Source: Trifolium pratense (lineage: Eukaryota; Streptophyta; Magnoliopsida; Fabales; Fabaceae). From it: DNA of 64,000 bases. The notes beneath the pieces are model-generated. The model worked only from the letters and a program-made list of their open reading frames with translations, ran no database searches and was not told where the DNA came from. The position numbers were made by a program, and so were the translations under genes. Shown piece by piece: positions 1 to 64,000 of the stretch (the first letter of the stretch is position 1; every line of letters starts with the position of its first letter). The stretch is taken from positions 6,361,322 through 6,425,321 of the forward strand of contig NC_060062.1 in NCBI RefSeq assembly GCF_020283565.1. Direction: 5' to 3'.

Positions 1-2722
1 ATACTTGGGCAGGGTTCGTCAAAGGATTTTGTTGCGGTAGGCCTTGATCAAGTTGGTCCTCTTCATTGCTAGGCTTAAGGGTATCATCTTCGAAAGCGTG
101 GTGAGGCGAGCCAGGAGCTTTGGGTGGTGATGAGGTTTCAGTAAGGACGGCCGTTTCGACAGGCTGAGGAGATGAAGGTTTTTCTGCCACACTTGCAGGA
201 TGAGTACCACTTGGTCCTTCGACCATCCCTTCAGCCGCTTTGCTAGGAGCAGGCTCATCTTGAGGAATAACCTGGGCAGAACTTTTTGGCTGAAATAAAT
301 GAAACTATGAAAGAATGAGTAACACAGTCAAGGGCTGAAGAAGTAATAAGAAGTAAGAATGGCCTACTTGGGCTTGAGGGGTAGCAGAAGCTTCAGGCTG
401 TGAAGTTGTTTCTTTTGCAGTAGCAGAAGCCTCGACAACAGTGGCTGCAGCAGGAGACTTCCTGTGCTTCTTTTTCTTCTTCTTCTTCCTCTCCGATTGC
501 TCTAAAGGAGGGTCCTCAGGTGATGCCAGAGTAGCAGGTTGTGCCTCAATCTCAGAGGATTTGTGTTCAGGAGTACCTTCTTGGTTGGGTTGGTGTTCTT
601 TTTTCTTCTTCTTCTTTTTCTTCTTCTCATCAGTAATGGGTTCAGCGTTATGAGGGAGATCTTGAATAGTGGCAGTGTTAGTCTGCTCAGGGATGGTCGA
701 AAGGACAGGAATATCCTACAGGCCACAGTTCAGTAAGTTCACATTCAGGACAAAAGAAAAAGAAGTCTTAAGCTAAATGGATACCTTATCTGGAGCACTC
801 GAACAAGTGGCTGGAATAGGTCTTTGTTTCTTCGAAACAGAAGGAGTTTCAGTTGAATGAGACCTTTTGCGCGAAGCAATCTGGAAAGGGCATATCAAAG
901 TTAATATGGACATCCTACAAAAGTGTGAGAAGCCACAAAAAAGGCAAGGGCCTACCTTTAGTTCAACCTTAGGTGGTGGAGGAAGAGGTTTGCTAGAATT
1001 GCTAGAACCTGCCTTCGACTTACTCCCTGCATTGGAGAAGTGCGAATAAGAGAAAAGCACGCAAGGTAAAAATGATGCAAGTAAAAGTAAAACTAAAAGA
1101 ATACCTCGGGCGTTCAATTTCGACTTAATCTTGTTCAAAATAGATGAGTCGAACCCATTAGAGATAGCAGTGAGTAAGGCAGTCTTGTCAACCAGGCGTC
1201 CTTCATAGTGTCGAGACCACCAGGTAAAAAATTCCCTAGTGCAGGCATGTGAGGGAGCGAAGTCGAATGGGGTAAGCTCATAGGAAGGCTGATCGAAGTG
1301 GTTCAAGAATGAATGGAATTGTGGTTCTGTCATGCCATGCTTGCCTAAACAAACCTCCCTTTCTTCCAAGTATATGCTCTTAGGGAGTATTTGAGTTAAG
1401 CCAAATTGGCGAGACACCAGGTTTGGGAAGTAGCCAACTAACCCAAAATCTCCAGAGGTCAAGCCAATTCGACAGGACAAGACTGTAGGCATCAAGTAAG
1501 CATTCCAAATGCTGTTGGTTACCATCTCAAATTCTGGTGGAGAAGGAAATCTGTGAGTAAACCAAGGAGGACCAAGTGGCCTATCTACAAAAGGAGCAAA
1601 GCTAGGCTTGAACTTCTTCAGGCTGAGAAAAGCATTAAAATACTGCTGGAAGGCTACATCATAACCAAGGCCTCTTTCCCTAGGCACCATCCTCGCCAGC
1701 CTTGTGCCTTCGACTCGACGTGTTCTTGATTCCTCATAGTATGGCTCAGGCAAGAAAAGGTCAAGTTCAGCGTGAAAAGTGGCAGTTAGCCATAATTGCA
1801 GCAACCAAAAGGGGCCAGCACCTAAAAAGGTAGATCCATCGCCTGTTCTCTTAAGGTGTTCACAAGCATCCCTCATGGATTCATAAAGACATCCAAGAAT
1901 AAGTCGAGCGAAGTTGAATTGCTGACATTCATGTAGTTGAATAGCCATAGGGATGAATTTCTTGGCTACCTGGAGAGATTGAGTGCAGAAGACATACTGC
2001 GATAGCCATAAGGTTAGGAAAGCAACGTGTTCCTCGTCACTTACTTCATCGCTAGTCTTTCGATTTTCCACGATGTATTTGGAGTAAGACTTGTTTCGAA
2101 AATCAAATTTGATGGTGTCGGAAGCTTTGCAAGGATCATAAGTGTCGCCAAGAGGCGATAAGCCAGTAATGGCAGCAACATCCAGCAGTGTAGGAGTCAT
2201 CATGCCACATTCGAAGTGGAAGGTGTTGGTGGAAGACTCAAAGAAGTGTAAAGCAGCAATAATCATCTCTTGCTGGTATTTAAGGCCTGTCCGAGAGAGC
2301 TGAATAAGGTCATAAATACCACAGGCTTGCCAAATATCAGCCTTATCACGTTGTACCCTGTCTAACCAGCCAAGATATTGGTCATTCAAAGAAGGAGCTG
2401 ATCGAAACACTCTGTTAGGCGCCTTGATATAGCTAAAATTGTAGGGCTCACTAATGAAAACCCTAGGAACACAAGGTTTATAAACAGGAAAGATAGACAG
2501 AACCTTGGAATTACGGCTTTTATCACTTGGTTTGGGTCCCCCAAACGCATGCACAAGGTTATCAACAGAATAAGGAAAGATTAATTGACTTTCCCAAAAC
2601 TTTTGCAAGTCCAGACGCAACGATGGTTCTGGAACCACATCCTCATCGTAAGAAGAAAGAGTGGCGGCGGTCCACTTACCGGCGTAAGGAAGGAATTTTC
2701 TGACACCTGAATCTGACGCCAT
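1..2722 (-). CDS. Plant mobile domain (PMD) protein, 3' end beyond window
   Basis: The protein belongs to the plant mobile domain (aminotransferase-like, MAIN/MAIL1-related) family. PMD proteins occur both as host silencing factors and as transposon-borne genes. Inferred exons on the minus strand are 2722-1105, 1026-956, 880-785, 715-368 and 289 to past position 1; all introns show GT..AG and the frame stays open throughout. Exon 1 (about 540 residues) carries the PMD, including the typical block FHFECGMMTPTLLDVAAITG near residue 170. The remaining exons encode a low-complexity tail rich in Ser, Pro and Glu with two poly-Lys runs, possibly nuclear localisation signals. The start is the first ATG after a good TATA box about 250 bp upstream. 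The gene lies antisense to the LTR at 3223-4003, so it may be cargo of that element. The family call is firm; whether it functions in the host or belongs to a transposon is not decided. Confidence 0.82.
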
Positions 2723-2970
2723 TGATGAAGGTATAAAGATGGCGTGAAAAAATGGTGATTAGGGTTAAATTTGGGAATCGCAGGTTGTTTGCAACGGTTG
2801 AGGAAAATCCGAGTGAAAAGAAAGTTAATGACTGGGTGATGAGCAGAAAGGTGAGAACAAGAAGTTTCTTGAAAGCAAGAATTCAAGAAAAAATCGCAGA
2901 AGATGAAGAAGAAGATGAACAGTTGACAGAGCAAAAAATTGGAGAAAAACGCAATAAAGGAAGAATTTGG

Positions 2971-2980
2971 CTATTTATAG
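2971..2980 (-). promoter_or_regulatory. TATA box of the PMD gene
   Basis: On the minus strand this reads CTATAAATAG, a strong plant TATA box. It lies about 250 bp upstream of the PMD start codon, which would leave a leader of roughly 220 nt. It is the only good TATA match seen close to that start. Confidence 0.55.
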
Positions 2981-3222
2981 AGGCACACAGATTGAGGAAA
3001 ATAACAAAGTTTTTCAACTTCTTATGTTGACAAGTGTCCAAACCCCTTGACAGGTGAAAAGAAAAAAAAAAAAACAAGTTTTGGAGTCAATCCAAAGTTT
3101 TGAATGGCAGCCTAAACGATAGGAGAGATAAATGGAAAAGAAAGTTATCCATTAATACTTTCAAAAATGCCACTTCCTCTTTCGATAGACACCGTCGAAA
3201 ATGGCATTTTTGGGGGGCAATT

Positions 3223-4003
3223 TGTTGGACATAAATTTGGTATTTATCAATTAAATATAATTGGTGGGTCCAATATTTGTTTTGGAGGTTATATTATCAA
3301 AATAAAACTTTCAAAGTTGGTGTCGAGAACTCCCTATGTCGAAGCAGAAAAGCGTTTCGAGAGCTGTAGAAGATGCGTATAGTTTTGGTTTTACCAGAAG
3401 GCTATCGAAGGCGCAAAATCGAATCGAGAGACAGTTGGGCCAAGCCCAAAAAAGAAACAACGAACGGCCCAAAAGATCTTGGCGCGCGCTGAAGGAATGA
3501 AAGATGAAAGTGGAGAACGTGGTCGACGTGGCAAATGGAGGAGCGTCCAGATGATCGAAGAACAGTTACCACTTTGTAGTAGTATTTATAGTAGTTTTTC
3601 ATTCAGAACAAAGGTCACAAAATTTATACAAACATTCTCTCTAAAAATTCTAAGTACTCAGCGATCGAACGAACGGAATTCAAAGGAGAAATGTATGTTT
3701 TGTGAACCATCTTTATTTGTAATTGTTTTCATTCAATGCAATGCAATTTGTTTTCCAGTAATTTTTTCTAAGTCTGAATCCAGATACTCGCTTGAGAAAC
3801 TGCTACTTCGAGGCGATTCGAATTAGTTTCTCTTGTATGCTTTAAAATATTTTGATTCCTAAATGTTTGTTTCCTTATTCAAACGAACATTCAAACAGTT
3901 TTCTTGAAGCGAATAAACACAAAATTGTCCTGAGATTTACTAGTTGATCTCGCGAGTTTAAATACTTAAACTAGCGGTTGTTTACCAAATTCCAACGTAA
4001 ACA
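3223..4003 (+). mobile_element. Probable 3' LTR of a Ty3/gypsy-type element
   Basis: The sequence starts TGTTGGACATAAATTTGG, directly after a purine-rich TTTTTGGGGGGCAATT tract (3210-3222) that fits a polypurine tract. It ends near GTAAACA, giving TG...CA ends. Inside are a TATA-like region near 3585 and AT-rich sequence expected of an LTR. The rest of the element, with its 5' LTR, would lie left of the window, so the target duplication cannot be checked. The PMD gene at 1-2722 would then be inside the element in antisense. The right edge is accurate to a few bases only. It stands in the intron before the first visible exon of the adjacent GILT gene. Confidence 0.5.
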
Positions 4004-4158
4004 CATACTTTAAAATTGACTAAAATTAAATGTGTTTTAATAATCAAAATATTATGATCGGCTAATAGTGTAAAAAATATGTACACTCACCAGGTATATA
4101 TGAATTAAAGTATAATAAAAAAAAATCATCGTAATTATATATCTAAATTGTGATGCAG

Positions 4159-5101
4159 GATACACATTATGGTTTAATTCACTGCTTTGAGTTTCTGGCA
4201 ATTGATGGAAAGAACAAAATGTGGCAAAACTGTACCAACCAACTTGGTTTGCCTTTGGAGCCTATTAAAAATTGCTTTAATAGAGGAAATGGAACAGAGG
4301 TTATAATTTTGTTCATTTCTTTTTTTCTTTCTTTTTTTTGGTTACTAATTTTGTTCATTTCTTTTTCTTTTTCTTTTTTTTGACGTTAATTTTGTTCATT
4401 TCTTTGAATGCATTGTTAATTAAAATGACATGGCATAGAAAATGGAAAAAGTTTTTCTTTGGTAGCAGATAGACAAAATGATAAACCATTATAAACCCAC
4501 ACATATAAGTGGAGGAGTTCAGGTTTGAACTTCGGATGGTGTCCGATTTTTTCAGTTGAGTTGAAAAAAGTAATTTTTTTCTTCATGTAGTCTAAATTCA
4601 CCTCTCGAGGTGAATAAATGAGAATATCAGGGTTCGAACTCCGATCATGCATATTTCTTGTAATGTCTCTGTCAACTGAGCTAAAGTCACATATAGACAT
4701 GGAAAAAGTATTCTAATTCTATGAGTTTTTTTTAGTTAAATGCTTGTTTAAATGTCCTTAACATTAATTCTTACTTTGGTATAAATTAACATTAAATTTG
4801 AATTTGTTTGCAGCTTGGACAAAAATATATTGATGAAATAGCAAAACTAGACCCACCTCATTCATTTGTGCCATGGGTGGTGGTGAATAATCAACCTATT
4901 GGAAAAGTTTGTCTTTTCTCCTTCTTGTTTTTCTCTCTCACACACACACATTGGTCTAATTTCCAAATTATTAACAAAATACTCATCATGTTTGTGTTAA
5001 TTCAGGACTATGAAAATTTTACACAATATGTTTGCAAGGCTTATAAAGGTGATGCTATTCCAGCAGCTTGCAATGTTCATTTGAATGCAAGTGAGAAATA
5101 A
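4159..5101 (+). pseudogene. GILT-like thiol reductase, 3' exons only, cut by LTR element
   Basis: GILT (gamma-interferon-inducible lysosomal thiol reductase) proteins reduce disulfides in vacuolar or secretory compartments. Three in-frame exons are visible: 4159-4299, 4814-4906 and 5006-5101, with phase-0 GT..AG introns, matching exons 3, 4 and 5 of the intact paralogue at 5723-7584. They encode the Cys-rich middle (HCFEFLAIDGK, then WQNCTNQL) and the C-terminal YVCKAYKGDAIPAACN. The signal peptide, the CxxC/CxxS active site and the HGPDEC exon are absent here. The LTR at 3223-4003 occupies the place of the missing intron and exons, so the 5' half is either lost or lies more than 4 kb upstream beyond the element. 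The visible exons have no stop or frameshift, so disruption was probably recent. I call it an interrupted gene; a transcript spanning the element would change that. Confidence 0.72.
4500..4695 (-). repeat. tRNA-derived SINE-like unit
   Basis: Read on the minus strand, there is an A-box-like TTTAGCTCAGTTGACAGAG near 4690-4670 and, about 45 nt further on, a B-box-like GGAGTTCGAACCC near 4635-4623. This spacing is that of an internal RNA polymerase III promoter. The unit lies in the intron between the first two visible exons of the interrupted GILT gene. Its 3' end was not located. Confidence 0.45.
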
Positions 5102-5722
5102 ATTTAACTATTCATATTGTTGGTGAAGAAAAATGTTACATGCATACGTGTGCACTTGATCACGTCAAGCTCTTGGAAGGATACACACATGACACATTGA
5201 CCATGCATGCTGAATATATTACATATCTATCTACTATGATATAGTCATATAGTATTAAAATAAGAGAGATCGAGAGATAAAGTACCTATGTCATGTGTAC
5301 TTGAGTACTTGACCAAAAAAATGTACTTATGTGTACTTGACAAAAAAAAAAAAAAGTACCTATGTGTAAAATTTCTATTGGAATATATAATTATAAAGTC
5401 GATTTTGTAAGGATGAGTTAGACCTAAAACTCAATTCTAAGAGAGTTAATGACAATTTTTTTGTTAATCATTTGGTTCTTAGATGAAGATGTGTCAGTAA
5501 TCTAAGATTTGATCAGAAGGTAAATAAAATCTAATAAAAATTCATTCTACTTGACTCAGTATTCACTCGAACGGTTGTCCTTTGGTGGAGTTCGTTGTGA
5601 AAGAGATTGTATATCATATATTTATATATACATAAGATCGAATGCAACAATACTATATATGATAAAACCCTTTAGAGTCAATAAAGAGACACAAACATAT
5701 CAAAAAGTATATGCACATAGAA
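5102..5722. other. Spacer between the two GILT copies
   Basis: AT-rich DNA with a 14-base A run near 5341 and short imperfect repeats of ATGTGTACTTGA (5296-5360). It must hold the promoter of the complete GILT gene; TATATATACATAAG near 5619-5634 is a candidate core element. No other gene was seen. Confidence 0.4.
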
Positions 5723-7584
5723 ATGACCTCACTAAGTTCATTTCGGTTCCTTTCTTTAATTCTTCTACTTTTGATGATCATCAATCCATCTCAATCTCAT
5801 TTTTCTGAGTTGAATAATGGAAATGATGTTGTCCATGTTTCTTTGTATTATGAATCTTTGTGTCCATTTAGCAAAGATTTCATTTTGGAAGTACTTGAGA
5901 AATTCACTAAATTAGATGTTATGTCTATTGTCAACCTCCATTTGGTTCCTTATGGCAATGCTTTTACAAGTCAAAATGGAACAGTTTCTTGCCAGGTCCC
6001 AAATTTCCTTGCTTTCTTAGTGACAAAAATTTCCTGTATTTACGCAGTCGAAACATTGTTTTGAAGTATAAAATAAAAAGAAGTATTAATTTTTTATTGT
6101 TCGATCTTGATGTTTCAACCGTGTAAATACAAGATTTTCAAAACCCGAATTCAGATTTATATATATTGTAAAAGTTATAATTTATTTTTTTATTTTAAAA
6201 TATGTAGCATGGTCCTGATGAATGCTATTATAATATCATAGAAGCATGTGCTCTTGAAGCTTGGCCATTGGTAAGGATTTTCCTTAGCAAACAATTTATT
6301 TTGTAAAACCTTAGTAAACATTTTTTACTATGATCTAAATGAGATTTCTTCTATTTCTAACAAATTTTTCTTTGTACTTGACCTATCTTTAAATTTGATG
6401 AAGAAATATAGTTTGCCATTCATCTTTTGTGTTGAGAATGGTTTATTTACAAATGGAAACCCTAGTGTTTGGGGATCATGTTGCAACCGTCTCAGATTGG
6501 ACCCAAGACCCATCCAAAATTGTTATTCAAGTAAACATGGAAATGAGGTCAGTTTCATTTATAACTCATTTAGTATTTTGGTAAAAAAAAATTAGTATTG
6601 AATGTATGCTGCCAAAAAAATATTTTAGATACTGCCGCATACTATGGCTCGTTTGTTACGATATTTTATTTTTTTGTTGTAAACCGGGTATCCTCTGCGT
6701 GCAATTGTAGAGACTAAACCCTCGAGCATTGTGGGACCCCTATGAGTGGCAAACTCTCCCTAAGATTACTTTTTATTTTCTTCTAATTAAAAAACTATAT
6801 TACTTTTAAGTTTTAAGAAAAAAATTTATAAATAGATTACTTTTAAGACAAATGATAATCTCAAAAACTTAATTTTAAATTGCTTCAATTGAGAAGCCGT
6901 TTTAAATAGCTCCTTTTGTAAATCATCTTCAACATATATTTTTTTAAAAAAAAATATTTTCACTATAATAAATAAAAACACACAAAATTGGTTTTCTTAA
7001 AAAAAATTAAATTATTAAATATCAGTTTAATATTTTGATTACAATAAACCACTTTTTATAATCTATAAGAAACCTGCATTAGATATTAACAAAAGATAAC
7101 CCAAAAGTGTTTAGATAATATGGTGCAGATATCTTATAGCTTAACCAAAATATTGATTTTGATCTCTGGTTTAGGTATATGTAATAGATTAGTCTCTGCA
7201 GTTACGTGCATTTTGTTTACACTTAAAGAAAATGAAATTTGAAACAATTTCATGTTTTTCACTTTCTAATTTTCGTGTGTTTGAGAATCTCTCTTTACTA
7301 ATTCTAGGCTAAAATTTAACATTGCAGCTCCATATACGCAATGGTAAAGAAACAAATGATCTCAATCCACCTCTTACTCATGTACCTTGGCTCCTTGTGA
7401 ATGGCCAGTATGTGGATGCTGAAAATGTTAGTAACATTAATCTTCTTTAATTATTTAAATAGTTATATTTATCTTCCTAAATTAATATGCACATTCCTTT
7501 CTCCAGGATGATCTACTGAATCATGTGTGCAATGCCTACAAGGGTCCTTTGAAATTCAAAGCTTGCCAAAAGAAAGAAAAGTGA
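5723..7584 (+). CDS. GILT-family thiol reductase, complete, CPFS active site
   Basis: This is a complete five-exon GILT-like gene: 5723-5995, 6208-6270, 6404-6547, 7328-7426 and 7507-7584, all with phase-0 GT..AG introns, encoding 218 residues. The first 25 residues form a hydrophobic signal peptide (FLSLILLLLMIINPSQS), so the product enters the secretory/vacuolar route. The thioredoxin-like active site in YYESLCPFSKDF is CxxS; the second cysteine of the usual CxxC is serine. The HGPDEC signature is in exon 2, and the conserved Cys pairs are in exon 3 and in the C-terminal VCNAYKG...KACQ. An ATG at 5711 would add four residues in frame; the one at 5723 puts the hydrophobic stretch nearest the N-terminus. 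The exon 3 acceptor has a weak pyrimidine tract. It is a tandem paralogue of the interrupted copy just upstream. The family is certain; the substrate is unknown. Confidence 0.88.
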
Positions 7585-7885
7585 TATTGGTGAACAACAT
7601 ATATAATAAGGGGGTGTTCCCATATAATAATGACCATCACAATCACATTGTAGAGTTGTTTTTATTTTTAATAAATTTTTATTATTATTTTCTGTTTTAA
7701 ATTTAGTCTTTTTCTATTTTGAACTTTTAAGTAAAAAGTACAATTTGACATGTTAAAAGATTAATTTTAAAATATTTGCTTAAATGTAATTTTGATCCCT
7801 CTATTTTTTAAACATTTGGTCCACTTATTTTAAAAATCAGTTTTTTATCCCTTATTTCAATTTTTTTTACTTTTGATCCCCACTC

Positions 7886-8390
7886 AGCATCTCCAATGCA
7901 TGTCCCTTATGAGTCTCTTAGATGTCATGTGTCATCACTTATTTGCTTATGTGCATGACTCTTGTACATGTGTTCCTTATGGGTCTCTTATGCAAGGGAT
8001 GAATGTATAAAGTCCCTTAGCAAAATAAAATACCAATTTATTTTGTCCATATCATAAATAAAATATTATAAAAAGATGACATGTGAGGTTCACTCTAGAG
8101 GGACCATTGAATCGTAGTGAAATAAGTTTGTGTTGGTTATATATGATGGGATTTGGATCTCTCCAATTTTCCCTAATGTTTTTTTTTTTCTTAATTCAAT
8201 GGTTGATTTTCTCTTCTTTTTATTTTTTGTAATTTACCAACCCTTAAATTAAAAAAATGAGGGAAAAAGGTGAATGTATTAATTAAAGTATGCCATGGAG
8301 GGTCCATTCTAGAGATTCAAGTTATTCCATTTGAGATCTACTCAAAAAATTTAAGAACCTAAAATAAAATAAAAATGCATTGGAGATGCT
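7886..8390. repeat. Possible foldback element with 16-bp inverted ends
   Basis: AGCATCTCCAATGCAT (7886-7901) is repeated as its exact reverse complement at 8375-8390. GCATCTCCAATG-type ends are common among plant MITEs. The interior is AT-rich and non-coding, with two partly similar ...CTTATGRGTCTCTTA words near 7906 and 7968. No clear target duplication was found, so the edges are provisional. Confidence 0.4.
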
Positions 8391-8699
8391 CTAATTTGGA
8401 TTCAATTTTGATGATGTGGTAGAGACATTTATGACATGGAAAATGTCATGTGGATAAAACAATTTCACATTTCATTATTATTTATTTTAATTTAAATTAA
8501 TTTTATTTTTTAAAAACGAAAGGTATGCTCTCTTTCAGATTCACTACATCTTCTCCCTCTTCTTCAAGCTCCATTTTATCAAAATTACAGTCATAAAAAT
8601 TGAAAATTTTGACTTAGCTATTTTCATTTTTGTCTTTCTTTTGAATCTTAGTATACGAATTGACCTAAAAATTCTTAACGTAAGGTTAAATTTGATATA

Positions 8700-8938
8700 A
8701 TAAGTCTTTAATAGTCGAATAATGCTTTGATATTATCATGCTGACCAAAACAACCATGGATACTAGCAGGGATGTTGGTCTTTATGAACTTTATACTAAG
8801 ACGATTAGATCGACCCCATTTTTCATAATGATCAACATCATCTGAAAGACTAGTTTCAGTAACAAAAGGCAGTCTGTGTTTTCGAACAATATAAGTAATA
8901 TCCATCAACCTAAGTGAAGAAGAATACTCTCCTTCCAA
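8700..8938 (-). pseudogene. Retrotransposon gag fragment (Ty1/copia type)
   Basis: On the minus strand an open stretch of 76 codons contains KWGRSNRLSIKFIKTNIPAS. This resembles the W-x-RSNR-x-S-x-x-F-(I/M) core of plant Ty1/copia gag (UBN2-like) proteins. No protease, integrase or reverse transcriptase follows, and no LTR was found around it. It is a relic; the assignment rests on this motif alone. Confidence 0.45.
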
Positions 8939-10150
8939 ACCTTATAGTTTTCACCCCTCATTCCGGGAATTTCACAATTAAAATAAGAAAAATTAATTTA
9001 GAATAATTAAATTCCATAAACAGTAAATAATTGATTTTAATTTCTTAATTACATGATTAAGAACATATATATTATGGAGCGGTGGTTATACCTGTTTAAT
9101 TTTTAATCTAGAAATTTAAGTGTTATGAATATTAATTAAAAAAAATATAAAAAAAAATATATTATTATTTTTAAATTCAAAAATCAATTTTAAATATTAG
9201 ATAATTCACACTCAGTTGATTTTCTCTCATTCTTATGAATTAAATATGACTATAGTCGTGTATTTCAATATCACATCTTGTTGGTGTTGGTTGAAAATAT
9301 ACACGTTGAAAAGTGTTGATTTTCCCAACAAACCAACAACTACATACCCACAATAGATCTTGGAAAGAATAATATTAGTCACATTATTTTTTTCATATGA
9401 CTCTTTAAATCATGCATGTCATGTAAGAATGAATATTATATATTATTGAAATATAAAGTGATTGTAATGTAAATTTTAATCCCTGTTATTTTATTTTTTA
9501 TGTAACCCCTATTACATTTATGTATCTACTCTCTCTAGTCCTAAATATAAGAGAAAATTTACTTTTTAGATTCATTAAGAATCTAAAGTATATGGTTCAT
9601 AATATGGTCCAGATACATTAAGTTCTCAATTAATCTAAAAAGTAAAATTTATCTTATATTTAAGACCGGGTGGAGTATTATTTATTAAATAACTTATTAA
9701 ATTTGAATAATTGCATAATTTTTTTATATTCTATTATTTTATCAAAATCTAATTACTTATGTTTCTTCTCTCATACGTTTTCATCTATTCTTTTGTATAT
9801 TTTCCTTTTTCCTTTCTATGCTCACACGTTTTCATCTATTCTTTTGTATATTTTTCTTTTTCCTTTCTTATTCTCGCACATGTTCATAAAATAAGAGACA
9901 TTGTTCTTTGCTGACTACTATAAGCAAAAATTCACCTTTAGAATAATTGATATATTTGATCTATAATATAAACCAAATATTGAACCTTATTAAAATACTT
10001 GTAAAAAAAAGATTTATGTTGAAATGATAAAATTAAACATGATTTTATCGATTTTACAGATAGTTAAATTGTGTAATAAATACTTTTCAATTGACAATTT
10101 TTTTTTTATTTTTTTTTTTAGATTTTGGTTGAAATGATAAAATTAAACAT
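8939..10150. other. AT-rich intergenic DNA
   Basis: No gene was seen. A direct repeat of CACACGTTTTCATCTATTC with the following T/C-rich stretch lies at about 9775-9870. The phrase TTGAAATGATAAAATTAAAC occurs near 10019 and again near 10130, just before the ETO1-derived fragment, and may mark its insertion junction. Confidence 0.4.
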
Positions 10151-10152
10151 AA

Positions 10153-10440
10153 CCCTGAATTGGTTTATGATCGTTGTTTATGTAGTCATGATCGTGAGGG
10201 TGAGGAGGATTTAATGACATTGGTTGTTGATGATCAAGAATGCTCTACCTCGGATGATGGAGGCGGGGATATGTCAGTTTGTATTGGTGATGATGAAATT
10301 AGGTGTCGTAGGTTCAATATGGCTTCACTTTCGCGGCCGTTAAGACAATTTTGTATTGGGGATTCATAGAATCAAGGAGGGAGAAGATAAATTTTTCAAA
10401 GAATGAGATTTATGTTGAGGCAACGAGGGCGCACTTTTTG
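10153..10440 (+). pseudogene. Frameshifted fragment copied from the ETO1 gene
   Basis: The translation starts PELVYDRCLCSHDREGEEDL and continues through VVDDQECSTSDDGGGDMS and IGDDEIRCRRFNMASLSRP. This matches the ETO1 gene about 6 kb away (there on the minus strand, roughly 16090-16400) with only scattered changes. After SLSRP one base is missing relative to the parent, which shifts the frame and soon gives a stop; the parental frame can be followed in another reading frame through ESRREKINFSKNEI. Homology ends near 10440. The fragment covers the acidic linker and the start of the BTB domain and lies in inverted orientation to its parent. It contains no intron boundary, so DNA or RNA origin cannot be told. 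Confidence 0.8.
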
Positions 10441-10552
10441 GTCCTGAAAAATTTTCTATCACAATTTTTGATCCCTACTTTTAATCAAATTCTTGTATAC
10501 TTTCAAATTTTTGAATCATTTTTTGTATTCATGTTTATAATATTATAATAAC

Positions 10553-10651
10553 ATATGGCTTAAGAAGATAGCATTATAATTTTTCGTCAAAAAAAAAAAA
10601 TAGCATTATAATATTATAACAAGTGCATATGGCTTAAGAAGATAGCATTAG
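10553..10651. repeat. Short tandem duplication with an A-rich insert
   Basis: CATATGGCTTAAGAAGATAG followed by CATTA occurs at 10553-10577 and again at 10627-10651. Inside the first copy TAGCATTATAAT (10569-10580) is repeated at 10601-10612 around a 20-bp TTTTCGTC plus A12 insert. That insert resembles the extreme tail of the LINE family at 24410 and 39090. Confidence 0.4.
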
Positions 10652-10904
10652 ATACAGATATATACAAAAAAGATTTTGGATAAATGTAAAAAGATCGAAC
10701 GAATGAAACAACTATTTCGACTAACCAACTCTCGTTGGTTCAAGTCGTAATGAGTTTGATTCTCTACCCTATGTAAGGTTTTGAATTCAAGTTTTATGAA
10801 AAAAAAGAATGATATCATGAAAACTTTACCGTCCTCTCTAAGTCCACCCGACTCAGCTCAAATTATACGGAGGGTCTAGACCAAAAAGAAACTATCTCAA
10901 CTCA

Positions 10905-11717
10905 TCAAACATCTTTCTTCACATTTGTGCAAGGAATGTAGCCTGATGACTGATGTTTTTTCCGTTTCGACTCTCTCAAGTTGCGCTGCTGATGTTTCTG
11001 CAGATTCGTAGTCGCGGAGCATGGCAAGACAGGGCTCTCTATAGAACAAAACTTATGCTTCATATTTCGCCAAGGGAATAGAACTTCAAGACCACAACCC
11101 TTTGGAGAAGTAGAAGAAGAACCAGAAGCATAAGCATATGAATGTGAATGTCTACCTGATTCAGATAAATAGCATTCTGGATAACTACAAGTATTACAAA
11201 TATTCTCTTCAAAATCATTATGAAAATTTAAAGCAGATGATGATGCAGCCAAAGCGGTTGCATCCGGAAGAAAACGGTTGATCAAGTAAGTTGGAGATTG
11301 ATAGCCACTACACTCTGCAAGCTTTAACTTCAAACCCTCATTGTTATCACTATGAGCTTTCTCTGATTTTCTTTGAACAATATCTAATGCTTCTGATAAA
11401 GAAAACACATCCTCCATAGCATCTGAGAAAAGATCGTCTTTATTGTCAATGTCATCCCGGTCGTCATAACCATTACCTACATAAGGTTGGTTGGCCGATT
11501 CTTTACGTGGAAACCAACGATGACAGGGAGGTAATTTGGAGCAATCTTTCGGTTTTCCCGGTTCTTTCTCCCATGAAAATGGAACTCTTTGACTTGTGTT
11601 TTGAAATGTACCACCTAATGAACTTGACGACGTATCTGCAAAAACTGAACCAAATCGCCTTGTTGACATTATCGGCGCATTTAAGTTTAACTTTCTATGT
11701 CGTTTGGAACGATCCAT
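10905..11717 (-). CDS. DUF688 family protein
   Basis: A single uninterrupted reading frame of 270 residues. The N-terminal region has the block RVPFSWEKEPGKPK (about residues 44-57), the hallmark of the plant DUF688 family. The middle has an acidic patch followed by DAMEDVFSLSEALDIVQRKS, then NRFLPDATALAASSSAL, also typical of the family. The C-terminus is basic. No signal peptide or membrane segment is visible. The molecular function of DUF688 proteins is not known to me, so none is assigned. The ATG at 11717 is the first in frame and precedes a basic leader (MDRSKRHRKLNLN). It shares the minus strand with ETO1 downstream of that gene's stop but appears to be a separate unit. Confidence 0.75.
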   Translation of the reverse strand: MDRSKRHRKLNLNAPIMSTRRFGSVFADTSSSSLGGTFQNTSQRVPFSWEKEPGKPKDCSKLPPCHRWFPRKESANQPYVGNGYDDRDDIDNKDDLFSDAMEDVFSLSEALDIVQRKSEKAHSDNNEGLKLKLAECSGYQSPTYLINRFLPDATALAASSSALNFHNDFEENICNTCSYPECYLSESGRHSHSYAYASGSSSTSPKGCGLEVLFPWRNMKHKFCSIESPVLPCSATTNLQKHQQRNLRESKRKKHQSSGYIPCTNVKKDV

Positions 11718-11779
11718 GGTTTGGTTACGAAAACCGCCTTCTTATTCTTGTTCTTCTGCTACTTCTTTGTCTCTGCTAA

Positions 11780-13204
11780 GATGAACTTCAATGACTAGAT
11801 TGAGTATATCTGAGATAAACTTTAGCACAAAAGATTTGTCAAAAATTGGTATTAGAGTGGATATCACATTTAGTTTGTTGGAGGAATAAATAGTAGCAGT
11901 TGAATATATGGATATCTCGTGAAAATAATTAATACTAAGCTTTTGCTTTTATGTGTTCACAGGTGTGTGGAAAAAGCACTTCCACGTGGGTAGAGACTAT
12001 TACAAAAACAAGGAACAAGAACTTATTACAAGATAGTTTCAGCTTACACAGTAAAAAAAACAGGTTGAAAAATGAAGAGGGATGCATGTGAACCAATAAA
12101 AGGAAAGAATAAAGTTTAAGAATGTCAGGTATACAACTATGCATGGTTGTCCGCGTCGTAAATAATCGACATGGTTGTGTACCCAGCTAGGTCGTTTCCG
12201 GTTCCTCAAATCTGAATAGTTGAAAAAATTAACGACAGAAAGATCAACACTCTCTGCTGTTATATCAATTCAACTTAGATTTGGCTTGAGAGACTGTAGA
12301 GTCTTAACCCTCCGGTTCTCGAGGAAAAATATTTTGGTAACTCAGAGTTCGACTGTGGCGTATGTAAATTTGACTACGGATTTTTCAAGCCAAGGTTAGA
12401 ATCAGGACTGTAGATATCTAAGTCTGGTTGTGAATTACATAATATATTCAAAAATTTACAAGGTAAGATGAAGTTTAAAAACAATATAAACAAAAAAATA
12501 TACAAAATATAGATGAATTAACGGTTGAAAAACTGAAAATATCTGGATATGGATATAGCTTCTCCAAAAAGAACTCATAACAAACATAAATTCGCCAAGG
12601 AAAAATTGTGCTTTATACAACAGAGAAGTGACAATGTTACAACATCTAAATCTTGGATTCAACATAAATTGAATTTTCATGTACATGTTTTGTCTAACAG
12701 GGAACTCTCCTCACCATTCTTCATGGTGTGGATAGGGGAACAATACAGCTGCAACTGTGTGCACTACCTTACCATCCTATGAAGCAAATACAAACACAGG
12801 GCACGACACTGACACGACCACGCTGATAATAAATCAAAAAATTGAAAAAAATTGAATGTAACTATATACATGTGTCAGTGTTGTGCTAGGGTCTGACTCT
12901 GAAGTGTCGGTAATACATAGAACACAAGTCATTACATATATTTACAAGCTATCCTTCTCTACTTTCCCTTTCTGTTTCAACTCAAATGAGCTTTCTAAAC
13001 TTTTCCTTTCTGTAGTCATGTATCCAGAAGGCCAGTTGAAAGATATAAACCATATATTTTGCTGGAGACAGAAGCTAACATATGAATAGCACTGATGATT
13101 ACTGGTCTTTCATGTTTTGACAATGGTACAGGTTGGCGAGAATAGTCTTGTGTTCATAGGGAACACTCAGAAAAAACATGGATTCTTTCCAATCTCTGAT
13201 CCTC
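11780..13204. other. Intergenic DNA between DUF688 and ETO1
   Basis: The left part must hold the DUF688 promoter and the right part the ETO1 3' UTR. One small foldback is recorded separately at 12801-12886. No other gene was supported; the short open frames here have no recognisable motif. Confidence 0.4.
12801..12886. repeat. Small foldback with GACAC-rich ends
   Basis: GCACGACACTGACAC (12801-12815) pairs with GTGTCAGTGTTGTGC (12872-12886) with one mismatch, leaving a loop of about 56 bp. The words match the ends of the element in the reticulon intron at 19523-19694, so it may be a relic of the same family. Confidence 0.4.
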
Positions 13205-16200
13205 TCACTTTTGTTCTTTAATCCGCTCCCGTGCTTTATTACAAAGCTCAAGCGTCTCGGCGTATCCAGGATCAAAACAAAGTGCTGCTTGACAGTCTCG
13301 GATGGTAGAAGCGAAATCATTAATTGAATCGTAAAAGGCTGCTCTAAGATGTAATAGTTGCAGATCTGGCTTAAATTCAATGGCTCTTGAAAGCTCTTCA
13401 ATTGCTTCAGCTTCCTTATGATCATCCATTAAAACTGGTAAACAGAGTTTCCAAAGTCAGAACATAATAAGCTTGTATGTGTGTGTGCAGAGAAAAATTC
13501 AGAGAATATAAAGCAACAAAGGACCACTAATAAGTTATATTCCTGAACAAGGATAAACACAAAATCCTTCACTTCATACGTATAACAAACCCAGCTGAAC
13601 ATGCACCCTGCAATAGTATGGTTTGATACGTATAATAAACCATTGGTATGTATATGACTCACCTGCTGCCCTATATCTGTAAGGATAAGTCCTTAGAGGA
13701 TCCAACAGTGTTGCCATAGTAAGATCGCTCTTTGCCATGTCACGATCACAATACTCCGACCGTTTCTCATAAGCTGATGCATTGTTGCAAGCCTTTTCTA
13801 TTAGCTTTGTCATCTCATCATATGCAGCTTTGCGATGATTTTTAAGATGATATACACGCGCCAACCCCTGATGCGCTCGTGTATGCTTGATATTGAGTGC
13901 ATTCATGTAGCAGTCAGCTGCAAGGTCCAGCTTATCACAATCTACGTAGACGCTCCCGAGATTATTCAGTGCCTATAGTTTAAAATAAAACGACAATAAT
14001 AAATACACTTCGGCATTGAAATCAAGTTAACATGCATAATCCAAAGTAAAATATAGAGTAAACATTCATTTTGGTCCCTAAATGTGCGAGATGCTGACAA
14101 TATAGTTCCTGATTATATAGAAATTGCAAAAACATCCTTAAGTGTATCTTTTGTTAGTAATTTTATGGAACAAATTGACTAACGGAAGACACATTCGAGG
14201 ACCAAACTAACTAAAGAAATGTGCATTTATGTTTTTGTAATTTTCATACATTCAGGGACTATTGTAATAACGCCTCGCACATATAAGAATCAAAATTTTA
14301 CACTAAAACATAAAGTACTTACTTGTCCTTTCCGAAGACCATCTGAAGGACATCTAAGAGCTTCTTCCAAGAGATGGATAACATACTTTGAAGACTCTGA
14401 ATCAAGACTTGAGTCGGCCAATGCATAAGCTTTGAGAAAGTAAGCTTCAAATGATCTTTGAATAGAAATGGACTCCTCAGCCTTTGCTAGTGCTTCTTCA
14501 CGATGACCAGTGTCATACAATATCCATCCTTCATAGACAAGCCTTTCATAGTCAGAAGTAGAATGATTTCTAGCCAGCCGCAAACTACGCATGGCAGCCT
14601 TTTGACAATTTAGCCTGAAAGATTCAGGAAAGTCAACACTTGCAGTAATCAGATTTGTGCATAAAATGATAAAGATATATGAGACTAATCGTCTCCCCAA
14701 GTTGATGTCATAAAACACTTTCTAAACGAAATAAATATCTAAAAACTAGAGAAAATCGGATTATAAAAACTAATAAAATATAAATTTGTTCTTTGCAGTA
14801 AACATATGCCCTGGCAGTCTATAGAGAAGTAGATGTCAGCTTTTCATTCATTCCGCAAGCAATGAATATAAATAACAAAAAAAAAATTAAAAAAATGGCC
14901 TAGATTAAAACTTATGACACTACATAGAATTTAGTTAGCAGTATAAGGATTACACTCACCGTAACAAAAGGAGAGATTGCCGAAAACGCAAAAGACTTTT
15001 CCCCGGATCGTTTTCTAACATCTGGTGTACAACAGCCAATGAACCAATATCATCGACAGAGGACCATCGGTCGTACAATTGCATCCAGCAATCAGCCTGA
15101 TTGTACTGCTGAACAACAGGACCAAGTAGTTCTACCAAGTGATTACCGTGCATATTCCCGTGGAACATCATATAATCTGGGTCCAATGTCAAAATTGCCC
15201 GAACATCTCTAAGTGCTGCATCGTAATCCTCCGTGGCAATCAAGAACCAAGCCCTTAACTCAAGGCAGTCAGGAGAAACTCTGAAACCAAGTATTTTGTT
15301 TATTTCTGCAATGGCAGCTCCAATCCTGTTCTCCTCAAGCAAAGAAACAGCTCGGAATTTATAAGGAAACAAAAGTGTTGGATCTAATTCGGTCGCTGAG
15401 ATCAAGTCCATCATTTTTTCCTTCCCAATACAATACAAAGACCTTTCCTCATACATCCAACCAACAGGTTTATAATCATTAATAAGGGAGTTCATCAACT
15501 TATATGCCGAATATGTATGGCCTCGTTTATATTTTGCCCTTGCAACTCCAACTAACGAATAAACGTGGCCTGCCTCCACTGCTGCCTCGAACCAATGTTG
15601 TGCATCTTTGTATTCTTTTCTCTCAAACATAACAACACCTAATTGGTGATATGCTAGTTGCTTCTCCCACCCATCTTTTGCACACTCTGCTAATCTCTCC
15701 AACAGCATCACGGTTGTGTTCGACCGCATCTCCTCCTCCATGGCCACTTGACTCAAGAAATGATACAACACAAACGACGCATGCCCTGCCGTAGCAAGCC
15801 TATCCCTGCCCTCTGGACTACAAAACAATTTCGCAAAACATGAACACTCCATTGAAACGGGTAGCTCCCGCAGAAACACCTGCAAGCAAGCTGCAACCAA
15901 AAGATATGCAGTCTCCTCAAGTCCATACTCGATGAGCAATGAGGCATCCTCCATGTCACAAACCAACAACGCCAAGTGCGCGTCGCAGGCACACTTCATC
16001 TCCTCGCAACAAAACCGGTTCGCCAAAGATAACAACTCCAAAACCACATTAGGTTCGATGGTGCTCAAACTTTTTGTCCTACTAAAAACCTCGGCAGCCC
16101 TCATTGCCTCAACAGAAATCTCATTCTTCGAAAAATTTATCTTCTCCCTCCTTGATTCTATGAATCCCCCATACAACATTGTCTTAAACGGCCTTGAAAG

Positions 16201-17019
16201 TGAAGCCATATTGAACCTATGACACCTAATTTCATCATCACCAATACAAAATGACATATCCCCACCTCCATCATCCTCATCCGACGTAGAGCATTCTTGA
16301 TCATCAACAACCAATGTCATTAAATCCTCCTCATCCTCATCCTCACCCTCACGATCACGACGACAGCAACAACGATCATAAACCAATTCAGGATCATACC
16401 CATTTGCCACCAATGTAGCCTTAGGGCATTCAATATTCCTTCCACAACAATCCATCGAGGAAGAACCAATCATTTCGTCTTCCCTCCTCTCATACCTAAG
16501 CCATGAGGCCAACACGACTTTGTTGTGGACATCGACAGCATGTTGTCGTGCTGACCTCAAACTCCTACGAAACAATTTGGCATCGGATAATCCCCTAAAA
16601 ACGGTACAATGCTCCAAATAAACCTCAGACCTATCAACCTCCAAACAATTCTCAATCTTATTATGAATTTCAGCTAGCCTTTCGACGAAATCAACCGGCC
16701 TTAAAAACGGCTCAATCTTCGGCTCAAGAAGGTCTGTCATAGGAAGTCCATAAGGCAAAAGAGAACCCTCAGCAACAACCTCAGACGGTGTCTGATTCGG
16801 TGTATGATTCGGTGTCTGATTTGGTGGTTGGTAATTTCGAACCGATTTGCTTCTAAAGGTTTGACTTTTAATATGATCATGAAGCTGTTGAAGAAGCTTT
16901 TCACCAATTCCACCACTTCCTCCACCAGAAGAAGGACGGTGGACAGCATAAACCTGAGAACCTTTGCAACCATCCATGATCTTTAAACTACGCATTGTAG
17001 TAAAAATATTGTGCTGCAT
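13205..17019 (-). CDS. ETO1: ETO1-type BTB/TPR protein (ethylene overproduction 1)
   Basis: ETO1 is the substrate adaptor of a CUL3 ubiquitin ligase that targets type-2 ACC synthases and so limits ethylene synthesis. Inferred exons are 17019-14960, 14614-14323, 13972-13663 and 13434-13205, with GT..AG introns; the frame closes to 963 residues, close to the Arabidopsis protein. The start MQHNIFTTMRSLK matches the family; an in-frame ATG 26 codons upstream adds a hydrophobic leader not typical of it. SLRSARQHAVDVHNKVVLAS lies near residue 150. The BTB domain begins about residue 255 (FCIGDDEIRCHRFNMASLSR). TPR-like helical repeats fill the second half, for example AYHQLGVVMFERKEYKDA and NIKHTRAHQGLARVYHLKN. 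An acidic, repetitive linker precedes the BTB. Intron 2 holds a MITE-like insertion. A broken copy of part of exon 1 lies at 10153-10440. The gene looks intact. Confidence 0.92.
14053..14305. mobile_element. MITE-like insertion in ETO1 intron 2
   Basis: The left end TAGAGTAAACATTCATTTTG is loosely mirrored at the right end (reverse complement beginning TAGTGTAAAATTTTGATTC). Inside, TTTGGTCCCTAAATGTGCGA and the mirrored TGTGCGAGG flank AT-rich DNA. A clearly related sequence lies in the OTU gene intron at about 43110-43400, sharing CCCCTAAACGTGCGAG and TATCTTTTGTTA words. Two copies in two introns support a mobile family; the target duplication was not resolved. Confidence 0.5.
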
Positions 17020-17099
17020 TTTCTTCTTCAATAATTCAACTTTGACATCAACAACATAAACCAACAACAACCTTAAAAATAACAAAAACACCAACAAAA

Positions 17100-17460
17100 A
17101 TATAAAAAACCAAAAATGAATAAAAAAAATGATTTTTCTTATGTTTTAACGTGGTGGTGACATTGGAAGAAGAAAATATTTGTTTTTTTTTATGATGGGG
17201 TTAACCCAGATTGTTGTTTTGTTTTTTTCCTCCTTTTTTTTTTGTTTTTTTTTTTTTTTTGGAGGAAAAGAGAGAAAGCAGAAAATAGGAGGGGAAAGAG
17301 AATAAGAGAGATGGAGGAGTGGCCAGCCAGGTGTGTTGAGGTGGAGATGGTGGTGGCCGTTCAAACGGCCACTCTCTCTTTCTCTCTGTAATATTTTGCA
17401 GCTATTTTGGGACATGAATTCCATGCAGTCAGGGACCGGTAAATTCATGCGGTCAGTTCA
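17100..17460 (-). promoter_or_regulatory. Upstream region of ETO1
   Basis: Read on the minus strand toward the gene, it holds CT-rich runs (complement of the GA-rich stretch at 17260-17310) and long A runs (complement of the T runs at 17185-17260), typical of plant 5' leaders and core promoters. No clean TATA box could be chosen. Confidence 0.3.
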
Positions 17461-17876
17461 TTATCTACCATTTGATCAATATATCAACATAAATTTATTA
17501 GATCTAAGGACTGTGATTTACCTGCGGTCATTTTTTGACTGCAGAGAATCCATATTCCCCGCTATTTTGTTGTCTAAATATATAAATATAATATTTAAAT
17601 ATGAATTTGCCAATTTATATGTTTTTTGACGGATTTGACAGCAATCTCAGCCAAGAAAATCAAAGTATTTTAAAAGTAATTTATTTTTGAAAATTTAACC
17701 AAGGATTAGCATGCGTCAAAATAAAAATCAAGGACTTGACCAAAAAAATAATAATCAAGGAATGTTTTGATGTGGTGTTACGGAACTGCTATTGATAGTC
17801 GAGATAAATGTTTTATTGAGGGGGTGCTATGAAGACAACTATTGTCAGGACTGTTGAGTTAGTACATATTTTTTCG

Positions 17877-18130
17877 AAAATTTCTCATTCCACCTACCCA
17901 CTCTCTCACCGACCCCCCTGGTTTTTCCAATTTTGCCATTGGTCAAAAAATTCGGAACGCGTTTTCCGAATTTTTTTAGTTCAAATTTGGAAAAAATTCG
18001 AAAAACACATTTCGAAGTTGTTTTTAAAGGCAAAAAAATTCGGAAAACGCGTTCCGAATTTTTTGACCAAAGGCAAAAATGAAAAAACAGGAGGTGGGTG
18101 AGAAAGTGGGTAGGTGGGATGAGAAATTTT
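17877..18130. mobile_element. Long-armed foldback (MITE-like) with nested palindromes
   Basis: The left arm (17877-17977) and right arm (18030-18130) are about 100 bp each and nearly perfect reverse complements, both beginning AAAATTTCTCATYCCACCTA when read inwards. Each arm also contains a smaller palindrome-like core, TTCGGAACGCGTTTTCCGAA on the left and its mirror on the right. The central spacer (about 50 bp) also has TTCGAA-type symmetry. There is no coding capacity. A target duplication was not found. Confidence 0.7.
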
Positions 18131-19128
18131 CCATTCTTCCTCAGTTAAATGACCCGGAGTGAGCTCGTTTTAACGTAAGGCAAAAACTCTATAGAAAGAA
18201 GAGTAGAGAAGATCGTGAGGTGCAACGCCAATGAACAAAATTTTAAGTGAGGCAAAAACTCTCGTTTTTGTTTATGCTCTGATATATTAATTTCTAATCT
18301 CCTAATTAAACAATTAGGATTTGACCATGACCAATGAACAAAATTTTAAGTGGGAGAAGATTCCTATACACACAACCACAATCTGACCATGAGCAATGGT
18401 TGCATTTAGCATGGTCAAGTGACAAATTTCTCCACCATAGTCAAGTTAGTTTTTGACCATTAGATTAGATAAGGAACATATTTTTATCATACTCTCTTCA
18501 CACTATATCATTTTTTCACATCATCTAATCTCCCACTACCTTCTTCATTTTTTCTTTAATTAACACCACTCAAACTTTACTGACTTTTTAACCAATATGA
18601 AGCTAAAAAATGTTTTTTTCATTACTGGTTTTGCATATGAAACTAAAAGATGTTTTTTTATTCATGGGTTTTTAACAAAATTTGTGGATTTATTCCTAAA
18701 ATCTCAATTTGTTGAAGTGAACACGTAATAAATTTCAATATGAAAAAATTTAGAAGATATATATTAAGCAGATGAATCGGTGATGGAATAGCAAAATCAA
18801 AAGTAACTAATGGAAAATTTGAGAAGACCCAAATGGAAATTCTGAAAAAACCATTGTTTATTTTTAGTACTGCTTGTGCCATGTTGAAACGTTCATGGAG
18901 AGTGATGTTCAAAAAAAAAAATTACCAAAGCAATATGGTGAAATGGTAGTATGGCACAGAATCAGAGAAAGTAGTGAAAAAGATATAGTGTTCAGAAACG
19001 TTAGTAGACCATGGTGGTTAAAAACGTTAGTAGACCAGGCTAAATGCCACCATGACCAATGATCATAGTAAGAAATATTTCAAAAAGTTACAAAGAAATT
19101 TACAAAAAATGAATGTGAAAATACAAAC
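18131..19128. other. Intergenic DNA with short repeats
   Basis: GAACAAAATTTTAAGTG occurs near 18234 and 18337, and GGCAAAAACTCT near 18179 and 18251. GACCATGA...GCATTTAGC words near 18386-18412 have an imperfect inverted partner near 19035-19060, so a decayed foldback may fill the interval. No gene was seen. Confidence 0.35.
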
Positions 19129-22100
19129 TCAGCTCAACTTTTTCTTCTCCAGAATCCAGTATTGAACTCTGCTAATATATTCCTCATTTATTTTTCTATA
19201 CAATTGGCATAATTCCTTGTAGCACCTCAAAACAAATGTATCAATGTAATCTTCATATCTTTCATAGAGTGCTGGTAAAGTAAGAACAATAAAGAGACCT
19301 ACCACATAATCAAAAAACAACAAATTCAATTTTCTTCTCAAAATTTGCTACTACACTTTTCAAAAACTGATCCTAATTGATTGTAAATTTTAATATATTT
19401 TTGCTCACTGTAAATTTACTACTTTATGTTTTTAGTCCTTGTAAAAAAATTCTTTGCTATTAGCTAGGCTCTATTTGAAAAGACGTATAACCTTGTACAT
19501 TAAAGCACAATTGTTTGGTAACTATGAAGCACGGACACTCCTTGGATTAGCCGTGTCCCGGTGTCGGACGACACCGACACGACACCGACACTTATAATTA
19601 CATTGAATTGTGTCATTTTCTTAAATTATTATCAGTGTCAACATGTCAGTGTCCGTGTTGTGTCCGGTGTCCGTGTCTATGTCCGTGCTTGACAGTTTGG
19701 TAACGACCCTTCTCTCATGAGCTTATAGCGTGTTTTCACTAGTTTATAGTATTTTTTGAGATCCTATTTTCAAGTAGCATTTGAACTTACTTGTGTATAC
19801 CAAGGTAGGAAAATCAGTGAAGCCACCAACAACAGAAATTAACAAGAGGTATGCAGCTACTTTCAGAAACAGCCTTGAATCCTTACCAAGTGCAATATCT
19901 TGAGAAACTGAAAACAAATTATTAACTCTCATTTGGATAAAAGCTGCAATTTCATTTGTCATTTCATCAGATAGATGCAAATGTGGTAGAGGTGGAGCAG
20001 GTCTGCAAAAAAACAAGTTTAACATGCATTTGTAAATTTTATTGATAAATGTAAAACATTTACTATGACTATAGTCGAGAGTCAAACATTAAATAATGAT
20101 ATGGCCTAAATAATGGTTATATATGAGATTCGTTAGGCTACCCGAGTTACACTCCAGATATTTAGTTCTAGGCGTAAGAGGGTGTTGGGAGTGTATGTTG
20201 GAAATACAAGTAAGCGCCTAAGGGGGGAAATTCTCACCTCGTTAACTAGCCGGTATGCTAGAGTTACGTCCAAACCAAATTCTAGTAACTAATATATATT
20301 TGACCTAAGAAATGATGGGTGCAAATTATTGAACATGACTTGTAAAGAATGATGAAAGCTAATATTTTGAGGTGTGTAAAGTACATTTTTCAATTGAAGG
20401 AGTGGGAAAACAACATTTTCCACAAAATCTTGAACCACAACAAACCAACCTAGACTTTCAAATTTTAAGATGGTATTAGAGCCTACTCAAGATCCGTTGC
20501 AGTGACTTGGATTACGCTCTAGATGTTCAATCTTGGCATAAGGAGGTTTGATGTGATAATACACTAATCTTTAGGAAGCCAAGTGATTACTCAACAACAT
20601 ATATCCATCAAACCAATTCATTTACAGGTATCCAATGTATCGTAACTGGATTTTATCAGTTTAATTATTTTCTTTTACAGGTATTGAGATGCAAATAAGG
20701 CTTCTATCATAGTTCGGAACCAAAATGAACTCTAACTAAATGGATGTAAGATCAAGACACTTTAAGACTTGGTGTTGCCTCAGTTACACACGTTGATTGA
20801 TCTCGGAAATCGATTTTGAGATCGGTCGGCTCACATTACAACTTCACCAAATCAACTTAAAATTATCTTCACCAGATCAAGACTACGTCATGCAATTATT
20901 GGATCACACAGTTACTGCATAGAATTGGAATCCCCGATAACTATTGTCTCTTCAATCTAAAAATCAATCTAAAAAGCAAGTACTAAACGGTAAACATTAA
21001 TGCAGACTTACACTGCAATTACGCATAAGTTTTCGAACTATTCTTCGTATTTCTTAATACTTCAACAGCTAAGAATGTATTAACTACAAAGTCCATTTGC
21101 ACATACAGTTTAAGCATACAGTATACATGTTACACAAACTTCAACCTCCAAATCATACAACTTTTTACCATTAAAACAAATGGCTATGTACCAAGTAAAC
21201 CAAAAATGAAAACACACTACAAATATTTTACAATTCTAGATCAGATAAAATATCTGAATTTGAAATGCAGACAATCAATAATCAATAAACCCTTTCACAA
21301 TTTATCACACTTAACCTCTATTTGGAATTTGGATATACAACTTAATTATGTGTTTATATATAAACCCCTATCATATATGTACTTATGTATTATAAAGTCA
21401 ATTCATTTTCATAAGCTATTCTGGAGAGCTGGAGAGTTTATGGAAATAAGTTGAAAACAACTTAAAGACATGTCATACATTGTTTTCATAAGCTCTCTCT
21501 CAGAGTCTTGCCAGTTTCTATGTCAATAGATAAGCTCAAATAAGTCAATCCAAACAGGTCCTTAACGTTTAAACATCACAATGGAAATCAAGACGATCGA
21601 TCCAAGTAAAAGTATACTCAAAATAAACATAAATGTATAAGAATTTAGTTATTTACCTATTGAGAATTGATGCTGATTTGGCCCAAAGAAAAAGAATAAC
21701 AACAAGGAGGAGAAGAACATTAGAAACTAGAGACAAAAGGGTATAACCAGATCTCTCAAAAACAACAAAAGTAGCTAATGTCACCAACAATATCATCACA
21801 GTTTGATTCTTGTTCCTCCATAGTATCAAATCTGCAACTGCATTGAAACATCACATTCATTCAAAAAAACAATGTCAATGTCAAGGATCATTCTTTTCAA
21901 AATTAATACTGAAAAAATGAAATACAAGCCCAACCCATTTGGCTATTTAAATTTGAAATAGAATCAAATGAACATAAACAAAACAAGAATGAGAATTTAA
22001 ATGAAATGAGGAATAAAGTTCAGATATTTGATAAAAAAAAAAAACTATGAGAAAATGGTATTACCTTGACCACCTCCAAGGATCTCATGAAGAGTTCTTT

Positions 22101-22131
22101 CTCTGTTGAATAATCGTTGAGATGAACCCAT
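19129..22131 (-). CDS. Reticulon-like protein (RTNLB type)
   Basis: Reticulons are ER membrane proteins that bend tubules through two long hydrophobic hairpins. Inferred exons are 22131-22065, 21837-21657, 20002-19791 and 19298-19129, with GT..AG introns; the frame closes to 209 residues, the size of short plant RTNLB proteins. The order is: short N-terminus with [11 protein letters not shown], then [19 protein letters not shown], a first hydrophobic hairpin, the linker [20 protein letters not shown], a second hydrophobic region ([14 protein letters not shown] then [13 protein letters not shown]), and a lysine-rich end KKKLS that resembles an ER-retrieval tail. [10 protein letters not shown] and the W-R-N-K stretch are characteristic of plant reticulons. 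Intron 3 carries a MITE with a 10-bp target duplication; intron 2 is 1.65 kb. A decayed second copy lies at 29147-30920. The subfamily member was not assigned. Confidence 0.88.
19523..19694. mobile_element. MULE-type MITE in reticulon intron 3
   Basis: The element has terminal inverted repeats: the left end contains GAAGCACGGACAC, and the right end read inwards contains CAAGCACGGACA. It is rich in GTGTCCG/CGGACAC words. GTTTGGTAAC is repeated directly at 19513-19522 and 19695-19704. A 9-10 bp duplication is typical of Mutator-like elements. It has no coding capacity. Confidence 0.75.
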
Positions 22132-24409
22132 TTTTAGGGATGAAGATGATGAAGAAGAAGAAATTATCTGAATTACTAAAAAGTAGAGAGAGCCTTCAAA
22201 TGATCCACAGAAAAGGAAGAAATACAGTGGACTGTGTTTTTGTTTTCTTAATGCAGTCAATACATAGTTTTGTTTTCTTATATAAAACAGAAGTATCACA
22301 TGGACACCGGACACTGTCACGTCGACATTATTTATATAAAAATATAGAACATTATATCGACACAATGTATTATTGCATTTAAATTGAATAATTTATTTTG
22401 TTAAAAAAAGTTTTAAAACAATATTTGATATAATTTGACTTTAATAATGTCTTTAACCCTATATTGATTAATATTGTTTCGACACATCTTTTATTTGTAG
22501 ATGTGTCTAAGGAGTGTCAGAATAAAGAAAAACGTATTTGTTTTGGACCACATGTCTGAGTTGTCTTTACGAGTGCCATAGTTATAGAGGTGTCGGATGA
22601 TCTAAGAAATGTTATAATAGAGGAGAAAGTAATTTTTTGAGACACTTATCTGACACGTATCGTACAAGTGTCATATGAATATCGGACAAGGTGACACATC
22701 CTATAGACTTTTGCGCTTCAATGGTTTTGTTTTTCATTCTTTTTTTTTTTGTTTTGAATTATTGTAACAGTGGTCCCTGAATTATGCAATTTCTATTTTC
22801 TAGTGAGGGTTTATGGTCTCAAGCTTTTGTTTTCCAGCCTAAAAGTGAAGTACCATTCTTTGCTTTTCAGTTTCTGATGCCAACCTACAAGTTTCTTACA
22901 AAAATTAAGGAGAAAAAAAAAAGTTTAATTGATATGCACGATTCGTATGAAAATGATAATTGCAGAGATATTTTAAAAACTAATATAGTAAATTAATGAT
23001 AAAGAAATAAGATATAATTTAATGCATATATGATTTTGTTTTTACATAAATAGTCAATGAAAAAAGTCTATGATAAAGTCATCTGATTTGATCTAACGTG
23101 GCTGATGAAGAATTTGAATAGTATGCATAAATTTTTTTTACATATTCGATTTTTATTGGCAACATTATAAACATAAAAAGAAGTTTGTGATGAATCTCAT
23201 ATAACAAAAAAGAAGATTACTCCTTTGTTAACTAGTCACACAGTTCATTTTAAAGGACTATTAGAACTTAGAAGTAAGATGAAGTCATTTTTACTATAAA
23301 TGTTTGTTTTTATTTGTCTTTGGTATCTAACTTTCGGTTGCAGTGGGTGGGTGTAAAAGATTATACTTTTCTAGGGAAGGTGATTGTTGATTAGATGTCA
23401 TTATCTCATTTTTTGTATTTTCCTCTCATTTGATGGATAATTTGTGGAAAATGCATTGTGATTTAGGCACAAATAATGGGTGCTATGTCAAGCTCAATAT
23501 TTTTATGTTATTTTTAAACAAATAAAAAAAAAAGTAATAATCTCTTGTTCATTAGGTAAAACAAACCCTCTAAAGTTTTGCTCAAGGGTTGAACATGCCT
23601 CCTATTCAAACGATTGGTCAAAACAAAAAATCACCTCTTAAGTAAATAAGTGGAAGATCTGATATTCGAACGTTAGCATTGCATATAAAATATAATATTT
23701 CTATCAGTTAAGTTATGTTTACGGAATTGTTACTAATATACACTGCTAATTTAGATATCTCAAATATTTTCTTATGAATTTAATTCAATTAGTAAAGAGA
23801 TCGCATTTTATATACTGGAGTGTTATCTAACCGAAACAAAAAATCTCAAATATCTATCATAGTATTTGAGATTTAGGTCTTCAGTCAGCATCCATTTTTA
23901 TTTTTTATACTCAAGTCACTATATTAAAAAGAAAAGTTTTCTAGTCGATGTCTATAAAATTGAATTGAAAGTGTCCTTTCATTCATAATGAAAAGTGGCT
24001 GTATGTTACTTTAAAATAGTACTTTATCAGTAGTATATCTTAGTTTTGTGAGCAAAAATATGATATAAAATGTAGGTAAATTCTAATATCAATCACTTAA
24101 TCAAGTGGTCGACGTATATTTTCTGTAAATGGATTAAGTCAAGATCTTAGCTTAAGTAGGTTTGACCCACATTACTATATGTTTTTAGTAGTGCTTTTCA
24201 GTGCAAGATTTAGCTCTTAATTAGTTTTTTTTTTTTAAAAAAAATATAAAAATTAGTATCTGGTCTAAGGATTGACTAATCTGAAATTCTGAATGATATC
24301 AATTTCACCGTCCATTTGCAAATGTGTCTATTTAAAACAAAAGCTTAGTTTTATATTGAACTGACCCAACACAGAAAGTGTCACTGAGAAAATTTGAACA
24401 TGAGATCAA
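22132..24409. other. Intergenic DNA upstream of the reticulon gene
   Basis: 22290-22720 is strewn with GACAC/GTGTC words (GGACACCGGACACTGTCACG near 22301; ATATCGGACAAGGTGACACA near 22678), suggesting another decayed member of the family at 19523. From 22750 to 24400 there is AT-rich DNA; 23600-23830 has two weak SINE-like boxes (ATATTCGAACG on one strand and TTAATTCAATTAGTAAAGAG). No gene was seen. Confidence 0.4.
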
Positions 24410-25778
24410 AATTATGTATGAACCTTGGTTGCATGGGGAGAACAATTTATGGGTGCAATCTCTTCAATCTCAAAGTATGTATGATTTATATGTCAATGAT
24501 TTGTTATTACATGATGTGAATAACATGAAGTGAAAGTGTGGGATATTCATAAAATTCATTCACTTTTTCCTGAAACAGTGGCTGAGAGTATTATAAGAAC
24601 ACCCTTATTTGAGGAGGTGAAAGAGGACAAAATGGTGTGGAATTATGAGAACCATGGTAACTACATGGTGAAATCCGGATACAAACATTACATAAGAGTA
24701 AGTCCGTGGAGCAAAACTGCTTGGTGGAAGGTGAGTGGAGCTCCCTATGGCGTGTATGTGCACCTAAACATCTGCTTTGGAGAATATGTCGTGGATGCTT
24801 ACCGTCCCGAGTTCGGTTAAAGGAAATGTATGTGTCGTGCCCAAGTGAATGTCCTTTATGCGTTAATAATGAAGAGGATGATTGGCATATCCTATTTGGG
24901 TGTAGAGAAAGTCGACAAGTGTGGATTGAAGCCGGGTTGAGAGAGGTTATTGAGCCTAGATTGCGTGTCATTAACAGTGTGGAAAATGTTTTATTTGATA
25001 TATGCAGGAATGAATCTGCAACCACGGCAGGAAATGTGGCTATGGTTGTGTGGTTTATTTGGCACAATAGAAACAATTGGGTTTGGAACGGAGTTAAAGA
25101 CACGGCGAAGGAAGTAGCCATGCGAGCTGTGCACATGGTTGGAGAATGGAGCACAGTCAATAGAATGCAACAGACCAACGGTTATACTGCTGCTGCTACA
25201 GCAAACAGCGAACTAGTTACTGCAGAATCATTATTACAGCAGACTTCACAGGATACAGCGCTGCTGCGTTGAAAGAAGCCTCGCGATGGATGGTGGAAAT
25301 GCAACGTCGATGCGAGTTTATCCCAAAATCCAAGTGCCACGGGCTGGGGTTGGTGTGTGCGAAACTCAGATGGTAGTTTTGTTGCAGCAGGTACGAATAA
25401 ATGTATGCATAACTTTACTGCGGCGGAAGGCGAAGCTATGGCTATTTTGGAGGCTATGCGTGAAGCCATCTCAAGAGGGTGGTCCAATATTGTACTTGAA
25501 AGCGACTCCAAGGTTGTGGTAGACGCCGTACATGCTAACCATCAAGGCAACTCAGAATGGAGCTCTATTATTTCATCAATTAAATTATTGTTACAATGTA
25601 ATACGGTCTTTGAGATTAAGTTCACTAAACGACAAGCGAACATGGCGGCTCACACTTTAGCTAGGGCGGCCTTTTCTTGGTCTAGTCGCAATTGCTTTAA
25701 CAGTGTTTCTCGTTGTATTGAACCTTTTATTATTAATGAAATGAGTTAATTGTGTTTGTGTCAAAAAAAAAAAAAAAC
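24410..25778 (+). mobile_element. 5'-truncated L1-type LINE remnant
   Basis: The fragment starts in EPWLHGENNLWVQS, a motif downstream of LINE reverse transcriptases, followed by DKMVWNYENHGNYMVKSGYK. Next comes a zinc-binding reverse transcriptase domain (CPSECPLCVNNEEDDWHILF) and then a ribonuclease H domain (WWKCNVDASL ... ESDSKVVVDAV ... RQANMAAHTLARA). It ends with a stop at 25749 and an A15 run at 25763-25777. The frame shifts at least twice, near 24790 and 25270. The endonuclease and polymerase core are missing. The tail resembles that of the LINE at 39090-40908. It lies just beyond the 3' end of Josephin gene A. Confidence 0.85.
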
Positions 25779-26245
25779 TCAATCACATTACAGTGGTTTA
25801 AATTGGACAAGAAATCCGTATTTTTTTTTTGTTAAACGAACCAACCCAATCCAATAATTAACGAATTGGTTCAGGTCGGGTCATCCGGCGGTGTTGAGAT
25901 AGTAATATGGCCTAAGTAGTAGTTAACAAATCAGTTTTGTGGATTGAATTAAACTCAATCCAAATTCTAAAAGTTACCACACAAACAACAATGGTACTGC
26001 AAAGTGCCAACAAAATTGCCCAAACTATATAGCTAGAGCCAATCACAATCAGATAGAAATGATAAATGGTCATAATAAACATTGTCAAACTTGATAATAT
26101 CATAATCAGAAGAAGAAAAATGTTGAAGGGTTTTTCCTTACAATGTTGAAGGGTTTTCCTTGCACAGCACAATGACTTTAAGCTACTGATGGATGTTTCA
26201 ACAAACTAAACTGGTATAGACTATAGTCCTCAATTACAACTTCTC

Positions 26246-28751
26246 TCAGGGAGTGTTCTCTTTATCACCACCAAAAGAAGACGCGACTTGGCTTCTTTCG
26301 TCACTTGGGTGTAGACTAGCTTCAGCATTGGTTACGACTGGGGATGAGTCCATCAGACTAGCTACTAAAGCCACATTTAGATCTTCATCGTCGTCGTCTG
26401 AATACATTTCATCTTCCTCGTCTGAAAGAAACTGACTCGAATGTTGTTGCGTTTCAACAACTGCTTCTTGTGGAGCCTGCTGTACTGAGTTGCAGGAGTT
26501 GTTTATTCTCTCTTCTGAAAGAAACTGATTGGAATGTTGTTCACTTTCAACAACTCCTTGTGGAGTCTGCTGTTCTGGATTGAAGGATTTGTTTATTCTC
26601 TCAGCATCTTCAGGTGAAAGCCACTTCCCAAAACCAGTGGAATCTTCAGATGAAGAGATGGGAAACACTGTTGGAAAATTTCCTCTCACCACGAATATGC
26701 TCTGCCCAGGGCCTTTCCAATAGTTGAGGTAGACTGCAAGGCAAGACTTGGAAAGGCGCTCTGGAGCTGCACAGTAACTGTTAAAGTTATACCACTCTCC
26801 ATTCACTTTGCGGACAGAATACCAGTGATCCTGCGGATGAAAAATGTAGGCATTTTCCAGGTCAGGATCCATCTTCGCCGGCTCGGCGACCGGAGAATTA
26901 AGTGGAATCACTTGTAGGTCCCACACTTCCAAAGCCTTTTGTATAACCTACAGGAAAAACTTTGCACAATTAAGTAACTCAATTGCAACGGATTGAAGTC
27001 CTAAAATGCCTGCCCAAAAAAAATTGGATGTGTGCAACAAACATCTCCTCAAACAGAAACCACCATTTTACTTTAAATTAATTATGTTTTTCCCAGAATC
27101 TGAATCGTACATACTGGACACCAAAGGTGTGGCAACATGCAAAAATATAATCCTAAATGTTAATTTCAATAACAGATGAAAACATACAAAACAGTTATAG
27201 AACTTGGATTTTGATAATGAAATTCAGAGACTGAATAATGCTATATAATATAGTATATCAATTGTGCTGAAAAGAAGATTAGAATCCATATATTTATTGC
27301 ATATAATAGTTATACCGTATTATATCTTGTAAACAGAGAAAGAAATATTATGTAATTATTCTACACACACGGTTTCAAAATACTATGTCTCTTATGTTCC
27401 CACTATAAAAGTTCAAAAAAGAGGGGGGAAATGTCAAATAAAACTAGAAATGTGAGTCAAGTGCTACTCCCGAGATCTCCATACATGATTGCTCAAGATA
27501 TATCCTATATATAAAATTCAATTAGTCAGTTTGAATTAATGCATGCATGCGTACTAATGTTTAATAGTATCGGTTAAAAAACACGCTTGAAAACAAAAGA
27601 GATTCGTATCTCACATGAGTAACTAACTAGTACCATCACTAAGTACAAAGACCATAAAAGCCATCTATGACGTATACGGCACTACAATTCAACTCCAGCC
27701 AAACCAAATCAACTTTCACAGTAACGCCACAATGAGACTTGTTTGTATTATTAGCCATGCACATACACACGAGAATCAAAACAAAATTCCACCACAAAAA
27801 TAAAACTTACGAACTGTTTCCATTTAATTTAAATCCAATCCACACAAAATTTTCAAAATCAACAAAGATAATGCCATAAGTTACACCAGAATTTAAGTTG
27901 TTTTCATAACTCACCTTTAATTTCACCAACACAAAAGAAAGCCAACACAGATATAACTACAGACAGGCTTTTTAAATAATCATTGTTTTCAAATAGTGGC
28001 TATAGCATTATAGTATATCAAATTTAAACAAATCACAATTATTTTGCAATACACCGTGTAGTACTAAGTTCTGTCAAATACTATAGTGGTGCTTGAGCAC
28101 AAATTTGAACAAATTGCTATTTTCCGCAATCTGCAATTGACAACACACGTAAATTTATCACAGTAAATTACGAAAAGTTTAAGTAAGCTAAATCTTGGGG
28201 ACTCGTCAGGGTTCTTACAAACCCTAAAGCTTAGAAATTGTAACCAATAACAAGGTCGTTACATCGGCAGTTTTAAACTCAATAAATTTTGTACGCGAGT
28301 TAAATCCTTACCAATTAGACTAAGTTTATTTAGCACACTAGACACATAATTTAATCTAATTACACCCATTTATGAGCATTTGTTATCCATGATCAGAAAG
28401 CTAAATACATCACAATAATCAAAAGAACATAAACATGATAAAATTAATTCGGAATAATTGATTATGAATAAGAATTATGAAGTAACAAGTTAAGATTGGG
28501 ATTAGTAAAGAAATGAAATTAACCTGGATGCTGAAATTGCCACCAAGGGATACATTATGCGAGACGTAACCACCGGCAGCGGGGAGCATCATCATTTGCC
28601 ATTCCCTTTGATCAAGATCAGAAGCATGTGCAGCCAACTCGACTTCAGAGAAATATGGACCCTGAAGCAAAGTATTAATGCAATGAAGAGCGCAGAGATT
28701 GGATACTTGTCTCTCATGATACAGCATACCTCCATTGTTTGCTCCTTCCAT
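26246..28751 (-). CDS. Ataxin-3-like Josephin deubiquitinase, copy A
   Basis: Josephin-domain proteins of the ataxin-3 (MJD) type are cysteine proteases that remove ubiquitin. Inferred exons are 28751-28524 and 26947-26246, separated by a 1.58-kb phase-0 intron; the product is 309 residues. The catalytic cysteine sits in NLCALHCINTLLQG (C20), with Q15 upstream in HERQVSN. The catalytic His and Asn are in exon 2: QDHWYSVRKVNGEWYNFNS. A ubiquitin-interacting motif DEDLNVALVASLMDS follows an acidic patch. The tail has a short duplication (HSNQFLSEERIN / HSSQFLSDEED, each preceded by QQ[TA]PQ) not seen in copy B. Exon 2 opens VIQKALEVWDLQ. It is inverted with respect to copy B at 32883-37594, and the introns and 3' flanks of the two are also related. 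Confidence 0.92.
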
Positions 28752-29146
28752 CGCCGCTTCGATTCGATTTCAATTGAACTGAATTGAATCGATTTCACAG
28801 AATCGAATACTAACTAAACCCTAATTATGATATTTATAATATTAACATTTTCCTTTTATGTTATTCTTATTATTTTCTCTTTTCTGTCGTTTTTTCTTTT
28901 GCTTTTTGGATTGGAAGCTTTAGACATAAATGGAAGAAAATTTGTATAACAAATCGGGCTCTTAATTAACAGTTAAATTAATTAATTTACCAAGAAAAAA
29001 CCTGGTAATATCGAGTTCGGTCGATAAGTAAAGTCGGAATAAGAATGTCAGGATAGTCTCACAAATGCTTACACTAGTAGATAAACTTAAATAGTCTAAT
29101 CCAAACCGACCCTAAGTCTGTTTTGACCAAATAATGCTCAAAAAAT
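28752..29146. promoter_or_regulatory. Upstream region of Josephin gene A
   Basis: It lies between the Josephin A start codon and the remains of the second reticulon copy and must carry the promoter. The first 40 bp are related to the sequence upstream of copy B (AATTGAATTGAAATCGAA-type leader). No TATA box was chosen with confidence. Confidence 0.35.
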
Positions 29147-30920
29147 TACTTGTGTATGCCAAGGTAAGAAAATCAGTGAAGCCACGAACAACAGAAATTA
29201 ACAAGAGGTATGCAGCTACTTTCAGAAACAGCCTTGAATCCTTACCAAGTGCAATATCTTGAGAAACCAGCCTAGACTTTCAAATTTTAAGATGATATCA
29301 GAGCCTATTCAAAATTCGTTGGGCCACCTGCGGTGACTTGGATTACACTCTAGATGTCCCATCTTGGGCGTAAGGAGGTTTGAGGAACTAATTTTGTAAC
29401 AAAATTTTTAGAGGATTGATACGATGACACCTAATCATTGAGGAGACTAATTTTGGTGATAGAATTCTTTGGAGGATTGATGTGATAGTACCCTAATCAT
29501 GGCACTTTAAGAATTAAGACTTGGTGTTACATCAGTTGCACACATTGATTGATCTCCGACGCCGATTTTGAGATCAGTTGGCTCACATTACAACTTTAAC
29601 AAATTAACTTAAAATTATCTTCACCGTTTATTTGAGATCAGAAAGTCAAAATCAATAACTACGTCATGCAATTATCGGATCACACGGTTACTACACAGAA
29701 TCCAAATCCCTGATAACTATTGTCTCTACAATCTATAAACCAAGTCTAAACAGTAAACATCATTGCAGACTTACACTACCGTTGCACAAAGAGCATTAAG
29801 TTTTAAAACTATTCATCATATTTCTTAAATCTTCAACAGCTAAGAATGTATAATCTACAAACTCCATTTGCATATACAGTTTAAGCATACAATATACATG
29901 TTACACAAACTTCAACCTCCAAATCATACAACTTTTTTCCATTAAAACAAATGGCTATGTACCAAATAAACCAAAAATGAAAAAACAATACAAATATTTT
30001 ACAATTCTAGATCATAATGAATGTCTAAATTTGAAGATCTCAATGATCAATAAACCCTTTTACAATTCATCACGGATATACAACTTAATTAAGTGTTTAT
30101 AATATAAAGCCCTATCATATAAGTGCTTATGTATTATAAGCTATTTCTATAACAAACCGTAAAATAAAGTCAAATAGTTTTCATATAAGTTATAGATTGT
30201 TTTCATAAGCTATTCTAGAGAACTAGAGAGTTTAAGGATATAAGTTGAAAACAACTTAAAGACATTCCTACGTTGTTTTCAGAAGCTCACTCAAAGAAGA
30301 GTTTCACAAGTTTATATCTTAATATATAAGCTCAAATAAGCCAAATCAAGCAAGCCCTTATGGTTCAGACATCACAATAAAGTCTTTTTTAAGACTCCGT
30401 ATCCAGTTCAATGACCGACTAATCTAAGGGACACTATCGAGGAGCCAATTTAAGCTAGCATTTTGCTCTACATGGACTAACTCAACACATGAAGTGGCAC
30501 TGGAGAGTATTCAAACATAAATGTATAAGTATTTATTTATTTACCTATTGAGAATTGATGCTGATTTAGCCCAAATAAAAAGAATAATAACAAAGAGAAT
30601 AAGAACATTAAGAACATTAGAAACAAGAGACAAAAGGGTATACCTAGTTCTCTCAAAAACAACAAAAGCCGCTGATGTCACCAACAATATCATCCCAATT
30701 TGATTCATCTTCCTCCAATAGTATCAAGTCTGCAACTGCATTCAAACATCACATTGATTCAAAAACAATTTCAATGTCAAAGGTCATTCGTTTCAAAATT
30801 AATACCGAAAAAAAAAACAAAAATTAACCGAACAATATGAGAAAATGGTATACCTTGACCACTTCCAAGGATCTCGTGAAGAGTTATTTCTGTGTTGAAC
30901 AAGCGTTGAGATGAACCCAT
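29147..30920 (-). pseudogene. Second reticulon-like copy, inactivated
   Basis: This is a paralogue of the gene at 19129-22131, with the same intron sequences. Exon 1 (from 30920) is open and reads [20 protein letters not shown]. Exon 2 (about 30735-30545) has one extra base after TTGATACTA, which shifts the frame; its end still reads ...SASILNR. Exon 3 is cut: only the part ending before the donor remains (29147 to about 29271), joined directly to sequence that in the intact gene lies in intron 2 (near 20443). A deletion of roughly 0.5 kb therefore removed the acceptor and half the exon. The donor after exon 3 is altered, and exon 4 is absent. The intact copy supplies the comparison for each lesion. 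Confidence 0.88.
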
Positions 30921-31186
30921 TTTCGGGATGAAGGAGAAGAAGATGATGACGAAGAAAGGATTTGTTTCAGCAAAAAACAGAGCTTTGAAATGATCGATAA
31001 AAAAGGAAGAAAAACTGTGTTTTTGTTTTACTAATTTTTAAGAAACTTTTACCATATTAAGTAGTTCTGTAACTAGAGGGGCTGTTTACAGTTAGGTTTT
31101 AATATGTTTTTAGGAAAAATTTCATCCAATTTAAATATAAAATTAATTTAAAAAAAAAAGCAACAAAAAAATGTAATACAATTTAG

Positions 31187-31410
31187 GCCTGGTTATGATT
31201 TTACTTATTTTTTAGCTTGTGAAAATAGTTTATGCAAATAAATAAAATTTTATGTTAACTCATAAGTTTTCACTCACAAAAATTGCATTTTTATAACTTA
31301 CTTTCTCATAAACTACCTTAAAAAAACTTATAATAATGCATAAAAGATTATTTTATTTGCATAAGTTAGTTCGCATAAACTCAAAAAGAAATCAATCCAA
31401 ACAGACCCTT
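31187..31410. mobile_element. MITE-like sequence (AT-rich, weak inverted ends)
   Basis: The left end AGGCCTGGTTATGATTTTAC and the right end, read inwards as AAGGGTCTGTTTGGATTGAT, enclose repeated TTATGCAAATAA and CATAAACT words in inverted arrangement. Similar words (AAGCTCAAATAAGTCAATCC) occur in the reticulon intron near 21531 and in its duplicate near 30330. A target duplication was not confirmed. Confidence 0.4.
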
Positions 31411-31621
31411 AATTTTGTGTGTTTTTAGTAAGATTAATTTCTTTTGGGATTGAAAAGGCTTAAAGCTCAAAAAAATAAAAAATATATGGGGATCAATTGA
31501 GGAGTAGAGAGACTCCCAAAGTATGATACTCTTTTTGAATTTTGTCCTAATTAAAATCGGAAGAAAGGAATATCAAATCCTTTTTGGCTAATAAATCTGC
31601 ACATAAGTTGGTCTCTCTGAA

Positions 31622-32290
31622 CTAATGTTGAATAGTGACAATCCAATTTAGAAGATTTACTAAGAACCTCTTACAGAAGAGGTTTGAAATAAGAGTTTGG
31701 CATTTGCAGATGTTGCAGATGTTGTTCCAGAAGAGTTTGGCATTTGCAGATGTGGTAGGATGATTGAGAACAACATCTGCAACAAGAGTAGAGTCGATTT
31801 CAAAAATGATATGGTCGAGATGAAAATGATGTGAAATACGCATAACATGAACTAAACTCCACATTTCAACACTTAAACACTGAATAAGGCCACCATGAGA
31901 GAGTCTCTAAGCAATCTATCACAAGTCGAGAAACCATTTCTTTTACTTTGCATTCTCATCTACATTAAACTTAAAAATATCTATAAGAAGGAGCTCGCAT
32001 CTAATAGGAAAGATGGCTTCGTAGCTCTCGATACAAGTCGCTCGTTTAATAATATTATCAACTGTCATTTGCACTTGATTAACTATATGAAGAAACCAAT
32101 TTTTTCGAAGATTGGAGTACTTATTAAATACCAATTTATTATGATTTTTCCGCAAAACATTGACAAAGTTGTCAAAAAGTTGCTCAACTTCCCGTGTATT
32201 TCTCATATCTTCATTACCAATATTCCATTCAAGCCAAGATGCTAGACTAAAGAACTTCGTCCAATTATCTAATTTGATGATCGAGAACAA
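31622..32290 (-). pseudogene. LINE ribonuclease H-region fragment
   Basis: On the minus strand two open stretches in different frames follow one another. The first contains WTKFFSLASWLEWNIGN and ends FKFNVDEN; the second contains HIIFEIDSTLVADVVLNH. The order resembles the linker and ribonuclease H segment of plant LINE ORF2 remnants (compare ESDSKVVVDAV in the element at 24410). It is strongly decayed with no tail seen. An alternative is a domesticated ribonuclease H-like fragment. Confidence 0.45.
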
Positions 32291-32882
32291 AAATTACATT
32301 ACTTCTAAGTCACTGAATTAATTTAATGGTGAGAGGTTTGAGTAATATGTAATAAGTCCTAAATTCGATCATAGTCCATGTAACAAAAAAAAATTACATT
32401 GCTTCTTCACAATCTCTCAATATTATTATCATCAGTGTTGTTGAAATCAAACAGAGTCTAAAACTACAATAAATAAATCTTTAATATTAATTCTGTTCTG
32501 AAAATTGACACGCGGCAAAACAACACGACACTAATTATCAAAAAAAAAATCACAAAATCGAAAGCCATAAAAAACAAAAAATGACTTAAAAGTTTTAAAA
32601 CCGACAATTTCGTGAAATAATTATAATTAAATTTAACAGTCAATTAAATACCCGATTTATTATACAAATTTTCTTCCATTTCCATTTTCGTCTCGTAACA
32701 CAAACAATACCCCAATCCATAAAGCAAAAGAAAAAACGACACAAAAGAGAAAAGAATAAGAACAACGAAGAACAAAACAAAACCGTTAATTAACTACTAT
32801 ATAATTATCAAAATTAGGGTTTACTTATTAGTATTCGATTCTGCAAAATCAATTGAATTGAATTGAAATCGAAACCGAAACG
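32291..32882. promoter_or_regulatory. Upstream region of Josephin gene B
   Basis: AT-rich DNA leading to the start of copy B. The last 60 bp (from TTAGGGTTTACTTATTAGTA) are related to the sequence upstream of copy A on the other strand. A weak SINE-like box (AATTCGATCATAG) lies near 32352. No gene was seen. Confidence 0.35.
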
Positions 32883-35800
32883 ATGATGGAAGGAGCAAGC
32901 AATGGAGGTATGTTATATCATGAGGTACAAGAATCGAAGCTTTGTGCTGTTCATTGCGTTAACACAGTTCTTCAAGGTCCATTTTTCTCTGAATTTGACT
33001 TAGCTGCACTCGCTTCCGATCTCGATAACAAAGAACGACAGATGATGATGCTTCCCGCTCACTCTTCCGCTTCCGGTGATTTATTCTCTCATAATGTTTC
33101 TCTTGATGGTGATTTCAGCATCCAGGTTTATTTCTCAATTATTCTTATTCATAATCGATTATTCTGAATTAATTTTTTATTATTTTGATGTATTTAGCTT
33201 TTTTTATCATGGGTAAGAAATGCTCATAAATGGGTGTAATTAGATTAAATTATGTGTCTAGTGAGTCAAAGATTAAATTTTTATGTTTAGTTCCACTTCT
33301 AGAGTGGCCAAAATTGATTATAGAGGTAAAGAAAAATGATTTTGACATGTTTGGTTTCTCTATAGTATAATTGATTTTGGCTCCAGAATTTATTCTATTT
33401 TGAGACTAGAAATTGTACTTCTGATTCTAAAATTGATTTTTTACAGTCAAATTTTTTGTTCAAGTAACTTTTACATGAATGTATCCAAGCATAGATCATT
33501 TTACCTTCAACTCAATTTTAGTCAGAATTAATTTACTCAAAATCATTTTTTTCTCACTGCATAACCAAACATACATAGTCTAATTGGTAAGGATTTAACT
33601 CATGTGTATACTATAAATTATATGAGTTCTAAACTGCCGATGTAATGACCTTTGTTGTTGGTGTATAATTTATAAGCTTCAGGGTTTGTAAGAACCTCGA
33701 CGAGTCCTTGGGATTTAGTTCACTTTGTAATTTACTGTGTTTTATTTACATGTTGTCAATTGTAGAAAATAGCAGTTGTTCCAATTAGTGCTCTAGCACC
33801 GCTATTATAGTTATTTGGTAGAACTTTGTACTAGATAGTGTATTGTATAACAATATCAATTTGTTTAAAGTTAATGCTATAGCCACTATTTGACAACAAT
33901 GATTATTTTAAAAGAATGTCTGTAGTTATATCTGTGTTGGCTTTCTTTTTTGTGTTGATGAAATTAAAGTTGAGTTATGAAAACAGCTTAAATTCATGGT
34001 ATAACTTGGTGTATTATCTTTGTTGATTTTGAAAATTTTGTGTTGTTTGTTTGGATTTAAATTAGATCGAAAGAGTTTGTAAGTTTTATTTTTGTTGAGG
34101 AATTTTGTTTTTTATTCTCTTGCTGTGCATGTGCATGGCTAATACAAACAAGTTTTATTATGGCGTTACTGTGAAAGTTGTTTTGGTTTGCCTGGAGTTG
34201 AATTGTAACGTTGTATACACCATAGGGTATCGCTGAGCAATAACAATTTGTTAAAATTATGCTACACTATAATGTTAACCGCTATTTGACAACCTTGATT
34301 ATTTAAAAAGAATGTCTTCAGTTATATATGTGGCCGTTTTCTTGTGTTGATGATGGTGAGTTATGAAAACAGCTTAAGTTAATCTTATAACTGAGTGCAT
34401 CATCTTTGTTGATTTTGAAAACTTTGTTTGGATTTAAATTAAATGGAAACAGTTTGTAAGTTTTATTTTGTTGAGGAAATTTGTTTTTGATTCTCTTGTT
34501 GTGTATGTGTATGGCACGCTAATAATACAAACAAGTCTCATTGTGACGTTAGTGTGAAAATTGTTTTGGTTTGTCTGGAGTTGAATTGTAACACCGTATA
34601 CGTCATAGATTGTTTTTATGAGCATTGTATTTAGTGAGGGTACTAGTTAGTTACCCATGAGAGATACAGATCTCTTTTGTTTTCACGCGTGTTTTGTAAC
34701 CGATACTATTAAGCAAATAGTACGCATGCATTAATTGAAACTGAATAATTGAATTTTATATATAGCATATATCTTGCGCAATGATGTATGGAGATTTTGG
34801 GAGTAGCACTTCATACACACTTCTACTAGTTATATTTGACACCCCCCTCCCCCATCTTGTTTTTTGGGCTTTTTTCAATTTTTGACTTGGGTATGTGCAT
34901 GGCTAATACTAACATGTTCTGGTTTGTCTGGAATTCTGTTATAATGTCAGATACATCACAAATGGTTGTTATAAGCTCTGTTTATTAAGCCATGCTTTGC
35001 AACGTCCCTATTAAACAAATAGTATACATCATACATGCATCATTTGTTAAGCTTTTAAAAAAAGTTAAAAAGTGGTTTATATTTTGTAAAGCAGAAGCTA
35101 TTAATCTTTTGGTTACTACTGTAAAATCATGTTTTGTTTTAATAGGTAGTTATAATTTTAGAAGCTACCTTAGTAACTTTGTATTATTACTGTATTTTGT
35201 TTTTATAAGTAGTTATTGATTTTTTAAATTTCAAATTCAAGTATTGTAAAAGCTTAATCAAACAGCTTAGAAACTTTAGAAAGCTGTTTTTCTAGATAAA
35301 ACATAAAAGTGACTTTTTCATGAAAAACTCAAACAAACGGGTTCTAAGTCATTGGCAATAACTGCTGCGAAAAAATTTAAGCAAAGAAGGAATGTGGACC
35401 AGTCTTTTAAAACTGCAGCATGATCCATATTTTTCTTTCCTGTGACTTCTCCCGTAGGTCATCTGTCTCAGATGCTTAGTATGTTTCTAGAGTTGCTTAA
35501 TCTCTAGGATTTGTGTAAAATCATCTAAGCCCTGACTAGTGCGTTGCTGCTCGTATGGGAAAACCTAATAATCAGAACATAGAAAAAATAGATTTTCCAA
35601 TATAACCATGCTTTCCTAATTTGAGTAAAATTTGGATAGCCTTGTATTTCCAAAATCCCAAAATATCAAACACCTGATAGCTTTATATAACTAGAAGTTT
35701 CCAATATGAAAACTTCTAGTACGCCCATTTTCGTATAGCTTTTGGATATTCAAAGTATCTAAATTACACTGTCTCCACAAGTGGCAATCACTATACAAGT

Positions 35801-37594
35801 ACCACTGTCTAGTACCTCTCAGACGAGTGAACCTTGAATGATATGCCAAAGGCCCAACACTCTTTCATTGTTGAAGACCCCTCCCACTATGTGGATGACC
35901 TTGGGTTGCTCAGTTATAGGGTTCCGATGGCATGTTATCACACATGGCCTCTATAGTGGTCAATGTCTATTTCCCTCTTTATCTCCACTGTGACCCCCAC
36001 ACGTATATTCTCTTTTTTGCCTCTACCTTGTTACCCATTGGATGATTTTGAAACATACTGTTATTTACTTATCTCTCTTTTATTCTTCTTTTGACTTTTT
36101 TGCTAGTTCCTTCATTGCTTGAAGAATTTTTTTTGTTCCCATCCTCTGACTCTGCAATTCTGATTTTGGCGTGTCAACTTTCTTGAGTGGTGTTAGTACC
36201 TACCCCTATTACAACTTGCCTTTCAGCCGATTCTACTCCCTTGCCCTCCTTGCATCATCCATTTCTTCTCATATATAAGTTGTACAATGTCCATCTAAAT
36301 CTCATAATGACTTATACTACTGCAACTTCAGTCCTGCCCACACCTCTTTGGTGACCTTCAAGGAAACCCTTTTAAGAGATATTCTTGCTCTACCACGTGT
36401 TGTGAGCAACATATATATTAGATTGTTCCTCTTTTTTTAGGCAATGAACAGGTAGAATAATTACATGATACTCTATCTCTATTTACAAGATATAATACAA
36501 TATAACTGTTCTATACAATAAATATATGGATGCTAATCTTATTTTCAACACAATTATATACTATTATATATCATTATTCAGTCTCTTGATTTCATTATCA
36601 AAGTCCAAGTTCTATAACTGTTTTGTATATTTTCATCTGTTATTGAAATTAACATTTAGGGTTGTATTTGTGCATGTTGCCACACCTTTGGTGCCGTGTA
36701 TGTACGAATCAGATTATGGGAAAAACATCTTAGTTTGAAGTAAACTAGTGGTTTCTGTTTGATGGAAATGTTTGTTGCATGCATCCAATAATTTTTTGGG
36801 CAGCCAATTTAGGACTTGGATCCATTGCAATTGAGTTACTTAATTGTGCAAAACTTTTCCTGTAGGTTTTACAAAAGGCTTTGGAAGTGTGGGACCTACA
36901 AGTCATTCCCCTTGATTCTCCAGTTGCCGAGCCTGCCCAGATTGACCCTGAGCTGGAAAATGCCTTCATTTGTCATCTGCAGGATCATTGGTTTTGTATC
37001 CGCAAAGTGAATGGAGAGTGGTATAACTTTGACAGTCTCTACGCAGCTCCACAGCACCTTTCCAAGTTTTACCTTGCAGCCTACCTTGACTCTTTGAAAG
37101 GCTTTGGGTGGAGCATATTCCTGGTGAGAGGAAATTTTCCAAAAGAGTTTCCCATCTCTTCAGCTGAGTCTTCCAATGGTTTCGGGCAGTGGCTTTCACC
37201 TGAAGATGCTGAGAGAATTACCAAATCTTGCAACTCAGTACAGCAGGCTCCACGAGAAAGAGTTGTTGATAGGCAACAACATTCAAATCAGTTTCTTTCA
37301 CATGAGGAAGCTGAAATGTTTTCAGACATGGAAGATGAGGATCTAAAGGCGGCTATAGCAGCTAGTCTGATGGATTCGGCCCCATCTGAAGCCAGTGCTC
37401 CTCAAAATGATGATAAGCAAAAGAGTATACAAGTGGAAAGCATTGAAACTAGTCTACCTCCCAGTGATGAAAGAAACAAACATGTAGACGCTACTGATGC
37501 TGGTTCTCTGAAGGATACAAACAACCAAGTCGCATCTTCTTTAGGTGGTGATAAATCTCAAAGTGAAAACCAGAATAAAGAGAAATCTCCCTGA
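32883..37594 (+). CDS. Ataxin-3-like Josephin deubiquitinase, copy B
   Basis: Paralogue of copy A on the opposite strand. Inferred exons are 32883-33125 and 36866-37594 with a 3.74-kb phase-0 intron; the product is 323 residues. The catalytic cysteine is C21 in KLCAVHCVNTVLQG; His and Asn are in DHWFCIRKVNGEWYNFDS. The motif asparagine is present, but the residue after NF is D where copy A has N. The ubiquitin-interacting motif is DEDLKAAIAASLMDS. The tail SIETSLPPSDERNKHVDATD is longer than in A. Two start codons lie in tandem (MMEGAS); the second corresponds to the start of A. The intron is over twice as long as in A, through an internal tandem duplication (33890-34610) and unexplained extra DNA (35340-36430). 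Fragments resembling both copies occur in the foldback at 49476-50325. Confidence 0.92.
33890..34610 (+). repeat. Tandem duplication inside the Josephin B intron
   Basis: Two diverged direct copies of about 330 bp lie at about 33890-34225 and 34290-34610. Shared landmarks include AAAAGAATGTCT, GTTATGAAAACAGCTTAA, ATCTTTGTTGATTTTGAAAA and TTTGGTTTG(C/T)CTGGAGTTGA, in the same order. The Josephin A intron has a single counterpart (about 27650-27990), so the duplication is specific to copy B. Confidence 0.75.
35340..36430. other. Unexplained C-richer block in the Josephin B intron
   Basis: Composition changes to C- and CT-richer DNA (for example CCCAACACTCTTTCATTGTT, and repeated CTCCCACT/CCTACCCC runs). 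It has no counterpart in the shorter intron of copy A. No long open frame, inverted repeat or A tail was recognised. It resembles transcribed or retroelement-derived non-coding DNA, but I cannot assign it. Confidence 0.35.
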
Positions 37595-37953
37595 GAGAAG
37601 ATTGTGGTTTAATTTGCATTTGATTTGTTTTTGCAATTGAGGACAATAATTTATACCCGTTTAGTTTGTTGAAACATACATCAGTGGCTTAAAGTCATTG
37701 TGTTGTGCAGTATACACATTCTCATATCAATTGCATGATTTATAAACTGTAAGGAAAACCCTTCAACATTTTTTCTGATTATGATATTTATCCAGTTTTG
37801 ACAATGATTTTTAAGACCCTTTATCATTCCTACCTGATCGTGATAGCTCTAGTTACATAGTTTGCGCAATTTTGTTGACAGTACCATTAAGTTGTTTGTG
37901 GCAACTTTTATCTGACAAAACTGATTTGTTAACTACTACTTAGTCCATATTAC

Positions 37954-38137
37954 GAGAAACTCTTACCTAGGCACAACTACTTTAGGCACACATACATCAA
38001 TTCAAAAAATTAAATAGAAAATATATTTGTCACATCAATTAATATAAATTCAATTTATTTTTCTTTAATTTTATTTACTTAATGTGAGTGTGCCTAACAA
38101 ATTATTATTTGTGCTTGTGCCCATATAAGTATTTCTC
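37954..38137. mobile_element. 184-bp MITE with 9-bp target duplication and empty site
   Basis: The ends are inverted: left GAGAAACTCTTACCTAGGCA, right read inwards GAGAAATACTTATATGGGCA. CCATATTAC is duplicated at 37945-37953 and 38138-38146. The related 3' flank of Josephin A has this sequence once and uninterrupted (25902-25910, opposite strand), with homology continuing on both sides. That is a natural empty site, so the element is an insertion made after the gene duplication. It is non-coding. Confidence 0.88.
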
Positions 38138-38337
38138 CCATATTACTATCTCAACACCCCCCGGCTGGGGTTGGTTCTTTCGACAAAACTAATGATCCTG
38201 CAGATGACTTTCATATTGGAAACAATAGCAACATAAGCTCACAAAATCACAAAAAAAAATTAGTTTTCCAACCTCTCTTGTAAAGTCAATAAAAAGAATG
38301 TTGGCATAATTTAAACAATTAAACTACTTAGAGCTAG

Positions 38338-38894
38338 GCTTGGGAACAGGCCTGAGCCTGGCCTACGAATTTTTTTCGGGCCTGAACCTGACCTGTGGCC
38401 TATCAAATGTTATTTTTTTTGGCCTGGCCTGAGCCTTTTAAAAGTCTGGTCTGGCCTTGTAGCCTGTTTAAAAGCATGTGTTACATTAAAGCTACTCTAT
38501 ATAGTTTTTTTAAATAGGCTAAACAGGCCTTAAAAAGTTCACATTTAAATTTTTATAATTTCTACAACATTAATAAAAAGCTAATAATATGATTAACACA
38601 ATAATTAAAAACTAATAAAATAACAAATACGATTACGAAAAGTCGCAACAATTAAAAGCTAATAATGTTTATATAAATAATATATTTTTATAAGATATAA
38701 ATAATAATATTATATAAATAATAATTATTATAAACAGGCCGGCCTATCAGGCTTTGTAGGCCTTTTTAGAAGCCTAAGCCTGGCCTATTTATATAAACAT
38801 GCCGTTTTCAAAGCCTAAGCCTGGCATTTTTAATAACCAGGCTAGGCTAGGCCAGGCCGAAGGCCCCTGTAGGCCGCCTGGCCTATTCCCAACC
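38338..38894. mobile_element. GC-richer MITE with AGGCCTG repeats
   Basis: The inverted ends are GGCTTGGGAACAGGCC and, from the right, GGGTTGGGAATAGGCC. Both subterminal regions are packed with CCTGGCCTA/TAGGCCAGG words. CTACTTAGAGCTAG is present directly at 38324-38337 and 38895-38908. The AT-rich middle has no coding capacity. The duplication is longer than usual for one superfamily, so the exact edge is uncertain. Confidence 0.72.
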
Positions 38895-39089
38895 CTACTT
38901 AGAGCTAGACCTTGCGCTAAAACCACTAGTAAATCCATCTAATAGAAAAAGATATACCCGAGTACATTAAATATCATATTTTTGCTCATATTTTTTATAT
39001 GTCATTGACTACACACTTTTTGAGATGATTTTACTATTTTGAGTATCCTTAACTAGTGTCTCGGAAGCACTAGTTAACATTTTTCCTTT

Positions 39090-40908
39090 TTTTATACATT
39101 AAAGATAAAGATGACACGGTTTGAATTGAATTCTACCAAAAGTCCAAAACAATTCAACTTTAACTCTTGGAGAAGTCGTCTTTTATCTAAAGCCGGGAAT
39201 GAGATAATGATTAAATCAGTTTTACAGGCAATTCCAGCATATGTTATGAGTATTTATCTCTTACTGGATTCCTTGATATATGAGATAGAAAGAATGATCA
39301 ATGTTTTTTTGTGGAGTGGTGGTAATAATAATAAAGGTATTCGATGGCTTGCGTGGGATAAGATGGTAGGTTCCAAAGAAGTAGGAGGCCTAGGATTTCG
39401 TGATTTCCAAATGTTCAACATGACAATGGTAGCTAAACAAGGATGGAACATCATTACTTAACCAAACTCCTTGGTGGCGAGAATTCTCAAGGCTAGGTAT
39501 TTTCCTCGGTCATCATTATTTGAGACTAATCTTGGCAATAACCCGAGTTTTACATGGAGAAGTATTTGGAAATCAAGACACTTTGATTCATGGTTGTAGG
39601 TGGAGCATTGGCAATGGTAGTAACATAAAAGTGATGAACGAACCTTGGTTGAGAGTAGAAGGTGGTCGTTGGATTGAAGCTCCACAAAATCAAGGTGTGT
39701 ACTCCTTATCTATCCAACAACTTATGCTACCAAATGTTAAGCGGCGGGATACTGAAAAAATTAATTTGTTGTTTCCGGAAGAAGTGGCGAATAACATACT
39801 TGCTGTCCCGTTATGGGATGTAGTACAAGAGGATAAATTAATTTGGAGTGAGGATAGAGATGGAATGTATATGGTACATTCTGGATACAAGACTCTCATG
39901 AAAGAAAAAGCTTTAAGGCGACCACCAAGAGGGGAAGCAGATTGGGGAAGGTTATGGAAAGATTAAAGCACCCCCTAAGACCAAGCATTTGTTATGGAGA
40001 ATTTGCAAGGAATGTCTACCTAGTACCTACTCGGATACGGTTAAGAAATCGATATATGTACAATGTCCGTTGGAGTGTCCTTCAATGCACAGTGGAGCCG
40101 GAAGAAGAATGGCATATATTCTTTGATTGTGATGGAAGCAAGTAAGCTTGGAATGTCATGGAACTTGGACACATACTGCAGCAGCGCCAGCATGCAACAC
40201 AGAATTTTAATGAGTTTATTTTGAACATATGCAGTACTGAAAGCACGCTGATTGCAGGGAAGGTAGCTGTTCTTATGTGGCAGATATGGCAGAATCGAAA
40301 CACACAAGTCTGGGACAGCAGCAGTATTAATGCACGGCAGGTAGGTACAAGAAGTATTTGAGGAGCAAAATCAAAGTGAAGATGCAGCAACAAACAGCAG
40401 TACCACAGTGGAGGCCACCAAGACAAGGTTACTTGAAGTGCAACGTGGATGCTAGTTTCTTTGATGCAACCGGAGCAACGGGTGGAGTTGGTGTTTATGC
40501 GATCACCGCGGACAATTCATACTTGCTGGAACCAACCTCTTCCAAGGTAGATTAAGCATATTGGAGGGAGAAGCAATGGTACTCAAAGAAGCAATTGAAG
40601 AAGGAATCAATAGAGGATTTTCTCATGTCATATTTGAGTGATTCTAAAGTGGTAGTTGATGCTATTTCCTCTAGGCATGTTGGTTCGTCGGAATTTAGTA
40701 TTGTAATTTCTCACATTAAGTCGTTATTATTATTAGCTCAAAACTTTGAGGTATAGTTTGTCAAGCGGCAAGCGAATTGGTAGCTCACCACTTAGCGAGG
40801 GCAACCTATTCCTTAGCTAGTCGCAATGTTTTTGAGTCGATCCCTTGTATTGAACACTACTTGAATAATGAAATAAATTAAGTTTGTTATTGTCAACAAA
40901 AAAAAAAA
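39090..40908 (+). mobile_element. 5'-truncated L1-type LINE remnant
   Basis: It begins near the end of a LINE reverse transcriptase: FNSWRSRLLSKAGNEIMIKS followed by VLQAIPAYVMSIYLL, then GSKEVGGLGFRDFQMFNMTM. After a frameshift near 39460 come WSIGNGSNIKVMNEPWLR and DKLIWSEDRDGMYMVHSGYK. The zinc-binding region follows in another frame, then ribonuclease H (GYLKCNVDASFFDATGATGG; later RQANW-type words). An A11 tail stands at 40898-40908. There are several frameshifts and stops. The 3' end before the A tail resembles that of the LINE at 24410-25778, so both belong to one family. Confidence 0.85.
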
Positions 40909-41150
40909 CTACGGTGCATTAATCACTTGTATCCAACCACTAGGTTCATACGATGAATTTTTCAGTTATACAAATTATCATTTATTATTATTATTATTAT
41001 AAAAAGAAGAGGCCGAAGCATACAAATGTCATTTTTAAAATTATAAAAATCCTAAATAATCAGAATAACATTTACAGAAGTGAAACTCTGAGTATGACTA
41101 GAGTTATATTGACACCATGTTTCTTTTTCCTCCTTCATTGATACAATTCC

Positions 41151-44100
41151 TCATAACAAAAGGTCATAATGGTTTTTACCACTGAATAGCAACCTCACAG
41201 CTTTTCTGCTAGAACCCTTTATAAACTCACTTCCATACTCTGCAATAGGAATGAAACCAGATCCCCAACCACCGCCTCGATGCTGCATTTTTTTGTTTTT
41301 CGTATCGACAAAATGATATGTTAGTAAAAAAATTCTGCAACCTTATAAAATATTATATAGATCAAACATTAAGCACAAGTATTGTTGTTGAAGGAATACG
41401 GCATACCTCGTGCTCTGGTATGTACACAATAATTGGCTGCCTACATAACTTTGACAGTACCTACAAGAATATGGACATTGGTCAGTATTTGAATTAAATT
41501 GAACCTGATATAAACTACAAACTAGAAAATATATTTAGTCCTTAAAAGATAAAAACACAAGTAGGATTTAAGAAGTGAGATCACTAACCAATAGTTCTGA
41601 TTCTCCTCCCCAGAAATCAGGTTGCGAAATCCGCCTGCAGTAACTGCAAAATAACAACCAATCATGGCATTAAATACAAATTATAAACATACTTCAAGAT
41701 CTTCATTTTATGTCGATGTTTCTAAAACATACCGTTGTAAAGGCTCATCAACTGTAACGGCAATGATGGCTTCTTCATATAACTTACGATCTCCTACATT
41801 TTCACATATAGCTTCTTTGACTGCCATTCTTAATTCATCTGTGTTATCACCGGCAAGTCAAAACATTGAAAAAGAAAACAAAGTGAATGAGAAAATAAAG
41901 GTTATAACTTATACGGCATAAAATAAAGATAAAACAAGATAAGTATCTCAGCTCAATAGTTGAACCAGAAAAACTAAAACGCACAAGTTGTGTTACATAA
42001 TGAACAATTCATTAACTGAAAGCAAAACAAACAAAATGGTATCTTTATCAATGTCTTATTGGCAGTATATCAGCATACCTGCATTTTCTCTCTCCTCGCG
42101 TTGGTTAAGAGCTACTCCCTTGTTGTAAGCCATTCCTTTGACCTGATTTCATTGAACTAACTGTTACTACTTACCTCTAAAATTAATTTGAATAACTTGC
42201 TATGGTGGAAGCTCAAACTAATGAATGACCTAGTAACATACATATGACATATTTGTATGGATTAACAAGTTTGGTGAGATTGATACAACAATTAGATTGA
42301 GCACAGATTGTGTCTCAACTTATGTATTGCTTAAGAGTGTGATTAATTGTCGCCAGCCTTTTATTTGCACGATACAAATTATAAGTGTTGTCCTACTTGA
42401 CAATGTTTTAAGCAATGAATTTGGGTTCTAGTTATTTCATTTTTCAGAGATTAATCAAAATATAACTCAAGAATCTAGGCAGTTGAATATGATTTTCTTA
42501 GATTAAAAATATTGAAAGGTCACGAAATAACTAAAACAACAAAAGATAAACACGGACAAGATGTACAATAAATCCAATCAGCATGTGTATTCAACTACAA
42601 AGAAAGCAGAAAAGTGAATAAAATGTTAAACAAAAGCATCAAAGATGGTACGTACTACGTACCAGTGCACGAAACAGACACCGTCCATCCCCTGTAACCT
42701 TCTGAACCGAAAAACGTTCAAGTTTCTTCATTGCCTGTCCACCACTGTGAAGATAAGGAATATATAAGTCCAAAACGGTAACAACTCTTCTCTCCCCTAC
42801 AAATCTCTCCATTTCTGAGGGGAGCTAAAATTGGCCTAGGAGCGATGATCCGTCTCCTCAAAATAATTGAACCAAACAGCTCAAATTTAAAATAATCCCT
42901 CCCCTCCTCTTTATTCCCCTCTAACCAAACACACCCTACAATAATTATATTCAACAATACTAGTATCAACCAAACTATAATTCTGAAACCCCCATAAGGA
43001 TAAATTCCTGAAAAATTTAACATACAAATGTCCAGTAGCTATAGCTTTGAGCCAAATAGGTATACCATTTTCCTTCCCAACATAAGATTAAAAAGACTAA
43101 AATAAAAAGGTTAAAATACATTTCGGTAAACAATCGTTTTGGCCCCTAAACGTGCGAGCTTGTCAATATAGTACTTGAATGTATCAAAATTATAAATATA
43201 TTTTTTAGTATATCTTTTGTTAATAGTAATTTCACAAACCAAACTGACTAACACCACATTAAATGACCAAACTTACTAATAAGAAACACATTTGAGAATT
43301 AACTTGACCAACAAAAAACATAAACTATTTTTCGATTTTGATAAATCCAAGGATGATATTGAAATCATCAGACACATTCAAGTACTATAAAATGGTTGTT
43401 GACTCAATACATTTGTAATCTCTACGAAGAATTGGAAAACTGAAGGCCCATGAGGATTAAAAAAAGTGAAATATCCCTTTCTAATTAAAAGCATATTTCA
43501 ACCTAATTAAAGTGACAATAAAAACACTAAAATTCTCCATTAGGCCTAGCTCAACTAACAATGCTGATATTACTGAGTCAGACATATTCAACCAGGTTAG
43601 AACCTTGGTCTCACAATTGTGTGCGAGTTTTATGTAATGTTTGTGTTAAAGAGAGTCTCACATTAGAATTAGATGAGACAAAAATTTAGCTCAGTTGGCA
43701 GGGACATTACATTATATATGCAGGGGGCCGAGGTTCGAACCTTAAGGATGAAATTTCTAGACACCAGGCTACTTGATGAGACAAAAATTTAAGACGGTAT
43801 CAAAGTCTGCTCCACGATCTGTGAGACCATGTGCTATCATGTTTCTGCTATCGAGCTACTACCGTTTATATCCACACACAAAGAAATAAAAAAAAAAAAT
43901 ATAAAATTACTCACTGTGATGATGAGCCGATTCTGGCGAAAAAGAGAGTGCTACGATTTGCAGCTCCAGAAAAGCTTGAATTCCGATTAAAACGAGGAAC
44001 AAGGGAAGGAACAGGTGAAGAAACAATCTCAAATTTTGCTGTACCATCTTTCAACTGCTTAAGAATATTATTATCCTCTGAGTCTGAGGATTCATTCACA

Positions 44101-44193
44101 TTTCAACAAATCTATTAGCAGTGTTCAAAAACATTATTTAGGGTTAGAATTAGTTAGTGTTGAGAAGTTACCGTTGAGAAGGTTGGGCGCCAT
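41151..44193 (-). CDS. OTU-domain deubiquitinating cysteine protease
   Basis: OTU-family proteases cleave ubiquitin chains. Eight exons were inferred: 44193-44172, 44083-43915, 42744-42663, 42142-42079, 41838-41733, 41643-41589, 41460-41407 and 41282-41151. All have GT..AG borders and the frame closes to 227 residues. The catalytic Asp-Cys loop is VTGDGRCLFRAL (exon 3), and the catalytic histidine is in SGKNHYDLLL at the C-terminus. The middle contains MAVKEAICENVGDRKLYEEA and QPDFWGGESELL. The N-terminus (ILKQLKDGTAKFEIVSSPVP) resembles the Arabidopsis OTU3 type; this subgroup call is tentative. The exon 2 acceptor was chosen because it alone avoids an in-frame stop. Intron 2 holds a MITE-like and two SINE-like units. 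A MULE-type element sits about 100 bp upstream of the start. Confidence 0.85.
43110..43400. mobile_element. MITE-like insertion in the OTU gene intron
   Basis: CGTTTTGGCCCCTAAACGTG, followed by GCGAGCTTGTCAATATAGTA and later TATCTTTTGTTAATAGTAAT, parallels the insertion in ETO1 intron 2 (14053-14305). The edges are approximate and no target duplication was identified. Confidence 0.45.
43550..43800 (+). repeat. Two tRNA-derived SINE-like units in the OTU intron
   Basis: The first has CCTAGCTCAACTAACAATG near 43542 and AGGTTAGAACCTTGG near 43593. The second has TTTAGCTCAGTTGGCAGGG near 43686 and GAGGTTCGAACCTTAAG near 43730. These pairs match the A and B boxes of RNA polymerase III promoters at the expected spacing. 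GACAAAAATTTA flanks the second unit on both sides (near 43678 and 43781) and could be its target duplication. Confidence 0.5.
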
Positions 44194-44289
44194 GGAATTG
44201 AAGAATTGGAACGGAGAGAAAACGACACTGCGGCGTTACTCTGCGGAGAGAAAACGGAGAGATAAACTGCAACTTCACTCTTCTCTTCT

Positions 44290-45014
44290 AGGGGTGAGCA
44301 TGAACCCGAGACCCGACTCGAAACCGATATAACCAACAACACATTGAAGCATTCGGTCGAATGCGGGTCGGGTCTCGGGTCAATAAATTGCGAAAAACCG
44401 GGCATGAACGGTTGCATACAGGCAGGTGCGGGTCTCTAAAATTCTATCTCTCCATAACCGAAACCGACCGAACAACCATTAGATTCAAATTAATTTTTTT
44501 CCTTCTCTCCCTTTCAATCTAATATACTCTTCTCTTTGTTATTTTTATCCATCTTTGATATAAGATAAAAATGTTATATTTTACCAAGCTTATAATTAAT
44601 AATATGGTGATAAAGAAGGTGGGAAAAATATTCTAATATATATATTCTAGATCTATTTTAATTTCTACGTCTCTTCTACTTTATATTTTATTGTCTTTAG
44701 ATCTACATATAGAAAGAAAGTAACTGCATCTAACTCTCTTTGTTTTTTAATTTACTTCGTCTATCTTTTGTTGCATTGTGTACGAGGTATTAAACTATTC
44801 GAAAATTATGAATTTTTGGATAATGGAGGAGTTTTAGATGTAAACAAAGTTTTGATCTAACCCATAATAACCGACCCGTTCAACCTGCCACTCGTATGAC
44901 CCGAACCCGAACAAACCGAAGATATAGACGGTCGGAATTGGGTCCAAATTAAATTGTTGTGATTTTTATCGATTTAGTAATTTTCGGCCTGAACCCGACC
45001 GATGCTCAGGCCTA
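44290..45014. mobile_element. MULE-type non-autonomous element upstream of the OTU gene
   Basis: The ends AGGGGTGAGCATGAACCCGA and, from the right read inwards, TAGGCCTGAGCATCGGTCGG are partly inverted repeats, with CCCGA/TCGGG words clustered at both ends. TTCTCTTCT is duplicated at 44281-44289 and 45015-45023 (9 bp). The middle is AT-rich and non-coding. It lies about 100 bp upstream of the OTU start codon, within its promoter or leader. Confidence 0.78.
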
Positions 45015-45306
45015 TTCTCTTCTGTTCTATTCTTGTTTTAGACGGTTAATTTAAAATTTAGATAAAATTACACTGTAGTCCTTTATATTTTTTTTTAACA
45101 CTTTGATTTTTTTTTTTTTTTTTACATTTTGGTTTTTTATCTTTATTTATAATATTTTGGTCTTTTATTTTTTTTATTTGTAACATTTTAGTCCTTTTTT
45201 TGTAACACTCTGATCCTTATCTTATTTATTTATAAAAAATAAATGACTTATATGTTACAAAAAAAATATAATAAAGGACCAAAATGTTACAGAAAAAGAT
45301 AAAGCT
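45015..45306. other. T-rich low-complexity DNA
   Basis: Repeated TTTGGTC and TAACATTTTAGTCC words, then a short inverted counterpart (AAAGGACCAAAATGTTACA near 45274). This suggests a decayed foldback of the TTTTGGTCC type. It abuts the broken copia element. Confidence 0.35.
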
Positions 45307-47765
45307 ACATGTGTGCTTGAAGTAGTGTATTCAAATGTACATGGACCAATGCAAGTTGACTCAAATGGAGGTAACATGTACTTTGTATGTTTCATAGATG
45401 ATTTTAGTATAAAATTATGGACTTACTTAATAAGTAAGAAAAATGATGTGTTTGAAATTTTTAAGAAATTTAAAGCTACACTTGAAAGACAAAGTGGACA
45501 GAAACTCAAAACCTTAATAACAGATGGAGGTGGAGAGTATATATCACATGAATTTGCTAAGATTTGTGATAGTGAAAGTATTGTGCATGACATAGTCCCA
45601 CCATATACTCCACAGCAAATGGGACTACGGGACTGCTGAAAGGAAAAATAGAACCATAATGAATATGGTTAGGTGTATGTTGAAGGGGAAGCATCAACCT
45701 AAGGAGCTATGGGGTGAAGTAGTGTCTACTACTACTTATACACTAAACAGATGCCCTACAAAGAGATTGAAGGGTATCACACCAGAAGAGTGTTGGTCAG
45801 GGCATAAATCAAGTGTGAATCATATGATAGTATTTGGTTCAGTAGCTTACAAACACACATCAGATCAATTTAGAAAAAAACATGATGATAAGTCAACAAC
45901 GATGATATTAGTTGGTTATCATTCAACTGGAGGTTACAAACTCTATGATCCTATCAATAAGAATGTAGTGATCAGTAGAGATGTAGTGATTGATGAGCTA
46001 AAGGAATGGGACTGGAACACTAACGAAAAGAGAAATTCAGTTAGCGTGATGATTGAAGAAATAAGTGAAGAACAAGAAAGTCAACCAGTGTCTGAGGTGA
46101 GAAGATCAAATAGATCAAGAGTTCTACCAGCAAGACTACAATAGTGTGAATTGAACTCAGATAATCAAGTGAACAATGATGGTGCTTTGGTTCATTTAGA
46201 ATTCGTGGCAGAATTTGAACCAATTGATGTGAATAGTGCACTACAGAGTGCAAAGTGAGGTGTGCCATGAAAGAATTGATGGATTCAATTGAAAACAATC
46301 AAACTTGGAAGCTAGTTGATCTTCCACAGAGAAAGAAGGCAATGAATGTGAAATGGGTTTACAAGTTGACAATAAACTCAAAGGGTGAAATAACCAGACA
46401 AAAAGCAAGATTGGTGCAAAAGGGTTTGTTCAAAAGGAAGGAATTGACTATGATGAAGTATTTGCACATGTGACTAGAATGGAAACAATAAGGTTAGTAT
46501 CTGCCATTGCTAATCTTAATAACTGGCCAATGTATCAAATGGATGTAAAATCAGCATTTTTTTAATAGACCTATAGATGAGGAAGTGTATGTAGCACAGC
46601 CACCTGGTTATGAAGTGAAAGGACAAGAGTCTAAAGTGTACAAGCTCAAAAAGGCACTATATGGCTTGAAGCAAGCCCCAAGAGCCTGGAACAAGAGAAT
46701 TGACAAGTTTATCAATGAAATTGGGTTTGTAAAATGCATCACTAAACAAGGAGTGTATGTTAAGAAAGATGCTGCAAAGGGAATAATTGTGATATGTCTA
46801 TATGTAGATGATTTGCTTATCACAGGAAGCAATGAATCATACATTAGTGAATTCAAAAGTGACTTAAGGAAAGAGTTTGAAATGACAGATTTAGGCCACA
46901 TGACATACTTTATGGGCATTGAGTTTATAAGAAATGAGCAAGGAATCTTAATGCATCAAACCAGATATGCATCAAAAAATTAAAGAGATTTGAGATGGAC
47001 AAATACAATATTGCATTGTCACCTGCAGAACCAAGATTACAGCTGACAAAGTGTACAGATGAAGAGGATATAGACCCTACATTCTATAGAAAATTGATTG
47101 GTTCTCTGAGATATTTGTGCAACACAAGGCTTGATTTGGCTTATAGTGTTGGCATAGTTAGCAGGTTCATGGAAAGGCCTAAGAGTTCACACCTAATTGA
47201 AGTCAAGAGACTACTTAGGTATGTGAAAGGTACCATATACTATGGTATAGTGTTCCCTGCAAGTGATAGAAAGAAAGAGTGCAAATTGGTTAGCTATACA
47301 TATTCAAACTGGTGTGGTGACCATGAAGACATAAAATCAACTGCTGGTTATATGTTTTTCTATGGTGGAGCACCAATCTCATGGTGTTCAAAGAAGGAAC
47401 CTGTAGTAGCACTATCCTCCTGTGAAGTTGAGTATATTGCAGCATCACTCAGTACTTGTCAAGCTATTTGGCTAATGAATTTGATTAAAGAGATAAGTCA
47501 GGACAAGCGAGAAGCAGTTATTTTGAAGATTGATAATGTGTCTGATATCAACCTTGCAAAGAACCCTATTGCTCATGGCAGGAGCAAACATATAGAGTTA
47601 AGGTTCCATTACTTGAGAGAGCAAGTAAATAATGGTAATCTAGCTCTGATACATTGCAGGAGTGAAGAACAAGTTGCAGAATTGTTGACAAAAGCAGTGA
47701 TAGTCCAAGTGTTTGAAAAGTTAAGAAGTGAAATAGGAATTGAGACAGTGGACAACATGAATTAA
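45307..47765 (+). pseudogene. Degenerate Ty1/copia polyprotein, 5'-truncated
   Basis: The sequence enters at the integrase core (EVVYSNVHGPMQ; ITDGGGEYIS). Reverse transcriptase follows ([46 protein letters not shown]), then ribonuclease H ([54 protein letters not shown]). The frame is broken near 45640, 46144, 46255, 46460, 46560 and 46983. The gag, protease and start of integrase are missing, and no 5' LTR is present. Its order and motifs parallel the intact element at 57956-63020, at clearly lower similarity, so it is an older relative. The stop at 47765 is followed by a purine tract and an LTR. Confidence 0.9.
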
Positions 47766-47772
47766 GGAGGAG

Positions 47773-48040
47773 TGTTAAACATAGTGTTATAATTCATATT
47801 GTTTAGTCTCATTAGTTTGTTAGTTAGTTAGTGATAACTATTGAAAGTTAGTTAAGGGTAGTTACTAGAGTTATTTACTTGTATCATAAGAAAGGAGTAT
47901 AAGTATATCCTCCTTGTGTAATTGTTTTGTGTGACTCATAAGTGGATGAATAAACTTTCTTTCTTCTCCCCTAATAATTCATTCTCTCATTGAAAACTCT
48001 TTTCATTCCTTCATTCTATCTTTTCTTGCCGATAACTGCA
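47773..48040 (+). mobile_element. 3' LTR of the degenerate copia element
   Basis: A purine tract AAGGAGGAG directly precedes TGTTAAACATAG, the LTR start at 47773. Inside is a TATA-like GAGTATAAGTATATCC near 47896. The right edge is set at a CA near 48040 (GATAACTGCA) and is uncertain by some tens of bases, since there is no 5' LTR for comparison. Confidence 0.6.
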
Positions 48041-48159
48041 AAACCAATGAAAATTGCATTGTGCTCATAGACGTGTCCTGAGCCTCTGCATTATGTTTTT
48101 TATTTTCCGAATATGCTTAATATATATGTTGTTTCTTAAGTTGTTAATCATTATTATTT

Positions 48160-48453
48160 GGGGAGGGATCAAATTACACCGGTGTAACATTTGAGTAATG
48201 TTACACCGTTCAATAACGCTTCAACAAATATAAATTTTACAAAATTCACCGTTGGATTGAACTTTTATATCATATAGATCATTCATGTTAAATTTTATAA
48301 AAATTTAAAATCGTTTGATATGTTATTGAGATTGAGCAAGCTTAACGATATTCAATAAAATCACATAAAGCGTTAAAATTTGTATTCGTTGAAACGTTAT
48401 TAAGCGGTGTAACATTACTCAAATATTACACCAGTGTAATTTGATCGTTCCCC
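48160..48453. mobile_element. 294-bp MITE with 9-bp target duplication
   Basis: The terminal inverted repeats span about 60 bp: left GGGGAGGGATCAAATTACAC, right read inwards GGGGAACGATCAAATTACAC, then GTGTAACATTTGAGTAATGT on both sides. TTATTATTT is duplicated at 48151-48159 and 48454-48462. There is no coding capacity. It is a well preserved foldback with Mutator-like duplication length. Confidence 0.88.
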
Positions 48454-49344
48454 TTATTATTTACTTGGACATAAATACTATGAAAATAATTATAAAAATG
48501 AATTGTGGTCAACATTATTTTCCTGCATTAAATTCATTCATATTACGATACATGTATTATATTCGGATTTAAGGCAATATACGGAATTAATAGTGTTTTT
48601 TTATTTGTTACCTTCCATAATGATGAGAAAATATCTTTTGAAAAATTTGACTTGATTTATGTGCAAATGTGTAATTATTACATATATACCTCAAAAAAAA
48701 TTACATGACATACTATATGTATAAATTAAAAATATATATATTCACTAAAAAAGGTATTATATCAAATATTGAATGGTTTTCAATATTTGAATGTTGACTT
48801 TTAGTCAAAAGAAATGTTTGAATGTTGACTTGATTTATTGATTAGTTTTTTTTAATTGTGTGAATTTACGTTGTTTACTAATTAGTAAAATTTTACTTAT
48901 TTTTTTATTAAGATTTTTTTTTAATTATCTTGAATTATACCAATATAAATATAACAATCGCCACAACTTGAAATTCATCCTCATATGTAAACATCAATTT
49001 CTCTAAAAATCAACCACTGTAGCACCAAAAATTTACCAATGAAATTTTCAGTTGAGTTTATTGAATCCAAATGATTCAATGAGACTAAATTTCTCCAAAC
49101 AAATATTTTTCAAAATATCATTATTGGTTCTCTTCCATCTAGTTTTCTTTTTCAGCTTCATTTTTTTTTTTGTTGTTTTTTTTTTTTGTGGTTTTTTTTT
49201 TTTAATATTTTCCAGCTTTCAAATGCATATGAGATTGCATTATGCAATATATAGTTGTTTATGTTTAGTGAACTCAAATTGAAATTTTTTGGGATTAGTT
49301 CAAGCATAACAGAGCACCCAACAAACTAAAATACATCTTCTATT
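48454..49344. other. AT-rich DNA, partly duplicated downstream
   Basis: The stretch from about 48950 (CGCCACAACTTGAAATTCAT) to 49230 resembles 52745-52950 (CACCACAACTTGAAATTCCT ... AGACTAAATTTCTCCAAACA). T runs at 49158-49204 give a spurious poly-Phe reading. No gene was seen. Confidence 0.45.
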
Positions 49345-49450
49345 GATTTGACTGTGTTTGTGTTTGCATCTCTTTGACTTTATTGTAAACTTTTGTGCTG
49401 GGGAGGCTGTTTGTGTTAATATATTCCATTTTGTCTTCTTCAAAAAAAAA
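49345..49450 (+). mobile_element. 106-bp retroposon tail with 14-bp target duplication
   Basis: The insert ends GTCTTCTTC plus an A run. ATACATCTTCTATT stands directly at 49331-49344 and 49451-49464. Poly(A) and a 14-bp duplication mark LINE-driven retroposition, probably of a severely 5'-truncated LINE. The body (TTTGTGCTGGGGAGGCTGTT) was not matched elsewhere in the window. Confidence 0.72.
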
Positions 49451-49475
49451 ATACATCTTCTATTTTCTTCTATAA

Positions 49476-50325
49476 CTTATACATGAACATTGAAAATCGT
49501 CATTTTTTAAGTATTAACCAAGCCTTTTTATACATATATTATAGCACAAGAATCAACCACCAACGGTAATAACTTAATACTTACATTATCCTCACCAGAG
49601 CTTCTGTGAGAGTCTGAATCTGAGCTACCATCATCCAATGATTCCAAAGTACCGCAACCAGTAGCATATTCATTTCCAGCTTCAAGTTTTTGAACACAAG
49701 GCAAACAAAAAATCATAACCAGAGTCCTCCCAGTGACGAAAGAGACAAACATGTGGAAGCTATTGAAGCTGGTTCAGAATGATAAAAAATAACCAAAGTG
49801 AAAATCATAGGAGAACCTCGCATCTTCTGGTCATTCCCCTTGATTCTCAAGTTGTCGGGCCGGCCCAGATTGACCCTGAGCTAGAAAATGCCTTCATTTG
49901 TCATCTTAAATGAAGACATTTTCTAGCTCAAGATCCATCTTGGCCGGCTCGGCAACCGGAGAATTAAGGGGAATGACCAGAAGATGCGACGTTGGTTCCC
50001 TTATGGTTTTTACTTTTGTTGTTTTATCATTCAGAAGATAACCGACTTCAATAGCTTCCACATGTTTGTTGTTTTCGTCATTGGGAGGACTCTAGTTATG
50101 ATTTTTTGTTTGCCTTGTATTCATAAACTTGAAGTTGAAAACGAACATGCTAGTACTAGTTGCGGTAGTTTGGAATCATTAGATGATGGTAGCTCAGATT
50201 TTGACTCTCATAGAAGCTCTGGTGAGGATAATGTAAGTATTATGTTATTGACTATTGTTGATGTTTGATTGTGTTGTAATATATGTACAAAACGATGATT
50301 TTCTATGTTCACGTAAAATTCAGTT
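49476..50325. repeat. Inverted-repeat locus with ataxin-3 gene fragments in both arms
   Basis: Two arms of about 420 bp face each other around an 8-bp loop (49900-49907). The outer half of each arm encodes, reading away from the centre, an open stretch containing CGTLESLDDGSSDSDSHRSS (left, minus strand) or its variant (right, plus strand), ended by a GTAAGT that looks like a captured splice donor. I do not recognise that segment. The inner half comes from Josephin exon 2: the 3' part (SDERDKHVEAIEAGSE) lies before the 5' part (QIDPELENAFICHL), that is, in scrambled order. The left arm agrees with Josephin copy B and the right arm with copy A at most sites where these differ. The inner 71 bp of the arms are about 86% identical. 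A transcript would fold into a long hairpin. Confidence 0.82.
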
Positions 50326-51038
50326 TGTTGGTACCTTGAGTGCTAATCTATTTTCCAAATTCAATACAAGTTTCCACAATCCCAATAACAATGGATTGAA
50401 GGATATATTTGAAGTGAAAATGCATGAGTCATCTCACCATGAATTAAAGACACCACTCGACAATGGCTTAATCTTGTGCAATCTCATCAAAGTTAAGATA
50501 TATTTTTTTGAAGAACAAAGTTAAGATATATGTTTTCATAAAAGTATCCATTTCTTTGACATATCTTTTACGGTACTAATATTTTAAGTTAACATTTTCT
50601 TTTATATTTTTTGAAGAAGTATTGCTAAAATTAAAATATTTTTTAAGAGGTGAAATCAATATAATCATGTGGGCAGCGGGTGTATAATATGAAGGTGTCT
50701 ATAAGGTGAACATCCTATGTAATTATAGGGGTTAAAATATGATTATTTATTTAATTTTTTAACTAAACGTAGTGGTTATTTTATAATAACTAAATCTTTT
50801 AATTATAGGAAAATAGAGAATTATATTATAACATGTAATTGTGCCTTTTGTGTATATATTATTTTCATAGAGGTAGAAATACTATTAAACTTAAACCTTA
50901 GTAGTTTAATTATACTTGAATAATTTTTACACCTAAATTCCTATAAAAAATTAATTAATTGTTGATGTTATTTTACTTGTTATGATTATATGGTTTGAAA
51001 GAAGACTATTAATTAATATTACATTAATGTGAAGGTAT
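50326..51038. other. AT-rich intergenic DNA
   Basis: It continues from the right foldback arm. AAGTTAAGATATAT is repeated at about 50490 and 50518. No gene or element boundary was found. An open stretch at 50255-50524 has no recognisable motif and partly overlaps the arm. Confidence 0.35.
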
Positions 51039-51054
51039 CGTTTTGACCCTCAAT

Positions 51055-51508
51055 TTTTTTTTTGAAACAGCAAATTTTATTATAAAACCTCAAACAATGC
51101 ATGAAATATGTCAAGCGAGAGAACATGATACATAAGGGACAAAATAAAAAACAAGGAGTTAGAACCAAGCCTCCTGAAACACAACCAAAAGAAATCACAG
51201 CAAGCCACCTAAACGAGGTCCATAGCTAGAGGTCACTCCACAGTCTTCAGGCCACCAAAGACAACATCAACACGGCCTATAAAGATGCTACTAGACTCTA
51301 ACTCCCGATCTCGAATCAAAAGTGATCGGCCGATCGGAGTCCAAGAAGCAGCTCCACAGCCAAAATTAATTGGTCAAACGACAGCATGAAGACCTTGGTA
51401 GACAATTATCGGCTTGCAACCCGCCTCCAAGAACAGTCAACGCCGACGTGGAATAGGCCAAATAGATACAAAGAGACCTGCAAATCTCAACAGATTTGGA
51501 AACCAACA
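51055..51508 (-). mobile_element. Retroposon (SINE or LINE 3' end) with 16-bp target duplication
   Basis: CGTTTTGACCCTCAAT is present at 51039-51054 and, exactly, at 51509-51524. The insert starts with a T run on the plus strand, that is, a poly(A) tail on the minus strand after AATAAAATTTGCTGTTTC. The 454-bp body is GC-richer than its surroundings and has no long open frame. Target duplication plus tail show retroposition; no tRNA-like head was found, so a truncated LINE is as likely as a SINE. Confidence 0.82.
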
Positions 51509-51524
51509 CGTTTTGACCCTCAAT

Positions 51525-52744
51525 GAAGTCAGTGAAGAACATGCTAGGAAATATGATGAACATATTTTCACACTATATTGCACCATCGATCACCATGCTT
51601 ATTTGACTAGCTAGTTGTCACCTCAAATAGAAACATGGATTGAGTTTGTGAAGAAGACAAATAAAATTTTAAAGTTCTTTGAGTCTAGGTGTGAAACTTA
51701 ATTTTGAGGTTAATACAAAAAATTTGAAGACTTATTTTCTTGAGTTTGGGGTGGATCTTTGGATGGTGAGTGTTTCTTGATCCTCATTGTTCTGGTGATT
51801 TGTTCAGATCTGTAGTTTTCTTTTATGTCATGCACTTTCATAAATAAGGGAAGAAGTCACGGTCGTGGCAGGTCCAGTAGTGCAGATTGGCAGTTTTGTC
51901 TTTTTCTTTTTTTTCTTTCCATTTTTAATGAATGAGGGTAGCTACGAAAATTAGAGGCTTAAGGCTATAAATATGACCATATTTCCTTGTAAAAGTCAAG
52001 TTCCATATATACATTGTAAACATTTCTAAGTATCAATAAAAGTATTTAGTTTATTTCTTGTTTTATTTTCTATTTTTATTTATTTGCAGTTGTTCATGGC
52101 TATGTGTGAGTAGTTCACCTCCATCTTGGGGTCATGGAGAGTAGTCCATATGCATGTTTCCTTGATCTTGTGCTTTTGTCGATTAGGATAACTAACAAAG
52201 TTATATCAAAGTTCTACATTGTATTGCTTTATCTTAGGCCATGAAGATCAAAGACCTAACAGAGAAGTCGACTATGACCGGACGTAATGTGTCAACTATG
52301 TGTCAAAGAGTATGCATGGAATAACATGCTTATGTGAAGTGTTCCGTTAATCGCCATTAACCGGGGCATTTGTAATGTGGTCTCTTCCATTATCTTTAAC
52401 TTGTTTATGAATTGTTTTCTCACGACGAGAGTGTGTGTAATTGAGTTATAATTTAAATCATGCTGTGATGAAATTTATGCTCTTAATTAGGATGATTTTA
52501 TTTAGAAATATATAATCTTAGTTTAACTTGTTTTCATATCTCTCTAAAAAATCCAAACAATATCTCTTTCAATATTTCCTTCATTTATACTACTTTTGTT
52601 TCTAATTTTTTTATATTTAAAATTTTACTTTATTTCTTCTTAGTCTTTGTGGATCGATACTCTTATTATTATTATAATCTGGTGTACTTGTGAGGATATT
52701 AAGCTTATGAAAAGCATTGCTCATAGCATGTTGGTTTATAGTTT
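51525..52744. other. Intergenic DNA with retroelement-like flank
   Basis: GAAACATGGATTGAGTTTGT and the next 100 bp from 51630 resemble the right flank of the intact copia element (63021 on). An AATAAAAGTATTTAG site near 52034 and TATAAATATGACC near 51967 look like parts of an old LTR, not proven. No gene was seen. Confidence 0.35.
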
Positions 52745-52950
52745 TCATATAACAATCACCACAACTTGAAATTCCTCAACATAAACATCAACAACCTCGA
52801 TAACAATAAACCATTGATGCCTAAGACTAAATTTCTCCAAACACAAACGTTTTTCAAAATTTCTCAAATGCACATATAAGAATGAACTATCCAAATTTCG
52901 CAAAAAAGCATCATTAGCCGTAAAGATATGAAGAAAAAGGAGATAATTTA
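52745..52950. repeat. Duplicate of the 48950-49230 stretch
   Basis: It shares ACAACTTGAAATTC near the left, AGACTAAATTTCTCCAAACA in the middle and CTTTCAAATGCATAT/TCTCAAATGCACATAT near the right with 48950-49230, in the same order and orientation. Confidence 0.6.
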
Positions 52951-53178
52951 ACATGTAGTAGTAGTAGTAGTATAGATCAAAGTTCATTCTATAAACCTAC
53001 TTGCCTACTAGTAAAACTGCAGAAGGATGACATTCAATACGCATTCGTAACTAGTTAAAATAAATTATAAAAGAAAATCATGATCAGTCAAGCAATCCAA
53101 ATATTGTTTTCATAATGTATAGAAACTCACTCACACACACATGTCACATATGAAGGAAAAAGAAAAAAAAAAACAAAT

Positions 53179-53505
53179 TCAAATCACTTTCTTGGTCTTA
53201 TTCTTGAGAGGAAGAACTTTGTTTTCATCCATCGAAGCATTGTCTTTTGAAACACAATCATATAAGTATGTTGGCACCTCGAAATAACCTTCCTCAATCA
53301 TCTGATTATGCTCTTTAACTTCGACCGTTGATCGTTCCGGAACAAGAGCAGTGAGTTTGTCCAATTGGGCCTCGAGTATCATCTTGTCTAAATATTCTAA
53401 TAAGTTCTCCTCAAATCCTTTATCTTCATCCCATGTCCACCCTTTTAATTGGTCATTGTTATTTGTGTTTTCATTGATACGTTGTTTGCACGAATATTGA
53501 TCCAT
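53179..53505 (-). CDS. Hypothetical acidic 108-residue protein
   Basis: On the minus strand an open frame of 108 codons starts with ATG at 53505 (MDQYSCKQRINENTN). It contains GWTWDEDKGFEENLLEYLDK, then LDKLTALVPERSTVEVKEHN and EEGYFEVPTYLYDCVSKDN, and ends with a basic KNKTKKVI. The frame stays open upstream for 12 more codons without ATG. There is no signal peptide, membrane segment or domain I recognise. It might be a small legume-specific gene or an exon of a captured gene; no promoter was identified. Confidence 0.3.
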   Translation of the reverse strand: MDQYSCKQRINENTNNNDQLKGWTWDEDKGFEENLLEYLDKMILEAQLDKLTALVPERSTVEVKEHNQMIEEGYFEVPTYLYDCVSKDNASMDENKVLPLKNKTKKVI

Positions 53506-54202
53506 GATTAATTCTCTAGCTATCTCCAAATTTCTCTGCACTTACAAAAAATATATGTGGCTACTATTCTCTGTATATATAGTTAAAATTGGATCAAGTT
53601 ATCCGCAACAAATTATCTAAAAAATAGATGAAGTTGTTGAAATAAATAGGAAAAGAAGATATATTTATATAAAGAGTATCCAACCAAAAATTTATAATCA
53701 TCTTTATATAAAAAAAAAATAAAAAATATAACCATCTAGTATTAAAATCTATTGCAGTATATTTAACACATGAAATATTTTTATAATCATTTACTATTAA
53801 AGCTGGATTTACTAACGAGGTTTACATTATTCGCTGATAATTTTCAAGTATTTATTTAATGATTAATAAAAATAAATAACATAAATATATGACTTATTGT
53901 TATTAATCTTAGATAAATAACTTTTTTTTTATTACATTGATCTGGGAATCGATCTCATAACCTATAGTCTACTGCTCAAAGTCCTCATCACTAGATCAAA
54001 CCTAGTGGCTTTAGATAAATAACTCAATAAAATGTATTTCTGCAAAATGAAATTGCAAATTTCTCAAACTCTCATACAATTGCAATTGCATAGTTTTTAC
54101 AAGGATAAAATTAATAACTCTCAAATATAATTTTTGCCCACAAAAATTGTAAAGTCTTTTAAAACTAGAGTTATTGTGGTAAATAAAACTAAATATAACT
54201 CT
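53506..54202. other. AT-rich intergenic DNA
   Basis: A possible minus-strand SINE-like pair of boxes lies near 53940-54015 (read on the minus strand, CTAGTGATGAGGACTTTGAG then GAGATCGATTCCCAGATC). Otherwise nothing was seen. Confidence 0.3.
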
Positions 54203-54211
54203 ATATTTATA

Positions 54212-54526
54212 GGCGTAATTGCACTTTTGGTCGGTTATCTTTATTTTATGTTTCAAGTTGGTCCCTTATTTTTTTTTTTGCAGGTTTCATGTTGTTCCCT
54301 CCCGTCAAATTTTTCACTTTTTCCGTTAAATTTGGGTACGTGGCAAACGAAAACCACACTTGGAAAGATGACACGTGTCCAAATTTAACGGAAAAAGTGA
54401 AAAATTTGACGGGGGACCAACATGAAACATGCAGAAAAGATAAGGGACCAACCTAAAACTTTTAAATGATAAGGGACCAACTTAAAACCAAAAATAAAGA
54501 TAAGGGTCTAAAAGTGTAATTAAACC
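54212..54526. mobile_element. 315-bp foldback MITE with 9-bp target duplication
   Basis: The left end GGCGTAATTGCACTTTTGGT and the right end read inwards GGTTTAATTACACTTTTAGA open long arms. The arms share CAAATTTTTCACTTTTTCCG around the centre and several TTGGTCCCTTAT words. ATATTTATA is duplicated at 54203-54211 and 54527-54535. It is non-coding. Confidence 0.88.
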
Positions 54527-54596
54527 ATATTTATAATAACACTCTACCCTGTTTTTTCCTCCAACTATCCTATGCGGAATTTACTGACATAATAAA

Positions 54597-56500
54597 CTAG
54601 AACATCGACCCGTGCGGTGCACGGGTCCGGGTCTGATTAGTTGTAAGTTATATAATGATTAAATAAGATATGATAATTCCGATAATGTAAGGTGTATGAA
54701 AAAAGTTGAGTAACATTAAACGATAGTTCACCAATAATTTTGGATAAATATTCATACAAAGAAAATTATGTTATATTACGGAAGATTTTCTTATAGAGCC
54801 ACATTCAAATTCTTAGTCGTATCTTCACTGTTATCATCGATGATCAATATTTTTAATCCTTTTCAAGAAGTAACTCTTGAAATTGCAACATACAACTAAC
54901 CATGTGAAAACACTGGCGACGGAAGATATATCCCAACATGCTTTAAAGATTGTCCCTGACTCTTATTAATAATCATCGCAAAAGAAATCATTATAGGAAA
55001 CTGTCTCCGTTGAAATTTAAAAGGAATTCTCACGTCAGATGGTGTTAGAGAAAATCTAGGTATGAAAACCTGATTACCAATATTACTTCCTGAAATAATT
55101 TTTCCTTCAAGAGCACGTTTTCCCAATCTCGTAATAATAAGTCTTGTTCCATTGCATAATCCTAATTTTTTATTCAAATTCCTTAATAGCATAACTGGAA
55201 CTCCAACTTTAAGTCTCAACTTGAGATTTGAAACTTCCGACGTAGAAATCGTGTTCAAAAATTCGGGAGTATGAACATCATCCACTGTTTGACCGTCTAC
55301 ATTTTGTGTGAGTGGAGTATCAAACTCAAATATGTTTTTTCTTCACCAGGAATTAAATCCAACATATAATCATTTATTGTGTCGACTATTGAATTTTTAA
55401 GAGCTAGTATAGCTCTACTTTGGAAATACGTTATATCGTTTATGTTTTGTAAAAGTTGGGGATATGTGGTTTCAACGATAGAAGCAAGAGGATCACCTGA
55501 ATTTGGAACAATAAATCTGATGGAATGTCATGTTCTAAATCATCGTCGTTGTCATCTCCAATTTCTCCATCGCCAACACCCAAAACTCATTCAGAAAACA
55601 ATCTTCTTTGTTCAACGTCTGCACTCGAAGCACCACCGAGAAGCCTCATGTTTTTACTAAATGTTAAAACTTCACAAAAATTCCAAAGAACGGAAGAATT
55701 AATAGTAGCATGAACAACTTCTGACCTTGTACCTTTGGGTATTACTGGTAGAATTTGTTTAAAATCTCCACCAAAAACAACAATTTTTCCACCGAAGAGA
55801 ATGTGTTTATTTTTTTCATCAACAGACTTGAGAATATCTTTTAAAGTTCGATCAACAGCTTTGAAACAGTGTTTGTGCATCATTGGTGCTTCAACCCACT
55901 CATATAATGAGCTTTGCTTTTTGTATTAATAGCATCAAAGGGCTTTTAGGAACTATAGTACATGTTGAAAACTCGTCAACATTTAGAGGAATACAAAATC
56001 TTGAATGTGTTGTTCTACCGCCAGGTATAAGCAATGCAGCGATCCCACTTGAGGCAACTGTTAAAACTATCTCACCTTTTGAGCGTAATGCGGCTGACAT
56101 GGCCCTCCAGATAAATGTCTTCCCTGTACCGCCATAACCATAAATAAAAAACACACCAGGTTTGTTTTCGTTAACTCTTGTCATGATTGTGTCATATACT
56201 TTACGTTGCTCTGAAGTCATAGTTGACATCAATCTAACATGTTCCTCAGTTAATGATTGTCTGTTATAATTCAATTCGTCGTGTATTAAACTATTTTGTA
56301 TATCATGAACTAATGATGTGTCTGCTCTAGGCATTGGAGAATAATCTTTTAAACTCTTCCCACAACTACGTAACATCATCTCAATATCTGCTAGTACATA
56401 TTGTATCAATTGATCATCGGTTAATATTAAATTTGCAATGTTAAAATCAAAATAATGAATGTGATTAGTGACATGACTATGGTTGTGTTTGGTTGTATTG
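54597..56500 (-). mobile_element. Helitron remnant: PIF1-type helicase relic and 3' terminus
   Basis: On the minus strand the sequence reads through the C-terminal helicase domain of a Helitron Rep/helicase. Visible motifs are the Walker A (FIYGYGGTGKTFIWRAM), IVLTVASSGIAALLIPGGRT, Walker B-like VVFGGDFKQILPVIPKGTRS, LRLKVGVPVMLLRNLN, and MIINKSQGQSLKHVGIYLPS. Several frame breaks (near 55885, 55590 and 55290) and stops near 54890 show decay. The Rep nuclease half is missing. The 3' end is typical: a 9-bp perfect hairpin GACCCGTGC/GCACGGGTC (54607-54627), six bases, then CTAG (54597-54600) followed by T. The 5' terminus was not found, so the right edge is only where coding similarity fades. 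Confidence 0.85.
54607..54627 (-). terminator. Helitron 3' hairpin
   Basis: A perfect 9-bp stem with a 3-nt loop, ending six bases before the CTAG terminus on the minus strand. Such hairpins define Helitron 3' ends and are thought to stop rolling-circle replication. Confidence 0.75.
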
Positions 56501-57955
56501 CAAAAAAAAATTGATTTAGCATAATTGAATTTGATAATAACTTTCCAAATCACACGTGATAATAACTTTCTAAATCTCACATGATAATTATTCTCTAAAT
56601 TTATGATCCGGTAGAAAAAAAATCATTGATCAGGAAAGACATAAAAATATTTCGTGATGAATAATATAGTTAACAATAATTTTGATATGATATACTTTTA
56701 AAATTGATGGTGCTTATCAATTATTGCACATAATTTTAATCACAATTGTTATAATTGCCATAGTGGTTGGAAATATTGCCTTTCACTAAAGGGTTGCGGG
56801 TTCGAATCCTAGTCAAGACAAAATTGTATTATTTTTTAATAAAAATTGCAAGATAAAATGGAGGGAAAACAGGGAAATCAAATTAGGGTTTATGGTTTGC
56901 TTGTGTATACAAGCTTATAATATAAAAGATTTCACACTAGCAGCAAATAATTAGCCAATCTAACAACTATCTGCATTCTAACCATTTCCAAAGTTAACTT
57001 TGGTTTTCTAAACTTTCGGACCTGGATTCCAAGCAGTCAGTTAATCATGCAGTTATGCAGTCACTGCATTGCAGACCTTTGGATTAAATTTTAGTGGTCC
57101 AAATTTAAAGATGGATGGATGAGATTAACCCAAGAATCCATTTCCCAAACTTACTCCTCTATTCTTTCCGCATATTTCTTCCTTTTTTTTTCAAAACTCA
57201 CGCCTCCGCTCTCCACCAAACTTGAAAACAAAGCCTTAGGATATATGTTTGATTTACCAAAGATAAATATTGGACAAAACAACACATGAAAAAAAGTCTA
57301 AAATATGGAACAAATTTGATCTTGTACGATGTTTGGTGGACAAAAAATTATTTCAGTGCTTTGGACAATTGGTGCAAAAGATAAAAAAGTTTGGTATCTA
57401 TATTGCTGCAACTTCCAGAAATATTTTCAACAAAAGATGCAAGGGGTGGTCAAAATAAAGATCAGGATTTTTATATACCATTTACAAACATGAATACACT
57501 GCATATATTTGCTCATGACTGTATGAGTTTGGTAGAATCACTTATAGTAAGCACTTGTCTCTTCTTCCTTCAGCTTCAAACGTCAAGAGGTTCAATTGAA
57601 ACCATCAGCTTTACAACTATTTATCTGATTAAGAAAGAAGGAAACTTTCATTTAAGAGTTTAAGTGCAAATAAGAGTCAAATAATAAAACAACAAATCAC
57701 AACCAATCATTATACAATGATAAAGTCTGATAAGTGACATTAGTGTTAAGCTTACATTAAATGGATATCACGCAAAAAAGCATCATTATGTTTGGATGAG
57801 GTAATATTTTGAGGTAACATAATATTTTGAGATAATTCAAATTTTTTTATGTAAATTTTACGTAGAAAAAATTAAATTCTCTAAAAAAATGACAGTACTC
57901 AAAATATTTTTCATCCAAACACACTCTAAAAAATTTTCTTCAGAGATGTGGAAAC
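56501..57955. other. AT-rich intergenic DNA left of the copia element
   Basis: It contains a tRNA-like SINE head at 56750-56820 and, at 57240-57420, ATTGGACAAAACAACACATG with TTTGGTGGACAAAAAATTA-type words that look like an old repeat. Open stretches at 57270-57663 have no recognisable motif. Confidence 0.35.
56750..56820 (+). repeat. tRNA-like SINE head
   Basis: CCATAGTGGTTGGAAATATT is followed about 25 nt later by GTTGCGGGTTCGAATCC, a good B box. The expected acceptor and anticodon stems of a true tRNA do not form with a standard 7-base loop, so this is a tRNA-derived repeat and not a tRNA gene. Confidence 0.45.
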
Positions 57956-58384
57956 TGATGGAATATACTAATTCATCAGTTAGCTAAGTAGTTAGAAGTC
58001 AGTTTGTTTTGTTTGATCCTAGGTAGTTAGTTGGTTAGTCTAACTATCAAAAGTTGTTAGGAATTAGTTAGGCCAAAGGTAGTTACTTGTAGCTTAAGTA
58101 ACAAGTATAAATACACCTTAGTGTATCAATTGTAATAATAACTTTTTGGCCCCTATTGTGGATGAATAAAAATTCTATTCTTTCTCTTATCCTCTGATCA
58201 ATTCTTGTGATTCATTGTTAAGAAATTCTGTTCATCTTGTTCATATGCAGTCTTGCAGAAAATCTGCATTCTTGCTCATAGTCAAGCCTGCGTGCCTGAC
58301 TGAGCATTAGGCCTAAGCCTGCGCGCCTGTGTGCCTGTGCCTGTGACTTGTAAATCAAGCATTCTTGCTTCTGCTGCGCCAACA
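57956..58384 (+). repeat. 5' LTR of the young copia element
   Basis: Contains TATAAATA (58106-58113), a likely promoter core, and GAATAAAAATTC near 58164, a likely polyadenylation signal. The R/U5 part has repeated GCCTGCGYGCCTG words. Confidence 0.93.
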
Positions 58385-58386
58385 AT

Positions 58387-58400
58387 TGGCATCAAGAGCC
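58387..58400 (+). promoter_or_regulatory. Primer-binding site
   Basis: TGGCATCAAGAGCC, two bases after the 5' LTR, resembles the plant copia site complementary to the 3' end of initiator tRNA-Met (TGGTATCAGAGC) with a substitution and an inserted base. Confidence 0.6.
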
Positions 58401-58492
58401 TGGTTCAATCACAGGACAAGAGTGAATTGTGAAGGAATCAAGTGGAGAAACACAAAGTGAAGCTGTGTAGATTGATTTCTTGAAAATTCAAG

Positions 58493-61400
58493 ATGAACAC
58501 CCAAGGTTTTGGTACAAACATTCTGATTCTTGATGGAAAGAATTGGGATAGATGGAGTGCAGTGATGAAGTCCTTATTTGGAGCACAAGAGTGTCTTGAG
58601 GTAGTGGTGAATGGATACGATGAGTTGGGAGCAAACCCAACCAATGATCAGAGAAACACATACAAAGAAAACAAGAAAAAAGACTGCAAGGCTTTATTCT
58701 ATATCCAGCAGAATTGTGATGCACAGCATTTTGAAAAGATTTCAAAAGCAACTAAGTCCAAAGAAGCTTGGGATATACTCGAGGGTTACCATGATGGTGG
58801 AACCAAGGTCAAGAAAGTGAAATTGCAGGCCTTTAGGAGGCAATATGAGTCTATGGTGATGGAAGAGGATCAAAAAGTAAGTGACTTCTTCTCAAAACTT
58901 CTTGCACTTGTTCATCAAATGCAAAATTGTGGAGAGAATGTCACTGATGAAATGATAGTAGAGAAAGTGCTTAGATCCTTAACTCCAAACTTTGATAATG
59001 TGGTAATAGCTATAGAGTATGTGAAAGATACAGCTACAATGAAAATTGAAGAATTACAAAGTGCTTTGGAAGCACATGAGATTAAAGTTCTCAGTAGGGG
59101 TTCAGAAAAGAAAGAACAACAAGCCTTGCAAGCTCAAACCAACAAGAAAGATGATGGTAACAAGAATTTCAAAAAGAAAGGAAAGGGTAAAGCAAAGTGG
59201 CTCAAGAGTCAAAATTCAAAGTCAGATGACAAAGCTGAAACTTCAAAGGGAGGAGGCAATGTCAAAAGTCAAAACAAGAAGAGGAATTTTGATAAAAGCA
59301 AGGTAAAATGCTATAATTGTGAAAAATTAGGTCATTTTGCTGATGAATGCTGGTATAATAAAGATCAACAAGAAGCTAATGTAGCTGAAGACAATGATGC
59401 TAAGGCAGTGTTGGTAATGGCTACTACTGGTGATGAAACTCACAGAAATGAGGAATGGTTTCTTGATTCAGGCTGCTCAAACCACATGACACCTCATAGA
59501 GAATGGTTGACTAGTTTTGATGCAAGCAAGAAGACTAGCATTAAACTAGCTGACAGTAGTGAACTGGCAGCAGAAGGTACAGGGAAAATTGTGTTCAAAG
59601 GCAAAACAGGCAACACAGTCATCATAGAAGATGTGTTCTATGTCCCTAAGATGAATTGTAATCTCATTAGCATAGGACAATTGGTGCAGAAAGGTTTCTC
59701 AGTGACTATGGAGGACAATTCATTGAAGCTGTTTGATTCAAAAAGGAACTTAGTGTTGAAGTCTCCTCTGGCAAAGAATAGAACATACAGATGCAAGATT
59801 CCAAGTGATAGTGTGATGTGTTTGTCTTCAAATATAAGTGAACCAGTTGAAGAAATATGGCACAAAAGGTATGGACACTTGAACTATAGAAGTTTAAGAG
59901 ATTTAAATTCTAAAGAACTTGTATATGGCTTGCCTAAGATCAGTGTGAAGCATGCTATATGTGATATCTGCATAAAGAGCAAGCAAAGCAGATTACCTTT
60001 TGTGAAGGAGATGGCTAAGAGAGCAAATGCAGCCTTAGAAGTGATTCATTCAGACATTTGTGGTCCCTTTGAAGTGCAGTCATTGGGAGGAAGCAAATAC
60101 TTCATTACATTTGTAGATGAATTCACTAGAATGATGTGGATATTCACCATAAAGCTGAAGAGTGAAGCTTTATCAGTGTTCAAAAGTCTTAAAGTTTTAA
60201 TTGAGAAGGAGAGTGAGAAATCAATTAAAATTTTAAGAACTGATGGTGGAGGTGAATACACTTCAAAAAATTTTGAAGATTACTGCAAAAGTCAGGGTAT
60301 AACTCATGAGGTTACAGCTCCTTACACACCACAACACAATGGACTAGCAGAAAGAAGGAATAGAACATTGCTGAATATGGCTAGGAGCATGATTAAGCAG
60401 AAGTGCCTGCCACACAAGTTCTGGGGTGAAGCAGTCACTACTGCTGCTTACATCTTGAACAAGTGTCCTACCAAGAAGCTGAAATCAGTACCTGAAGAGG
60501 CTTGGTATGGAAGAAAACCAAGTGTGAAGCACCTCAGAGTGTTTGGTTCACTATGTTACAAGCATGTGCCAGATGCTAGAAGAACCAAACTTGAAGACAA
60601 AAGTGAAATAATGATACTTATAGGGTATCATCCAACTGGTGCTTACAAGCTATACAACCCTGTCACTCAGAAAGTTCATTTCAGTAGAGATGTAATTGTG
60701 AATGAAAATGAGAAGTGGAAATGGGAGGAAGAGCCAGTGTATAGCAGTGAATCACAGTCAACATTCATTTATCCAAATTCAAGTGATGAATCAGATGGAG
60801 GTGAAAACTATGATGAAGGTGAAACAGTCAATGATGTTGATCAAATTCAAGGTGCAGAGACCAACAGTGATATGAATCTCTCAAGTGATGATGATGACAG
60901 GATTCATATGGTTGGAAGAACTCAGAGAACAAAACGTGTACCTGCTAGATTGAAAGACTGTGAAGTAATTCAAGACAATGCAGTGAATAATGAGGGTGAC
61001 CTCATTCATTTTGCATTACTAGCTGATTCTGAACCAGTAAATTTCAAAGATGCTTTGAAAAGCAATGTGTGGAAGAAGGCTATGGAAGAGGAGCTTAAGT
61101 CAATTGAGAAAAATCAGACTTGGAAGCTAGTTGCCTTGCCAGACAAGAAAAAGAGAATTGATGTGAAATGGGTGTTCAAAGTGAAACTGAACCCTGATGG
61201 CACAATTTCAAAGCATAAAGCAAGGTTAGTGGCTAGAGGTTTCTTACAGAAACATGGTATTGACTACAATGAAGTGTTTGCACCAGTTGCTAGGATTGAA
61301 ACTGTGAGGTTGGTAGTAGCACTGGCTTGTAAAAATAGATGGAGAATGTACCATTTGGATGTCAAGTCAGCATTCTTAAATGGTCCATTGGATGAAGAAG

Positions 61401-62569
61401 TATATGTAGCTCAGCCACCAGGTTTTGAAATCAAAGGAAAAGAGGAAATGGTGTACAAACTGTACAAAGCTCTATATGGTTTAAAGCAGGCACCTAGAGC
61501 TTGGAATAAGAGGATTGATCAATTTCTTATTCAGATTGGATTTAAGAAGTGTACAGTGGAATTTGGTGTTTATGTTCAGAATCTCAACAATGAAGATTTG
61601 GTCATAATTTGCTTGTATGTAGATGATCTTCTCATAACTGGTAGTCAAAAACCAGAAATTGAGAAATTGAAAGGCAAGTTAAAGGCTGAATTTGAAATGA
61701 CTGATCTTGGAAAGCTATCATTCTTCCTTGGAATGGAGTTTATTGAAGTGCAAGGTGGAATAGTGATGCATCAACAGAAGTACATCAGTGAACTGCTTGA
61801 TAAGTTTGAAATGACTGAGTGCAAGCCAATTTCAAACCCTTCAGACACAAACTCTAAACTAGATGAATGCAAGGATGAAGAGGGAGTAGATCCTACACTA
61901 TTCAGACAAATGATTGGATCATTGAGGTACTTGTGTAATAGCAGGCCAGATATCTGCTATGCTGTAAGTGTAATCAGCAAATACATGAATAAGCCTAAGA
62001 AATCTCACATGAATGCAGCAAGGAGAATTTTTAGGTATGTAAAAGGTACAATGAGGTATGGATTGCTATTTCCTACTGGTTTGAAGAATGATTGTGAAAG
62101 CTTGAGTAGCTATTCTGATTCAGATTGGGGAGGAGATGCAACAGATAGAAGAAGCACATCTGGATATGTGATGCTATACAATGGTGCTGCAATTGCGTGG
62201 TGTACCAAGAAGCAGCCAGTGACTGCTCTATCAACATGTGAAGCTGAATATATTGCTGGCACTTTTGCTACTTGCCAAATGGTTTGGCTTGACTCTGTGC
62301 TAAGGGAACTAAAGTGTGAACTGCAGAAGCCTTTGAAGCTTATGATTGACAACAAGTCTGCAATCAATTTGGCAAAGAATCCAGTTTCACATGGAAGAAG
62401 CAAACACATTGAGACAAGGTTCCACTTCATAAGAGAGCAAGTTATGAATGGAAACATTGTATTAGTGTACTGTCCTACAGAGATTCAGCTTGCAGATGGT
62501 TTCACAAAATCTGTGAAACTTGACAGATTTGAGTTTCTAAGAGAGAAGTTAGGACTTGTTAGTGCTTAG
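58493..62569 (+). CDS. Copia gag-pol polyprotein, intact, TNT1-94-like
   Basis: A 1358-residue polyprotein. Gag occupies about residues 1-260 ([20 protein letters not shown]). The zinc knuckle [14 protein letters not shown] is C273-C286. The aspartic protease site is [14 protein letters not shown] with D325. A pre-integrase HHCC-like region ([13 protein letters not shown] ... CDICIKSKQ) precedes the integrase, whose catalytic residues are D521 (HSDICGPF), D584 (RTDGGGEY) and E620 (LAERRN), a D-D-35-E spacing. Reverse transcriptase has LYVDDLL with YVDD at 1042-1045. Ribonuclease H has [10 protein letters not shown] (about 1207-1216) and [11 protein letters not shown]. No stop or frameshift occurs. 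The start is the first ATG after the 5' LTR that opens the frame. Gag and pol are in one frame as usual for copia elements. All catalytic residues that I can place are present. Confidence 0.95.
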
Positions 62570-62591
62570 CCAACTTTGAATTAAGAGGGAG

Positions 62592-63020
62592 TGATGGAAT
62601 ATACTAATTCATCAGTTAGCTAAGTAGTTAGAAGTCAGTTTGTTTTGTTTGATCCTAGGTAGTTAGTTGGTTAGTCTAACTATCAAAAGTTGTTAGGAAT
62701 TAGTTAGGCCAAAGGTAGTTACTTGTAGCTTAAGTAACAAGTATAAATACACCTTAGTGTATCAATTGTAATAATAACTTTTTGGCCCCTATTGTGGATG
62801 AATAAAAATTCTATTCTTTCTCTTATCCTCTGATCAATTCTTGTGATTCATTGTTAAGAAATTCTGTTCATCTTGTTCATATGCAGTCTTGCAGAAAATC
62901 TGCATTCTTGCTCATAGTCAAGCCTGCGTGCCTGACTGAGCATTAGGCCTAAGCCTGCGCGCCTGTGTGCCTGTGCCTGTGACTTGTAAATCAAGCATTC
63001 TTGCTTCTGCTGCGCCAACA
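62592..63020 (+). repeat. 3' LTR of the young copia element
   Basis: Same length and, as far as can be read by eye, the same sequence as the 5' LTR. It follows the purine tract ending at 62591. Confidence 0.93.
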
Positions 63021-63025
63021 GAAAC

Positions 63026-64000
63026 ATGGATTGAGTTTGTGAAAAAGACAAATAATTTTGAGCTTATTACAAAAGATTTGAATACTTAGTATCATGATAT
63101 TTTTATTATATAATATTTTATCTAAATCAGTTTCTTTTAAATCAAACTCAATCTTAAAATTACGACCTATAAATATGACAAAAGTCTTGGTAGAATCTTA
63201 GGACGATATTTTCATTATCTTTGAGATTCTTTCTTATTTCTCACCTCCTTGTTGTATAATACATTCTAAATAAGGAGGATAATTTTCTTGTTAACATAAA
63301 GCAGTATTAAGATAGTTAGGGATTCATTGATATGTCCTGGTGTGATTGAAGGAATCGTAATTCAATCTTGTACAAGAAAAATTAATTTTTTATTTTACAC
63401 AAAAGAGAAAAAACAATGAGAAACATGCAAGGGGAATGAGAAACATATCAATAGGAGGTCATACAGAACAACGAGTTTTGAAGAGGCTGCGAAATTCTCT
63501 TCACGAAGTGTGTAGGTCAACTCGACATCTCAATCCAAAAGAAGAAGATAGTGATGGCTGAGATGAGACTACTATAATGATCAATCACATGAGATGCACT
63601 TAAGAAGCATGCAACCTTCCTATAACCAAACTAAAATCTCACCATAGTTGGAGTCCATGAAAAATACACAAGTCACCATTATTGCCATAATAACTATGAA
63701 GAAAATCACCAAGATGATCACGGGTGAGACTTACAAACCCCTCAACACCAAAATTAGAATACACTACCAACCACGTTCAAAGCAACAATCCCCTCTAAAG
63801 ATTGATACTAAGAGACGATCCTCTTAAATAGATTGCGCGCATATGCTAATTCTCTCTTTGTGTGTGCGCGCGCACGCCTGTGTTTTTTTTTTTTTTTGGT
63901 TTAAATATAACACCTCATTTTTCATTAGGTATATTGCTTACCTTAAAAGAGTGTGTTTGAGATCAATAATTATCCTACTTATTTGCTCTAAATGATAATT
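63026..64000. other. Intergenic DNA at the right end
   Basis: The first 70 bp match the stretch at 51630-51745. From 63420 to 63830 the DNA is less AT-rich, reads like a decayed retroelement in antisense, but has no motif I can name. At 63859-63876 there is an 18-bp alternating TG/CG/CA tract, followed by a T run. Confidence 0.35.

Follow-up and report, generated by a model that had tools for sequence, protein, structure and literature searches.

A chimeric inverted repeat of nucleolin-like and Josephin gene fragments, locally duplicated in Trifolium pratense

RESULTS

Genes and features of the locus

The window analysed here is the whole 64,000-nt stretch of Trifolium pratense DNA, which lies on contig C4 of the genome that was searched (413.6 Mb, 90 contigs). 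It harbours two Josephin genes and a compact inverted repeat, referred to as hairpin 1, the components of which are as follows (positions are those of the window unless a contig is named).

26246..28751, minus strand: Josephin copy A; exon 1 28751-28521, exon 2 down to 26246; frames open, diverged
32883..37594, plus strand: Josephin copy B; exon 1 32883-33128, exon 2 36866-37594; frames open
48454..50878, plus strand: duplicated block, repeated 22.3 kb downstream, outside the window (~C4:6432200-6434462), where it carries hairpin 2
49448..49726, minus strand (antisense on plus): nucleolin-like fragment of the left arm; 86% identity to positions 4750-5033 of stretch L011 (contig C7) and 83% to 4836-5125 of stretch L012 (contig C1)
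49526..49899, plus strand: left arm of hairpin 1, with a weaker, gapped extension to ~49476
49726..49796, plus strand (sense): Josephin 3′ (C-terminal coding) piece of the left arm; 82% to 37457-37528; reads PPSDERDKHVEAIEAGS
49830..49906, plus strand (sense): Josephin exon-2 5′ piece, B-like; 93.5% to 36902-36978; last 7 bases inside the loop
49900..49907, no strand: loop of hairpin 1, 8 nt between the arms
49908..49977, minus strand (antisense on plus): Josephin exon-2 5′ piece, A/B mosaic; 87% to both copies
49908..50292, minus strand: right arm of hairpin 1, with a weaker extension to ~50325
50015..50097, minus strand: Josephin 3′ piece of the right arm; 76% to 37528-37447
50088..50291, plus strand (sense): nucleolin-like fragment of the right arm; 83% to L011 and 80% to L012

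The two exons of Josephin copy B encode exactly the sequence of a protein listed as the ataxin-3 homolog of Trifolium pratense, and copy A, with its open frames, shares 54% identity with B in exon 2. A Pfam search of the genome returned these two copies, of two exons each, and one more Josephin gene at C4:29.50 Mb. Copies A and B together form a large inverted pair, spanning 26246-28984 and 32624-37953.

The arms of hairpin 1 align by blastn as 49526-49899 against 50292-49908, with 83.3% identity including gaps (390 columns, E 9e-115) and 86.8-87.6% over aligned ungapped columns; the ungapped segments designated I1, I2, I3 and I5 are 87-88% complementary. Beyond these compact arms a weaker similarity, interrupted by indels, runs outward to ~49476 and ~50325, and the arms of about 420 bp with an 8-bp loop that had been described in an earlier note on this DNA are thus borne out, provided that gaps are allowed. 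The background of such structures was assessed by blastn for arms of at least 60 bp with spacers of up to 300 bp, using as control 100 kb from ten other stretches of the genome, eight chosen by position and two holding the nucleolin-like genes. The control contains 17 inverted-repeat rows, of which 12 have no separate spacer and several overlap, and the window together with its downstream sequence (83 kb) contains 10. Arms of at least 300 bp are absent from the 100-kb control, in which the longest measures 290 bp at 71% identity, and occur twice in the 83 kb, as hairpins 1 and 2; the hairpin is therefore unusual in size, within this small sample.

Several other repeats and insertions lie nearby. 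In the left flank (49330-49464), an insertion of ~105 bp (49345-49449) with an A-rich 3′ end sits between 15-bp direct repeats AATACATCTTCTATT; it is retroposon-like, is missing from hairpin 2, and resembles three places in L012 over part of its length (49393-49448; 78-80% similarity). A self-complementary, MITE-like stretch of 294 bp (48160-48453; 71%) adjoins the duplicated block on the left and is absent from the second copy of the block. Further to the right, a frame at 55900-56580, in which a PIF1-helicase domain is established for the window copy, is presumably Helitron-like, and an inverted copy of a block that overlaps its end (54631-56080) is found to the left of hairpin 2 (~C4:6430701-6432151) at 93-94% identity. 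A Ty1/copia-like element occupies 57956-63020, with one long open frame (58493-62569) and 429-bp LTRs; as these LTRs are 100% identical, its insertion was very recent, and the sequence on either side of it is continuous in the downstream duplicate.

Gene fragments within the arms

The earlier note had presented the hairpin as a product of Josephin fragments, and this is correct for the inner arms, where exon-2 sequence lies with its 3′ piece ahead of its 5′ piece and the right arm mirrors that order. As a description of the whole it is incomplete: approximately half of each arm is nucleolin-like (51-53% of the compact arms). The left-arm fragment of this kind comprises an exon of 105 nt, with a GTAAGT donor following its end, together with parts of both flanking introns, and the homology resumes outward at 49306-49344, past the small insertion. 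The source genes lie at ~C7:20010.7-20011.0 kb (86%) and ~C1:32434.3-32434.6 kb (83%). In the nucleolin-like gene, acidic sequence is found upstream of the 105-nt exon and its GTAAGT donor, and RRM exons are found downstream, with RRM_1 recognised in the C7 copy at E values of 9e-9 and 3e-8. Three of 20 protein relatives of one RRM exon are named nucleolin (Arachis stenosperma, Vicia villosa and Aristolochia californica), the rest of the 20 bearing no specific name. At L012:4000-4740 the C1 gene contains a charged repeat (QEDVITKKQKRDEVVEVVVKQENEEEINPD and variants) eight times in tandem, and the C7 gene has one copy of it. When a 1-kb nucleolin-like query was compared with the genome, the matches listed, which represent lower bounds, included the two source genes and the hairpins, the others being internal repeats of the C1 gene and a 45-bp match ~0.7 kb further on.

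With regard to the Josephin 5′ piece, copy assignment was based on 12 sites within 70 bp that are diagnostic of A versus B. The earlier note had assigned the left arm to copy B and the right arm to copy A; the former assignment stands, with B at 11 sites and A at 1 in hairpin 1, and the latter holds only in part, the right arm being an even mosaic of 6 B and 6 A sites. The corresponding counts for hairpin 2 are 11 B, 0 A and 1 other (left arm), and 7 B and 5 A (right arm). The position of the 5′ piece reads LDSPVAEPAQ in all seven of the legume proteins that were read, out of 120 listed, and LNSPVAEPAK in Josephin copy A and in the right arms of hairpins 1 and 2; the M that follows it is common to copy A and the right arm of hairpin 1. 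Because two or three apparently derived changes are common to both, a tie between right arm and copy A is hinted at, and it is suggestive, though only that, of a right arm derived from, or converted with, the Josephin A lineage.

Further copies on the same contig

Hairpin 1 is one of three related structures. Hairpin 2, at C4:6433099-6433946, is 96% identical over the whole query and 98.0% over ungapped columns. Hairpin 3 lies 2 kb past it, at ~C4:6435966-6436533, with arms of ~200 bp that are 77.5% self-inverted around a core consisting of an inner 47-nt pair and an 8-nt loop; it combines nucleolin-like sequence with the Josephin 3′ piece and lacks the 5′ piece. All of the hairpins found fall within ~26 kb of C4 and, among the matches listed, those in the rest of the genome are confined to the source genes and to short, partial hits. 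For each flank of hairpin 1 the genome has a second long copy, next to hairpin 2, and a single short match that is partial. The structure thus consists of an inverted repeat drawn from two source gene families and duplicated locally.

Every arm of the three hairpins, six in all, contains the junction of nucleolin-like sequence with the Josephin 3′ piece, and in hairpins 1 and 2 both this junction and that between the Josephin 3′ and 5′ pieces are common to the two arms. Because both arms have the same junctions, the fusion of the gene fragments is most likely older than the inversion.

Predicted folding of the transcript

Transcription of hairpin 1 had been expected to give a long RNA duplex, and the predictions support this. 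The plus strand folds at -532.3 kcal/mol, compared with a mean of -197.7 (sd 8.9) for shuffled sequences (n=20), giving a z of -37.7, and it contains five uninterrupted helices of at least 21 bp, the longest of 40 bp; the minus strand contains six, the longest of 42 bp (G:U allowed in both). In hairpins 1 and 2, 92-93% of the aligned arm columns pair on either strand, and there are 5-6 unbroken helices of at least 21 bp; in hairpin 3 the corresponding values are 86-87% and 1-2. As the arms pair at 92-93% and helices of this length persist, Dicer-type processing would be possible. The window contains no match to an RNA family (Rfam) at the gathering score, and a search of a plasmid collection gave no match, as expected for plant DNA.

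Predicted targets of small RNAs

Antisense 21-mers were compared with the spliced Josephin coding sequence and with the 105-nt nucleolin-like exons; windows reaching the loop were excluded from stem counts, and stem-only counts were used for hairpins 1 and 2, those of hairpin 3 being left out. A plus-strand transcript of hairpin 1 would supply eight perfect antisense 21-mers against the C7 nucleolin-like exon, from a 28-nt exact run (49624-49651), with a best match of 1 mismatch to the C1 exon (4 windows). Its best matches to Josephin have 2 mismatches for copy B and 1 for copy A (8 windows). A minus-strand transcript would yield three perfect 21-mers against Josephin B (exact run 49884-49906), all of which extend into the loop, and consequently no perfect Josephin B 21-mer would arise from the duplex itself. 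Within the stem, the same strand provides 26 windows with 1 mismatch to Josephin B, comes no closer than 3 mismatches to Josephin A, and reaches 1 mismatch with each of the nucleolin-like exons (6 and 1 windows). Neither strand offers a perfect antisense 21-mer to Josephin A. Small RNAs against both Josephin genes, as the earlier note had envisaged, are thus doubtful: copy A falls away, and copy B has three perfect 21-mers, from the minus transcript only and all reaching the loop. Predictions for hairpin 2 resemble those for hairpin 1, and the plus transcript of hairpin 3 has three perfect windows to the C7 exon and none to Josephin.

An earlier 21-mer count, in which 250-bp nucleolin-like regions including intron had been used and the loop had not been separated, was discarded in favour of this exon-only recount. 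The plus-strand count against the C7 gene thereby changed from 11 to 8, the perfect matches to the C1 gene disappeared, and the predicted case for targeting of Josephin B was slightly weakened. Overall, stem windows of hairpin 1 reach the level of 0-2 mismatches to the candidate target genes: on the plus strand C7 0, C1 1, Josephin B 2 and Josephin A 1, and on the minus strand Josephin B 1, with 3 for Josephin A.

Selection, drift and the history of the arms

Pairing on a particular strand shows no sign of having been preferentially retained. Differences between the left and right arms of hairpin 1 give G:U and A:C oppositions on the plus strand in similar numbers (19 versus 16, p 0.74), with 15 versus 15 in hairpin 2 and 13 versus 15 in hairpin 3. 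A comparison of hairpins 1 and 2 gives 30 differing arm columns, of which 16 with gaps were set aside and 14 are substituted; compensatory change was found in none of these 14, a small sample with little power. Eight of the substituted columns switch pairing on or off, four swap G:U and Watson–Crick pairs, and two stay mismatched. The pattern fits drift, at the modest power that these counts afford.

In the nucleolin part, the two hairpins are 98.7% identical from left arm to left arm and 98.8% from right to right, but left and right arms share only 91-92%, which argues that the arms are not being homogenised. Differences polarised since the source gene number 17 in the right arm versus 5 in the left. 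Trees of the arms place the left and right arms of hairpin 1 as sisters with 56% support in IQ-TREE, and FastTree joins the right arms to one arm of hairpin 3 with a support of 0.14; as sister support is weak, the left and right arms may have had separate histories.

A transition excess was considered as a possible trace of cytosine methylation; the ratio appeared high in comparison with the flanks of the hairpin and with a single block, but not with seven control blocks pooled, and speaks neither for nor against methylation. The transition/transversion counts are 12:6 for the hairpin, higher than the 12:15 of its flanks together but similar to the 60:26 of the nearby helicase-overlapping block, and comparison with the seven pooled blocks gives p = 0.47 for hairpins 1/2, 0.21 for the arms of hairpin 1 and 0.053 for those of hairpin 3.

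DISCUSSION

Origin and likely role of the locus

We consider it somewhat more likely than not that the locus is a decaying chimeric inverted repeat of gene fragments and at most an incidental source of siRNAs. A nucleolin-like piece, composed of an exon with intron parts and reversed in orientation, is fused to the 3′ piece of Josephin exon 2 and then to the 5′ piece, and the fused unit is present as an inverted duplicate around an 8-nt loop, with fusion preceding inversion, as we infer. The surrounding block has been duplicated locally, with a third, related hairpin nearby that has no Josephin 5′ piece, and the arms have presumably drifted since, free of detectable selection for pairing. Low-level read-through might then supply RNA that Dicer-like enzymes cut into mixed siRNAs of 21-24 nt, acting mainly on the hairpins themselves through DNA methylation; incidental targets could be the nucleolin-like mRNA, for a plus transcript, or, less well, the Josephin B mRNA, for a minus transcript. 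On this sequence-based reading the locus would be no more than a candidate precursor of a small-RNA gene. Against decay stand the retention of the full structure in two of the three hairpins, and the little power of a pairing test that comprises 14 columns.

A rival view, that the palindrome is inert, never transcribed and a mere trace of local rearrangement, is a serious but clearly less probable one. Inverted repeats are common here, at the frequencies given above for the 100-kb control (17 rows) and the 83 kb (10 rows), and no RNA family is matched in the window at the gathering score, both of which agree with it; the want of any arm of at least 300 bp in the control, however, sets hairpin 1 apart from that background. 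We think it unlikely, in turn, that this is a working trans-silencing hairpin-RNA locus comparable to GmIRCHS, from which siRNAs in some tissue lower the nucleolin-like and/or Josephin B mRNA. The predicted matches would permit it: a plus transcript offers eight windows perfectly antisense to the C7 exon and comes within 1 mismatch of the C1 exon, and the stem of a minus transcript offers 26 windows with 1 mismatch to Josephin B. Precedents are soybean CHS clusters acting at 82% identity (PMC3804491) and hairpin transgenes with mismatched arms, which silence well, though with an antisense arm perfect to the target (PMC9263138). On the other side, all three perfect Josephin B 21-mers overlap the loop, no pairing constraint is seen, and a protein search for a trace of a transcript, using a 113-aa frame on the right arm that is present in both long hairpins, matched nothing (2 candidates, none of which scored). 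Rather improbable is an extended form of this idea, in which three loci beside one source gene hold a dual-target silencing hairpin and the transcribed strand picks the better target, the plus strand favouring the nucleolin-like gene through perfect 21-mers and the minus strand Josephin B, with 1 mismatch in the stem.

The fusing of pieces of unrelated genes is typical of Pack-MULE, Helitron and foldback-type elements, and one of these, or a MITE, could have captured the two gene fragments. The PIF1-helicase frame at 55900-56580, and the recurrence of the block over its end ~0.9 kb to the left of hairpin 2, are in keeping with such an element. We nevertheless regard capture as very unlikely: no dispersed copies are seen among the matches listed, the hairpins are confined to ~26 kb of C4, and the arms end outward in nucleolin-like intron rather than in a recognised terminal repeat. 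The ends of the three hairpins differ in alignment. Palindromes are hard to assemble, and an artefact of assembly was therefore weighed as well; it is scarcely credible, given the 13% of aligned columns at which the two arms disagree, the indels peculiar to each, and the presence of the same structure at two separate loci with 96% identity (98% over ungapped columns).

The locus may represent an intermediate in the birth of small-RNA genes. Because a single genome contains both relatives of the source genes and three hairpins that have decayed to different extents, the steps of that process are open to testing. Expression would make the locus an instance of a single hairpin with two unrelated targets; a silent locus would exemplify how such structures arise and decay without use. 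Literature on T. pratense ataxin-3, on small-RNA hairpins of T. pratense (titles) and on plant siRNA inverted repeats of Josephin sequence was searched, and the locus was not found therein.

Comparison with known systems

A young plant MIRNA formed by inverted duplication is expected to show likeness between arm and founder far beyond one 21-nt site (model, PMC10004981), and this is seen in clover; in that model there is one founder gene, as opposed to two here, and the clover locus has no Rfam match and no defined miRNA/miRNA* pair. Mu killer of maize is likewise a rearranged, partial inverted duplication of a gene, and its silencing and non-silencing individuals differ in the orientation of the transcript (PMC3440606). 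It is, however, derived from a transposon and acts on that transposon, with silencing demonstrated in crosses.

Transgenes whose hairpin arms carry mismatches or G:U pairs at even intervals silence well, though the antisense arm there was perfect to the target (PMC9263138). At the soybean I locus, CHS clusters act on CHS7/8 despite 82% identity and no common run of more than 20 nt, probably via siRNAs with 1-2 mismatches (PMC3804491), and the match levels of the clover hairpins could therefore suffice, if siRNAs are made. The CHS1-3-4 arrangement of that locus resembles the present one in being an inverted repeat set against relatives with many substitutions, acting in soybean and predicted in clover (PMC3804491). 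It differs in containing whole genes, in perfect clusters of 10.91 kb, with siRNAs that have been sequenced.

The closest precedent is GmIRCHS of soybean, a candidate for the I allele, in which a 1,087-bp pseudoCHS inverted repeat has a spacing of 78 bp, a piece of a DnaJ gene (GmJ1) supplies the promoter, and both dsRNA and a seed-coat phenotype are reported (PMC13051633). GmIRCHS repeats one gene, unlike the clover hairpin, in which both arms hold pieces of two genes and are 13% diverged. Both are nonetheless legume loci in which a closely spaced inverted repeat of gene fragments, chimeric with a piece of an unrelated gene, lies near a member of the target family.
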